Positions 1-37,477 of a stretch of DNA of 37,477 bases are shown here, one piece after another. Every line of letters starts with the position of its first letter. Positions within the stretch are counted from its first letter, which is position 1. The DNA comes from a virus. Where the stretch lies: IMG/VR virus record IMGVR_UViG_3300042549_000664, positions 1 through 37,477 of that record, one strand, 5' to 3'. Position numbers and translations under genes: made by a program. The notes under the pieces were generated by a model. That model saw nothing but the letters and a program-made list of their open reading frames with translations. It was not told the origin of the DNA and made no database searches.

Positions 1-127
1 AAATAATCACATCTTTGGCGCTGATTAATCTGTTAGTCAGCGTAAAAGTTACATTGGTCAACGTATTTAGCGTTGCACCGTTTGTTGTAATTTGGCCCAT
101 GCTTGCGTTAACCGTAACGCCAGTTGA
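1..127. repeat. Terminal direct repeat, left copy
   Basis: These 127 bases are identical to 37351-37477. An open reading frame continues in frame across the join, so the repeat marks closure of a circular assembly. 127 is a common maximum k-mer size in assemblers, so the length itself is probably an assembly overlap rather than a biological terminal repeat. Confidence 0.97.
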
Positions 128-250
128 CTTGCTTGTTTCTTGAGTTACCGCGCCTTGTCCAGCAAGGGCGTAACCAATTTCTTCACTAGCATAGCAAGTA
201 GTAAATTCTGGGTCTAAGTATGCAACACCAGTTGCTTTGGTATTAGACAT
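1..250 (-). CDS. Small structural-region protein, N-terminal part (gene crosses circle junction)
   Basis: The gene starts at ATG 250 directly after the TAA (251-253) of the gene before it. It reads leftward to base 1 and continues in frame at the other end of the window (37350 down to 37196), giving a protein of about 134 residues when the circle is closed. It begins MSNTKATGVAYLDPEF and is rich in Ser, Thr, Gly and Ala, which suits a beta-rich minor virion or head-decoration-like protein. I recognise no named family. It sits among small genes between the large terminase and portal, so a role in head assembly is an inference from position only. Confidence 0.85.
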   Translation of the reverse strand, partial: MSNTKATGVAYLDPEFTTCYASEEIGYALAGQGAVTQETSKSTGVTVNASMGQITTNGATLNTLTNVTFTLTNRLISAKDVII

Positions 251-403
251 TTACTTCTTCTTCGCAGTTTTAGCTGACTTTATAAAATCTTGCTTGGTCG
301 GCGCAGCCTTGCTGCCGACCTTGTTCATTTTTTCACCAGAGCCTGCTTTGATGCGTGCTTGTTTTGCGTTGATGTTGGCATAGAGACCGGGTTTAGTAGC
401 CAT
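251..403 (-). CDS. Small basic phage protein (50 aa)
   Basis: A 50-residue, very lysine-rich protein with the pattern GLYANINAKQARIKAGSGEKM followed by a basic tail ending AKKK. This pattern is familiar from many aquatic tailed phages next to terminase or portal genes, but no function is known to me. It starts at ATG 403, two bases after the stop of the upstream gene, and its TAA is immediately followed by the ATG of the next gene. The high positive charge suggests nucleic-acid or head-interior binding, which is inference only. Confidence 0.85.
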   Translation of the reverse strand: MATKPGLYANINAKQARIKAGSGEKMNKVGSKAAPTKQDFIKSAKTAKKK

Positions 404-405
404 GA

Positions 406-666
406 TTAACATTTCCATCGTTTAAGGGCTGCTTTGGCACGCTCGCCATCTTTGGCATTAGCGGCTACTGCGCCCATTCTTGCACAAAATGAATCCTTGC
501 GACCTTGGTCTGCCTTGGTCTTAGGACTAGGGGCTGGCGCTTTAAGGTTTGAGCCAGTTGCGGCATTGTACTTCTCTCTGCCTTTGGCAGTCAAACCCGC
601 GCCCTTGGATATGGGCAGCTTCTCGCCACGCCCAACAGATAGTGAAACATTCTTCTTTGTCGCCAT
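406..666 (-). CDS. Conserved basic phage protein, DUF6321-like
   Basis: An 86-residue basic protein carrying a distinctive pattern: GRGEKLPISKGAGLTAKGR, then KYNAATGSNLKAPAPSPKT, and an ending with FCARMGA and a terminal RWKC. From memory this matches the conserved phage family DUF6321, whose function is unknown. Two cysteines are present (the C of FCAR and the last residue). It lies in the small-gene cluster between large terminase and portal, transcribed with them. The family label is recalled, not searched. Confidence 0.85.
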   Translation of the reverse strand: MATKKNVSLSVGRGEKLPISKGAGLTAKGREKYNAATGSNLKAPAPSPKTKADQGRKDSFCARMGAVAANAKDGERAKAALKRWKC

Positions 667-667
667 G

Positions 668-1153
668 TTATTTCACTCCCATAAAGTTTCGCAAACGATC
701 TACATATTCCATTTGCTCAGTTGTTGGCTTCAATGCAGATGGGTCTTTACTCAAAATTCTTGCCGCCACCGTTGATAGCCTATCCATAGGGTCTGAACTA
801 TAACCAGAAAAAGCATTTTCTTGTTCTGGTGTAAGCATAAATCTTGGCGCTTCAATGTTACCTGTACGCATATGAACTCTAGCGGCTTCATTTAGCATGA
901 CAGCTTGTTTTTCATTATCTTTAAGTTGGCTATATGGATTCATAATAATGCGGTTGTCTTCCGCAGCCATCCCCGCAACATGAGGATTTTTTTTAAAAAA
1001 CTCTTCTTCACCTGAGAAAAGGTCTTGCCTAAGACCAATGCCATACACGCCTTTTGCAAAACCTGCTGATGCTCCACCTGGCATATTAAGACCCCATCCA
1101 TCCGGTTGATACAGCGCCGCGTTCTTGTACGACTCGGCGTTCCATTCTGCCAT
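668..1153 (-). CDS. Conserved hypothetical protein downstream of large terminase
   Basis: A 161-residue protein beginning MAEWNAESYKNAALYQPDGWG. I chose the ATG at 1153 over an upstream in-frame ATG at 1183 because the sequence from MAEW onward looks like the conserved start of related phage proteins. The gene overlaps the 3' end of the terminase gene by 68 bases in another frame. Recognisable stretches are AAEDNRIIMNPYS, ARVHMRTGN and TVAARILSKDPSA. I know similar proteins in aquatic phages but no function. Its position suggests a packaging or head-assembly accessory role, which is unproven. Confidence 0.82.
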   Translation of the reverse strand: MAEWNAESYKNAALYQPDGWGLNMPGGASAGFAKGVYGIGLRQDLFSGEEEFFKKNPHVAGMAAEDNRIIMNPYSQLKDNEKQAVMLNEAARVHMRTGNIEAPRFMLTPEQENAFSGYSSDPMDRLSTVAARILSKDPSALKPTTEQMEYVDRLRNFMGVK

Positions 1154-2612
1154 TGTATTCTCGGTTAGCCACAGGAAACGCAAATGTCACCGCCAGCGCA
1201 TCCGCTGCATCGGGACTTGCCAAGCCTCTTGACTTCATTTCTTTCTTGCCTTCCAAGAAAATTGTACCAGCAGAGTTAGGCTTCTTCATAGGCCCAACCA
1301 AGTCTGCCTTCAGTTGTCGGTCACTTGAGATCGCCGCAGTCTTGAGCCAGTCCCGCATCGCACCCCAAATCTCCGCACGCTTGTTACCCCACATGATCGG
1401 GTTCTTCGCCTTCCAGCCAAAGTTCACCCCACGCACTTTGTATCTCTGTTCGGTCAGCCTGTCAAGTATCCCGTAACCTAGCCCACCCTCGTCAATGATG
1501 GTCAGTGCTGGCTTGTACTCCTCGATGGCATCAATCACGTTACCCACGGTGGTCATGGTGTCGTCGCCCTTGAACCGTTTGATGGCAACCAAGTCACGCC
1601 CTTGCCGCACCACGATCACCGTGCTGTCCATGCCACCGCGTGCTGGGTCAACACCAATGACAATCGGCGCAGTCAAGTCTTTGTACTTGGGCCGCTTGAA
1701 CGCATCCTCCACAGTCACTGGGGAAATAAACTGATCCTCCCCTGCTGCTGGAAACTCGCCGTACACCTCCACCCGAGCCTGTATCGAGTCCTCGCCATAC
1801 TCCGCGATGATCTGGTCATAAATCCCATGATCCGTACCCTCGACTGTGCGTGCATCAATAACCTTTGCGTTCCAAAAGTCCCGCTTACCGTGAAACGTCT
1901 CAAAGAAATACCCGGTGTTACGCCGTGGGTTACTGAACGCAAACCAATACCGATCCAATATCTTCTCGGTAAAGAAGCCCGCCGCCACGCTCCAAATCCC
2001 ATCCGGAATACCCGACGCTTCATCAAATATCACCATCATGCCGTCATGGTTGTGGACACCCGCATACGAGTCAGGGTTCTCCTCAGACCACAACTTACCC
2101 TCCGCAGCCCAGTACCGCGTACCCTTCTTCAAGTCACGCTCTACCAAGTCAGTCACCCACGTAGCGGGAACCAGCTTGGTAGCCGATACCTCCCACCAGT
2201 GCGCGTTGATCGCCATCGTTGTCCACTTAGTCAACTCACCCCATGTGACCGTGCGTAACTGATTCTCACTGTTAGCCGACACGATGACGCTACTGCCTAT
2301 CCGGGTACTCAGCATCCACAGGATCAACCAAGACACCAGCGCCGACTTCCCAATCCCACGGCCCGACGATACCGCAGTCCGCAGCGCGTCCATGTCCAAC
2401 TGCCCACGGTTCTTCTTCAGGTGTTCTGTAATCTCGCGCAGTACATCGCGCTGCCACTTACGCGGCCCCTTGAAGTTCTCGAGTGGAGTATTCTTCTGCC
2501 CCCAAGGAAACGCATACCGCACAAACGACTCAGGGTCATCCTTGATCTGCGGACTCCAAAGCTGGGTCATCAAGACCTGTTCTTCTTCTGCCGAGTAAAT
2601 GGGCTTCTGCAA
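1086..2612 (-). CDS. terL: Terminase large subunit (DNA-packaging ATPase/nuclease)
   Basis: 508 residues, the motor that pumps DNA into the prohead and cuts the concatemer. The ATPase domain shows Walker A SSGRGIGKS (82-90) and Walker B VIFDE (194-198). The RNase-H-like nuclease domain shows acidic positions in VIGVDPARGG (D322), TIIDEGG (D374) and SPDAADAL (D468/D471). The start is TTG at 2612, preceded by GGAG seven bases upstream. It lies one base after the stop of the small subunit, and the next ATG (residue 15) is less well placed. Neighbours and motifs place it with Sf6/P22-like headful enzymes. The 3' end overlaps the next gene. Confidence 0.96.
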   Translation of the reverse strand: MQKPIYSAEEEQVLMTQLWSPQIKDDPESFVRYAFPWGQKNTPLENFKGPRKWQRDVLREITEHLKKNRGQLDMDALRTAVSSGRGIGKSALVSWLILWMLSTRIGSSVIVSANSENQLRTVTWGELTKWTTMAINAHWWEVSATKLVPATWVTDLVERDLKKGTRYWAAEGKLWSEENPDSYAGVHNHDGMMVIFDEASGIPDGIWSVAAGFFTEKILDRYWFAFSNPRRNTGYFFETFHGKRDFWNAKVIDARTVEGTDHGIYDQIIAEYGEDSIQARVEVYGEFPAAGEDQFISPVTVEDAFKRPKYKDLTAPIVIGVDPARGGMDSTVIVVRQGRDLVAIKRFKGDDTMTTVGNVIDAIEEYKPALTIIDEGGLGYGILDRLTEQRYKVRGVNFGWKAKNPIMWGNKRAEIWGAMRDWLKTAAISSDRQLKADLVGPMKKPNSAGTIFLEGKKEMKSRGLASPDAADALAVTFAFPVANREYNGRMERRVVQERGAVSTGWMGS

Positions 2613-2613
2613 C

Positions 2614-3168
2614 TTAGTTCTCCAGTCGAGGGGTTACATCTACCACATCGGCATCGACCAACCGTGCATTAGCTTGGGCCAGTGCTTCAGTAATACTGAT
2701 CGATCCGCCCAACTCCACGGTTTTAATCTCGCCGTACTTCTTACGATTATGCGCTCCCATGAGCCACTTGCGCGTGTCAATCTTTAATCTGGATCGCTGC
2801 ACATCTTCTAACGAGTCGTCGGCATCGGCAATCTCAATGATCTCGCCAGCCATGAACTCGGTACGCATCTCTTGCGCTTCGGTGAACAACTGGTTTCTCT
2901 CAGGGTTCTTTTTGATCCACCGATAAAAGTCGTTGTAGTCGATGTCGCGCTGGTCATCCCGCAGTATCTGCGACAGGCTGTTGCCGTGTGCAATTGAGTC
3001 AATGACCCGCATGAATATAAATTCATACTGAGCCAATGCGAGTGCCTTCACCTCCGGGGGTGACTTAGCAAGGCTACGAGGCGCAGGTTCTAACCAGTCG
3101 GGTATCTCAACAGCGGACTCGACGAGTGCGTCATCTGTGCCTACGGATTTAGATTGTCTTGATTCCAT
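2614..3168 (-). CDS. terS: Terminase small subunit, Sf6-like
   Basis: 184 residues from ATG 3168; the frame is open to an ATG at 3228, but that start would lie upstream of the candidate promoter. The body has the small-terminase pattern seen in Sf6-type proteins: GNSLSQILRDD, DFYRWIKKNPE (DNA-binding helices), MAGEIIEIADADD, then RLKIDTRKWLMGAHNRKKYGE. Family knowledge: this subunit recognises the pac site and hands DNA to TerL, whose gene follows one base later. The tandem-repeat region upstream is a plausible, unproven pac or origin candidate. No clear ribosome site precedes ATG 3168. Confidence 0.88.
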   Translation of the reverse strand: MESRQSKSVGTDDALVESAVEIPDWLEPAPRSLAKSPPEVKALALAQYEFIFMRVIDSIAHGNSLSQILRDDQRDIDYNDFYRWIKKNPERNQLFTEAQEMRTEFMAGEIIEIADADDSLEDVQRSRLKIDTRKWLMGAHNRKKYGEIKTVELGGSISITEALAQANARLVDADVVDVTPRLEN

Positions 3169-3171
3169 AGT

Positions 3172-3208
3172 GGTACGGATACTAGCACAGACTTGAGAAA
3201 CTTTGCAA
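3172..3208 (-). promoter_or_regulatory. Candidate leftward promoter for terminase/late block
   Basis: On the minus strand TTGCAA (3208-3203) and TAGTAT (3184-3179) are separated by 18 bases, each matching four of six sigma70 consensus positions. The expected transcript start, near 3172, would leave only about four bases before ATG 3168. The -10 overlaps the recurring word TGTGCTA (plus-strand TAGCACA 3182-3188). Moderate match only. Confidence 0.4.
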
Positions 3209-3336
3209 CACGGGTAAATAGAAGCCATTGGCTACTTGTGTAATTTGAAAAAAAAAATAAATTGTTCGTGATGCCTCCGTCAGCGTGGCCCTGTCGCCGT
3301 CGGCCCTACCCGGGGCCTCGATCCGCATGGCACGCG

Positions 3337-3463
3337 GCAGCCACGGCAGCCAGTGGATCACGGCAGCCAGCGGATCACGCGCAGCCAGTACCCGGCAGCC
3401 ATTGGCCATGTGACCATGTGCCACAATGTGCAGCCATTGGCTAAGTGCAGCCAGTGGCACGGG
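3337..3463 (+). repeat. Tandem GCAGCCA repeat array (iteron-like)
   Basis: GCAGCCA occurs seven times, starting at 3337, 3346, 3363, 3381, 3395, 3430 and 3447, giving steps of 9, 17, 18, 14, 35 and 17 bases. Units two and three share GCAGCCAGYGGATCACG head to tail. Units five and six continue as GCAGCCATTGG, sharing CCATTGG with the nearby palindromic promoter elements. The near-helical 17-18 base spacing resembles iterons or multi-site operators. Which protein binds is unknown. Confidence 0.8.
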
Positions 3464-3622
3464 TTTACGGGCTTGGGCGATGTGGTACGCTGGTGACATC
3501 GCGCAGGCGAGGGCAAGGATTGACTATTTTTGAAACTGCACAAGGATTAAGCAATCTCTAAAATCCATTGTCTTCCACAAGTCACAAGTGGCGCACTTGA
3601 TCGGGTAAAATGCCCATTGTTC

Positions 3623-3681
3623 GCCCATTGGAATAAACTATTGATACCGTAGCACAATAGATATAATTATTCGCCAGTGGC
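3623..3681 (+). promoter_or_regulatory. Palindromic promoter element, copy 1
   Basis: A 59-base element closely repeated at 4179-4237. The outer arms are CCATTGG (3625-3631) and the imperfect partner CCAGTGG (3674-3680). The inner arms are CTATTG (3638-3643) and CAATAG (3655-3660). A TATAAT hexamer lies at 3662-3667 with TTGATA at 3641-3646, a short 15-base spacer. The nine bases between the inner arms differ from copy 2 and here include TAGCACA (3650-3656). It reads as a promoter wrapped in operator half-sites. Confidence 0.65.
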
Positions 3682-3709
3682 TTGACAATACACAAAATGC
3701 CTATATAAT
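3682..3709 (+). promoter_or_regulatory. Strong rightward early promoter (sigma70-type)
   Basis: A perfect TTGACA (3682-3687) and perfect TATAAT (3704-3709) are separated by 16 bases. The start point would fall near 3716, 38 bases before the first early gene (3754). This is the best consensus promoter I found in the window and probably drives early block A with host RNA polymerase. Confidence 0.85.
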
Positions 3710-3714
3710 TGTTT

Positions 3715-3734
3715 ACATGGCAACGTCGCCATGT
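3715..3734 (+). promoter_or_regulatory. Hairpin at predicted 5' end of early transcript
   Basis: ACATGGC (3715-3721) and GCCATGT (3728-3734) are perfect inverted arms around a six-base loop. It begins at the predicted transcript start and ends a few bases before the AGGA ribosome site (3741-3744). It may stabilise the mRNA 5' end or tune initiation; this is inferred from position. Confidence 0.5.
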
Positions 3735-3753
3735 AACGTTAGGACAATTTATT

Positions 3754-3993
3754 ATGACCAAATACGATCCAAAAGACTACATCGCAAACCCTAAAAAATA
3801 CTCACTGTTCAAAACGGCCACACTAAACAAAGAGTTAATCCATGAAAACGGCAGTACCAAACCCGGCCAAATTGTTAGCTTGGAATTCTTGGGCGAAGTA
3901 TGGAATCAGTTATACCGTCGCCATGAGCCACTGTATCGGTTAAACACTGGCGACACTGTATTCGCTGGCGCACTTGGAGGGTTTGTACTGTGA
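3754..3993 (+). CDS. First early protein, unknown function (79 aa)
   Basis: Begins MTKYDPKDYIANPKKYSLF at ATG 3754, preceded by TTAGGACAATTTATT, a ribosome site of the type repeated before several early genes. An in-frame ATG at 3709 lies inside the promoter and is rejected. The protein is small, soluble and mixed in charge, with FLGEVWNQLYRRHEPLYRL in the second half. I do not recognise a family. As the first gene after the strongest promoter it is a candidate host-takeover protein, by position only. Its stop overlaps the next start (GTGA). Confidence 0.8.
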   Translation: MTKYDPKDYIANPKKYSLFKTATLNKELIHENGSTKPGQIVSLEFLGEVWNQLYRRHEPLYRLNTGDTVFAGALGGFVL

Positions 3994-4166
3994 CCAACCT
4001 AGACAAAATCGAAATCTTCAAAGTATGGTTTTCAAGCAACGGCCACTGGATATATCCAAGCCGTGCCGCAGCCGTTAACGCTTGGGCAAATCGCGGGATC
4101 GAAAATCTACCCGATGCGCCCCAAGCCGTAGGCCACTATCCTGAAATTTACAATTGGACAGAGTAA
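3990..4166 (+). CDS. Small early protein with GTG start (58 aa)
   Basis: A 58-residue protein whose GTG start (3990) overlaps the TGA of the previous gene as GTGA, the coupling used throughout this operon. It reads (M)TNLDKIEIFKVWFSSNGHW, then PSRAAAVNAWANRGIENLPD and ends IYNWTE. No family recognised. The first part (FKVWF..NGHWIYPSRAAAVNAW) looks like a compact alpha-beta unit. It is followed directly by the long palindrome at 4173-4244, which may end transcripts from the first promoter here. Confidence 0.72.
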   Translation: MTNLDKIEIFKVWFSSNGHWIYPSRAAAVNAWANRGIENLPDAPQAVGHYPEIYNWTE

Positions 4167-4172
4167 ACCATA

Positions 4173-4244
4173 AAAAACGGCCATTGGAATAAACTATTGA
4201 TCTATCAATTCAATAGATATAATTATTGTCCAATGGCCGTTTTT
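4173..4244 (+). promoter_or_regulatory. Palindromic promoter element, copy 2, inside a terminator-like inverted repeat
   Basis: A 16-base perfect inverted repeat has arms at 4173-4188 and 4229-4244 (A-run, CGGCCATTGGA and its complement, T-run). It encloses the 59-base element (4179-4237) also found at 3623-3681. Inside are CTATTG/CAATAG arms, ATTGAT/ATCAAT arms (4196-4209) and TATAAT at 4218-4223. RNA entering from the left would form a G+C stem followed by five U, like a terminator. RNA started here would begin near 4230, in the right arm. Confidence 0.7.
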
Positions 4245-4282
4245 ATTCCTATAATTCAATCACTGCAATCCGCAGTTAACCA

Positions 4283-4298
4283 GTAAGGACAATCAACC
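4283..4298 (+). promoter_or_regulatory. Repeated early ribosome-binding module, copy 1
   Basis: GTAAGGACAATCAACC precedes ATGAAAATC here and again at 4588-4612 as a 25-base identical block including the first codons. AAGGA lies nine bases before the ATG. Looser versions (AGGACAATTT) precede the genes at 3754 and 5306, so the early operon uses a shared translation signal. Confidence 0.75.
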
Positions 4299-4439
4299 AT
4301 GAAAATCGGCGATTACATTACAACCACAATTTACGGCCATCCAGTGCGCGTTTTGGTTTTGGCTATCCATGCTGCCGGGACAATTGACGTGCAACGCGCA
4401 GACGGCCAATGCTTCCGTGTATCGGGTTTGGTATTATGA
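4299..4439 (+). CDS. Small beta-rich early protein (46 aa)
   Basis: 46 residues starting MKIGDYITTTIYGHPVRV at ATG 4299, nine bases after AAGGA. The pattern GDYITTTIYGHPVRVLVL.. and ADGQCFRVSGLVL suggests a small SH3-like beta barrel, judged from alternating hydrophobic residues only. It is the first gene after the second promoter element, and its TGA overlaps the next ATG (ATGA). No named family recognised. Confidence 0.75.
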   Translation: MKIGDYITTTIYGHPVRVLVLAIHAAGTIDVQRADGQCFRVSGLVL

Positions 4440-4585
4440 GCAATAAACACCGCCTGCACTACATCGATCTGCGCCCTGCGCCCTTAAAGCGCGAGCCAAC
4501 GCAAGAATCGCTGGCCGTTTGGCTGGCCGCAGCTTTCACAATGGCCGCGCTTTATCTCGTTACTGTAATTCTTTTCTCTTTTTAA
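4436..4585 (+). CDS. Small membrane protein (49 aa)
   Basis: 49 residues with a basic, proline-containing N-terminal half (MSNKHRLHYIDLRPAPLKRE) and one C-terminal membrane segment of about 20 residues (VWLAAAFTMAALYLVTVILF). The layout predicts a single-pass inner-membrane protein with the positive end in the cytoplasm. The start overlaps the previous stop as ATGA. No family recognised. Possible roles such as superinfection exclusion or host-membrane modification are guesses from topology. Confidence 0.72.
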   Translation: MSNKHRLHYIDLRPAPLKREPTQESLAVWLAAAFTMAALYLVTVILFSF

Positions 4586-4587
4586 CT

Positions 4588-4603
4588 GTAAGGACAATCA
4601 ACC
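4588..4603 (+). promoter_or_regulatory. Repeated early ribosome-binding module, copy 2
   Basis: Identical to the block at 4283-4298 and followed by the same ATGAAAATC start. It supports ATG 4604 as the start of the clamp-like gene. Confidence 0.75.
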
Positions 4604-5236
4604 ATGAAAATCTCTATCCAAGCCTCCGCTATCCGTGCAGCCACTATCTGCGCCGCCAAAAAAGACATTCGCTATTATTTGCAAGGCGTTTACATCAACG
4701 TTGCGCACCGTGACTATGCGACGGTATGCGGCACCGATGGCCATGTGCTTTTTGCAGGCCGTGCGGCCATTGATACCCTTGATGGCCAGCAAGCCGCGCC
4801 ATGGTCAATGATCGTACCGCTAGACGTGGTTAAAAAGATCAACAAACGCGCAGCAGCCGTGATTTTAGAATCATTACCCGATGGCACTTATTTACTTGAT
4901 GGTACACGGTTTACGCCCCTTGATGGCCGTTTCCCCGATTATTCCCGCGTGATCCCCGGCATCGGCCAAATACAACCGGAAAGCGCAAAGCCGGGGCATT
5001 TTGACTATGCGCTGATCGTACGCGGTAATGATGCACTAAACACCTACTATGGCGGGAAGATTAAAGTGTATCCATTGGAGCAACGGGGCAACGATAGCGC
5101 GGTAATGCACAACGGGGAAAATGTGGCCGTTGTCGTCGTCATGCCGATGCGAATTAAAGACGTTAACGGGTATCAAGGGTTTAATGAGAATCTGCCCGAT
5201 GCACTGGCCGCCGAGCCCGTGTTAGCTGCCGCCTGA
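4604..5236 (+). CDS. Shortened DnaN-like sliding clamp (beta-clamp domain II plus part of domain III)
   Basis: 210 residues that align by eye with the second half of bacterial DnaN. DIRYYLQG (21-28) matches E. coli DVRYYLNG, TDGH (44-47) matches TDGHRLA, and SMIVPLDVV (68-76) matches HSVIVPRKGV. DGRFPDYSRVIP (107-118) matches DGRFPDYRRVLP, and VVVMPMRI (177-184) matches the C-terminal VVMPMRL. The order and spacing fit domain II. Domain I and roughly the first half of domain III are missing, so the protein is a little over half the usual 366 residues. It probably tethers the phage DNA polymerase (13368) or mimics the host clamp. The ring stoichiometry is unknown. It is preceded by the repeated AAGGA module. 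Confidence 0.83.
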   Translation: MKISIQASAIRAATICAAKKDIRYYLQGVYINVAHRDYATVCGTDGHVLFAGRAAIDTLDGQQAAPWSMIVPLDVVKKINKRAAAVILESLPDGTYLLDGTRFTPLDGRFPDYSRVIPGIGQIQPESAKPGHFDYALIVRGNDALNTYYGGKIKVYPLEQRGNDSAVMHNGENVAVVVVMPMRIKDVNGYQGFNENLPDALAAEPVLAAA

Positions 5237-5305
5237 TATTTCTATCTGCCTAGTGACAGTGGGCAGATGGGCTATATCGCCGCAAACTGTAAGGACAATT
5301 TTATT

Positions 5306-5818
5306 ATGACCATCACGACTCAAAATTTCACCCGTGCCAATCGTTTAGACGTAAACGGAAACCCGCGTTATATCTGCCACTTTTTGAACCTATCAAAGCC
5401 CGGGGACGCGGTAGACGGGGATATATCCGGCAAGTATGAAGCCGCACTGAAACGCGCCCGGGCGTTTGGTGGGCGCAAATATCACAACAAACAATACGGC
5501 GGAGGGATCATTTTTCAGTCATACAACACGCAGACACTATGCGACGATTTAAATAACGCTTTGCGCGGCCCCGTCGTTTGGAATGAGCTATGGGACGCAA
5601 TGAAAGAGACGCCTACCGCGTGGATTGAAACGACTGAAAAAATGTTTTGGGATATGTTGGAATGCTTACCGCCTAAACGCATGGATAGCCAAAAATTCCT
5701 AGTAGGTGAGGCGGATCACGACAACGGACGCGGGGAGGCGGTTTTTGCGTGCTTTAGGCGCGTCGGTTCGCGGGTGTTCGCCCGCTATTTAACAATTGCC
5801 CAGTATCAAAACGTTTAA
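5306..5818 (+). CDS. Early protein with DUF1419-like C-terminal region
   Basis: 170 residues from ATG 5306, chosen over 5267 because TAAGGACAATTTTATT, the shared early ribosome signal, stands directly before it. The N-terminal half (FTRANRLDVNGNPRYICHF, then KRARAFGGRKYHNKQYGGG) is polar and basic. The C-terminal half contains WDMLECLPPKRM, KFLVGEADHD and ARYLTIAQYQ, which reminds me of DUF1419 proteins from plasmids and phages. No biochemical function is known. The family link is recalled and moderate. Confidence 0.78.
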   Translation: MTITTQNFTRANRLDVNGNPRYICHFLNLSKPGDAVDGDISGKYEAALKRARAFGGRKYHNKQYGGGIIFQSYNTQTLCDDLNNALRGPVVWNELWDAMKETPTAWIETTEKMFWDMLECLPPKRMDSQKFLVGEADHDNGRGEAVFACFRRVGSRVFARYLTIAQYQNV

Positions 5819-5828
5819 GGGGTAAACA

Positions 5829-6059
5829 ATGACCAACGCCGAGATTAAACAATTCGACAATGCGCGGATCACTTTCCACAGGGGCGATGGTTTCAGCCCC
5901 GAGGGTATCGAGAAAAAGCCTTTCGCCACTTTTACCATAAACACAATGATATCTAGCGATGCACTTGACGCAATTATCAAAATTGTGCGGGAACACGTCA
6001 ACACCGCGCACCGTGATTGCTGCAACGTAAAACTATCAACTCAAGACTGGGATTATTAA
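5829..6059 (+). CDS. Hypothetical early protein (76 aa)
   Basis: 76 residues starting MTNAEIKQFDNARITFHRGDG, nine bases after the previous stop, with AAGGGGT in front of the ATG. It contains an alternating hydrophobic stretch FATFTINTMI followed by the helix-like DALDAIIKIVREHVNT and a short tail with two adjacent cysteines (DCCNVKL). This suggests a small alpha/beta fold. No family recognised; it belongs to the coupled early gene series. Confidence 0.72.
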   Translation: MTNAEIKQFDNARITFHRGDGFSPEGIEKKPFATFTINTMISSDALDAIIKIVREHVNTAHRDCCNVKLSTQDWDY

Positions 6060-6060
6060 C

Positions 6061-6288
6061 ATGAGCGCAGACCTTACCAAAGCCGAGCGCGTTGCGCTTT
6101 CCCTATTCCTGACCGAGTACCCCGACAACTGGACATTTGGGGAAATACTGAAGGCACTCGATCCGGACAACCTAAGCAATGACTGGGAGCAAGTGACCAT
6201 TTGGCAGCCATTGGAGAACGATCACGCCGCCGCAGCTATGGCGATCCAAGACACCCGCGACACCTTAACCCGCATTTATGGAGAATGA
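6061..6288 (+). CDS. Hypothetical early protein (75 aa)
   Basis: 75 residues beginning MSADLTKAERVALSLFLTEY, acidic and predicted helical. It starts one base after the previous TAA, so translation is likely coupled. The middle (NWTFGEILKALDPDNLSNDWEQVTIWQPLEN) is rich in Trp and Asp, and the end (AAAMAIQDTRDTLTRIYGE) is a likely helix. No known domain is visible. Acidic small proteins of this type in early phage operons are sometimes inhibitors of host enzymes, but nothing here proves that. Confidence 0.72.
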   Translation: MSADLTKAERVALSLFLTEYPDNWTFGEILKALDPDNLSNDWEQVTIWQPLENDHAAAAMAIQDTRDTLTRIYGE

Positions 6289-6290
6289 CC

Positions 6291-6506
6291 ATGCTATTAA
6301 ATACCCTAACACTCGCAGAACGTGAGCGCCTAGCCTATGCCGAGGGGTTCACGACCACCGCCGCCCTACTCGCGCAGGCCGACGACTACGAACACGAAGG
6401 GGAACGCGCCTACACCATGCGCGAACTCGTAGAGCAGGCCGCCGACTATTTGAAGGCTGGAGACGTTGACCGCGCAGCCTGCACCCTATCGGAAGCCCTT
6501 AAATGA
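6291..6506 (+). CDS. Hypothetical helical early protein (71 aa)
   Basis: 71 residues from ATG 6291 (MLLNTLTLAERERLAYAEG). GGAGA lies about six bases upstream of this ATG, which makes it a better start than ATG 6285, which touches GGAGA. The protein is mostly helical and acidic, with a pattern (ADDYEHEGERAYTMRELVEQAADYLKAGDVDRAACTL) like a single helix-turn-helix hairpin repeat. No family recognised. The TGA overlaps the start of the 19-residue peptide gene that follows. Confidence 0.72.
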   Translation: MLLNTLTLAERERLAYAEGFTTTAALLAQADDYEHEGERAYTMRELVEQAADYLKAGDVDRAACTLSEALK

Positions 6507-6562
6507 CCGCAGTTTTAGCCGCCCTGCTAGTAGCCTTGCTGCTGCTAGTTTTTGACCTTTAA
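6503..6562 (+). CDS. Possible 19-residue membrane micropeptide
   Basis: ATG 6503 overlaps the previous TGA as ATGA, the same coupling used by neighbouring genes, and the frame encodes MTAVLAALLVALLLLVFDL. That is almost entirely one hydrophobic membrane-spanning helix. Its length is far below normal gene-calling limits, so the call rests on coupling, position and composition. It could be a tiny inner-membrane peptide or a chance frame. Confidence 0.45.
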   Translation: MTAVLAALLVALLLLVFDL

Positions 6563-6589
6563 CCCAGTAACCCAACCGAACCCCTAACC

Positions 6590-6886
6590 ATGACTAAAAA
6601 ACCCGACAAAACCGCCGCCAGTGACCGCCTGAAGGCCATCGCTGAACGCCTTGGCCTAGACGATACCCGATTAGCCGAGTATCTAGGCGTGAGCGTGTCC
6701 ACCCTTAGACACTGGACGATCGGCACACGCGCACCCGGCGCAGCCGTTGACCGCCTGCTAGACGTACTCGGCACAATGGAAGCCCTTGCGCCTAGCCTGC
6801 ACGCCCAACTGCTGCCAAGCCCCGCGCCCAAGCGGGGTAGGCCACCGACTAAACCCGCAGCCGAGCATAAGGAGGCCGAGCTATGA
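6590..6886 (+). CDS. Cro/CI-like helix-turn-helix DNA-binding protein
   Basis: 98 residues. The segment LGLDDTRLAEYLGVSVSTLRHWTIGTR (21-47) is a standard HTH_3-type unit, with the turn GVS at 33-35 and STLRHW as the recognition helix. A later KRGRPP (81-86) is AT-hook-like and sits in a Pro/Lys-rich tail. The protein probably regulates early or middle phage transcription by binding an operator, but no cognate site is obvious beside it. Its gene starts after a 27-base gap from the micropeptide and overlaps the next gene as ATGA. Confidence 0.83.
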   Translation: MTKKPDKTAASDRLKAIAERLGLDDTRLAEYLGVSVSTLRHWTIGTRAPGAAVDRLLDVLGTMEALAPSLHAQLLPSPAPKRGRPPTKPAAEHKEAEL

Positions 6887-7041
6887 CCGAGCAAGAGAAG
6901 AAACGAGAATCAGCAGAGAAGCTAGATCGACTGCTTACTTTTGCGAAAGTAGCGCACCAATGGAAAAAAGAAACTGGGGAGAAACTTAACGCATCCCATT
7001 ATTTAGCCGTAATGGGAGCAAAACAGGAGAAACCAAAATGA
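6883..7041 (+). CDS. Small charged coiled protein, MTEQE family copy 1 (52 aa)
   Basis: 52 residues starting MTEQEKKRESAEKLDRLL, highly charged and helical, ending QEKPK. ATG 6883 overlaps the upstream TGA (ATGA) and GGAGG lies about 8 bases upstream. The first 15 bases (ATGACCGAGCAAGAG) are identical to those of the next gene at 7038, which suggests local duplication followed by divergence or a shared translation start cassette. Function unknown. Confidence 0.72.
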   Translation: MTEQEKKRESAEKLDRLLTFAKVAHQWKKETGEKLNASHYLAVMGAKQEKPK

Positions 7042-7196
7042 CCGAGCAAGAGGAACAGAAGCTAACCGAGCAGATCGACCGCCTGATCGACCTACGCCGC
7101 GACCTAGAGCGCGAGCGTAAGCAGGTGCTAGAGCAAAACGACTATTTCCGAGTAACTGGACAACTTAAAGAGGTGAACCATGACAACCGAGTATAA
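7038..7196 (+). CDS. Small coiled-coil protein, MTEQE family copy 2 (52 aa)
   Basis: 52 residues starting MTEQEEQKLTEQIDRLIDLR, with a heptad-like pattern through RRDLERERKQVLEQN that predicts a coiled coil. It starts at ATG 7038 (ATGA overlap with the gene before) and ends at TAA 7194-7196, overlapping the next gene by 17 bases in another frame. Same length and same first five residues as its upstream neighbour. No known family. Confidence 0.68.
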   Translation: MTEQEEQKLTEQIDRLIDLRRDLERERKQVLEQNDYFRVTGQLKEVNHDNRV

Positions 7197-7392
7197 GGAT
7201 GAACTACTAGCCGATGAACAGGACAGCCCCACCGTGTTCGAGATGATGTGGGACAGTGCCATGACGTTTTTTAAGTGCGTGGGGGTATTTGCGTTTTTCT
7301 GCTTTGCCATTGGGTATTTTGCAGATACCAAAGCGCAGACCAAACAGTGCGAACCCAGTAAAACAGTTTTAGCAAGGAGTATTTTCAAATGA
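7180..7392 (+). CDS. Small single-pass membrane protein (70 aa)
   Basis: 70 residues: an acidic N-terminus (MTTEYKDELLADEQD), one membrane segment (TFFKCVGVFAFFCFAIGYF, about 29-47) and a short polar C-terminal tail ending ARSIFK. GAGGTGAACC stands before ATG 7180. The start lies inside the previous gene and the TGA overlaps the next ATG. The topology suggests an inner-membrane early protein. No family recognised. Confidence 0.75.
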   Translation: MTTEYKDELLADEQDSPTVFEMMWDSAMTFFKCVGVFAFFCFAIGYFADTKAQTKQCEPSKTVLARSIFK

Positions 7393-7601
7393 CAATGACA
7401 AAACAGGAATTTAAAGACCGCTGGGAATCTAACGACAGCGGCGGCGGTATCAGCTACAACGACATTGCAGACTGCGCTGTGGCGTGGGGCATATCACGTA
7501 CCCCAAAGACACGCCGCATTGATGCCATTCGCTATCAAGTGCTAGTGGCGGCAGGCACAGTGGACGCAGAAGAATTTGCGCCCGAAAAGGAGGAAGTTTA
7601 A
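7389..7601 (+). CDS. Hypothetical early protein (70 aa)
   Basis: 70 residues starting MTMTKQEFKDRWESNDSGGGISYNDIADCAVAWGI, then RTPKTRRIDAIRYQVLVAAGT and an acidic tail. The ATG at 7389 overlaps the previous stop as ATGA; a second ATG at 7395 (MTKQEF) is equally possible and has GGAG 16 bases upstream. The helix-rich middle with YNDIADCAVAWGIS..RR resembles a small HTH-like fold, but this is weak. Proteins of this look are common in aquatic phages with no assigned role. Confidence 0.75.
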   Translation: MTMTKQEFKDRWESNDSGGGISYNDIADCAVAWGISRTPKTRRIDAIRYQVLVAAGTVDAEEFAPEKEEV

Positions 7602-7811
7602 ATGATTGACAAACCAGCATTTCCAATACAAAGTTATACGTGCGCTGAAAAAGGCTTGACCATACGCGACTACTTTGCAGCCAAGGCTATGCAGGGGTTA
7701 ATTGCAAGCCCAAGAGGTACGTCTGATGGTAGAGATGCCACAGATACTTATTACGCAAAGTGCGCCTATCTTGTGGCAGACGCAATGATGAAAGCGAGGG
7801 AGACAAAATGA
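7602..7811 (+). CDS. Conserved small phage protein (GLTIRDYFAAKAMQG type, 69 aa)
   Basis: 69 residues with the conserved words KGLTIRDYFAAKAMQGL and YLVADAMMKARE. This pattern recurs in many phages and prophages, usually annotated only as hypothetical. AAGGAGGAAG ends 6 bases before the ATG, the strongest ribosome site in this operon. It follows the previous stop directly and overlaps the next gene by ATGA. The role is unknown. Confidence 0.85.
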   Translation: MIDKPAFPIQSYTCAEKGLTIRDYFAAKAMQGLIASPRGTSDGRDATDTYYAKCAYLVADAMMKARETK

Positions 7812-8020
7812 ACCACTTAAAAAACGTATGGGAATGGCTGATAAACCATTGGGTCATGCCGACCCCTGCCGAACTCATCGCCGAGGAACTGATACAAGCG
7901 CAGCGCACCAAGCTGCGCCACCAGTCGAGCATGGAGTACCACACCGCCATCGTTGCCTACAACGTGGCACGGATTAAACGCCTTGAGGGGTTAACCGCAA
8001 AGCAGGAGACAACCGAATGA
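7808..8020 (+). CDS. Hypothetical helical protein (70 aa)
   Basis: 70 residues from ATG 7808 (MNHLKNVWEWLINHWVMPTP), chosen because it overlaps the previous TGA as ATGA; the frame is open further upstream to 7760. The N-terminal Trp-rich amphipathic helix could associate with membrane. The rest (AELIAEELIQAQRTKLRHQ, then YNVARIKRLEGL) is helical and basic. A similar TPAELIAEEL-type arrangement occurs in other phage early proteins with no function known to me. Confidence 0.75.
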   Translation: MNHLKNVWEWLINHWVMPTPAELIAEELIQAQRTKLRHQSSMEYHTAIVAYNVARIKRLEGLTAKQETTE

Positions 8021-8124
8021 CATGGCCTTTCCCGCCGCCCACTGGGGCTATCCCTTGGACTAAACAACAAGAGAAAGCCTACCAGCAGCAGAAGCAGAAG
8101 CAGCTACCCGCTGCCCCGTTTTAA
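8017..8124 (+). CDS. Very small Pro/Gln-rich protein, last gene of early block A (35 aa)
   Basis: 35 residues, MTWPFPPPTGAIPWTK then a Gln/Lys-rich run and PAAPF. ATG 8017 overlaps the preceding TGA. The stop (8122-8124) overlaps the last bases of the primase gene on the opposite strand by four bases, and a terminator follows at 8136. The composition is low in complexity, so translation is supported mainly by coupling and position. Confidence 0.6.
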   Translation: MTWPFPPPTGAIPWTKQQEKAYQQQKQKQLPAAPF

Positions 8125-10595
8125 TCCAACAACTCAGCCCCGTAAACTCGGGGCTTTTCTTTTTTGGACAATCGGTAAATGTCATCCAACTGCCGCTGTT
8201 TGGCGCGGATAACCTCGGCGCGGTGATCCTTAAACTGCACAGCTAGTGCGGGGTTTATGACCCACTGGGCGAAGTGCTGATTCTCTCGGCTGGCATCGTC
8301 TAGGCGCATGACCCAGCGACCCTGCTCTAGTGGATACATCGCCCCATAAATCATCTGATCCTGCTGCCATACGTTTGTTTTCTCGATCTGCCTGCGTGCT
8401 GACCGTTTGATTTCAGCCATCGTAATCATCGGCTCATCGGCGTGCTGGATGATGTAGTCGCGCAGCCATGTATCAAAGTTAGCCGACCCTGACAACTCGG
8501 ACAAGGCGTAACGGTAGGCCGGAATGATGTAGGTCTGCACAATGTGGATCACACGGGCAGCGAGATCGCCGGACACGGTGAACGAGAAGGGCGACTCCAT
8601 AAGATGAAACATAAGCATAAGGCGACCAGCTAACCCCTCGACCTTACCGAAGGCAGTCATAAAGGTATCGTCGGACTGGAGAAGCCTCTCATCGTTGCGC
8701 TTAGTGTCGTACCAGTCTTGGAACTCTTGGAACACGGCCTTGGCCTCGGGGCTTAACTGGTAGGTCATTGCAGGCAGGGCGAACACGATCCGCAGGGTTT
8801 GCTCCCACTGCTGCTTGTTGAGTAGGTAATCGGGTATCTCGACGGGCTTGCGTGTCAAGTCACCATTTAGGATGCACGGGATAAACCGCTGCACCAGTCC
8901 ATCGGCTGATAGATTGTGCAGGTTATCGCGGAACACGCGGGGCTGGATGTTGCCATAGATTGACACCGCGAGATTCTCGGCATAGATCGACCCGCTGCCT
9001 ACGCGATCCATCTCATACGGGGACGACTCGTAAGCCTTGACCCATGCGCTTCGGTCTTCGCCGCTGGCCTTGTCTGTTAGCTTGCGAACCCAGCTATTCA
9101 TCTCATCCAAGGCGCACAGCAAGCCACGGGGACGGTCTGCTGCCAAGCGTACTAGCTTCTGACTGGTAACGTCATCGACTGTGATCCGCAGGGGTACGGG
9201 CTGGGGTGGTAACTCGTGAACCACTGGCGCATCGTCACCACTGAGCATAGCTTCGGGCTTGGCTGAAAAGTCCAAGAATGCCTTTTTGCTTGAGGCATAC
9301 ATGGCCTCTTGGCCTTCCCATGCCAGTAACTCTTTGCCAAAGCGCGGACGGTCTTCGGTTTCAAATATTTTGAGGGGCGCGAGCATAGGCGCAGAACCCG
9401 GCGTTTTCTTATCTGCTGGCGCACCGATCGTCATCAACCACAGCACAGGTGGCACTTTGAAATCCTTGATTAACTCAAGCCGGGTACGCGCATCAACGAC
9501 ACCGCACACGGCAGCAAGCCCAGCGAACAGCGGGACTAAGGGATCGCAGCCAACGGTCTGACCGATCTCATCTGCACGGCGGGACAACACTTTAGGCCAA
9601 ACTGAAATGTCCATTGCTGGAGGCCGAGGCCGTAGGTCAACCAGCACCGACTTTGGGTCTGTCGGGGACTCCACTGCTGCAAACATGGATGCCACATCGG
9701 GCGTGGGGCGTGTCCATCCTGCCTTGCGTGCTATGTTAAACAGCGTACCTAATCGAATGACTTGAGTCTTGGTGGTAGTAAAACTAGCCCACTGCGTCAG
9801 AATCTCACGTTCGCCGGGGTACTTAGCCGAAGGCGTTGACCACTCATTCCAAAGACTCAACGCTTGGTCAAGCTGGTTTGTTTGTGTGCCTGCCCAGTGC
9901 AGTGCCATGCCTGTATTGATCCAATCATCACGGGGACAATCGGGGTTAATAAATTCCAAGGCCGTGCGAATCTCATCCCACGATGCGTTAACCCCTTCGC
10001 CAGTGGACAAGGTGCGTACCTTGTCAATGTCAAGCATGGACTGCCAAAGGTCAAGCAGTGCCTGTGGGATCGTGGGTAAACGCATCCAGTGACCCCTACC
10101 TGCCCAACGATAAGGCTGGCGTGTGTCGGGGTGAATGCTTGGTGGCAGTACATCCTGCACCGTCAGGCCGTTGACCGTAGCGCAGCGCAACTCGTATGCA
10201 GTTACATTGTCATGCGTGATTTTTTTGGATGGTAGCGCAAGGCCAAAGGGCATCGTGAACAATAATTTGCCGTGACCAGCCCTACCCGAATCGACGATCA
10301 CGGCATCGTTTGCATCATACAAGGCTTGCAGGTCAATTTTATGTTCAGCCAGTAGAGTGACCGTGGCATCCCAATCGTCAATGTCCAAGGCCATCGTGCC
10401 GCTGTACGCATGGGCTAACCCGATACCGTAGCCCGTGGGTAGATCATTCTGATCCTTGAGCGCATTGGTTTTTATGTTCCATCCGGGTGTGCGTGGCCCC
10501 TTTGTGCCTGCGGGGATGGGTACAAGTGACCAGCCGTGTCGGATATAGGCATCAATAGATGCAGGATGGGCTTGCACTGTGGTAGCTGTATTCAT
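8121..10595 (-). CDS. Primase-helicase: PrimPol, PriCT-2 and DUF3987-like ATPase
   Basis: 824 residues. The N-terminal primase-polymerase domain has the catalytic pair D71-x-D73 (ALDIDD), SGRAGHGKLLF (103-113) and PPSIHP (151-156). A PriCT-2-type segment (WDEIRTALEFI...DDWINTGMALHWAG) occupies about 206-290. The C-terminal half looks like the DUF3987 helicase family, with GAPADKKT (391-398) where Walker A should be and CALDEMN (494-500) as Walker B. It would make primers and unwind DNA at the fork. The start ATG 10595 has AGGAAC upstream. It is the only leftward gene in the early region, and both flanking terminators point rightward. Confidence 0.88.
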   Translation of the reverse strand: MNTATTVQAHPASIDAYIRHGWSLVPIPAGTKGPRTPGWNIKTNALKDQNDLPTGYGIGLAHAYSGTMALDIDDWDATVTLLAEHKIDLQALYDANDAVIVDSGRAGHGKLLFTMPFGLALPSKKITHDNVTAYELRCATVNGLTVQDVLPPSIHPDTRQPYRWAGRGHWMRLPTIPQALLDLWQSMLDIDKVRTLSTGEGVNASWDEIRTALEFINPDCPRDDWINTGMALHWAGTQTNQLDQALSLWNEWSTPSAKYPGEREILTQWASFTTTKTQVIRLGTLFNIARKAGWTRPTPDVASMFAAVESPTDPKSVLVDLRPRPPAMDISVWPKVLSRRADEIGQTVGCDPLVPLFAGLAAVCGVVDARTRLELIKDFKVPPVLWLMTIGAPADKKTPGSAPMLAPLKIFETEDRPRFGKELLAWEGQEAMYASSKKAFLDFSAKPEAMLSGDDAPVVHELPPQPVPLRITVDDVTSQKLVRLAADRPRGLLCALDEMNSWVRKLTDKASGEDRSAWVKAYESSPYEMDRVGSGSIYAENLAVSIYGNIQPRVFRDNLHNLSADGLVQRFIPCILNGDLTRKPVEIPDYLLNKQQWEQTLRIVFALPAMTYQLSPEAKAVFQEFQDWYDTKRNDERLLQSDDTFMTAFGKVEGLAGRLMLMFHLMESPFSFTVSGDLAARVIHIVQTYIIPAYRYALSELSGSANFDTWLRDYIIQHADEPMITMAEIKRSARRQIEKTNVWQQDQMIYGAMYPLEQGRWVMRLDDASRENQHFAQWVINPALAVQFKDHRAEVIRAKQRQLDDIYRLSKKEKPRVYGAELLD
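8136..8165 (+). terminator. Rho-independent terminator closing early block A
   Basis: AGCCCCG (8136-8142) pairs with CGGGGCT (8149-8155) around the loop TAAACT, followed by TTTCTTTTTT. It lies 11 bases after the last rightward gene and inside the 3' coding end of the leftward primase gene. Confidence 0.9.
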
Positions 10596-10640
10596 ATAAT
10601 GTTCCTGACACTAGCAGTTGTCATTTGTTTCATGGAAGTC
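10596..10640 (-). promoter_or_regulatory. Primase leader with palindrome
   Basis: The 5' leader of the primase gene contains TGACACTAGCAGTTGTCA (10606-10623), with TGACA/TGTCA arms around eight bases. It lies 10-28 bases upstream of the start codon and could be an operator or a translation-control site. I found no strong -10/-35 pair for the gene. Confidence 0.35.
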
Positions 10641-10647
10641 TCCTCTT

Positions 10648-10678
10648 AGCCCCGTCTAATCCACGGGGCTTTTTCTTT
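10648..10678 (+). terminator. Rightward rho-independent terminator upstream of replication block B
   Basis: AGCCCCGT (10648-10655) and ACGGGGCT (10663-10670) form an eight-pair stem with a seven-base loop, then TTTTCTTT. The stem is nearly the same as the terminator at 8136. No rightward gene lies just before it, so it would stop antisense transcription through the primase gene. Confidence 0.85.
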
Positions 10679-10702
10679 GCTTAAAAAATATTTTTCAAAC
10701 TG

Positions 10703-10732
10703 TTGCACAATCTTAGCACATCGTGCTACACT
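10703..10732 (+). promoter_or_regulatory. Rightward promoter with palindromic operator for RHH gene
   Basis: TTGCAC (10703-10708) and TACACT (10727-10732) are spaced by 18 bases, giving a start near 10739. Between and overlapping them is the palindrome TAGCACATCGTGCTA (10714-10728), whose right arm runs into the -10. It lies 30 bases upstream of an Arc-type RHH gene, the usual layout of autorepression. Confidence 0.65.
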
Positions 10733-10757
10733 TGCGTCAACTGATTAGGAAATATTT

Positions 10758-10961
10758 ATGGCAACCAAATCCAAAACCAAGTTTTTGACCGTGAGGCTTA
10801 CCCCTTACGATCACAAAGCATTTCACCGAAAGGCAGAGAAGTACGGTAAGCCGTCCGATGTCATTCGTGAAATAATCGAGGCGTTCAGTCAAGACCGCCT
10901 TGTAATTCAACCACCTGTAAACGTAAAGGAATCTCTGTATGTCTCTCGAATCCAAAATTGA
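10758..10961 (+). CDS. Ribbon-helix-helix (Arc/MetJ-type) regulator
   Basis: 67 residues with the ribbon-helix-helix layout: a beta strand with alternating contacts (KFLTVRLTP, 8-16), helix one (YDHKAFHRKAEKYG, 17-30) and helix two (KPSDVIREIIEAFSQ, 31-45), then a short tail. Such proteins bind DNA as dimers, usually at short inverted repeats. The palindrome TAGCACATCGTGCTA inside its own promoter is the obvious candidate site. TTAGGAAA precedes ATG 10758. The last 23 bases overlap the next gene. Confidence 0.85.
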   Translation: MATKSKTKFLTVRLTPYDHKAFHRKAEKYGKPSDVIREIIEAFSQDRLVIQPPVNVKESLYVSRIQN

Positions 10962-11322
10962 AGCCCTGACTGTTGCTGTCCAAGCCCTGACTGCTAAATT
11001 AGAGTCCGGCAATATAGCACCAGCCGCACCCGTTGCACCAGCACCCGCCCCTGTGGTAAAAGCTGCAATTGGTGTAGTAGCACCCGCTATGCCAGCACCA
11101 CCTGTGTTTGTAGCACCCGTTGCAGCACCAGCCCCAGCACCATCCATGTTCACTGACCCCAAGGGTTTGATTGACTACGTGATGGGCGCATACAAGGCAC
11201 TCGGCCCACAGAAGGGTGCAAGCATCCAAGGTGTGTTGGTCGGCCTCGGCTACCAAAACATCAACGATGTCAAGCCCGAGCATTACGGTGACTTGTTCAA
11301 TGGCATTGAAGCACTGAAATGA
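10939..11322 (+). CDS. Conserved phage protein with coiled N-terminus and Ala/Pro linker
   Basis: 127 residues in three parts: a short helix (MSLESKIEALTVAVQALTAKLES), an Ala/Pro/Val-rich linker (about 26-75) and a folded C-terminal unit (FTDPKGLIDYVMGAYKALGPQKGASIQGVLVGLGYQNINDVKP). Proteins of this type precede DUF2800/DUF2815 genes in other aquatic phages I know, always unnamed. The design resembles an oligomerising or tethering accessory factor for the nuclease and ssDNA-binding protein that follow. AAAGGAA precedes the start; the stop overlaps the next gene as ATGA. Confidence 0.8.
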   Translation: MSLESKIEALTVAVQALTAKLESGNIAPAAPVAPAPAPVVKAAIGVVAPAMPAPPVFVAPVAAPAPAPSMFTDPKGLIDYVMGAYKALGPQKGASIQGVLVGLGYQNINDVKPEHYGDLFNGIEALK

Positions 11323-12608
11323 GCGCACACGCCCAGTTGTCCCCCTCGAAACGTAACCGCTGGGCGTTATGCCCCGGTTCGATTCGTGAGGAAGCAAAGT
11401 ACCCCGAGCAATCGGGTGGCGCTGCTGCCGTTGATGGCACACACACGCACACACTGTTGGAACAATGCATTAAATCTAATAGGTCTGCCCACTCGTTTGT
11501 AACAATAGGATTGACTGACCACGAAGGTACATTCGTGGTTGACAAAGAACGTGCAGCCCGTGTGCAGGTAGCACTGGACTACATTGACAAGCGCATCAGT
11601 GAAGGCAACATGACCCTGTTGTCTGAGTCCAAGGTTGACCCCTCGTTCTTGTTAGGCCGTGATGACCTATCCGGCACAGTGGACGTTCAGATCATCGGTA
11701 ACGGCGTTCTTGAGTTGATCGACTACAAGGATGGCATGGCTCCAGTAGATGCCAAGGGCAATATGCAGCTTGAACAATATGCCTACGGTGTATTGGCTGG
11801 CTACAAGTTACCCGTCAACGGTGCTTACCCATTCGACACGGTACGCATGACCATCATCCAGCCCAAGTTGGCTATGAAGGGCATGAACCCGATTAGTTCT
11901 TTTGATGTGTCAGTCCGTGATCTCATGGCTAACATGGGTACAATCATTCGACAAGCTGCCGCTACCGATGCACCCGATGCGCCGCTTGTACCGGGTGAAA
12001 GTCAATGTAAATATTGCCGTGCAAAGGGTAACTGCTCTGCGCTGGCAAGTAACGTAATGAAGGAGGTGGGAATCATGTTCCAGCCAATCGTAAATCAAAC
12101 CCTAGATGTCGCACAGCAAAGTGCCGACAAAGACCCAACGGCTATGAATGACGCACAGATTCGTCAGATCATGGAAGCCGCCCCCTTGATGCGTCAGCTA
12201 CTCGAAGGTGTGGAAAAAGAAGCCCTGCGCCGATTGAAAGCCGGACAGTCTATTGATGGACTGAAGCTGGTCAATGGTCGTGGCTCCCGTGCATGGGCAT
12301 TGCCCGAGTCCGAGATCGCCGAGAAGCTGGTGAAGATGGGCATCCCTAAGACCGCAGTCTATGAAACCAAACTCGTCACGCCAGCCAAGGCTGAGAAGTT
12401 GACATGGACTAAGAAGGATGGCGAAGTCAAGCAATTGACCGAACGCCAGTTGAAAACAATGGAGCAGGAATACGTGGTCAAGATGGCTGGAAGTATTACT
12501 GTTGTCCCCGAGTCTGACTCACGGCCTGCCGTGATTCTGAACGCTGCACCGATGTTCAGTGCAGTGCAAACGCCAGCAGTGGAGACACTGCCAGCATGGT
12601 TATCGTAA
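11319..12608 (+). CDS. DUF2800 RecB/Cas4-family nuclease with Fe-S cysteines
   Basis: 429 residues. The PD-(D/E)XK core shows DGTHTH (39-44), LSESKV (101-106), GTVDV (119-123; D122), LIDYKDG (133-139; D135 and K137) and LEQYAYG (151-157). Four cysteines, C18 near the N-terminus and C230, C233 and C239 (CKYCRAKGNC), match the AddB/Cas4 iron-sulfur layout. It probably acts as an exonuclease in recombination or DNA processing, paired with the ssDNA-binding protein encoded next. The C-terminal third (from about 270) is a helical extension with KAGQSIDGLKLVNGRGSRAW, typical of the DUF2800 family. Confidence 0.88.
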   Translation: MSAHAQLSPSKRNRWALCPGSIREEAKYPEQSGGAAAVDGTHTHTLLEQCIKSNRSAHSFVTIGLTDHEGTFVVDKERAARVQVALDYIDKRISEGNMTLLSESKVDPSFLLGRDDLSGTVDVQIIGNGVLELIDYKDGMAPVDAKGNMQLEQYAYGVLAGYKLPVNGAYPFDTVRMTIIQPKLAMKGMNPISSFDVSVRDLMANMGTIIRQAAATDAPDAPLVPGESQCKYCRAKGNCSALASNVMKEVGIMFQPIVNQTLDVAQQSADKDPTAMNDAQIRQIMEAAPLMRQLLEGVEKEALRRLKAGQSIDGLKLVNGRGSRAWALPESEIAEKLVKMGIPKTAVYETKLVTPAKAEKLTWTKKDGEVKQLTERQLKTMEQEYVVKMAGSITVVPESDSRPAVILNAAPMFSAVQTPAVETLPAWLS

Positions 12609-12625
12609 TTTAATTGGAGTAATTT

Positions 12626-13276
12626 ATGTCAGATATTATCTTTTTGTCAGATGTCCGTTTGTCTTTCCCCCACATCGCAGAACCCCAGAAGCAGGTCAAT
12701 GAGGCCACTGGCGCACAGCGAATCAGCTACAACGCTGAATTCCTGATGCCTGAGAATCACCCCGGCTTCCAACAGTTCATGGCACGCTACGGCGCTATTG
12801 CTTTAGAGAAGTGGGCAGAACACGCTAACACCGTAATGCAGATGATCCTTGCAGATCGCAAGCTGCGCTGCTTTGGTCGTGGTGAGGAGAAGGTCAACAA
12901 GAAAACCTTTAAGCCTTATGACGGTTATGCGGGTAACGTGTATCTTACTGCTGGTCGTGACCAAGCACCGCAGATGATCCAAGCCGATGGGCAGCCTGTT
13001 GACCCCAACAACACGATGGCATACCAAGCCCTTGCTCGCAAGATGTACGGTGGTTGCCGAGTCAATGCCGCCATCAAGCCTTGGCCTCAAGTCAACAAGC
13101 ATGGCAACGGTATCCGCTGTGACTTGATCGCTGTGCAGTTCCTGCGTGACGATGTGGCCTTTGGTGAAGGTGCTGCCGATGCGTCAGGGATGTTTGGTTC
13201 TGTGGCTGGCGCACCCGCTGCTGGCTTTGCACCAGTGGCTCCAGCTATGCCCGGACTGCCATCGTTCTTAGCGTAA
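12626..13276 (+). CDS. Single-stranded DNA-binding protein, DUF2815 (Enc34-like)
   Basis: 216 residues. It starts MSDIIFLSDVRLSFPHIAEP and contains NAEFLMPENHPGFQQF, KVNKKTFKPYDGYAGNVYLTAG, YGGCRVNAAIKPWPQVNKHGN and GIRCDLIAVQFLRDD. This is the order of conserved segments in the DUF2815/Enc34-type ssDNA-binding family. The C-terminal tail is Ala/Pro/Gly-rich and flexible, as in many SSBs, but it lacks the acidic tip of bacterial SSB. GGAG precedes the ATG. It sits between the DUF2800 nuclease and the polymerase, which suits a role in replication and recombination. Confidence 0.9.
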   Translation: MSDIIFLSDVRLSFPHIAEPQKQVNEATGAQRISYNAEFLMPENHPGFQQFMARYGAIALEKWAEHANTVMQMILADRKLRCFGRGEEKVNKKTFKPYDGYAGNVYLTAGRDQAPQMIQADGQPVDPNNTMAYQALARKMYGGCRVNAAIKPWPQVNKHGNGIRCDLIAVQFLRDDVAFGEGAADASGMFGSVAGAPAAGFAPVAPAMPGLPSFLA

Positions 13277-13367
13277 TGTAATCGGGGGGAAAGCGAATTC
13301 TGGAGTGCGCCGTAACTAGCACAGATCAACCAGTGCAGCGAGTACCCCCACCTAATCGGTAAATGTA
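13277..13367 (+). promoter_or_regulatory. Intergenic leader of the polymerase gene with TAGCACA word and start-stop element
   Basis: 91 bases. ACTAGCACAGA (13315-13325) is identical to 3181-3191 in the terminase promoter region. Just before the polymerase start, ATGTAATG (13363-13370) contains a minimal start-stop frame (ATG TAA) overlapping the true ATG. No good ribosome site is visible. A GGGGGG run and a CCCCC run could pair at long range. Confidence 0.4.
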
Positions 13368-15218
13368 ATGAGTAATGACTACTGCTGGGATTTGGAAACT
13401 TATCCCAATGTGTTCACGATGGCAGTCGAGCATTGTGATGCACCCTTGAAGTGGGCGTTTGAGATAAGCCCGTGGCGCAATGACTCCAAGGCCATCATTG
13501 ACTTTGTGATGTGGCTCAAAGGGTCTAACGCTAGGATGATCGGCTTTAACAGCCTTGGCTTCGACTACCCCATCCTGCACACCTTACTTCGCATGGGCAA
13601 CAGCGATGCCAATACCCTGTACCTCAAGGCGCAGGCCATCATTAACGGGCAAGACGGTGACGAGAGATGGCTGCACCAAGTTAACCCCAGTGACCGCTAT
13701 GTGGATCAGATTGACCTGTTCAAGATTCACCACTTCGACAACAAGGCACGGGCTACCAGCCTCAAGGTTCTTGAGTTTAATATGCGCTCTGACAACATTG
13801 AGGACTTGCCGTTCAAGATTGGCAGCACCTTGACCCAAGAACAGTTACCCAAGTTAAAACAGTACAACGCACACGATGTCGCCCAGACCAAAGCGTTTTA
13901 CTTCAAGACGCTGGACATGATCCGCTTCCGCGAAGAATTGACGCAGAAGTACCAGCGCGACTTTATGAATCACAACGACACTAAGATTGGCAAGGACTAC
14001 TTCACCATGAAGCTAGAGGATGCCGGAGTGTCATGCTACGACTACGGCCCCAAGGGGCGCACCCCTCGGCAAACCAAGCGCCCAGTGATACATCTCAGGG
14101 ATGCCATCCTGCCTTGGATCAGCTTCCAGCAGCCGGAGTTCACACGGGTTCTTAACTGGCTCAAAGATCAATCAATCACTGAAACTAAAGGGGTGTTCAA
14201 TGACATTACAGCAACTATTGGCGATTTTCAGTTTGTGTTTGGCCTTGGCGGTATACATGGATCGGTTGAGTCCACGATTGTTGAGTCTACTGCTGATCTT
14301 GTCGTTATTGATCTCGACGTATCTAGTTACTATCCTAACCTAGCGATCAGCAACGGGTTCTATCCGCAGCACTTGGGACGTGAGTTCTGCAACATCTACC
14401 AGCACCTGTACGAGCAGCGCAAGACCTACCCTAAAAAGTCGGCTGAGAACGCCATGTTGAAGCTGGCACTGAATGGTGTCTATGGCGATAGCAACAACCA
14501 GTTCAGCATCTTCTACGACCCACTGTTCACCATGAGCATCACGCTTAATGGTCAACTGCTGCTGTGTGTACTGGCTGAAGGGTTGATGGAGATTGAAGGG
14601 TTGACCCTGATCCAGTTAAACACTGACGGCTTGACTGTGCGAGTGCCACGGGCAAACAAGTGGCTGGTGGACACCGCAGCCGCCGCATGGCAGTACAAAA
14701 CAAAGCTGCAACTAGAAGAATCTGTGTATAAGGCCATGTTTATTCGTGATGTAAACAACTACTTGGCAGTCTATGAGAACGGCACTGTGAAGCGCAAGGG
14801 TGCATACGAGTACGACATGGACTGGAGTCAAAACCACGGTGGAATGGTGGTTGCCAAGGTTGCCGAGAAGGTGCTAGTCGATGGTGCGCCGATCCGCAAG
14901 ACCTTGGAGCAGTGGCCTGACATCATGGACTTTATGCTACGCACCAAGGTTCCACGGTCAAGCTACTTAGCCGTTGAGCATGATGGCGTGACTTCACAGT
15001 TGCAGAACATCACGCGCTACGTTGTTTCAAAAAATGGTGGTAGACTGTTTAAGTGGCTTCCTCCTTTAAAAAGTAAGCCGGGTGAGTGGCGCAAGATTGG
15101 TGTTGAAGCAGGATGGGGTGTGCAGCCATGTAACGACATTCGTGATGCCAAGGATGTAAAAATTGATTATGACTATTACATTAAAGAGATTGAAAAACTT
15201 GTTCTAGGATTAGCATGA
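13368..15218 (+). CDS. Compact family-B DNA polymerase with 3'-5' exonuclease
   Basis: 616 residues. The exonuclease domain shows Exo I WDLE (D8, E10), Exo II GFNSLGFD (N61, D66) and Exo III YNAHD (Y166, D170). The polymerase domain shows GGIHGS (294-299), motif A DLDVSSYYP (D317), motif B KLALNGVYG (K365), motif C NTDG (D420) and a KRKGAY segment (475-480). Motifs A and B are only about 48 residues apart, much closer than in T4-type or phi29 enzymes, so the fingers region is short. The usual first Asp of motif C is Asn, but the catalytic second Asp is kept. It replicates the phage DNA. The stop overlaps the next gene (ATGA). Confidence 0.92.
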   Translation: MSNDYCWDLETYPNVFTMAVEHCDAPLKWAFEISPWRNDSKAIIDFVMWLKGSNARMIGFNSLGFDYPILHTLLRMGNSDANTLYLKAQAIINGQDGDERWLHQVNPSDRYVDQIDLFKIHHFDNKARATSLKVLEFNMRSDNIEDLPFKIGSTLTQEQLPKLKQYNAHDVAQTKAFYFKTLDMIRFREELTQKYQRDFMNHNDTKIGKDYFTMKLEDAGVSCYDYGPKGRTPRQTKRPVIHLRDAILPWISFQQPEFTRVLNWLKDQSITETKGVFNDITATIGDFQFVFGLGGIHGSVESTIVESTADLVVIDLDVSSYYPNLAISNGFYPQHLGREFCNIYQHLYEQRKTYPKKSAENAMLKLALNGVYGDSNNQFSIFYDPLFTMSITLNGQLLLCVLAEGLMEIEGLTLIQLNTDGLTVRVPRANKWLVDTAAAAWQYKTKLQLEESVYKAMFIRDVNNYLAVYENGTVKRKGAYEYDMDWSQNHGGMVVAKVAEKVLVDGAPIRKTLEQWPDIMDFMLRTKVPRSSYLAVEHDGVTSQLQNITRYVVSKNGGRLFKWLPPLKSKPGEWRKIGVEAGWGVQPCNDIRDAKDVKIDYDYYIKEIEKLVLGLA

Positions 15219-15685
15219 TTACACGTAAAGAATTACACGATTTATTTGAATATGACCTTAGCACAGGCGAGTTGCTAAGAAGTGGAAAGCCCGTAGGTAC
15301 ACCTCATAGTCTAGGGTATCTCAAACTTAAAATTAAAGGGCGTACTTATTTTGCCCATCGAATTGTGTTTTTTTATTGCTATGGTGAATGGCCCATTCGA
15401 ATTGACCACATTAATCGCAACAAGTCCGACAACAGATTGGAAAACTTAAGGGAGTGTAGCCACGAGCACAACAACGCAAATCGTGGGCTAATGAAAAGTA
15501 ACTCGTCTGGGTTTAAGGGTGTGCATTGGGTTAATTCCACAGGGTGTTGGAGAGCACAAGTTGGTTATGAGGTTCTTGGTCATTACAAGATTAAAGAAGA
15601 AGCAGCAGCAGCCTATGACAAAGTTGCTATTGAACGATACGGTGACAACGCATTAACAAACAAAACATTGGGGCTTCTGAAATAA
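15215..15685 (+). CDS. HNH homing endonuclease with AP2 domain
   Basis: 156 residues. The HNH_3-type core has RTYFAHRIVFFYCYGEWP and IDHINRNKSDNRLENLREC (catalytic His in DHIN). It is followed by an AP2 DNA-binding domain (NSSGFKGVHWVNSTGCWRAQV, then HYKIKEEAAAAYDKVAIERYG). This is a common free-standing homing endonuclease layout. It is inserted exactly between polymerase and VRR-NUC genes, with its ATG overlapping the polymerase stop, so it is expressed with them. The sequence looks more A+T-rich than its neighbours, fitting recent arrival. Confidence 0.93.
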   Translation: MITRKELHDLFEYDLSTGELLRSGKPVGTPHSLGYLKLKIKGRTYFAHRIVFFYCYGEWPIRIDHINRNKSDNRLENLRECSHEHNNANRGLMKSNSSGFKGVHWVNSTGCWRAQVGYEVLGHYKIKEEAAAAYDKVAIERYGDNALTNKTLGLLK

Positions 15686-15687
15686 GT

Positions 15688-15972
15688 ATGTTAGAAAAAC
15701 AAATTGAAACTGCTGTGTGTGATTACGCCAAGACCAAAGATGTTTTGGCCTACAAGTTCACCAGTCCCGCACGGGCTGCTGTCCCCGATCGTCTGTTTAT
15801 CAACAAGAACGGGACTGTATGGTTCTGCGAGTTTAAGCGCCAAGGGGCAAAGCCCACCGCTGCCCAAGACCGTGAGCATCACCGCCTGCGGGGTCACAAG
15901 GTCAGCGTGTTTGTAATTGACAACGTGGATGATGGCAAGGCGATGGTGGACTACATGGTGCGTTTATGCTGA
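15688..15972 (+). CDS. VRR-NUC domain nuclease
   Basis: 94 residues, the usual size of stand-alone VRR-NUC proteins. The PD-(D/E)XK residues are D34 (AVPDRLF) and E48-x-K50 (FCEFKR), followed by AAQDREHHRLRGHKVSVFVIDNVDDGKAMVDY, the family's characteristic C-terminal half. Such enzymes cut branched or flapped DNA and in phages often sit beside an SNF2-like helicase, as here; the helicase start overlaps this gene by seven bases. It probably resolves replication or recombination structures. Confidence 0.93.
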   Translation: MLEKQIETAVCDYAKTKDVLAYKFTSPARAAVPDRLFINKNGTVWFCEFKRQGAKPTAAQDREHHRLRGHKVSVFVIDNVDDGKAMVDYMVRLC

Positions 15973-17375
15973 CAGCAGACTTGCTTCACGGCTACCAACA
16001 GAAAGCAGTAAACCACCAATGCTCCCGCCCCAACTCGATGTTGTGGCTAGACATGGGTTTAGGCAAGACCATCATTACCCTGACATCACTGGCGCACTTG
16101 ATACGCACCCAGTACCTGCGCGGCGTGGTCATCGTTGCACCCATCCGAGTCATCCGGCTGGTGTGGCGACAAGAGGCCGCTAAGTGGCAGCACACCCAGC
16201 ACCTCAAGTTCAGCATGGTCACTGGCACACGAGATCAGCGTACCCGTGCCTTACTGCGCCCTGCTGACATCTACCTTATCAATTACGAAAACCTTGGCTG
16301 GCTTGCGGAAACCTTACAGACCTACTTTGTCAAAAAGGACAAGCCGTTGCCGTTCAATGGTGTCGTGTGGGATGAGATTAGCAAGTGCAAAAACTCGGCA
16401 ACCAACAGAGTCAAGGCAGTTAAAAAGATTTTGGACAAGTTCGACTGGGCTACTGGCCTCACGGGTACACCTGCATCCAATGGCTACAAAGACCTACATG
16501 GTCAGTTCTTGGTGGTGGACAAGGGTCAGCGTTTGGGTGTGTCTAAGACAGCGTTTAGGACACGGTTTTACCGCAAGGTCGGGCCATACAAAGAAGTGCC
16601 TTACGAGGATACCGAGGACACCATCAAAAAGCTGATTGGTGACATCACCTTGGAGATGAGTGCCGAGGACTACAACCCGCTGCCGGACTTGATCGTGAAC
16701 AACATAGAGATCGAAATGCCCGACGATCTGCGTGTCAAGTACGACAAGATGGAGCGTGAGTTTTTCTTGCAGCTTGACAGTGGCAAAGAAGTGGAGATGT
16801 TTAACCAAGCATCACTGACCAACAAGTGCCTCCAGTTTAGCAACGGGGCCATGTACCCTGTGGCTGGGATGCCTCTGTGGGAACCAATACACGACTTGAA
16901 ACTTGACGCGCTTGAGGAGATTATTGACGAAGCCCAAGGGTCGCCAGTGTTGTGCAGCTACGCCTATCGGTCTGACGCTGCCCGGATCATGGAGAAGTTT
17001 AAGCACCTTGATCCGATTAACCTGACCGACTGCAAAAGCGAATCGGCTTTGCTCAACGCCATGCACCGCTGGAAAACAAACGAGTGTGCCTTGATGATTG
17101 GACACCCTGCAAGCATGGGTCACGGGATTGACGGCCTACAAAAGAACGGTCACATCCTTGTATGGTTTGGGCTTAACTGGAGTCTTGATTTGTACGAGCA
17201 GATGAACGCCCGTGTGCGCCGCCAAGGTCAGGGTGTGCCTGTGATCTGCCATCGCATCATGTGCCAAGACACACTGGACCAAGCGCAAGCACTAGCACTA
17301 GACGAGAAGGCTACCACCCAGCAGGGGTTACGTAATGCTGTGAAACAATACAGAGAAACGAAAGAGTCGAAATGA
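15966..17375 (+). CDS. SNF2-type (DEAD/H superfamily 2) helicase
   Basis: 469 residues. Seen motifs: Q-like YQQKAV (10-15), motif I DMGLGKTI (29-36), VVIVAPIRVI (54-63), motif II VVWDEISK (133-140, DEIS in place of DEAH), motif III LTGTPAS (165-171) and the C-terminal motif VI region ARVRRQGQ, with GHPASMGHGIDGLQ before it. These place it with the short phage SNF2-like ATPases that translocate on double-stranded DNA and accompany VRR-NUC nucleases. Likely role: remodelling or annealing replication and recombination intermediates. It overlaps both neighbours. Confidence 0.92.
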   Translation: MLTADLLHGYQQKAVNHQCSRPNSMLWLDMGLGKTIITLTSLAHLIRTQYLRGVVIVAPIRVIRLVWRQEAAKWQHTQHLKFSMVTGTRDQRTRALLRPADIYLINYENLGWLAETLQTYFVKKDKPLPFNGVVWDEISKCKNSATNRVKAVKKILDKFDWATGLTGTPASNGYKDLHGQFLVVDKGQRLGVSKTAFRTRFYRKVGPYKEVPYEDTEDTIKKLIGDITLEMSAEDYNPLPDLIVNNIEIEMPDDLRVKYDKMEREFFLQLDSGKEVEMFNQASLTNKCLQFSNGAMYPVAGMPLWEPIHDLKLDALEEIIDEAQGSPVLCSYAYRSDAARIMEKFKHLDPINLTDCKSESALLNAMHRWKTNECALMIGHPASMGHGIDGLQKNGHILVWFGLNWSLDLYEQMNARVRRQGQGVPVICHRIMCQDTLDQAQALALDEKATTQQGLRNAVKQYRETKESK

Positions 17376-17614
17376 GCGTATCAAAGCACCCGGCAATAAG
17401 AGCATTGCTGCGTCAGAACGATGATGGGTTAACTGTCCATGAGATCGCAAACCGGATTGACCTGAGGCCGGATACCATTCGCAGGGCATTGAATAATATG
17501 CCCGATGTTTACATTGACCGCTGGCAAGCGCCAGCACATCGAGAACCACCGCAGGCAGTATGGTGTGCAGTAGTGCCACCAGAAAATTGCCCACCACCAA
17601 GGAAACAAAAATGA
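17372..17614 (+). CDS. Winged-helix-like DNA-binding protein (80 aa)
   Basis: 80 residues, MSVSKHPAIRALLRQNDDGLTVHEIANRIDLRPDTIRRALNNMPDVYIDRWQAP and a Pro-rich tail. The segment LTVHEIANRIDLRPDTIRRALN (20-41) is an MarR/MerR-like helix-turn-helix, followed by a short beta wing (VYIDRW). It may regulate late genes or assist replication. The gene is coupled to the helicase by ATGA overlap and to the next gene in the same way. Confidence 0.78.
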   Translation: MSVSKHPAIRALLRQNDDGLTVHEIANRIDLRPDTIRRALNNMPDVYIDRWQAPAHREPPQAVWCAVVPPENCPPPRKQK

Positions 17615-17793
17615 GCGACTTACCTAACTTTGCAGCATGGTCACACGAGAACCTTGCCCAGTTCTCCATTGATGCCTACCGCAAGATGCAGCAGCAGCAG
17701 GAAACCATTGAGCAGTTGCAGGGCGACTTTAAGGACGCAATGGTCGAGTTACGCAAACTGACGAGTGCCAGCCTTGTCAATGATAAGCGCTGA
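17611..17793 (+). CDS. Small coiled-coil protein ending rightward block B (60 aa)
   Basis: 60 residues starting MSDLPNFAAWSHENLAQFSIDAYRKM and continuing with QQQQETIEQLQGDFKDAMVELRKL, a clear coiled coil. I chose ATG 17611, which overlaps the previous stop (ATGA), rather than the earlier in-frame ATG 17560. Similar NFAAWEHENL proteins appear in other aquatic phages without known function. The last 45 bases overlap the 3' end of the endolysin gene on the other strand, and no terminator separates the two operons. Confidence 0.78.
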   Translation: MSDLPNFAAWSHENLAQFSIDAYRKMQQQQETIEQLQGDFKDAMVELRKLTSASLVNDKR

Positions 17794-18177
17794 CCCACGG
17801 GGTTTGCCGCCATCTACATTCGGAATGCTGATGTGCGTCCAGCGGTCAAATTCACGGATGATCTGATCGAATGGCAAACCAGCAGCAATGACTGCACGGA
17901 CAACTTGGTCTGGGGTCATGCCGGGTACTCGAAGGTCAGCCGCACAACCGTGACGGTGCTGGCTAGAGTCTTTGCTGCCCACTGCGTCATTGACCTGCTT
18001 GCATCGGAAGGCGCTGTTAATCATCACGGGCTTGCCACCAAGGGTTTCCTTGACCTGCTCCAGCAGTTGCGCCAAGCGTTGCAAGTTGCTGATTTCCTCT
18101 TGGGTCGGGCTGTTGTCAAACTCCCTGTGGTCGGTGATGGTCAGTTCTGCAAGGGTGAAGTGGGGTGAGAGGTTCAT
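17749..18177 (-). CDS. Endolysin-type peptidase (M15, zinc D-Ala carboxypeptidase-like)
   Basis: 142 residues. It begins MNLSPHFTLAELTITDHREFDN, the usual N-terminus of peptidase M15_3 lysins. Zinc ligands are H74 and D81 (SSQHRHGCAAD) and H115 (WTHISI), and SAFRCKQVN (55-63) is the conserved substrate-side segment. It cuts peptide cross-links in peptidoglycan to release progeny. The gene is the last of the leftward late operon, overlapping the holin gene as ATGA. There is no signal peptide, so a holin is required. Confidence 0.93.
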   Translation of the reverse strand: MNLSPHFTLAELTITDHREFDNSPTQEEISNLQRLAQLLEQVKETLGGKPVMINSAFRCKQVNDAVGSKDSSQHRHGCAADLRVPGMTPDQVVRAVIAAGLPFDQIIREFDRWTHISIPNVDGGKPRGSALIIDKAGTRQFA

Positions 18178-18584
18178 TTTTTACCTTTCATATCGGCTAA
18201 TTTCTCAAGCGTTCTGCCACCAAAATACGCACCCATCACGAGCATTCCCCACTGCCCAAGCAGCGTAACGTAAGATTCGGAAATCTTGAAGCCAAAGCCG
18301 TCCAAAATAGCCAGCGTAAGGTACGCAGTCAGGATATATACCAAGGTCATTGGGCGCACATTTTTAGACAGCCACGAATCTGAGGACATATCAGCCGTCC
18401 AGCGGTCTGTGGTGTTTTGCTGCTCGGCTTTAAAGAGTTCTGCCTCATTTGCCATTTCAGCCAGTTTGCCGTTTTGGGCAAGGGTGGCAAGCTCAAGCTG
18501 CGCCCGTGCCTTAGCTTCCGGGTCGGGGATGAGTTTGTCAATGATTTTGCCGCCTACTTGCAGCAGTCCTGAAATGTCAAACAT
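18174..18584 (-). CDS. Holin, 3TM-type
   Basis: 136 residues with an N-terminal amphipathic region, a long charged helix (ARAQLELATLAQNGKLAEMANEAELFKAEQ, about 27-55) and the DSWLSKNVRPMTL signature (69-81). Two strong membrane segments lie near 78-95 and 105-122, and the C-terminus is basic. This matches the GTA/3TM holin family. It permeabilises the inner membrane to let the M15 peptidase reach the wall. It shares start and stop bases with its neighbours in the lysis cassette. Confidence 0.87.
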   Translation of the reverse strand: MFDISGLLQVGGKIIDKLIPDPEAKARAQLELATLAQNGKLAEMANEAELFKAEQQNTTDRWTADMSSDSWLSKNVRPMTLVYILTAYLTLAILDGFGFKISESYVTLLGQWGMLVMGAYFGGRTLEKLADMKGKK

Positions 18585-19201
18585 TATTGTTTACTCCTTG
18601 AAAGCATGGTTGCGGCAATACTCAGCATGGTTCGTGCTGAATCCAAGTTTGGGGGTTCTGTCTCCCACCCCACGGTTATCTGCCCCACAAACCGCCCCGG
18701 CTCTGGTGGAACACTGATTCTGCAAGTATAGGTAACACCCTTGTTGATGTACCAAATACCCATTTCAGACTGCGCCGTGCGGTACTCCCCGCAAGGGATT
18801 TCGTTTGCCATCAGCTTCACAACATCGGCATTGTTTGCTGCGTTGTTTGTAAATAATCCAACATCTAGCCCGTCATTGGTTTTGTCTCGCCCGTCCTTGG
18901 CGTAGGCTCGGTACAGCACACGAGTGCCAAACATAGGGTTGACTTTGAACACCGCAACGATAGTAGCGTTGGTGGTCTTGAACAGGTGGGCAGAGGCGTC
19001 CTCCACCCTGTCCTCGGCAATGCTGGGTATCTTCTTGGATTCTTTGTAAGCCCCAATAAGCAGGTCTTGGTTTGTGTACACAAAATAACCAGCGAAAGCA
19101 ACCAAGCCCATGATAAGGATGGCAGCGAGTTTAAATGGCGAATCCACATACCCAAGAACTTTGTCGAGGGTTGAATTTGCGTTTAAACCTTCATCAGCCA
19201 T
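18584..19201 (-). CDS. Conserved membrane-anchored protein of lysis cassette (205 aa)
   Basis: Start chosen at ATG 19201, which overlaps the previous TGA (TGATG); a GTG one codon upstream is also possible. One membrane helix (KLAAILIMGLVAFAGYFVYT, about 24-43) is preceded by VDSPF and followed by a large soluble domain. That domain contains FKVNPMFGTRVLYRAYAKDG, GLFTNNAANNADVVKLMANEIPCGEY and VPPEPGRFVGQITVGWE. I recognise this combination in other phages near holin genes but know no function. The topology, one anchor with the domain outside, could suit a spanin-like or signalling role; this is unproven. Confidence 0.8.
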   Translation of the reverse strand: MADEGLNANSTLDKVLGYVDSPFKLAAILIMGLVAFAGYFVYTNQDLLIGAYKESKKIPSIAEDRVEDASAHLFKTTNATIVAVFKVNPMFGTRVLYRAYAKDGRDKTNDGLDVGLFTNNAANNADVVKLMANEIPCGEYRTAQSEMGIWYINKGVTYTCRISVPPEPGRFVGQITVGWETEPPNLDSARTMLSIAATMLSRSKQ

Positions 19202-19671
19202 CACTTACCTTTCAAAGCAATTATTCCAATACCTACCAGCGCAAAGATTGCCGCTGCTACCAAAACACAAAGCGCCATTGTGATGGCTTCGTCAATCTCT
19301 GCCTTGCGGTTCTTAGCCGCTTTAGCATCCAGTATCTCCTGCACTTTCCTGCGCTGCACTATGCTGTTGCGCTCCAATACGATCTGCGTCCACAACGCTG
19401 ACTGACCTTGGTTGATAAAGTGCCACTTCAATTCTTCCTCGGCTTTATTGAGTTCATGCAGTTGCATGACGGTACTCATGGCCTGACTGGTATCTGAACT
19501 GTATTTCTTTTTTGGGTCTTTGACCGCCTGCTTTGCAACAACGTCCTTGGCATCAAAAAACTTCATCACATCGCCAGTGATGCCTTGAATATCTTTCCCC
19601 AGCTTTATGGCTGCTTGGATTCCCGATACAGCCGCCCTAGCAGCCGCAAACGCTGTTATGGGGTCAATCAT
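19201..19671 (-). CDS. Tail-anchored membrane protein of lysis region (156 aa)
   Basis: 156 residues: MIDPITAFAAARAAVSGIQAAIKLGKDIQGITGDVMKFFD, a long charged coiled middle (KAEEELKWHFINQGQSALWTQIVLERNSIVQRRKVQEIL) and one C-terminal membrane helix (MALCVLVAAAIFALVGIGIIAL). Related proteins are frequent in aquatic podoviruses beside holin and lysin genes and remain unnamed. The start overlaps the end of the 57-residue gene upstream in another frame. Confidence 0.8.
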   Translation of the reverse strand: MIDPITAFAAARAAVSGIQAAIKLGKDIQGITGDVMKFFDAKDVVAKQAVKDPKKKYSSDTSQAMSTVMQLHELNKAEEELKWHFINQGQSALWTQIVLERNSIVQRRKVQEILDAKAAKNRKAEIDEAITMALCVLVAAAIFALVGIGIIALKGK

Positions 19672-19837
19672 GGCGTTCTTTCTTAACCACCTCCAGTACC
19701 CAACGGCACACCCGCCCGTCTTTGTCTAAAAACTCATTAGCCCCATACTTCTCGCTCGGCAAGACGACACGGCAAACCAACACGATTCTTGTCTCGGTGT
19801 TGGGCCATGGTATTTGTGCGGAAGCGACATCAATCAC
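19664..19837 (-). CDS. Small protein with GTG start (57 aa)
   Basis: 57 residues, (M)IDVASAQIPWPNTETRIV, then LVCRVVLPSEKYGANEFLDKDGRVCRWVLEVVKKERHD. The GTG (19837-19835) overlaps the TGA of the upstream membrane-protein gene as GTGA, and the end overlaps the next ATG by eight bases. The coding frame fills the gap between 19671 and 19834 exactly, with sensible amino-acid composition and two cysteines in VCR words. No family recognised. Too short for default callers that also require ATG. Confidence 0.72.
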   Translation of the reverse strand: MIDVASAQIPWPNTETRIVLVCRVVLPSEKYGANEFLDKDGRVCRWVLEVVKKERHD

Positions 19838-20055
19838 TTGTCCACTTTAGTGTCGAGTTTGTCAAAAATCTTACCGAGCATATCCTTGACATCTTTAATG
19901 TCGTTGCGGTAATCGTCTTTACTCAAGTAGTGCATTGGCATATTGCGAACGTCAACGTCTAAGCGTTCAATGGCCTTGGTGATTCCGTTAAGTGTCCACC
20001 CACCAAGAAACGCCGCTAACCCAAGGGCCGCATTAAAAAACACCTGATAGTCCAT
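19834..20055 (-). CDS. Small membrane protein with coiled tail (73 aa)
   Basis: 73 residues: one N-terminal membrane segment (FFNAALGLAAFLGGWTLNGI, about 6-25), then VRNMPMHYLSKDDYRNDIKDVKDMLGKIFDKLDTKVDK, a charged coil. This layout (one helix plus a YVSKEDYR-like coil) is common among phage lysis-region proteins and could act with the holin as an antiholin-like or accessory membrane factor. Position upstream of the holin supports that, but no homologue with a known role is recalled. Its TGA overlaps a GTG start. Confidence 0.75.
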   Translation of the reverse strand: MDYQVFFNAALGLAAFLGGWTLNGITKAIERLDVDVRNMPMHYLSKDDYRNDIKDVKDMLGKIFDKLDTKVDK

Positions 20056-20056
20056 G

Positions 20057-20329
20057 TCACGCCTTGGGGTACAGTGCTTTGACTGCTAGGCAAGCAGCAA
20101 TGTAGGCATTCACCTGCGCCGTATCGCCCTTGACAATACCATCAAGGTAATCAGTCATTGGTGGATACTCGGCTGCACGCTTTTGGGCGTAAGTCAATAC
20201 TGGCGCATTGGCAGCACGAAGGGTAGCAGCTTCAGCATCAGTAATCTGAACACTGCCAGCAGGCAGCAAATGCTCATGTTCCGCAGAATCAAGAAAATGA
20301 ACAGAGTTGTCTGGTGATTTGTAGTGCAT
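20057..20329 (-). CDS. Conserved small tail-associated protein (90 aa)
   Basis: 90 residues, MHYKSPDNSVHFLDSAEHEHLLPAGSVQITDAEAATLRAANAP, then QKRAAEYPPMTDYLDGIVKGDTAQVNAYIAACLAVKALYPK. The AAEYPPMTDYLDGIVKGD segment recurs widely in phage proteins encoded next to tail fibre genes, often called tail fibre or DUF4376-like. It lies five bases downstream of the fibre gene. A role in fibre assembly is likely by position but unproven. Confidence 0.8.
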   Translation of the reverse strand: MHYKSPDNSVHFLDSAEHEHLLPAGSVQITDAEAATLRAANAPVLTYAQKRAAEYPPMTDYLDGIVKGDTAQVNAYIAACLAVKALYPKA

Positions 20330-20334
20330 GATAA

Positions 20335-21597
20335 TTATCTCAGTTCGTAAACGGCAAGACCAGAAGATACTAGTGTGAATGTGTAAACATAAGAAATATT
20401 AGGTGGAATCACAATTCCACTTGCTGCCGCATTTCCTGCACCAGCATTCGGTGCAATTTGAATTGGCCCAATAGTTCCAACTGTTATCGAAATGTTTGCA
20501 CCCGCCCCAGAAGCAGTAAAAGAAGCCATGAAAGTAATTGGTTTACCTGTGGTGTTGTAGTAAGTTGTCCCAGATGTTCTAGTCACCAGTTGCCAAGTTT
20601 GCCCATAACCCAAGCTACTCATGCTAGTTAGGGCTTGACCACCACATCCTTGAATGGTGCTAGGAGTTGTTGCCCAAGTACCCGCAGTAGTCTGGGTGCT
20701 CTCAATGTAACCCACCACACGGTAGGCCACACCTGTACGTGCAGTGGTGGAATAGATAGTTGACGCACTATCAGCAGCACCGACCCCACCTTCAGCAGTG
20801 GTAGTAATGACACCTGTTTCAGTCAGATCATTGCCGCCAGAAATGTTGACAACCGCCAGTTCCACTGTGCCAGCATTGTCAAGTGCCAATACAACAATTC
20901 GACTTTGTGTTGCTGCAATAGTGCCAAGGGTAGAACCTGACGATACGACTACGGATATAGCCGAGGAGATTACCCGAGATACCACAGTGCCACTGGTTAA
21001 AGTGGCAGACCGAAAATCCAAAGTAGTTGGATTTAATGTGACCGTGAGAGCATTAGCAGCCACAGACGCAGTGATCGGTTGGATGACAGACTCCGGCACT
21101 TTGGTCATTGACCCACCGCCTTCAAAGGTCAGTGTTTCAGCGGTAACTGTGCCAGTTGCGGTGACAGTGGTAGCGTTGACCGTAGTCGCACTAACCGTGG
21201 TGGAGTTAACAGTAGTAATAGTGCCAGTGGTCGCAGCCAGTGTAGTAAATGCGCCAGTGTTAGGCGCAGTGCTACCGATGGGTGGTGGTGATGCCAGCGA
21301 AGTGACCAAGGACAAGTAGTCGATGGGTGTGGCAATGTTGTCCACGGTGTACAGCAGCACATCAACAGATGTAAACACGCTGAACTTGTACGAGGATGAC
21401 GGGGCTAGCCAAATGTTAGCCTGACCCAACGAATTTAAGATGATTGGGTTGGTGTTAGCTGTAAGGCCACCAGCATCTGTGTAGGTCGCCAATGGAGTTG
21501 TTGTGCCAGCGGCGTAGGTGTAAATCTTGCCACCGACTAACGGGTTGCCATCGCTGCCGTAAATCTGCTGCTTTGGTGTAGGGGTAAGTGATGCCAT
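20335..21597 (-). CDS. Tail fibre / receptor-binding-type protein
   Basis: 420 residues. The N-terminal segment (LTPTPKQQIYGSDGNPLVGGKIYTYAAGTTTPLATYTDAGG) is a typical podovirus fibre/tailspike virion-attachment domain. The region at about 100-160 is made of Thr/Val repeats (TTVNSTTVSATTVNATTVTAT), which suggests a trimeric beta-structured shaft. The C-terminal half is Gly/Thr/Ser-rich beta sequence with VYTFTLVSSGLAVYEL at the end. It probably contacts the host surface. The following small gene may aid its assembly. Confidence 0.8.
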   Translation of the reverse strand: MASLTPTPKQQIYGSDGNPLVGGKIYTYAAGTTTPLATYTDAGGLTANTNPIILNSLGQANIWLAPSSSYKFSVFTSVDVLLYTVDNIATPIDYLSLVTSLASPPPIGSTAPNTGAFTTLAATTGTITTVNSTTVSATTVNATTVTATGTVTAETLTFEGGGSMTKVPESVIQPITASVAANALTVTLNPTTLDFRSATLTSGTVVSRVISSAISVVVSSGSTLGTIAATQSRIVVLALDNAGTVELAVVNISGGNDLTETGVITTTAEGGVGAADSASTIYSTTARTGVAYRVVGYIESTQTTAGTWATTPSTIQGCGGQALTSMSSLGYGQTWQLVTRTSGTTYYNTTGKPITFMASFTASGAGANISITVGTIGPIQIAPNAGAGNAAASGIVIPPNISYVYTFTLVSSGLAVYELR

Positions 21598-21612
21598 GAG
21601 ATTAGTCCTCGA

Positions 21613-23274
21613 TTATTTTGCTAATGCGTTGGTTTTACTACTCGCAGGGGCTAGTTTATTCCGGTAATCTTTAGGAACAGCCCGTGCCGCTTGATATTCT
21701 GCTTTTGTCATTCCTTTGGCTAAACCTTGTGTACCTGCCCATCCCAAAGTACCACCCATGGTTGCACCAGCAATAGCACCCGGATAACCACCAACAGCAC
21801 CACCAATTAACGCACCCCCCGCTGCACCTAATCCAGATCGTTTGACGGCTGGCATTACTTGAGCCGTAGGGCTTTGTGTACTCATTACTTCGGGGAATGT
21901 GGCAGCTACTTTGCCGATGTCTGCACCCACACCTGACATATTTCCCTTACGCTCGTTTAGCATCTTAGCGTATGCTTGTGGATCAATTGTTTCATTGGCG
22001 TAGTTAATTGCCCGGTCATGGTCATAAATTTGAGCCATGCGAACACGGGCCGCTTTAATGTCTGCCAGCACTTTAGGGTTTGGCGCATTTGCGTCAATCA
22101 AAGACTCAAGCGAGTTTGCAATACCCATACGGGCATCTGCCGCTGCTACATCGGCAGCAGAAGGGTTGCTACCAGCATCACGGGCCTTATAAACATTTTG
22201 AGCTTGTTTGCGTAATTGCCGGATGTCTTGAATTATCAATTCACCAGACCGTCCTTCATTGACGGATTCAATGGCCTTATCAATAAGACCGTTGACCTTT
22301 ATCGCAGAACCCTCATCACCAATCAATGTGGGGACTTTTAATGATTCCATAGAATCAATAATTCCCTTGTCGGGGGTTAATGATGGCATCTTACGCACCA
22401 CATCGTATGGCTTACCTGCTGTGTCTAACGCTTTTTCAACAGCGGTAGCATTTAATGGGTCTGTGGAAGACAAGCCCAAATCTTTGCGAACAAGTGAAGT
22501 GGTTTTAGCAGCATTGACTTTTACAGCAGCATCTTCAAAAGCAGGGCCAACAACTAACCCTTTTGCTTTATTTGCCACGGTTGGATTTGTAATTGCCGGG
22601 TTAACAACTAGCCCAGTTCGATTAGCAGCTTGTGCAGCATCAATAACGGGCGCACGAGCATAGGATTGAGCAGCAAGAGTATTTTGTGTTTGCCCTGCAC
22701 GTTTTGCTGCCATTTGATTAACGCTGCCCGAGATTAAAGAACCTTCTGAACGGGCAACATCACGAATGGCACGAGTAGCGGGGGCCAGCGCATTTGTTGG
22801 ACCACCAATGCGTAATCCTGCAAGTGGGATAACTGCTTCACCAATAGCTTGCACGTTACGCTGCGCTTCTGGTGTGCGAGGTTGATAAAACTGACTTTGA
22901 ACTTGTTGCCCGAACTGTGCAGCAGCAGCTTTGCCCTGTGGAGTAAACGCTTGACCTTGAGTCAGTTCATACCCAAGCTGGGCAATAGGTGTAACTACAC
23001 CAGAAACAGCACCCGATGCAAGCGCCGGGATTGTTTCGATATTTCCCATTGCACGTTGGAACAAGGAACGAGGTGCGTCTGGTTCAGCAGGACGCACTTT
23101 ACCGGGAATACCAAATTGATCTACATCTTGACGGGCGGCGGGTATGCCACTTGAAGGTGCTTCTAATTTACTAACGTCATACCCATTGGATTTTAATTTG
23201 GCTGTAAGGTCAGCCTTGGACATATCATCAGGCACGCCCTTAATGACCGTGCCATCGGGTAGACGGACATCCAT
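21613..23274 (-). CDS. Large internal virion / DNA-ejection protein with glycine zipper
   Basis: 553 residues. It begins MDVRLPDGTVIKGVPDDMSKADLTAKLKSNGYDVSKLE, a common start of phage internal proteins. Two helical stretches follow, rich in Ala and Arg (PLAGLRIGGPTNALAPATRAIRDVARSE; NRKAARM-like segments). Near the C-terminus is a glycine zipper (GLGAAGGALIGGAVGGYPGAIAGATMGGTLGW, about 480-512) able to enter membranes. With the two upstream genes it forms the three-gene ejection set expected of P22-like phages (gp7, gp20, gp16), crossing the cell envelope during infection. Assigned by position and composition. Confidence 0.72.
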   Translation of the reverse strand: MDVRLPDGTVIKGVPDDMSKADLTAKLKSNGYDVSKLEAPSSGIPAARQDVDQFGIPGKVRPAEPDAPRSLFQRAMGNIETIPALASGAVSGVVTPIAQLGYELTQGQAFTPQGKAAAAQFGQQVQSQFYQPRTPEAQRNVQAIGEAVIPLAGLRIGGPTNALAPATRAIRDVARSEGSLISGSVNQMAAKRAGQTQNTLAAQSYARAPVIDAAQAANRTGLVVNPAITNPTVANKAKGLVVGPAFEDAAVKVNAAKTTSLVRKDLGLSSTDPLNATAVEKALDTAGKPYDVVRKMPSLTPDKGIIDSMESLKVPTLIGDEGSAIKVNGLIDKAIESVNEGRSGELIIQDIRQLRKQAQNVYKARDAGSNPSAADVAAADARMGIANSLESLIDANAPNPKVLADIKAARVRMAQIYDHDRAINYANETIDPQAYAKMLNERKGNMSGVGADIGKVAATFPEVMSTQSPTAQVMPAVKRSGLGAAGGALIGGAVGGYPGAIAGATMGGTLGWAGTQGLAKGMTKAEYQAARAVPKDYRNKLAPASSKTNALAK

Positions 23275-24701
23275 TATTTTAGACTCCCAAAGTCAACTAC
23301 TTTCGGGCCACCAGCGGGTGCAGTTTTGCTCCCCTGCGTAGTTAAATCATCTGCATAATTATCGTCGTACTTGGATTGCTGACGTTGGGCATATTCTCTT
23401 GCTTGCCTTACCACATCGCGCATTTGCTCGTCCAAGTTGCCCGCCGCCGGGTCAATTTTCTGCACAGCATCGCTAACAAATTTCCATTCTTGCACCGCCA
23501 TGTTGCCAAGTTTGCCCTCTTGCGACGCAAGCTGACGGCCCAACGCCATAATTTTGCCTTTAAAAGTCTCTAGTTTTTGCAACGCTTTTCTTGCATCACC
23601 AGATGGTAGAGCTAACGGATTAGTCAATGCGCTGAAACCTGTAATACTACTTAATCCGGGCGCAGGCGCAATCTTTTTATCCGGGTTTCCAACCAACTCA
23701 TCGGTTAATTTTTCTAACTCACCCGTTACCGCAAAAGCGCCAGTTACTACATTTTTGTCAGATACTTTATCTTTAGTGTATTTAACTCGTTGTGCTTGCG
23801 TCATTGGCTTTTCAGCCGCATTTGCTGGCGTTTTGCCCTTTGCGTCTTCGCGGCTAACAAGAACTGGGTTGCCGTCCGGCCCAACAATAGCAACTAACGG
23901 TGATTCTGCGCGGGGCTGTGCGGGTGCGCGACCAGCCGCTGCAATTCTTTGCTGGTACTCAAGAATACTACCAACAAATCCTTGGTTCTTAGCTGCGTTG
24001 TAATTCCGAATCAAATCAGTATCTACACGTTCAGGTGCTTGCGTAAAAGTTTTTGTTTGCGGGTTGTAAATGGAACTGCCAGAAGCAACCGTCACAGGTG
24101 TGGTCAAACGCTCGTATTCCTTTACAAGCATTTCTGCTTCAGCTTTTGCTTCTGGAATTTCGCGGAATTGGTTTAATTGAGCAAGTCTGCTTTTAATTTC
24201 AGCAACCCTATCAGGTGCTGCTGCTTTAGGGGCAAGGGCATTGCTGGGTGTCATTACCGATGGCGCTGCCATAGGAGCAAGGGCATTGGTGGGTGCAGGG
24301 GCATTAGGATCAAATGTGCCACTACCAAGTTCGCCAGCAGGCGCAACAGGCCGTGCAACGCCAGCCAATTGGTTGGGGTTCTGCATTGCGTTAAATTTCT
24401 TGCGCTGCGCTGCTGTTTGAGCCAAAGTCATAGCCTGAGTTATCAATTCAGGGTTACGCTGAGAAACTGCCCATTCGTAATAGTCATTTGCAACATCTAC
24501 GGGATCGCCATCTTTCCCACGCTGTTTGGCTGCGGCTAAAAACTTGTCCAACCCAGCCTGCTTCCGTTGAAAGTCGTCTAGTTTCATTCGGGCTTCTTGC
24601 TGTTGCAATCTACCTGTTTCCAAGTCCTGTGCTTCTTTTCGCCCAGCCATGAAATTTGCCCCAATGTTCGCAGGCTGAAGAAGGTCAAAATTAAGTGCCA
24701 T
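23274..24701 (-). CDS. Internal virion / DNA-ejection protein, coiled (475 aa)
   Basis: 475 residues, starting MALNFDLLQPANIGANFMAGRKEAQDLETGRLQQQEARMKLDDFQRKQAG, a long helical, glutamine-rich N-terminus. A Pro/Ala-rich middle (APTNALAPMAAPSVMTPSNALAPKA) and a helical C-terminal half (RKALQKLETFKGKIMALGRQLASQEGKLGN) follow. The MALNFD... opening and the PxxxGxxFxxG pattern are typical of phage ejection proteins. The gene sits between two other ejection candidates and shares a TAATG junction with the next. Exact P22 counterpart uncertain. Confidence 0.72.
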   Translation of the reverse strand: MALNFDLLQPANIGANFMAGRKEAQDLETGRLQQQEARMKLDDFQRKQAGLDKFLAAAKQRGKDGDPVDVANDYYEWAVSQRNPELITQAMTLAQTAAQRKKFNAMQNPNQLAGVARPVAPAGELGSGTFDPNAPAPTNALAPMAAPSVMTPSNALAPKAAAPDRVAEIKSRLAQLNQFREIPEAKAEAEMLVKEYERLTTPVTVASGSSIYNPQTKTFTQAPERVDTDLIRNYNAAKNQGFVGSILEYQQRIAAAGRAPAQPRAESPLVAIVGPDGNPVLVSREDAKGKTPANAAEKPMTQAQRVKYTKDKVSDKNVVTGAFAVTGELEKLTDELVGNPDKKIAPAPGLSSITGFSALTNPLALPSGDARKALQKLETFKGKIMALGRQLASQEGKLGNMAVQEWKFVSDAVQKIDPAAGNLDEQMRDVVRQAREYAQRQQSKYDDNYADDLTTQGSKTAPAGGPKVVDFGSLK

Positions 24702-24730
24702 GATTTTCCTTTAACTGGGTTTACCAGACA

Positions 24731-25441
24731 CTATCCGAAGTTAATAAAAGGGGCAGTATTAAGATTAAATTTATCTAAATCCATGCTACCAAAACTTTTT
24801 GCAATATCACCATAGGCTGAATTGTTAGATCGTTGTGCTGCCAAAAGCGCATTGCCTTGATTTACACCCGTGTCAGACAGTAGCCTGCCACCTCTTGCAC
24901 CATAATCACCCGTTGCGCTTGCACTATTAGTGGCAGCATTTGCACCCATAGTGGCTATGCTGCCAAGAGGTGCAAGTTGATTACTTCGGTTGGTTTGGTA
25001 ACGGTCATATGCTCTACCGTACTCTTGCGAACCCGCCTCTTGACCATACCGAGTAGCAGCTTTAAGTGCTGCTCCAGATTGTGTACCACCACGAGCAGCG
25101 GCACTACGATCAATAGCTTTTTGACCTTCAGTTAATCGAAAGAGGTATCCCGGATCAGTTACAAAGTCAGATGTTCCAAAGTCGCGCCCATATTTACCGT
25201 AGTCAGCACCTCCAGCGTTACCACCAATTCCCAAAAGTTCCATCAATCGGTTTTGGGCAGTAGTACCAGCCTCACGATAAGGTTCGGTCAATCCTAGCTG
25301 CTTGTTAAACATCTCACGTTGAAAAGCCATTGACTCCTCATTGGCCCTAGTTGTTGCGTCAGCGGCCTGTGATGCTGCTTTACGGTTTTCCGATGCGGTA
25401 TATAAAGTGCCACCTATTGTTGCTACAACGCCCCATGTCAT
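24731..25441 (-). CDS. DNA-transfer protein, P22 gp7-like
   Basis: 236 residues with an N-terminal hydrophobic stretch (MTWGVVATIGGTLYTASENRKAAS) followed by a helical QREMFNKQLGLTEPYREAGTTAQNRL segment. Then DPGYLFRLTEGQKAIDRSAAARGGTQSGAALKAATRYGQEAGSQEYGRAYDRYQ, a pattern I recognise from many phage internal DNA-transfer proteins. Such proteins leave the capsid with the DNA and enter the cell envelope. The start overlaps the cupin gene as ATGA. Confidence 0.8.
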   Translation of the reverse strand: MTWGVVATIGGTLYTASENRKAASQAADATTRANEESMAFQREMFNKQLGLTEPYREAGTTAQNRLMELLGIGGNAGGADYGKYGRDFGTSDFVTDPGYLFRLTEGQKAIDRSAAARGGTQSGAALKAATRYGQEAGSQEYGRAYDRYQTNRSNQLAPLGSIATMGANAATNSASATGDYGARGGRLLSDTGVNQGNALLAAQRSNNSAYGDIAKSFGSMDLDKFNLNTAPFINFG

Positions 25442-25968
25442 AATACTTCTCCTTGTAACTGCGATGCAGCAGTTGATGCGATTAAACCCATATCGTCATA
25501 AGACGGGGCAATGACTTCTGTCTCTATTTTATCCAATTCGGCCTCTTTGTCGAATTCTGTCAAGTGAACCGTGGTCCACAGGGTATCTTCTTCAGCATAA
25601 ACCGCACGCTTTAACCCAACTTCAGAGATAAAGGTGCATGGGGCTTCAAGGTGCTTTTCACCAAATTCTGTAAAAACCTTGACCCTGCCCTTGGAAATAA
25701 AGTTCAAATGCTGGTGGCGATGAATCTTTCCAATGATCAATGTTCCTTTTGGGATCATCATTTCACGGGCATAGGTGCAGCAGCCGTACTTCTCATCCTT
25801 TGGCGTAAAGTAGTGCTTTAACACACAATCGTCAAGGTTTGACTCAATAGCCCCCTCGTCAATCAGTTTTTGCATTCCATCCTGCACGGTAAGAATAGCC
25901 TCACGAAAACGCACCTTTACTGGGGCGTTTGGCGCAACCTCAAAACCTTTACCGTAAGTGACTTGCAT
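25438..25968 (-). CDS. Cupin-fold phage protein
   Basis: 176 residues from ATG 25968 (MQVTYGKGFEVAPNAPVKV), preferred to the longer frame because it starts four bases after the upstream stop. The core YGCCTYAREMMIPKGTLIIGKIHRHQHLNFISKGRVKVFTEFGEKHLEAPC is a cupin barrel with the His-x-His pair HRHQH and glycine turns. Phage cupins of this type sit in tail gene clusters and have no assigned chemistry. The histidines could hold a metal. It may be structural rather than enzymatic. Confidence 0.82.
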   Translation of the reverse strand: MQVTYGKGFEVAPNAPVKVRFREAILTVQDGMQKLIDEGAIESNLDDCVLKHYFTPKDEKYGCCTYAREMMIPKGTLIIGKIHRHQHLNFISKGRVKVFTEFGEKHLEAPCTFISEVGLKRAVYAEEDTLWTTVHLTEFDKEAELDKIETEVIAPSYDDMGLIASTAASQLQGEVL

Positions 25969-25972
25969 CAGA

Positions 25973-26590
25973 TTATTCCAAAAGCAGGTTGTTATTAGAT
26001 GTAGCTTGCATGATGATCCAGTTTGAGCCATCAGACACTATTGTCGCCGAGTTTCCCACAACATCCAAAAGAATTGCCGTTCCAGCCGATGTGCTGTCAA
26101 TTGGCACAACATTACTTGAAGCTGACACCAAAAGCTGCGCTTGCATATTCTTAAACACAACCTGCCGCCCAGTGTAGGCCGATGGTGCTGGCAAAGTGAC
26201 AGTGCAGGTCGATCCTGACTTGTTGTTGATTACCCAAGCATCGGTATCCGCTAAAGTGAAGTCCGCAGTTTTGGTGACTGGGGCTGTTCCTGTTGAGGTT
26301 GTCCATTCTGGTGCAGCATTAGGGCCATTAGTGGTAAGCACCTGACCAGCAGAACCCGGATGAAGTTTTGCCAAAGTGGTCGTGGTGTTGGCATACAGCA
26401 AGTCGCCTACCAAGTAAGACGAGATGCCAGTGCCACCATTGATAGCGGCGGTAACGCCAGTCCCATCACCAGTAATCACATATTGGTTATAAAAAAACCG
26501 ATACCACTCCCTTGACATCAACCCCGACCGCTGATCAATTAGCGGAACACGGGGGGCCGTGATTTGGGTAACATTGGGCGCTGTAGCCAT
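25973..26590 (-). CDS. Tail-associated structural protein (205 aa)
   Basis: 205 residues. The N-terminal part (RVPLIDQRSGLMSREWYRFFYNQY) is a pattern familiar in phage proteins just downstream of gp10-like genes. The middle contains GDLLYANTTTTLAKLHPGSAGQVLTTNGPNAAPEWT, the signature of tail fibre-type beta repeats. The rest (TADFTLADTDAWVINNKSGSTCTVTLPAPS) looks like a small adhesin beta fold. Likely a tail-tip or fibre connector. One-base overlap with gp10 (TAATG). Confidence 0.78.
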   Translation of the reverse strand: MATAPNVTQITAPRVPLIDQRSGLMSREWYRFFYNQYVITGDGTGVTAAINGGTGISSYLVGDLLYANTTTTLAKLHPGSAGQVLTTNGPNAAPEWTTSTGTAPVTKTADFTLADTDAWVINNKSGSTCTVTLPAPSAYTGRQVVFKNMQAQLLVSASSNVVPIDSTSAGTAILLDVVGNSATIVSDGSNWIIMQATSNNNLLLE

Positions 26591-28038
26591 TATGCGTTAG
26601 TCGGACTAATGATTACTTCAGCACCCATGATGACCGCCTTAACTGGGTCAGTCTGCGATATTTCGTAAACACGGTCACGCAGCTTAAGGGTCATGCCAAG
26701 CCTGCGCCAAAAGACACGGCGGTAATACTCGCCGATCTTGCCCATTTTGCTCAAATGCTCGTTAGACCATGTGTGACCACCATCGTCAGAAAAGCGCAGC
26801 ATGATCTCAGGGTCGCTGCCTTGGCCTGTGACCAATCCAGTACCTGACTCACAATCGAGTTGAAGGCTGTGTTGCGCCGTGCGCTTGAGGTTATTTGCAC
26901 CTGTTGGCAACGCTCTCCATGATCGCAGCCACTTTTGAATGCCGCCATTGTCAGAGTAAACCTCAAGATCAAGGGTGTAAATGTTACCGTTTTCATAGTC
27001 GCCGACTACCGTGTTGCCGCCAAAGTTACATTGGCAGTTGCTACGGTGGCGAGTAAATTCACCAAGGCTAGTGTTCCAGCCAGCACGCTCATGCCACGCT
27101 TGGGTAGACACATCGTAGACCCAAGTGGCATCACCAGTTGGGAATGTCAGCACATAAAAGGCGTGACCCTCTTGCTGGTAGGTATAGGCCACAGCGTCTG
27201 CAAGGTTGCCGTACTGGGCAATAGCGTATTCAATGGCATGGGTAGAAACCCTAACACCCGTGTAGCCGTTGGCACGGTAAACAATTCCCTGTCCACGGGC
27301 ATCCGTGCCAAGCCAGAATAAGGCATTGTCCAGCTTTGCAATAGAGAATGCAGCTACACATCCAATTTCGTTAAAAGCCCCTTGGATGCGCGTTAAAGGG
27401 AAGTCAGCCAGTCCAGCGTCATACCAGACTTCAATGGAGTCAGTACCAAACAACCAAGCCTCGCGGTGATCTACGTTGATGGCAACCAAACCGTCCGGTG
27501 AACCTTCAGCAGACGCAAAGTCGAGGGGGTCAACCGAACTGCCGTCAAGCAATTCAGTTACCCACACCTTTTGGCTGTTGGGTTCATTAAACACAAAGTA
27601 CCCGTCTAAGTAGCCCACGGTCACAGCACCCGCAAAGTCGGGGTCGGTTATCTTGGCAAATACGTTGGTGACTTCGTTGTAAATAAACCCGTCAGGATTG
27701 CAAGCCAAAAAGATTTGTGTGCCGTTGTCAGCAATTGACACAGGGCCAGTCCCAGTTACTGTACCCAGCAAAGTGGGTGTAGCGGTCAATCCGGTGACTT
27801 TGTAGAACTCAGTACCGCTGACAACATAGAAGTCGCTGCCGTTTGTCTGGTGCGCCCATAACGCCCGAATGGGGCCAGTGCCTATGGTTTGCTGAAACTT
27901 TAGTCCCGGTGTACGGTTAAAGAATCCCGCAGTCTTGCCCCCATCGGCGGTAGCCTCTGGGAAAAGATTGACAAGTCGGTTATCCGCAGCATTGACACTG
28001 CGTGCGACATAAGACGCGCCCAGAATCGGTGTTTGCAT
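26590..28038 (-). CDS. Packaged-DNA stabilisation protein, P22 gp10-like
   Basis: 482 residues. It begins MQTPILGASYVARSVNAADNRLVNLFPEATADGGKTAGFFNRTPGLK, matching the start of P22 tail hub proteins gp10. The rest is beta-rich, repeating Trp/Gly/Asp turns (GTEFYKVTGLT, LIRALWAH, YDVSTQAWHERAGWN). Family knowledge: gp10 closes the portal channel after packaging and links gp4 to the tail needle or spike. It follows the gp4-like gene directly (TAATG), the same order as in P22. Confidence 0.88.
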   Translation of the reverse strand: MQTPILGASYVARSVNAADNRLVNLFPEATADGGKTAGFFNRTPGLKFQQTIGTGPIRALWAHQTNGSDFYVVSGTEFYKVTGLTATPTLLGTVTGTGPVSIADNGTQIFLACNPDGFIYNEVTNVFAKITDPDFAGAVTVGYLDGYFVFNEPNSQKVWVTELLDGSSVDPLDFASAEGSPDGLVAINVDHREAWLFGTDSIEVWYDAGLADFPLTRIQGAFNEIGCVAAFSIAKLDNALFWLGTDARGQGIVYRANGYTGVRVSTHAIEYAIAQYGNLADAVAYTYQQEGHAFYVLTFPTGDATWVYDVSTQAWHERAGWNTSLGEFTRHRSNCQCNFGGNTVVGDYENGNIYTLDLEVYSDNGGIQKWLRSWRALPTGANNLKRTAQHSLQLDCESGTGLVTGQGSDPEIMLRFSDDGGHTWSNEHLSKMGKIGEYYRRVFWRRLGMTLKLRDRVYEISQTDPVKAVIMGAEVIISPTNA

Positions 28039-28751
28039 TAGTAGTTACCCGCATAGACGTTAAACCGTTGACGAGTTGCTATGAGTGAGTAAGGCATAGA
28101 CATGATGTCATCAGGGTTGTTGATGCGTTTCAGGTTGCGCTTGCTGGTCATAGCAATACGGGTCACTTGGGGGCTGGGTTCAACACCAAACTCAGGTGCA
28201 ATCTCCATTGCCAAGTTGTAGACAAACGCACGCAGGTAGCCCGGTGGGAATGTCAGATTAGTTGTCAGTACGGCTGGGTTGCTCAGTTCTTGAACCGAAA
28301 TGAAGTGCCACTCCAAGTCCCGTGTGGGCTTTGGGTACACCGTCATCGTAGCGTCAGGGTAGGTCATGTTGACAAAAATGACCTGTGGATACGTTGACGT
28401 TACAGTTTTAACAGCAATGCCATCGTACTGCTGCTGATTGATAAACTTGATGCCAAAAGACACATTTGTGCCGGGGTCACGGTAATAGGTGGCATCGTCA
28501 AACAAGACTGGGCGGTTGCCGATAAAGTCACCACTTGGCCCAAGTGTGCGAGTAATTTCTCCCGCAGGCCATGTGAAGATTTGATCTTGGGTGCAGAATA
28601 CAGACAGGCGCTCGGTTGACCACGATTCAATCATCTGGTTTAGTGCAACCAGTGAATCTTGCGATGTCGCTGCGGATGGCGTTTCACCTTCGGCAAGCAC
28701 GCCGAGCAGCCGAAGCGCCCGATTGATTTGATCGCCAGCGGTGGTTGCCAT
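28038..28751 (-). CDS. Head-tail adaptor, P22 gp4-like tail accessory factor
   Basis: 237 residues: MATTAGDQINRALRLLGVLAEGETPSAATSQDSLVALNQMIESWSTERLSVFC is the typical gp4 N-terminal helical hairpin. PPGYLRAFVYNLAMEIAPEFGVEPSPQVTRIAMTSKRNLKRIN is the conserved C-terminal part. In P22, twelve copies bind under the portal and start tail assembly. The gene lies upstream of gp10 and just after small head-region genes, in the expected order. Confidence 0.9.
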   Translation of the reverse strand: MATTAGDQINRALRLLGVLAEGETPSAATSQDSLVALNQMIESWSTERLSVFCTQDQIFTWPAGEITRTLGPSGDFIGNRPVLFDDATYYRDPGTNVSFGIKFINQQQYDGIAVKTVTSTYPQVIFVNMTYPDATMTVYPKPTRDLEWHFISVQELSNPAVLTTNLTFPPGYLRAFVYNLAMEIAPEFGVEPSPQVTRIAMTSKRNLKRINNPDDIMSMPYSLIATRQRFNVYAGNY

Positions 28752-28753
28752 AA

Positions 28754-28960
28754 TTAAATCCCTTCGGTTGCAGTCTCAGTTTCTACTTTGCGAACATATT
28801 TGCGCTTTGTTCCCAGTGCATTCACAGGGGCCGCATCTTCGGATTCCGAGGGCGTATCCAGAGTATACCGTGTCCAGCCGTTTTCTTCATCGTAAACGGC
28901 TTCAAGTTCCATAGTGGCAACTTTGCGTCCGTGGACGGGGTGAGAGAGATAAATGTTCAT
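28754..28960 (-). CDS. Small conserved head-region protein (68 aa)
   Basis: 68 residues, MNIYLSHPVHGRKVATMELEAVYDEENGWTRYTLDTPSES, then a Lys/Arg/Thr-rich tail (GTKRKYVRKVETETA). The HPVHGRKVATMELEA segment is common in aquatic phages beside gp4-like genes. Its acidic then basic halves suggest an adaptor or decoration role, without evidence. It begins just downstream of the terminator at 28964-28990, so it may depend on read-through or a local start. Confidence 0.8.
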   Translation of the reverse strand: MNIYLSHPVHGRKVATMELEAVYDEENGWTRYTLDTPSESEDAAPVNALGTKRKYVRKVETETATEGI

Positions 28961-28963
28961 AGG

Positions 28964-28990
28964 AAAAAGGGGGTTTTTACGCCCCCTTTT
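28964..28990 (-). terminator. Leftward terminator (possibly bidirectional)
   Basis: On the minus strand GGGGGC (28986-28981) faces CCCCC (28973-28969) over a seven-base loop, followed by five T (28968-28964). An A-run on the other side gives T residues for rightward RNA too. It lies between the 73-residue gene and the 68-residue gene. Confidence 0.82.
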
Positions 28991-28993
28991 AGT

Positions 28994-29215
28994 TTAGGCA
29001 GTAATGCCAATGTTTTTTAACGCAGTGCGAAGTGCGTTAATGGCGGTTGCCAACTCAGTACCACTTGCGGTATTAGAGACAGCCGTAATTGCAGCAGCTT
29101 GAACAATTGGGGTAGTACCGTAGAAACCAGCAGTTCCTCCAGTTTTACCCATGATTGCGCCATCTAATTGCGGGTCTTCAAACGCAACGCCGATAGGTTT
29201 AGTGTTTGTAGGCAT
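28994..29215 (-). CDS. Small conserved head-region protein (73 aa)
   Basis: 73 residues, MPTNTKPIGVAFEDPQLDGAIMGKTGGTAGFYGTTPIVQAAAITAVSNTASGTELATAINALRTALKNIGITA. The C-terminal part is a clear helix pair with a pattern (ELATAINALRTALKNIG) common to phage fibre or head-decoration proteins. The protein lies two genes downstream of the coat gene, between two terminators. Its exact role is unknown; a head-decoration or tail-fibre-like small protein is possible. Confidence 0.8.
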   Translation of the reverse strand: MPTNTKPIGVAFEDPQLDGAIMGKTGGTAGFYGTTPIVQAAAITAVSNTASGTELATAINALRTALKNIGITA

Positions 29216-29226
29216 AATTTATTCCT

Positions 29227-29249
29227 TTAAAAACAGGGGCCGAAGCCCC
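29227..29249 (-). terminator. UUCG-loop terminator after 143-residue gene
   Basis: The minus strand reads GGGGC-TTCG-GCCCC-TG-TTTTT (29249 to 29229), a G+C stem with the very stable UUCG tetraloop followed by a T-run. Its stem is the same as that of the terminator at 29717-29737. Confidence 0.92.
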
Positions 29250-29257
29250 CATTTGGT

Positions 29258-29689
29258 TTAGCCAACGCGATAGATTGAGTACGCTGCTTCACCAGTTTTG
29301 CGGAAACGGAACGTGCCAGATGTGTTGCTGGTTTTAGTCAGCGAATCTTGGATCGTGTCGTTACCAACAAGGGTGTTGCCCGTGCCAGCAGTAAAAACTA
29401 CGTCATTTGCTGCATTGTCACCAATATTGATAAACGAGCAGTCAAATGTCGAGCCAACTTTAAGGCTAGAAAACGCAGCGTCAAGCAATGCACCTGTTGG
29501 GAACACATAAGCGCCAGCATCTGTGCCGCCTGAGTCCATAGTGCATACACCAGCAGCCAAGTTGTCTGCGGTGATAGTGACAGCCGCGCCAGCCAATGCA
29601 ACGGGTGCGCTAGTGTTGTAAAAACTGATTTCGCCAAGATTGCCGTCACCAACTTGATAACCGCTTGCGCCGTTAGGTAATGTAGCCAT
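29258..29689 (-). CDS. Head-associated protein next to coat gene (143 aa)
   Basis: 143 residues, small-residue-rich: MATLPNGASGYQVGDGNLGEISFYNTSAPVALAGAAVTITADNLAAG, then VKVGSTFDCSFINIGDNAANDVVFTAGTGNTLVGND and the ending SGTFRFRKTGEAAYSIYRVG. The beta-rich sequence, with no membrane segment, fits a head-decoration or capsid-stabilising protein. It sits between two UUCG terminators right after the major coat gene, so it is expressed at a level linked to the coat. No named family recognised. Confidence 0.78.
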   Translation of the reverse strand: MATLPNGASGYQVGDGNLGEISFYNTSAPVALAGAAVTITADNLAAGVCTMDSGGTDAGAYVFPTGALLDAAFSSLKVGSTFDCSFINIGDNAANDVVFTAGTGNTLVGNDTIQDSLTKTSNTSGTFRFRKTGEAAYSIYRVG

Positions 29690-29716
29690 GATAATTTCCT
29701 TTAAGAATGTTAATAC

Positions 29717-29737
29717 GAAAAACGGGGCCGAAGCCCC
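29717..29737 (-). terminator. UUCG-loop terminator after major capsid gene
   Basis: The minus strand reads GGGGC-TTCG-GCCCC-G-TTTTT (29737 to 29718), directly after the coat protein stop (29744). Partial termination here would make coat mRNA the most abundant species of the late operon. Confidence 0.92.
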
Positions 29738-29743
29738 ATTTGT

Positions 29744-30955
29744 TTAGCCCCAGATACGGCAAGCCATCTGTGGACGGATGGTGCTAAAGCCATACAGTAC
29801 GTCAATACGGCAAGGCATACGGTCATTGTTAATATCGTACTGGCGCACAACACGCAAGCTGATACCGTTATGAACTGCACGGGAAGCCATGTCAACGCCT
29901 TGAGGCAGCAACAAGTCAGCAGTAGCGAAGGTGATCGCATCTTTGTGGTAGACCAAGTTCTGTGCGTATGCAGTAGAAGCAGTACCAACGAAGGTTACAG
30001 TGCCGCCAGTTGCAGGCAAGACATCCATAGTAGCCAAAGCAGTATTTGCAGAGTACATAGGAGCAACGGTCACAGTCCAAGTACCAGACACAGCAGTGGC
30101 ATCAGCCAAGGCTACGAATTGGAACAAAGAACCAGTGGTTTCGCGGGTCTGTGGGTTGACTGCATTGCAAGCACTGATAGTGAACACGTCACCAGCTTTG
30201 ATGGTGGTAGTCACAGAACCTTGCTCCAACAAGATGGTAGAAGAACCTTCGGAAGTAACGCCGGGGGTCTTAACCAATGTAGAAGCAGTTGCGCTGCGTG
30301 AACCAGTAGTGTGTTGCTTAATAGACTGAGACATATTGACTTCATCAAAGCCCAATACGCCAGCGCCCATCATGCCGTTCTTGAATTGACGGCTAACGGT
30401 ATCTGTTGGATTAAACAGACCCTTCATGCCTTCAACCAAGCCAGCGTTAGCAGCAGGGTTTACGGTTGCATAACGTGGAGACATCACAGCAGCGTTTTCG
30501 TTCAATTTCTGTTGCGCTTGCAACAAGACCAAAGAAGTCGAAGGAGTAGTGCCGGGTGTTCCAACGGTGTTACCGATGGTTTTGTACGCATTAGCAACGT
30601 CAGCATCAATAGAAGATGCTAACTGGCTGATACGAGGCTTGAGAACACGCTCTGCAAAGTCATCCAATTGCATGGTCAATTCAGCAGATGTGAAGTTGAC
30701 ACCGATATGCTTTTGGTTGTTTACAGACAATGTGGTGAACTGCTCGTTGTCGTCTTGCACTTGCAAGGCAGCACCGTCAGTGACCAAAGCACGGTCGGGT
30801 AAACGGATACGCAGAGTTGAACCGATCTTCGCACCTTCAACAGCAAAGCTGTCATCGTACTGGCGGTTTACATTGCGGGTCAAAACAAGGTTGTTCTCAA
30901 GAATTTCGAGAGCCTTGCGGGTGATCATGTCGATCGTTAGGATACTGTTTGACAT
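29744..30955 (-). CDS. Major capsid protein, P22 coat-like
   Basis: 403 residues, close to the P22 coat protein length of 430. The N-terminus (SILTIDMITRKALEILENNLVLTRNVNRQYDDSFAVEGAKIGSTLRIRLP) and the following HIGVNFTSAELTMQLDDFAERVLKPRISQLAS are characteristic of the P22 coat family, which has the HK97 fold plus an inserted beta domain. It assembles the icosahedral shell around the scaffold encoded just upstream. AAGGA precedes ATG 30955. Two UUCG terminators follow. Confidence 0.92.
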   Translation of the reverse strand: MSNSILTIDMITRKALEILENNLVLTRNVNRQYDDSFAVEGAKIGSTLRIRLPDRALVTDGAALQVQDDNEQFTTLSVNNQKHIGVNFTSAELTMQLDDFAERVLKPRISQLASSIDADVANAYKTIGNTVGTPGTTPSTSLVLLQAQQKLNENAAVMSPRYATVNPAANAGLVEGMKGLFNPTDTVSRQFKNGMMGAGVLGFDEVNMSQSIKQHTTGSRSATASTLVKTPGVTSEGSSTILLEQGSVTTTIKAGDVFTISACNAVNPQTRETTGSLFQFVALADATAVSGTWTVTVAPMYSANTALATMDVLPATGGTVTFVGTASTAYAQNLVYHKDAITFATADLLLPQGVDMASRAVHNGISLRVVRQYDINNDRMPCRIDVLYGFSTIRPQMACRIWG

Positions 30956-30975
30956 TTTAAAAGTCCTTAAAAAAG

Positions 30976-31752
30976 TTAGCGGTTAGCCTGTGACTGCCAC
31001 TTTTTCATCTGTCTTGCCCTGTCAGCCGCAATCCACTCCGAAGTTGTCATGCTCTTGATAGAGCGTGGGTCGGTAGTGTCAAGTGCTGGTGATCCAGAGG
31101 ATCGGGCATTAACTGGCGAAATAGGTGCTGGCGCAGACGTTGATCTTTTCACCGGAGGGTCAGAAGCTAATTTAGCCTCAATCTTTCCGATTTCCTTTGC
31201 CTGACTGAGTGGCGACATTCTGGAAATACGGTCTGCTTCTTTGGGGTTAGTCCCAAGCCAATAGGCTAAGTCGGGGCCAACATCCGAAGATTGGATCGTC
31301 TCTGCCATCACATTTGTGATTGTCAGCTTGGGGTTATACGCAACTTGTTCAAAGTCCTCGTACTTGCTCCGCGCTTCTTCTTCACGCTCGTGATAACTTT
31401 CAAGAACCTGCGATTGCTGCTTGGCGGCTTCTCGTCTAGCGATCAATTCTTCAGCCTTTGAATAGGCCAATGCTTCCGCATAGGCTTCGGGGCTTTCAAA
31501 CTGGTCAACGGTTGCCGTTGGTGCAGCTTTCATCACCTGCGTTTCCGCTTGGCGATTTGCTTGCTCTCGTTCCCATTTACGTTGCTCTCTTGCGAGGCGT
31601 TTACCAATTGCAGCATCAAGTTCCTCTTGCGAGAATGACTTGCTGACTACCTCTGGTGTCTCCGGCGTAACTTCTACAACTTCCGGTGAGGCCGTCTCAC
31701 TTGGTGTTGGCACGGAGTCAACTTCCGCTAGGTTTTGGACTTCTTCAGTCAT
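30976..31752 (-). CDS. Scaffolding protein
   Basis: 258 residues, highly charged and helical. It has an acidic N-terminus (TEEVQNLAEVDSVPTPSETASPEVVEVTPETPEVV), a long Glu/Arg/Lys/Gln coiled region (ELDAAIGKRLAREQRKWEREQANRQAETQ, then EELIARREAAKQQSQVLESYHEREEEA) and a C-terminal basic helix (TSEWIAADRARQMKKWQSQANR). Such C-terminal basic helix-turn-helix ends bind coat protein in P22-type scaffolds. It sits directly upstream of the coat gene. Family by composition and order, so moderately sure. Confidence 0.85.
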   Translation of the reverse strand: MTEEVQNLAEVDSVPTPSETASPEVVEVTPETPEVVSKSFSQEELDAAIGKRLAREQRKWEREQANRQAETQVMKAAPTATVDQFESPEAYAEALAYSKAEELIARREAAKQQSQVLESYHEREEEARSKYEDFEQVAYNPKLTITNVMAETIQSSDVGPDLAYWLGTNPKEADRISRMSPLSQAKEIGKIEAKLASDPPVKRSTSAPAPISPVNARSSGSPALDTTDPRSIKSMTTSEWIAADRARQMKKWQSQANR

Positions 31753-31822
31753 TTCAATGAATCCTTCGATTCCCCAGTGAACCTCGCTGGTACGGTTTTT
31801 ACAAATATATCAGATATTTCGG

Positions 31823-32164
31823 TTAAACAGTAATTTCAACCCAAGATAATGTTTCTTCGTTCCAAGCATAACGCTTTCCGTCAATAGGCATTGGAATTGT
31901 GGCAGACCATTGGCAAGTTTCCTCATCCACTACCCAACTTGGGAATGGCTGCGGAGGAATAAACGCATCACGCTGGCTGTCATAGGTATAGCCAATTCCA
32001 GCGTAATTTTTGCGAATGTTGCCGTTATAAGAGGTGCGTTTGCAAACTTGGTTGCGGATTTCTCCATAAAACTGTTCCCAATCTTGGGATGTGTCAGTCT
32101 CATTTTTACCAACAATTACTTCAGTAACGATGTTGTTTTCGTTTAAAAATGCGTAGTGTGCCAT
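31823..32164 (-). CDS. Conserved aquatic-phage protein (MAHYAFLNENNIVTEVIVGK type, 113 aa)
   Basis: 113 residues with conserved words AHYAFLNENNIVTEVIVGKNE, CKRTSYNGNIRKNYAGIGYTYDSQRDAFIPPQPFPSWVVDEETCQW and a C-terminal WNEETLSWVEI. This family is very widespread in marine and freshwater myoviruses and podoviruses near structural genes, yet remains unnamed. The Trp/Tyr-rich modules look like a small beta domain found in virion accessory proteins. Its start overlaps the previous stop by one base (TAATG). Confidence 0.85.
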   Translation of the reverse strand: MAHYAFLNENNIVTEVIVGKNETDTSQDWEQFYGEIRNQVCKRTSYNGNIRKNYAGIGYTYDSQRDAFIPPQPFPSWVVDEETCQWSATIPMPIDGKRYAWNEETLSWVEITV

Positions 32165-33036
32165 TAGAAAGTCACCGTTCCTGTTCCTGCGGTAAATGTA
32201 TAAACCTTGTTACCGCCTGTGTTTGCTTGGCTATAAGTCAATCCACCGCTAATAGATGTGATGTCTGGGTAAGTATTGGCGTAAGAAATAATAACTACAC
32301 CAGAACCACCAGAACCTGCAATGTTGTATGTTCCATTACTTCCACCGCCGCCACCGCCGCCGAGATTGGCTGTGCCGGATGTTGCAGCGGAATTGTCGTA
32401 TGAAGAACCATTGCCTCCACCACCAGCTCCACCAGTACCACCTGCACCAGCACCACCAGAAGACCCGCCGCCACCACCAGCGTAAGTTACGCTAGCACCA
32501 CTGAGGCTGTTTGCTGTACCTGCGCCACCTGCGCCACCAGCACCACCAACACTTGCTACACCATTGCCACCAACTGCACTTGCACCACCACCGCCGCCAG
32601 CATTAAGGCCAGTGCCAGAATAATTACCACCAGCATTACCCTGCCCCACAGTGCCAGTACCGCCAGTTGATGCGGTTACATCTGTACCACCACCTCCAGA
32701 ACCACCAGTGCCTACTGTAACATTTAGAATTGATGAGCCGCCGCCACCACCGCCACCACCAATAGATGTGGCAGAGCTAAAAACTGAGTTAGAGCCACTT
32801 GCCCCAACCGTTCCTGTGGATGGGCCAGCACCACCAGCACCAATCGTTAGGGTGTAAGCAGTTCCCGGAGTAAAAGAATTAGAGCTTGTAAGTAAACCAC
32901 CTGCTCCACCGCCGCCACCCGCACCCGAAGAAAAACTTTCCCTGCCGCCCGAACCTCCACCAGCAACGACTAAATAAGATGCGGTAACAGGTAATCTTGC
33001 ACCACCTGCTAAGAAGAAGTTTTTAGCGGCAAACAT
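32164..33036 (-). CDS. Glycine-rich adhesin-type protein
   Basis: 290 residues. A short head (MFAAKNFFLAGGARLPVTASYLVVAGGGSGG) is followed by a very Gly-rich body with blocks such as GGGGGAGG and GAGGAGG, and short Ser/Thr/Asn spacers. The last part (VVIISYANTYPDITSISGGLTYSQANTGGNKVYTFTAGTGTVTF) is the conserved end of Gly_rich tail adhesins. Glycine-rich sandwiches in T-even-type gp38 proteins bind outer-membrane receptors. Probable role: receptor binding. The start codon overlaps the previous gene's stop. Confidence 0.85.
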   Translation of the reverse strand: MFAAKNFFLAGGARLPVTASYLVVAGGGSGGRESFSSGAGGGGGAGGLLTSSNSFTPGTAYTLTIGAGGAGPSTGTVGASGSNSVFSSATSIGGGGGGGGSSILNVTVGTGGSGGGGTDVTASTGGTGTVGQGNAGGNYSGTGLNAGGGGGASAVGGNGVASVGGAGGAGGAGTANSLSGASVTYAGGGGGSSGGAGAGGTGGAGGGGNGSSYDNSAATSGTANLGGGGGGGSNGTYNIAGSGGSGVVIISYANTYPDITSISGGLTYSQANTGGNKVYTFTAGTGTVTF

Positions 33037-33497
33037 TATGGTGTGTACCCTTGTGAGTATGAGCCATACCAGTTTGTACCGTCAGCAATAAAGGTCAGAA
33101 TGTCCATTTTGCCAGCGGTCGCTGTGATTGTGGGTGCGCCAGCCGAGCCAAACTTTACGCCTGTAAATGTCGCTGTGCCATTACCCGTAGTTGCTGCCTG
33201 TTTAAGCAGCAGCACAAAAGACTTACCAGCCGTAGCGGTAGGCATCGTAAATGTGCAAGCTGTGGATGCTGTCAGGGTTGCAGTCTGCACCGTGCCAGTG
33301 GTCAATGCAATAGTGTTTGTAGTGGTCACTGTGCCAATGACAACAACCGCTTCAGTGTAGTTTGTAACCGTTGGATTGTTAAACAGGCCGTTGGCGCTTA
33401 CGTTTTTAGTTGCGCCACTTTGCACAATCGGCAATACCTCAGTACCCGCTAATGGAACCGTTGCGCTCGGTAGAGCAGAGATTTTTGTATCAGCCAT
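33036..33497 (-). CDS. Tail/head fibre-like structural protein (153 aa)
   Basis: 153 residues starting MADTKISALPSATVPLAGTEVLPIVQSGATKNVSANGLF, the familiar DTKISALP opening of phage fibre and virion accessory proteins. The body is beta-rich in Thr and Val (TTTNTIALTTGTVQTATLTASTACTFTMPTATAGKSFVLLLKQ), ending ILTFIADGTNWYGSYSQGYTP, a common small receptor or hub fold. It sits beside the glycine-rich adhesin, so the two may form one surface structure. One-base overlap (TAATG) with the adhesin. Confidence 0.85.
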   Translation of the reverse strand: MADTKISALPSATVPLAGTEVLPIVQSGATKNVSANGLFNNPTVTNYTEAVVVIGTVTTTNTIALTTGTVQTATLTASTACTFTMPTATAGKSFVLLLKQAATTGNGTATFTGVKFGSAGAPTITATAGKMDILTFIADGTNWYGSYSQGYTP

Positions 33498-33500
33498 TTA

Positions 33501-33665
33501 TCACTCCAACAAAATTAGACCGCCATCCTCTTGAACGAGGTTGTCTCCGATCTCAGTTAAAAGATTGCCCTGCACCGTTGCACTGGCATACCCCGACAAA
33601 AGGGAAATAATGTTGCCAATACCGATAGCAACACCGTTCCGAATAGGGATGCCAAAGTAACTCAT
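33501..33665 (-). CDS. Small hydrophobic structural-region protein (54 aa)
   Basis: 54 residues from ATG 33665 (MSYFGIPIRNGVAIGIGNIISLLSG), chosen because it overlaps the previous TGA as ATGA; the upstream in-frame ATG at 33731 lies inside the neighbour. A short hydrophobic stretch (GVAIGIGNIISLL) is followed by an acidic C-terminus (LLTEIGDNLVQEDGGLILLE). Similar mini-proteins beside the DTKISALP gene occur in other phages, with no role known to me. Confidence 0.78.
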   Translation of the reverse strand: MSYFGIPIRNGVAIGIGNIISLLSGYASATVQGNLLTEIGDNLVQEDGGLILLE

Positions 33666-33964
33666 TGTGAGTTCATTGGTTTGCAGTAAATCGTGCCACC
33701 AGTAGACACTTGAATTGCACTCACGCGCCATTGACCGCTAACGCTGGTAGGCACTTTGAATGGAATCGGTGTAAATGGGGGGATGGGTGTGCTGGCTGTT
33801 GTAGCAGTAACACCTTCGCCGACCAACACATAGCACGCTTGGTCAGACCAAACCACCACGCCTTGAGCGCCAGCAGGCCAAGCACCAGTTACGCCAGCAG
33901 TGCCAGTGTAAGAAATGGACTTGGCTGGAAAATTGGTGTCTGCCAGAGGGTTTAAGAGTTCCAT
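33662..33964 (-). CDS. Small conserved beta-rich structural protein (100 aa)
   Basis: 100 residues, MELLNPLADTNFPAKSISYTGTAGVTGAWPAGAQGVVVWSDQACYVLVGEGVTATTASTPIPPFTPIPFKVP, then QWRVSAIQVSTGGTIYCKPMNSQ. The sequence is beta-rich without membrane segments. It is a familiar, unnamed aquatic-phage type found between portal and capsid genes. The small size and Pro/Thr-rich loops suggest a decoration or joining protein. Its stop overlaps the next gene. Confidence 0.8.
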   Translation of the reverse strand: MELLNPLADTNFPAKSISYTGTAGVTGAWPAGAQGVVVWSDQACYVLVGEGVTATTASTPIPPFTPIPFKVPTSVSGQWRVSAIQVSTGGTIYCKPMNSQ

Positions 33965-33973
33965 GATGATCCT

Positions 33974-34336
33974 TTACGCCAAAAAGCGCAGTTTGTACAA
34001 AGTGCGAAGATAAATCTCAATAATGTTGTCAATCAATTGTTGCAGCGATGAGTCTGATTTGTCAACTACCTCATATCTGCACTTCTCGATCTCGTCAAGC
34101 TGGTCTTGCAAGAATTCGATCACATTGGTCGTTTTCTTGGCAGACATCAGGCTAATTGGCCCAATCATACCGTGTCTGCCTTGGTAAGCCTCGGCAAAAT
34201 CATCGGCAGCGCCAACGATACGGTCATAAAAGATATTAAGCGCAACGTGCTTGGAGTAACTGCGGGTGTTCAAGTGAACACTGTGGGTCACATCACGGGC
34301 TAGGAATAGCATTCCCATAAAATCATTGCATTTCAT
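33974..34336 (-). CDS. Helical protein downstream of portal, DUF5856/ferritin-like
   Basis: 120 residues from ATG 34336 (MKCNDFMGMLFLARDVTHSVHLNTRSYSKHVALNIFYDRIVGAADDFAEAYQGRHGMIGP), chosen because the reading upstream is the portal's Met-rich tail in another frame. The order of helices, the conserved H..L...SY..H.AL..FYD and the EAYQGRHG word match the DUF5856 phage family, whose fold resembles Dps/ferritin bundles. Whether the histidines bind metal is unknown. Its start overlaps the portal stop by 14 bases. Confidence 0.83.
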   Translation of the reverse strand: MKCNDFMGMLFLARDVTHSVHLNTRSYSKHVALNIFYDRIVGAADDFAEAYQGRHGMIGPISLMSAKKTTNVIEFLQDQLDEIEKCRYEVVDKSDSSLQQLIDNIIEIYLRTLYKLRFLA

Positions 34337-36548
34337 TTGGCATTCCTTGTGGTGGCATTTGCTCCATACCCTGTTGTTCCATTGGCATCTCAGGCATCTC
34401 AGGCATTTCTGCGGGTTCACGCATTTCTGGCGAGCCGTTCACAATATCGCCAGAATCCATTGCTGCGTGGATTGTACCCATCACGATGTCTTGAATCTGC
34501 TCCGGTGACATACTGGCTTGGACTGTGCTAATGCGTTGTGTCTCGGCTTGATAGGCTTTGATCTCTGCCTCGTAGTCCTTGCGCTTCATGTCTTGCATTT
34601 CAATCGACTTGCCGACATTGGTAATCATCTGGTGCATCTGCTCCATCTCTTGCCCCATTGCCTGCATCTGTTGTTCAGCAGCCTGCAACTCTGGCGACTT
34701 GTCGCCGTCTTCCATAAGTTTAGGATCAATGGTTTTGGCAAAGCGTTTTGCCATTTCTTGTGCGCCGGGCCAATCCATGTTCTTGACAAACAGATCGCCA
34801 GCTACTTGCCACAATTGTGGGTTGCCTTGCAGCAACTGAGCCATTGCCTCAAGTGCCTCTTGGCGCTTGGTTGCGTAGCCGGGGCCTGTTGACACCACCA
34901 CATCATATTTGCCCACGGCAGGGTTATAGATTTTGTCTATCACTACCGATGGGTTCATAGGATCAATGATTTTCTTGACTGGTTCTTGCTGCATGGGGTC
35001 AATCTTGACCATATTGGTTTCACCGTCTTCGCCGATGATCCGAGCCACGCGCTGTGTGTCGTAAATCTTGGGAGCAAGGTCAACAATTTGACGGGTAATG
35101 TGGCGCACCGCACGGGCGAGGTTGTCGCCGTAGTGGTAAGTACCTACATCGCCTTCACGCTGACGCGCAAGAATTGCTTTTCCTGAGCGTTCGTTGCTTC
35201 CCATGCCCAAAGAAGCGTTATATTGACCCGTTGTCGACTTAATGTCTTCGGAAGCGCCAGCTTTGGCTTGCAGCAAACCGCTGGATGCCATTGGGGGCTG
35301 GGCGCGTTGTGGTAATGGCAAAACAGAGCCAGAACCGTCAGTTACATCAGGGTTTACCTCTAGGTAAGGCCAATTATTTGTGTTTGCGGTCTTCCACTTG
35401 TCTTCGTAGCCTTCAAACTGACCACCGTAGCCGATAAATGGGGCTTTTGGTGCAAGTGCCAGCATCTCAGCTTCCTGAGATACCCAGTAGTTGTACATCC
35501 GCTGTGCATCTTTTGCATTTCGGACTAGGCCAGACAGGTACAAGCGCCCATCAACCTCAAACTCATTGCCAACAACGCGGACTACTGGGATGTATTTCCC
35601 CGCCCAATCACGTTCTTCAAGAATTTCATAGCCGTTGATCTTGCAGTATTTAACTTTGACACGATCAGACTCACGAGATTTTTTAGGTTTTCCATAAATT
35701 GCCTTAAATTGTTTGTCTTCGGGCGTACCCTCAAACGCTGTTAGATTGCCGGGGTACAGATTTAACGTAGCACGGTCATAGTCAATGTAGTAGTAGTCGG
35801 CAATGCGGACTGTGTTCTCATTGAGCCAATTGGAGATGGACTGGTCGCCCACGCCCAATGATTGCAAAGTTGTAATGGGCGCTGAATTGGGGTACAGGCG
35901 CTCGTATTCTGTTTTCGGGATGTCTTCGGTGATAAAGCAATACTTTGCATCCGCGCCGCAAGGGTCTTGGATGGTCGGGTCCATGTAGACGCTAAAAGAA
36001 TTGCGGATCCGCCCAATCTTGATGTCTTGGTCAAATGTGTTTTCGTCACAATACTCAGTCAGCAGCCGGATGTATCCCTCACCATAGGAGACTTGGTTCT
36101 CGCACGCTGTGTCATAGGCGACATCGGCATCAGAGATGTATTCGATGTGGCGTACCAATCCATTAAAGATTTCGGCAATTTCCACGTCTGCATTGTCGTC
36201 AGCAGGAATGACCTTACCACTTGGTCTGTTCTGTCTTTGGTCATTCGTAACTTGTTTAACGTGTTGGGGTAGTTTGTTGATTGTCAAGCACGGGCGTGCA
36301 TTGATCGTTTGGCCTTGTACTGCGCCACGGGTAGCAAGTACGTCAGCAGGCCATTGCCATCTGTTGTCAGGACTTCCGGCATAAAAACGCAAATCGTCTA
36401 TCTCATCTTCACGAGATTCAGACAGCGCCGAAATAGCCATATCTAGTCTGCTTCGAGCAGTCGCCAAGATGTCAGAATTACTCTTATCCTTGGTTGAGCC
36501 GCCATTAGATACTGCTCCAGCCGCAGCAATGCCAGTGTAATCAGCCAT
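34323..36548 (-). CDS. Portal protein, P22-like
   Basis: 741 residues, close to P22 gp1 (725). Characteristic parts: DNRWQWPADVLATR, RPCLTINKLPQHVKQVTNDQRQNRPSGKVIPADD and QVSYGEGYIRLLTEYCDENTFDQDIKIGRIRNSFSVYMDPTIQDP. The C-terminal barrel region is a long Gln/Glu/Met helix, and the end (EPAEMPEMPEMPMEQQGMEQMPPQGMPNEMQ) is a methionine/proline-rich tail. Twelve subunits would form the DNA entry ring that joins TerL and gp4. The start overlaps the HNH gene's stop by eight bases. Confidence 0.95.
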   Translation of the reverse strand: MADYTGIAAAGAVSNGGSTKDKSNSDILATARSRLDMAISALSESREDEIDDLRFYAGSPDNRWQWPADVLATRGAVQGQTINARPCLTINKLPQHVKQVTNDQRQNRPSGKVIPADDNADVEIAEIFNGLVRHIEYISDADVAYDTACENQVSYGEGYIRLLTEYCDENTFDQDIKIGRIRNSFSVYMDPTIQDPCGADAKYCFITEDIPKTEYERLYPNSAPITTLQSLGVGDQSISNWLNENTVRIADYYYIDYDRATLNLYPGNLTAFEGTPEDKQFKAIYGKPKKSRESDRVKVKYCKINGYEILEERDWAGKYIPVVRVVGNEFEVDGRLYLSGLVRNAKDAQRMYNYWVSQEAEMLALAPKAPFIGYGGQFEGYEDKWKTANTNNWPYLEVNPDVTDGSGSVLPLPQRAQPPMASSGLLQAKAGASEDIKSTTGQYNASLGMGSNERSGKAILARQREGDVGTYHYGDNLARAVRHITRQIVDLAPKIYDTQRVARIIGEDGETNMVKIDPMQQEPVKKIIDPMNPSVVIDKIYNPAVGKYDVVVSTGPGYATKRQEALEAMAQLLQGNPQLWQVAGDLFVKNMDWPGAQEMAKRFAKTIDPKLMEDGDKSPELQAAEQQMQAMGQEMEQMHQMITNVGKSIEMQDMKRKDYEAEIKAYQAETQRISTVQASMSPEQIQDIVMGTIHAAMDSGDIVNGSPEMREPAEMPEMPEMPMEQQGMEQMPPQGMPNEMQ

Positions 36549-37044
36549 TAAAAGTATTTCCTTTGCTCATGTTTTCACGCCCCGGTAAGACTTGTAAATT
36601 CCAAGGCACATGAAGACCCGATACAGACGAACCCCGCAAAGGCACTGCGTGGTCAACATGATAGTCAAATCCTACTTTACGCAGCGCCGAGCAATAATTG
36701 TAAACGCATTCCATCTCAAACAACTCACCAAAATTTAACCAATTTGGCATTCTGTCTACTTTTGCTGTTCGGTAATTCATTGTCCACAAATTGCGATTAC
36801 CGGGGCGTTTGGCATTTTGATTACGTTGATACTGGGCGCGTTTTTCAGGATTTTGTTTACCCCATTCAACAGCTTGAGCGCTATACCGTGCGCGGTCTTT
36901 AGCTTTTGATTTATTTGCTGTTGCATTTGCACATTCGCAACAACTTTTGTTGGTTGTATATCGCTCGGCAACATGACCATGCACGCAAGCCATCCCAGTA
37001 AAGTACCGTGGACTGCCTGACGCAATAGCCTCTTGCCGATTCAT
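36541..37044 (-). CDS. HNH endonuclease between terminase and portal
   Basis: 167 residues. Zinc-type cysteines occur in the N-terminal half (ACVHGHVAERYTTNKSCCECAN) and again in MECVYNYCSALRKVG. The HNH core is VDHAVPLRGSSVSGLHVPWNLQVLPGRENMSKGNTF, with catalytic His in DHA and the conserved N and K. Positions in terminase-portal junctions are common for such nucleases. It may help packaging, as in HK97-type phages, or be a selfish homing nuclease. It overlaps the portal start by eight bases and the previous gene's stop by one. Confidence 0.9.
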   Translation of the reverse strand: MNRQEAIASGSPRYFTGMACVHGHVAERYTTNKSCCECANATANKSKAKDRARYSAQAVEWGKQNPEKRAQYQRNQNAKRPGNRNLWTMNYRTAKVDRMPNWLNFGELFEMECVYNYCSALRKVGFDYHVDHAVPLRGSSVSGLHVPWNLQVLPGRENMSKGNTFNG

Positions 37045-37193
37045 TATTTCTTACCTTTTGGGGCTGGTTTAGCAGCCTCACGTTTTACTGAATACGCAAT
37101 TGCCACGGCTTGCTTGATCGGTTTGCCAGCGGCAACTTCAGCCTTGACATTCTTGCGGAATGCTTCGGGTGTCTTTGATTTGACAAGTGGCAT
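37044..37193 (-). CDS. Small basic phage protein (49 aa)
   Basis: 49 residues with the conserved core KSKTPEAFRKNVKAEVAAGKPIKQAVAIAYSVKREAAKP and a Lys-rich tail. The pattern is common in aquatic phages and phage-like elements with unknown function. Its high Lys/Arg content suggests nucleic-acid contact. The stop shares one base with the HNH start (TAATG). Confidence 0.82.
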   Translation of the reverse strand: MPLVKSKTPEAFRKNVKAEVAAGKPIKQAVAIAYSVKREAAKPAPKGKK

Positions 37194-37195
37194 GA

Positions 37196-37477
37196 TTAAG
37201 ACGCTCCGTGAATAACTGCAAAGTTGATTACCACAGCTTCGGATAAATTGCCACCGCTAATATTTCGCAACGTAATCGTACAAGTGCCTGCGCTCATGCT
37301 GCTGATCCAACAGTTATACGCACCCGATGTAGCGCCAGAACCTACGTTCAAAATAATCACATCTTTGGCGCTGATTAATCTGTTAGTCAGCGTAAAAGTT
37401 ACATTGGTCAACGTATTTAGCGTTGCACCGTTTGTTGTAATTTGGCCCATGCTTGCGTTAACCGTAACGCCAGTTGA
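37196..37477 (-). CDS. Small structural-region protein, C-terminal part (joins 1-250 on the circle)
   Basis: The C-terminal portion of the junction-spanning gene. The visible part reads from the window end (STGVTVNASMGQITTNG) to TAA near 37196. The frame contains an internal Met at 37450 that is not the true start, because the same frame continues upstream into bases 127-250 of the repeated end and reaches ATG 250. The C-terminal half (ISAKDVIILNVGSGATSGAYNCWISSMSAGTCTITLRNISGGNLSEAVVINFAVIHGAS) is a beta-rich pattern. On the closed circle it gives about 134 residues. It sits just upstream of the small basic gene, HNH and portal. Confidence 0.85.
   Translation of the reverse strand, partial: STGVTVNASMGQITTNGATLNTLTNVTFTLTNRLISAKDVIILNVGSGATSGAYNCWISSMSAGTCTITLRNISGGNLSEAVVINFAVIHGAS
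37351..37477. repeat. Terminal direct repeat, right copy
   Basis: Identical to 1-127; see the left copy. Removing it leaves a 37,350-bp circle. Confidence 0.97.

Follow-up and report, generated by a model that had tools for sequence, protein, structure and literature searches.

Layout of the terminase/early region

The window, by which we mean the whole 37,477-nucleotide stretch of DNA analysed here, is the complete genome of a tailed phage, with an identical 127-bp direct repeat at its two ends (positions 1–127 and 37351–37477), the end repeat of a circularly assembled genome. The phage belongs to the group of DSL-LC05, a lake phage assembled from a metagenome and with a predicted lytic lifestyle (PMC10611076): the large terminases of the two are 78% identical, and IMG/VR contigs encode versions up to 99% identical to that of the window. 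The 37.4-kb genome is of a type that combines short length with a family-B polymerase and P22-like head genes, and has a P22-type portal and an Sf6-type small terminase. No integrase was found among the ORFs checked in the window, nor is there one in the DSL-LC05 annotation.

Two gene sets diverge from the region under study. The leftward set starts with the small terminase gene (2614–3228), and the rightward early genes, all on the plus strand, start at 3754 with a gene for a 79-aa protein of no known family (3754–3993), followed by a 58-aa gene (3990–4166) and a 46-aa gene (4299–4439). Further downstream, a gene at 6590–6886 (plus strand) encodes a 98-aa XRE-type helix-turn-helix (HTH) protein. 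The 210-aa protein encoded at 4604–5236 has a match, below the cut-off, to the Pfam domain DNA_pol3_beta_2 of DNA polymerase sliding clamps, an assignment that conflicts with its best PHROG match, annotated as RusA-like.

Two 59-bp elements (3623–3681 and 4179–4237), the first ahead of the 79-aa gene and the second just behind the 58-aa gene, lie in this early region; their coordinates and sequence are as given in the preliminary description of this DNA. They form a direct repeat with 556-bp spacing, made of the blocks 3622–3645/4178–4201 (96% identical) and 3655–3681/4211–4237 (89%) separated by nine variable bases in each copy. The copies agree exactly over AATAAACTATTGAT-N9-CAATAGATATAATTATT, and the genome has no further match to the core pattern. 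The exact element has no match in viral contigs, the surrounding 1,372-bp region has none in named phages, and no Rfam family scores above threshold for the element, the low matches being eukaryotic miRNA noise.

Each element had been described as a set of nested palindromes with CCATTGG outer arms. The arms are there, but each is a 7-bp palindrome (CCA-N-TGG) on its own, so the outer pairing in copy 1 amounts to two short palindromic sites and is not evidence of one hairpin. A reading of copy 1 as an RNA stem, based on a G-U wobble, was dropped when CCANTGG turned out to be a palindrome with a free centre. A better reading of the 59-bp element is two palindromic CCANTGG putative operators that lie 49 bp apart and flank a conserved AT-rich core. 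In copy 1 these are the left operator CCATTGG (3625–3631), the core AAACTATTGAT-N..-ATAGATATAATTATT (3635–3671, plus strand) and the right operator CCAGTGG (3674–3680); in copy 2 they are CCATTGG (4181–4187), the core (4191–4227, plus strand) and CCAATGG (4230–4236). An IHF site was also considered for the element, and rejected: the consensus fits copy 1 alone and fails in second copies.

The element is a recurrent module with a predicted promoter downstream

In sister phages, a degenerate-pattern search recovered two copies of the element from each genome of L086/L087/L100 (one lineage), L088, L089 and L093, and a single copy from L094. The preliminary description had proposed a duplicated promoter module, and this is borne out well beyond the window: we could align 11 modules from six lineages (the window included), which share one layout, with the operators, the CTAT/ATAG/AATT core and the –10 box all in register. 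Invariant across the 11 are the left CCATTGG, CTAT, ATAG, AATT, the right CCANTGG and the core ATAA of the downstream –10, and the Shine-Dalgarno sequence is mostly so. The stretch between the operators reads CTAT...ATAG...AATTRTT (3635–3671 and 4191–4227 in the window) and is conserved in 11/11 modules.

Both copies in the window contain an inner TATAAT, which had been taken as the promoter; separate, conserved TATAAT boxes lie downstream of the elements, at 3704–3709 and 4250–4255. The inner box is kept in only 4 of the 11 copies and missing in seven, versus 11/11 for the downstream –10, and is thus unlikely to be the promoter. Instead, each element appears to sit just upstream of its own σ70-type promoter, 5′ hairpin and Shine-Dalgarno sequence. 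The predicted promoter P1 (3682–3709, plus strand) has a TTGACA and a TATAAT box with a 16-nt spacer and agrees with the consensus at 12/12 positions, and P2 (4226–4255, plus strand) has a weak –35 (TTGTCC), an 18-nt spacer and a TATAAT –10. The same two types are found in the relatives: first copies have TTGACA-16-TATAAT, second copies a weak TTRNCC-18-[TG]ATAAT. The right operator is centred 27 bp upstream of the –10 in all six first copies, whereas all five second copies have it 17 bp upstream, a difference of one helical turn; in copy 2 of the window the right operator overlaps the P2 –35.

A 5′ leader hairpin (ACATGGC/GCCATGT, 3715–3734, plus strand) begins at the predicted P1 transcript start, and a second one (ACTGC/GCAGT, 4262–4276, plus strand) lies at the predicted P2 start. 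Compensatory changes are present in three of the six pairs among the relatives compared, and such covariation of hairpins placed at the predicted starts lends independent support to the downstream promoters. The genes that follow the modules swap places: the MQIINHK gene stands behind copy a in L088 and copy b in L093, and the MNKHRLHY gene behind copy b in L089 and copy a in L094, which has one copy only.

Copy 2 has the shape of a terminator

In copy 2 the outer arms are part of a 16-bp perfect inverted repeat (4173–4188/4229–4244) with A- and T-run flanks, as had been noted before. The resulting terminator-like hairpin (4173–4244, plus strand) has a 40-nt loop and ends in a T-run (TTTTT, 4240–4244) that lies within the –35/–10 spacer of P2. 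The predicted RNA fold is stable (–29.4 kcal/mol, z –7.4), and none of 200 shuffles folded as well; copy 1 (z –1.7) falls within the shuffle range. A stable GC-containing stem followed by a U-run, as present in copy 2, is what defines an intrinsic terminator, although the loop is atypically long, and a terminator finder limited to loops of 3–8 nt missed the hairpin.

Among the relatives, the outer CCATTGG/CCAATGG pairing is intact in 5/5 second copies (z –3.7 to –8.1) and not consistently so in first copies; the first copy L087a, with CCATTGG/CCATTGG, has no conserved hairpin (z +1.0). This is the pattern expected if the second copies alone are transcribed, from P1. The complete terminator shape recurs in L089 copy b, where the arms extend through the A- and T-runs (z –8.1) and one pair is changed from G-C to C-G with compensation relative to the window. 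L087b, L088b and L093b keep the pairing (z about –4) and have no U-run, which is thus absent from three of the five second copies, and from all first copies.

Of the earlier idea that the second copy both ends and starts RNA, the combination of a terminator-like stem with a promoter stands, and L089b has it too; the U-run missing from three of five second copies speaks against extending it to second copies at large. For copy 2 of the window we lean, by a small margin, towards a working terminator. Termination near 4240–4246 followed by restart at P2 is plausible for the window lineage, not as a general property, and a relay switch dividing the operon is possible there.

An XRE-type protein is the candidate CCANTGG-binding regulator

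CCANTGG is not confined to the two elements. An array of putative operators occupies the divergent terminase/early intergenic region (3225–3457), with sites at 3225, 3350, 3399, 3434 and 3451, mostly GCCANTGGC, and the control region of the window holds 11 sites in all versus 0.5 expected (p 7e-12). In most of the relatives that carry the HTH protein, CCANTGG is the top-enriched 7-mer palindrome, whereas in L007, L011, L015 and L020, in which the protein is present, other palindromes rank above it. The full 15-bp operator consensus is itself palindromic, T-n-A-C-CCANTGG-G-T-n-A; in the window lineage and in L026 the bases at ±4 are G/C, not C/G. In L083 and in L068/L070/L072, CCANTGG falls within the –35/–10 spacer, and inspection of the sequences puts the operator of L083 and L068 some 5–6 bp from the –10.

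The HTH protein (6590–6886) matches Pfam HTH_31, Xre-like-HTH and HTH_3 above the cut-offs. Its structural model has five helices (mean pLDDT 79), and His41 lies within the third (residues 36–44), the recognition helix. At least two CCANTGG sites are present in 20 of 23 HTH-positive phages versus 2 of 16 HTH-negative ones. On the terminase tree the protein's presence changes only once; this co-occurrence thus counts as one event, not many, and a phylogenetically independent test of the protein with the array was uninformative for the same reason.

Stronger evidence, in our judgement, comes from the match between residue 41 and operator base ±4. The base is C in all 21 phages with Lys at the position of His41 (four of which have only one or two sites) and G in all six with His or Asn; L035 has Ala there and a different palindrome, ACANTGT. 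On the HTH tree one and two origins of the G type are not separable (p-AU 0.33), and the link of Lys with C and of His or Asn with G therefore represents at most about two events. A fold search gave weak E-values only, the leading matches being XRE-type regulators. The antitoxin MqsA is among the best sequence and fold matches and among the closest solved relatives, and residue 41 aligns with MqsA Arg101, which together with Asn97 contacts DNA at TAACCT-N3-AGGTTA (PMC4901048), a site that agrees with the phage operator in length and spacing.

Taken at the level of sequence comparison, the 59-bp elements are probably operators of the 6590–6886 protein; we consider it likely, with good though not full confidence, that this protein binds CCANTGG, and somewhat favour repression over activation as its mode of action. 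If the residue-41 rule is true, changing His41 to Lys would shift the preference from GCCANTGGC to CCCANTGGG, which makes this one-residue/one-base specificity rule concrete and testable.

Other 7-mer palindromes are enriched in the terminase/early region of HTH-less sister clades and in L035, the HTH protein of which is divergent: CGCnGCG in L033, L039, L050, L052, L053 and L055, TTGnCAA in L038, L077 and L078, CGTnACG in L034, L056 and L058, TACnGTA in L057 and L059, and both ACAnTGT and TGTnACA in L035. The distribution suggests that regulator and operator alphabet are exchanged together between clades.

Alternative readings of the element

The preliminary description placed the promoter inside the palindrome, with copy 2 stopping and restarting RNA as a relay that divides the operon. 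The inner TATAAT of both window copies and the strong terminator-shaped stem of copy 2 are what this reading would draw on; the loss of the inner box from most homologous copies, all of which retain the downstream –10, the leader hairpins that begin at the start points of the downstream promoters, and first copies devoid of a conserved hairpin make it very improbable. Only slightly better placed, and still highly unlikely, is a functional RNA structure (a riboswitch, ribozyme or processing site) formed by the nested arms in place of protein-binding DNA. While the second copies do keep their outer pairing and fold better than shuffles, the first copies lie upstream of their own promoter and have not kept it, the inner pairs are not maintained past CTAT/ATAG (L088b and L089b are mismatched), and Rfam holds no such family.

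If the CCANTGG array were a replication origin with iterons, or a packaging site to which the small terminase binds, the promoter copies would be by-products. The array does adjoin the small terminase gene, and the closest sister, L003, has DnaA-box-like TTATCCACA repeats in the same intergenic region (reverse complement 2585–2625). However, DnaA boxes, including the L003 TTATCCACA type, are absent from the window region, which has no clear skew turn either, and this counts against an origin. Other members have CCANTGG sites within their promoter cores, the sites return at a second promoter some 600 bp into the early genes, and the operator base follows the HTH residue (in a comparison that covered the HTH protein), so that we regard an origin or packaging site as quite unlikely. 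Somewhat less so, but unlikely all the same, is that the CTAT...ATAG core is a box for a host transcription factor, e.g. an OxyR-like ATAG-N7-CTAT, with the CCANTGG arms secondary. Conservation of the core is strong across all 11 modules, and the same degenerate pattern occurs in other viral contigs, ATAG-N7-CTAT being seen in L090–L092, L095–L099 and L101; yet a control pattern with swapped halves matches at least as many unrelated viral contigs (14 versus 9), 84,980 bacterial and archaeal genomes yield only four matches to the pattern, scattered over unrelated taxa, and more distant operator-bearing members are without the core. An OxyR/LysR-type host site was rejected on these grounds, the core being shared no more often than the equally frequent swapped-halves control.

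A model of the early cassette and its likeness to known systems

The reading that we prefer, with a probability of roughly two in three, is that of a reused early promoter-operator cassette under the control of the XRE-type protein that the phage itself encodes; in the window lineage the second copy has a terminator shape as well. The sequence layout of the cassette is solid, its order being operator, AT-rich core, operator, σ70 promoter, 5′ hairpin and Shine-Dalgarno sequence. Conservation of the AT-rich core is a point that the operator model does not account for. The regulator gene lies downstream on the same strand and is probably part of the same early transcription unit. A dimer of the regulator would bind each CCANTGG palindrome, and as the protein accumulates it would turn down its own early promoters, forming a negative feedback loop; via the 3225–3457 array it probably has an effect on the terminase side too. 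At P2, where the right operator covers the weak –35, bound protein would exclude RNA polymerase directly, while at P1, with a predicted start at 3715–3717, the operator is one helical turn further upstream and abuts a perfect –35, and the effect is less certain. In the window lineage the copy 2 hairpin may end some P1 transcripts at about 4240–4246, with P2 restarting transcription at about 4262. We think it unlikely that copy 2 works as a true relay, a 72-bp stretch whose arms would act at once as terminator stem, repressor operators and the –35 region of P2, with the regulator setting both P1 read-through and P2 restart, and clades swapping the regulator together with the palindrome alphabet (CCANTGG, ACANTGT, CGCNGCG, TTGNCAA).

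As far as the literature searched shows, gene control in DSL-LC05-type freshwater phages is undescribed, and the model assigns a likely regulator and DNA code to this widespread group of uncultivated freshwater phages. It would also extend the promoter-terminator cassette idea from T4 to an unrelated phage type, with operators added. The cassettes in question, promoter early stem-loops (PeSLs), are mobile regulatory cassettes of T4-like phages (Arbiol 2010; Comeau 2014, cited in PMC4503421). As they are summarised there, the likeness lies in a short intergenic unit that combines an early promoter with a stem-loop terminator, occurs repeatedly in the early region and has shuffled genes behind it; promoter and stem-loop terminator are joined in one unit in copy 2 and L089b only, and gene shuffling behind the repeated cassettes is seen here as well. 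Unlike PeSLs as so summarised, the cassettes are in a 37.4-kb DSL-LC05 relative, not a T4-like myovirus, carry paired palindromic putative operators for a phage protein, have the terminator in some copies only, and number one or two per genome.

Cluster A mycobacteriophages (PMC9283540) likewise have a single short site for a phage repressor in many copies, both in promoters and between genes. Those stoperators are 13-bp asymmetric sites of temperate phages, oriented with transcription and bound by a monomer with two DNA-binding domains (PMC9283540), whereas the sites here are palindromic and clustered in the early control region, the candidate binder is a single small HTH protein, and no integrase was found among the ORFs checked. 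Also comparable are MqsA and other XRE autorepressors (also P2 C, Aca2 and C-proteins), with which the 6590–6886 protein shares an HTH_3/XRE fold with a recognition helix; the MqsA palindrome and that of the phage are of the same size (TAACCT-N3-AGGTTA versus TnACCC-ANT-GGGTnA). The phage protein differs from MqsA in having no zinc domain and no identified toxin partner, and would act as a phage early-region regulator with an operator array.

Follow-up and report, generated by a model that had tools for sequence, protein, structure and literature searches.

The half-clamp locus

The window, that is, the whole stretch of DNA analysed here, is an entire virus record of 37,477 bases. Within a run of small plus-strand ORFs it carries a gene whose product resembles a part of the bacterial sliding clamp DnaN and which we call the half-clamp. 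The genes and signals needed for the following account are these.

4590–4594, plus strand: AAGGA, likely ribosome-binding site, upstream of the half-clamp gene
4604–5236, plus strand: half-clamp gene, 210 aa, ATG start (Pfam, PHROG, NCBIfam, AlphaFold2, hhalign)
8121–10595, minus strand: primase-polymerase/DUF3987 protein, between the half-clamp and PolB
13368–15218, plus strand: family-B DNA polymerase (PolB), PHROG match to phrog_1252

The DnaN words that the original prediction had picked out in the translation were all found and in the same order, namely DIRYYLQG (residues 21–28), TDGH (44–47), IVP (70–72), DGRFPDYSRVIP (107–118) and VVVMPMRI (177–184). Relatives of the protein have the same start and length, and the half-clamp is therefore neither a truncation nor the result of a sequencing error. 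Values of dN/dS between 0.04 and 0.15 in seven pairs indicated purifying selection, and the ORF at 4604–5236 is a real gene maintained by it.

The half-clamp had been placed in the early operon of a phage with a PolB of its own. It does not share an operon with PolB, as the minus-strand primase gene at 8121–10595 intervenes. The region 11319–17375 encodes an exonuclease, an ssDNA-binding protein, PolB, an HNH protein and a SNF2-type helicase. Directly downstream of the half-clamp, positions 5306–5818 (plus strand) match the Staphylococcus phage TreK family (PF24229, E 2.6e-17).

Relationship to DnaN

The central DnaN domain was the sole Pfam match of the window protein (domain II, PF02767, E 4.5e-5), at 24.2 bits versus a curated cut-off of 27 bits, and PF02767 was matched by 45 of the 54 members of the family (E ≤ 0.01). 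The DnaN model of NCBIfam was matched at profile positions 135–249 (E 1.8e-8), although the score of 33.7 bits did not reach the equivalog cut-off of 137.65 set for a full clamp. A profile made from 54 relatives recovered the solved beta clamps of the PDB with a best E of 1.2e-26, the C-terminal stretch being weak when taken alone (i-Evalue 2.4). When an alignment of 54 non-redundant half-clamps, window included (alignment A2), was compared by hhalign with nine full-length or nearly full-length clamps, residues 1–184 of the window protein corresponded to E. coli DnaN 126–366 with a probability of 99.9. Phrog_3007 (PHROG 3007) was matched over its whole length (E 1.4e-30, residues 1–184 to profile positions 1–186 of 190), and the processivity-factor family phrog_947 more weakly (E 4.7e-7). 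A DnaN match in a profile search had been set beforehand as a check of the prediction, and it was obtained below the cut-off with PF02767 and clearly with hhalign. As judged from these profiles, the similarity to DnaN is beyond chance.

The alignment divides the protein into three parts.

4604–4966, plus strand: DnaN domain II, modules IIa and IIb, residues 1–121, aligned to E. coli beta 126–252
4979–5155, plus strand: second half of domain III, module IIIb, residues 126–184, aligned to E. coli beta 311–366
5156–5233, plus strand: C-terminal tail past the end of DnaN, residues 185–210, modelled with lower confidence and lacking in the Bas81 and pYD38-A relatives

There is a single large gap, E. 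coli 257–310, which is the first half of domain III; the earlier statement that about half of this domain is absent was thus exact. The other gaps are small (1–5 residues). Three of the six beta-alpha-beta-beta-beta modules of DnaN are present (IIa, IIb and IIIb), so that each half-clamp has one complete clamp domain and one module, compared with the two complete domains of the PCNA/gp45 type.

The window protein did not match the complete domain III (PF02768). Partial matches below the cut-off were found in the relatives from pYD38-A (profile positions 64–121 of 121) and Bas81 (68–121), and these positions independently support a break inside domain III. In a longer clamp of a phage contig (L112) PF02768 matched at positions 2–106, and the half-clamp profile aligned to the full-length clamp L167 in two stretches, split around the same region as E. 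coli 257–310. Domain I (PF00712) was not seen in the window protein, the best hhalign match being confined to E. coli 126–366, and it matched only one of the 54 family members, weakly (E 0.004). As a separate gene it was found in none of 10 records, by a search that also missed the 331-aa L112 clamp, so that a split clamp with domain I encoded elsewhere is conceivable. The L112 clamp (L112:7680–8672), in which PF02768 covers most of domain III, is a useful outgroup; on visual inspection its N-terminal part looks like a highly divergent domain I that PF00712 fails to detect. When half-clamps and E. coli DnaN were aligned directly with MAFFT, the final module was wrongly set against the first half of domain III. 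This placement was rejected and replaced by that from the profile–profile alignment, the PF02768 positions and the two-stretch match to L167.

The AlphaFold2 model of the window protein had a mean pLDDT of 92.4 and a pTM of 0.86, and its residues 1–184 superposed on E. coli beta 126–366 over 168–171 residues at about 2.5 Å (Z about 14–16). Foldseek gave E values of about 1e-8 with moderate query TM-scores, 0.52–0.65 among the 50 matches listed. A shorter homologue of 179 aa (L139) was modelled with a pLDDT of 86.2 and a pTM of 0.84 and superposed on the same range of E. coli beta over about 165 residues at about 3 Å (Z 12–13.6). Both models thus agreed in the fold check, and the proposed make-up, domain II plus the end of domain III with domain I missing, is borne out by profiles, predicted fold and curated models. 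We consider it close to certain, from sequence and model together, that the half-clamp is a DnaN derivative built from domain II and the latter half of domain III.

Pocket, interface and charge

The pocket of DnaN receives the clamp-binding motifs (CBMs) of polymerases, the clamp loader and repair proteins. The residues of this pocket and of the dimer interface in E. coli DnaN were taken from the accessible part of a review (PMC11139829). By the profile alignment, the main pocket stretches of the window protein are the following.

4670–4681, plus strand: R23 to L26 (E. coli R152, L155)
4733–4750, plus strand: T44 to L49 (E. coli T172, G174, H175, R176, L177)
4934–4951, plus strand: P111, R115, V116 (E. 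coli P242, R246, V247)
5135–5152, plus strand: V178, M180, P181, M182, R183 (E. coli V360, M362, P363, M364, R365)

Counterparts are present in the alignment for all 18 positions of this predicted pocket. In E. coli numbering, R152, L155, T172, G174 and P242 were identical in all 54 members, and M362 in 53, P363 in 51, R365 in 50, R246 in 49 and H175 in 47. Other positions were partly kept (R176 in 22% of the 54 members, Y323 in 48%, N320 in 52%, L177 in 61% and M364 in 63%), and V344 was identical in none. The pocket set averaged 3.38 bits versus 1.93 in the 158 other columns, a value that no random set reached in 20,000 draws. When columns close to the search patterns were excluded, the remaining 15 positions averaged 3.19 versus 1.78 bits (0 of 20,000 draws). 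The pocket is also conserved in full-length clamps, according to the portion of PMC11139829 available. Its conservation therefore shows that the predicted pocket is used, without indicating in what way.

The interface has fared differently from the pocket. The residues on the domain III side, I272, L273, E298 and E304, all fall inside the deleted E. coli 257–310, and domain I, the bearer of the partner surface, is missing. Because of these two losses we infer that the half-clamp would not form the canonical two-subunit ring, which supports the earlier expectation that an ordinary dimeric ring could not be made.

With the stretches roughly matched and only nine full-length or nearly full-length clamps set against 54 half-clamps, the net charge of helix IIa was above zero in 53 of the half-clamps (mean +2.6) and ranged from −3 to +2 in the full clamps. 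Helix IIb was not more basic (mean +1.3 in both groups), and helix IIIb was slightly acidic in half-clamps (−0.6). The orientation of these helices, with IIa on the DNA side, is carried over from DnaN. The overall charge of the window protein is about neutral (0).

Distribution and origin of the family

The half-clamp is no isolated case and is part of a widespread family. By tblastn, the window protein found relatives in 111 of 50,697 phage records (E ≤ 0.01) and Bcep781 gp15 in 204 of the same 50,697 (E ≤ 1e-5), counts that include some duplicates and possibly full-length clamps. Among viral contigs, a relative, half-size or full, was present in at least 507 of the 600 stretches examined, and these too may include full-length clamps and duplicate records. 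A profile search yielded 151 ORFs in 153 loci, five of the 151 being left out as the motif or start was missing. A rule-based start and a stop were available for 142, of which 136 were 170–219 aa and six longer; some contigs appear twice, and the lengths depend on the rule, by which the start is the codon near 20 residues before the DIRYYL motif. A search of predicted viral protein structures returned matches that include proteins of about 160–270 aa, either unnamed or labelled 'beta chain, central'.

In a tree of domain II, built on 126 columns with the domain end set by length in eight of the 67 rows, one branch parts 56 half-clamps from 11 full-length clamps (99/88; 99% of 200 bootstrap trees). 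This fits, without proving it, that the short form arose once.

PHROG 3007 includes Bcep781 gp15, BcepC6B gp31, EP23 p08, Bas81_0046 and pYD38-A VPRG_00008. The family profile found the half-clamp in Bas81, pYD38-A, EP23 and BcepC6B, and the Bcep781 member was aligned separately. In comparison with the Bas81 and pYD38-A members, the branch of the window has an extra C-terminal tail of about 25 residues. Many members of the family are labelled 'RusA-like Holliday junction resolvase' (PHROG 3007, RefSeq) and others 'DNA polymerase III beta subunit', while the Bcep781 record describes gp15 (L013:10433–11014) as a 'DNA Pol III b subunit fragment'.

Neighbouring genes and polymerases

The neighbour set covered 47 of 53 loci, six having been dropped for gene-model mismatch; neighbouring genes were called as greedy ORFs no shorter than 80 aa, and 25 of 121 families are covered by the PHROG tally. 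The pairing with PolB had been stressed, but a functional link between the two is not supported. Among 33 carriers of the half-clamp (34 records minus DSL-LC05), many of whose records are fragments, phrog_1252 PolB was found in three, PF00476 PolA in 10 and either of them in 12, and neither was found in 21. DSL-LC05 was the only phage record found near the first 20 kb of the window; the match, 76% identical and covering 8% of the query, lies in the PolB gene. It is a complete circular genome with the same replication/PolB module and has no half-clamp.

Pol III alpha (PF07733) was found in none of the 34 records, the controls being matched, and the search with PF03175 gave no match anywhere, its control included. 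The complete phages Bas81 and pYD38-A showed no polymerase in the phrog_1252, PF00476 and PF07733 searches or in their annotation, and the Bas81-like viral contigs L135 and L139 had no match to any of these three families. All four probably depend on the host Pol III.

At three loci (L098, L099 and L100) the half-clamp begins 4 bases past the stop of a PolA-type gene, with its AAGGA falling inside the end of that gene, and this arrangement suggests translational coupling of the two genes. The upstream gene is a PF00476 match in L098 and L100, with the coordinates compared by hand, and that in L099 shares C-terminal sequence with these PolAs. In BcepC6B a DNA polymerase gene is followed by the half-clamp as the next gene. 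Head genes of the opposite orientation surround the Bcep781 half-clamp, which lies alone, and that of EP23, which is accompanied by one other gene; a direct role in replication is therefore not general.

CBM-like motifs in the phage proteins

In the proteins of seven carriers, four of them covered only in part, seven CBM-like motifs were seen versus 3.9 expected from shuffles. The numbers seen and expected were 1 and 0.7 in the window, 2 and 0.8 in Bas81, 1 and 1.0 in pYD38-A, 0 and 0.5 in EP23, 0 and 0.5 in BcepC6B, 1 and 0.2 in Bcep781, and 2 and 0.2 in Vibrio phage 1.022.O; DSL-LC05, which has no half-clamp, gave 1 and 0.8. There was no clear excess in the carriers, and no such motif was found in the three neighbouring PolAs of L098–L100 or in BcepC6B gp32. 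The PolB of the window has a clamp-binding-like QIDLF at residue 114, which also occurs in the PolBs of DSL-LC05 (no half-clamp) and Vibrio phage 1.022.O (with half-clamp) and which presumably falls between exonuclease motifs. As a link between half-clamp and PolB it was dropped, given its presence in DSL-LC05 and its position. A textbook clamp-binding motif, QLSLF, was noticed at residue 443 of the Bcep781 portal protein (L013:11952–14039, minus strand), probably by chance.

Discussion

Sliding clamps are taught as closed six-domain rings. The half-clamps form a conserved and selected family with the pocket and without the ring interface, and this raises the question of whether a clamp can work without that ring. 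Like DnaN (E. coli, 366 aa), the half-clamp keeps domain II, the second half of domain III and all the pocket positions; unlike it, the half-clamp lacks domain I, the first half of domain III and the named interface residues, and has a more basic helix IIa. E. coli beta*, a UV-induced short form of DnaN with domains II and III, is likewise a shortened DnaN without domain I, but it retains the whole of domain III. Like the two-domain trimeric clamps T4 gp45 and PCNA, the half-clamp has fewer domains per subunit than DnaN, and a six-domain ring is possible in principle; unlike them, it has one and a half domains and matches DnaN in sequence. The herpesvirus proteins UL42 and UL44 are described in the accessible text of PMC9690074 as positively charged, non-ring proteins that bind DNA and stay with the polymerase. 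UL42 is a monomer and UL44 a C-shaped dimer, and their likeness to the half-clamp, which is about neutral overall, would lie in the proposed mode of action only. Such an open DNA-binding clip was left out of the original prediction, in which a higher-order ring, a decoy and a partner of the host clamp were named, and these three options were thus not exhaustive.

We tentatively favour, with somewhat less than even confidence, the view that the half-clamp is a free-standing, non-canonical clamp, which would bind CBM proteins, could also touch DNA and would need no canonical ring. This reading is based on the conservation of the pocket and the loss of the interface, on a first helix that is basic, and on use alongside PolA, PolB or no detected polymerase. 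The half-clamp would capture CBM proteins of the host, which are the obvious candidate partners, or those of the phage where such exist, and would hold them near the phage DNA through the side of domain II with the basic first helix. It may serve the phage polymerase in some phages and the host polymerase in those without a detected one. Several observations argue against a free-standing clamp. The identity of the pocket is incomplete (V344 in 0 of 54, R176 in 22%); DSL-LC05 has this PolB module and does without a half-clamp; the neighbouring PolAs and BcepC6B gp32 have no CBM-like motif, and the carriers no clear excess of them; 21 of the 33 carriers were without phrog_1252 or PF00476, and the loci of Bcep781 and EP23 lie among head genes; and helix IIb does not differ in charge from its counterpart in full clamps, with IIIb slightly acidic. 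In more general terms, it is conceivable, at a little short of an even chance, that many phages share a third clamp architecture, in which three modules, the pocket and the basic DNA-side helix have been kept and the interface dropped, in the form of either an open clip or a four-subunit, twelve-module ring.

Known clamp rings have six domains, that is, twelve beta-alpha-beta-beta-beta modules. The half-clamp, with three modules per subunit, could be a true sliding clamp of new stoichiometry, in which four subunits make up the twelve modules and the ring could close, for example, by two IIIb modules pairing into one domain. The more basic helix IIa and the closeness to PolA genes at three loci agree with this, as does the statement, in the available part of PMC9690074, that a ring has six domains irrespective of how many subunits form it. 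However, a four-subunit ring is weakened because both known interface elements are gone and the helix of IIIb is not basic, and we regard it as somewhat unlikely. A kept pocket with a lost ring interface would also suit a decoy that sequesters host CBM proteins, above all clamp-loader delta or Pol III, and thereby halts replication or repair in the host. According to the accessible text of PMC11139829, E. coli delta has an about 50-fold tighter hold on a monomeric DnaN mutant than on the dimer. The gene lies outside replication modules in some phages (Bcep781, EP23), and the motif count of 7 versus 3.9 expected is no clear excess. A strong decoy, however, would block the host Pol III on which Bas81, pYD38-A, L135 and L139 probably depend, and the half-clamp adjoins a phage polymerase in L098–L100 and BcepC6B. 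The decoy is weakened because these carriers seem dependent on host Pol III, and we think it an unlikely explanation.

It is very improbable that the half-clamp forms a heteromer with the host DnaN ring, by insertion or as a cap, changing the clients of the ring or opening it: what speaks for this is shared ancestry, whereas both canonical pairing surfaces are missing. The reading as a RusA-like Holliday-junction resolvase, which comes from the names in PHROG 3007 and RefSeq, is almost certainly wrong. The RusA family PF05866 was not matched by the window protein at E ≤ 10, by any of the 54 family members (E ≤ 0.01) or by any of the four named phage members (E ≤ 0.1), whereas a separate protein of Bcep781, gp22 (L013:18758–19144), matched it as a positive control with an E of 1.1e-16. 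The true RusA of Bcep781 is gp22.

The RusA-like label on PHROG 3007 is apparently a misannotation, which RefSeq phage records have taken over. The finding of the half-clamp corrects this label, which hides the clamp make-up in many phage records. The protein as such is not new, as it is already in PHROGs and in annotations. Its exact make-up, one domain and a half that retain the pocket and lack the interface, was not found described in the literature searched (titles and the starts of abstracts). In the available part of the genome paper PMC9825357, Gp04c of phage fBC-Eco01 is termed a sliding clamp. As a small natural pocket protein, the half-clamp is also a possible bait for clamp-binding proteins.

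A search of genome contigs gave 42 pattern matches, in which no host of the window virus was found. Four relatives were among them, two half-size and two full-length. The two half-size clamps in bacterial assemblies, on a contig of an Omnitrophota MAG (L166) and a contig of Yersinia similis (L168), probably belong to prophages or phage contigs.
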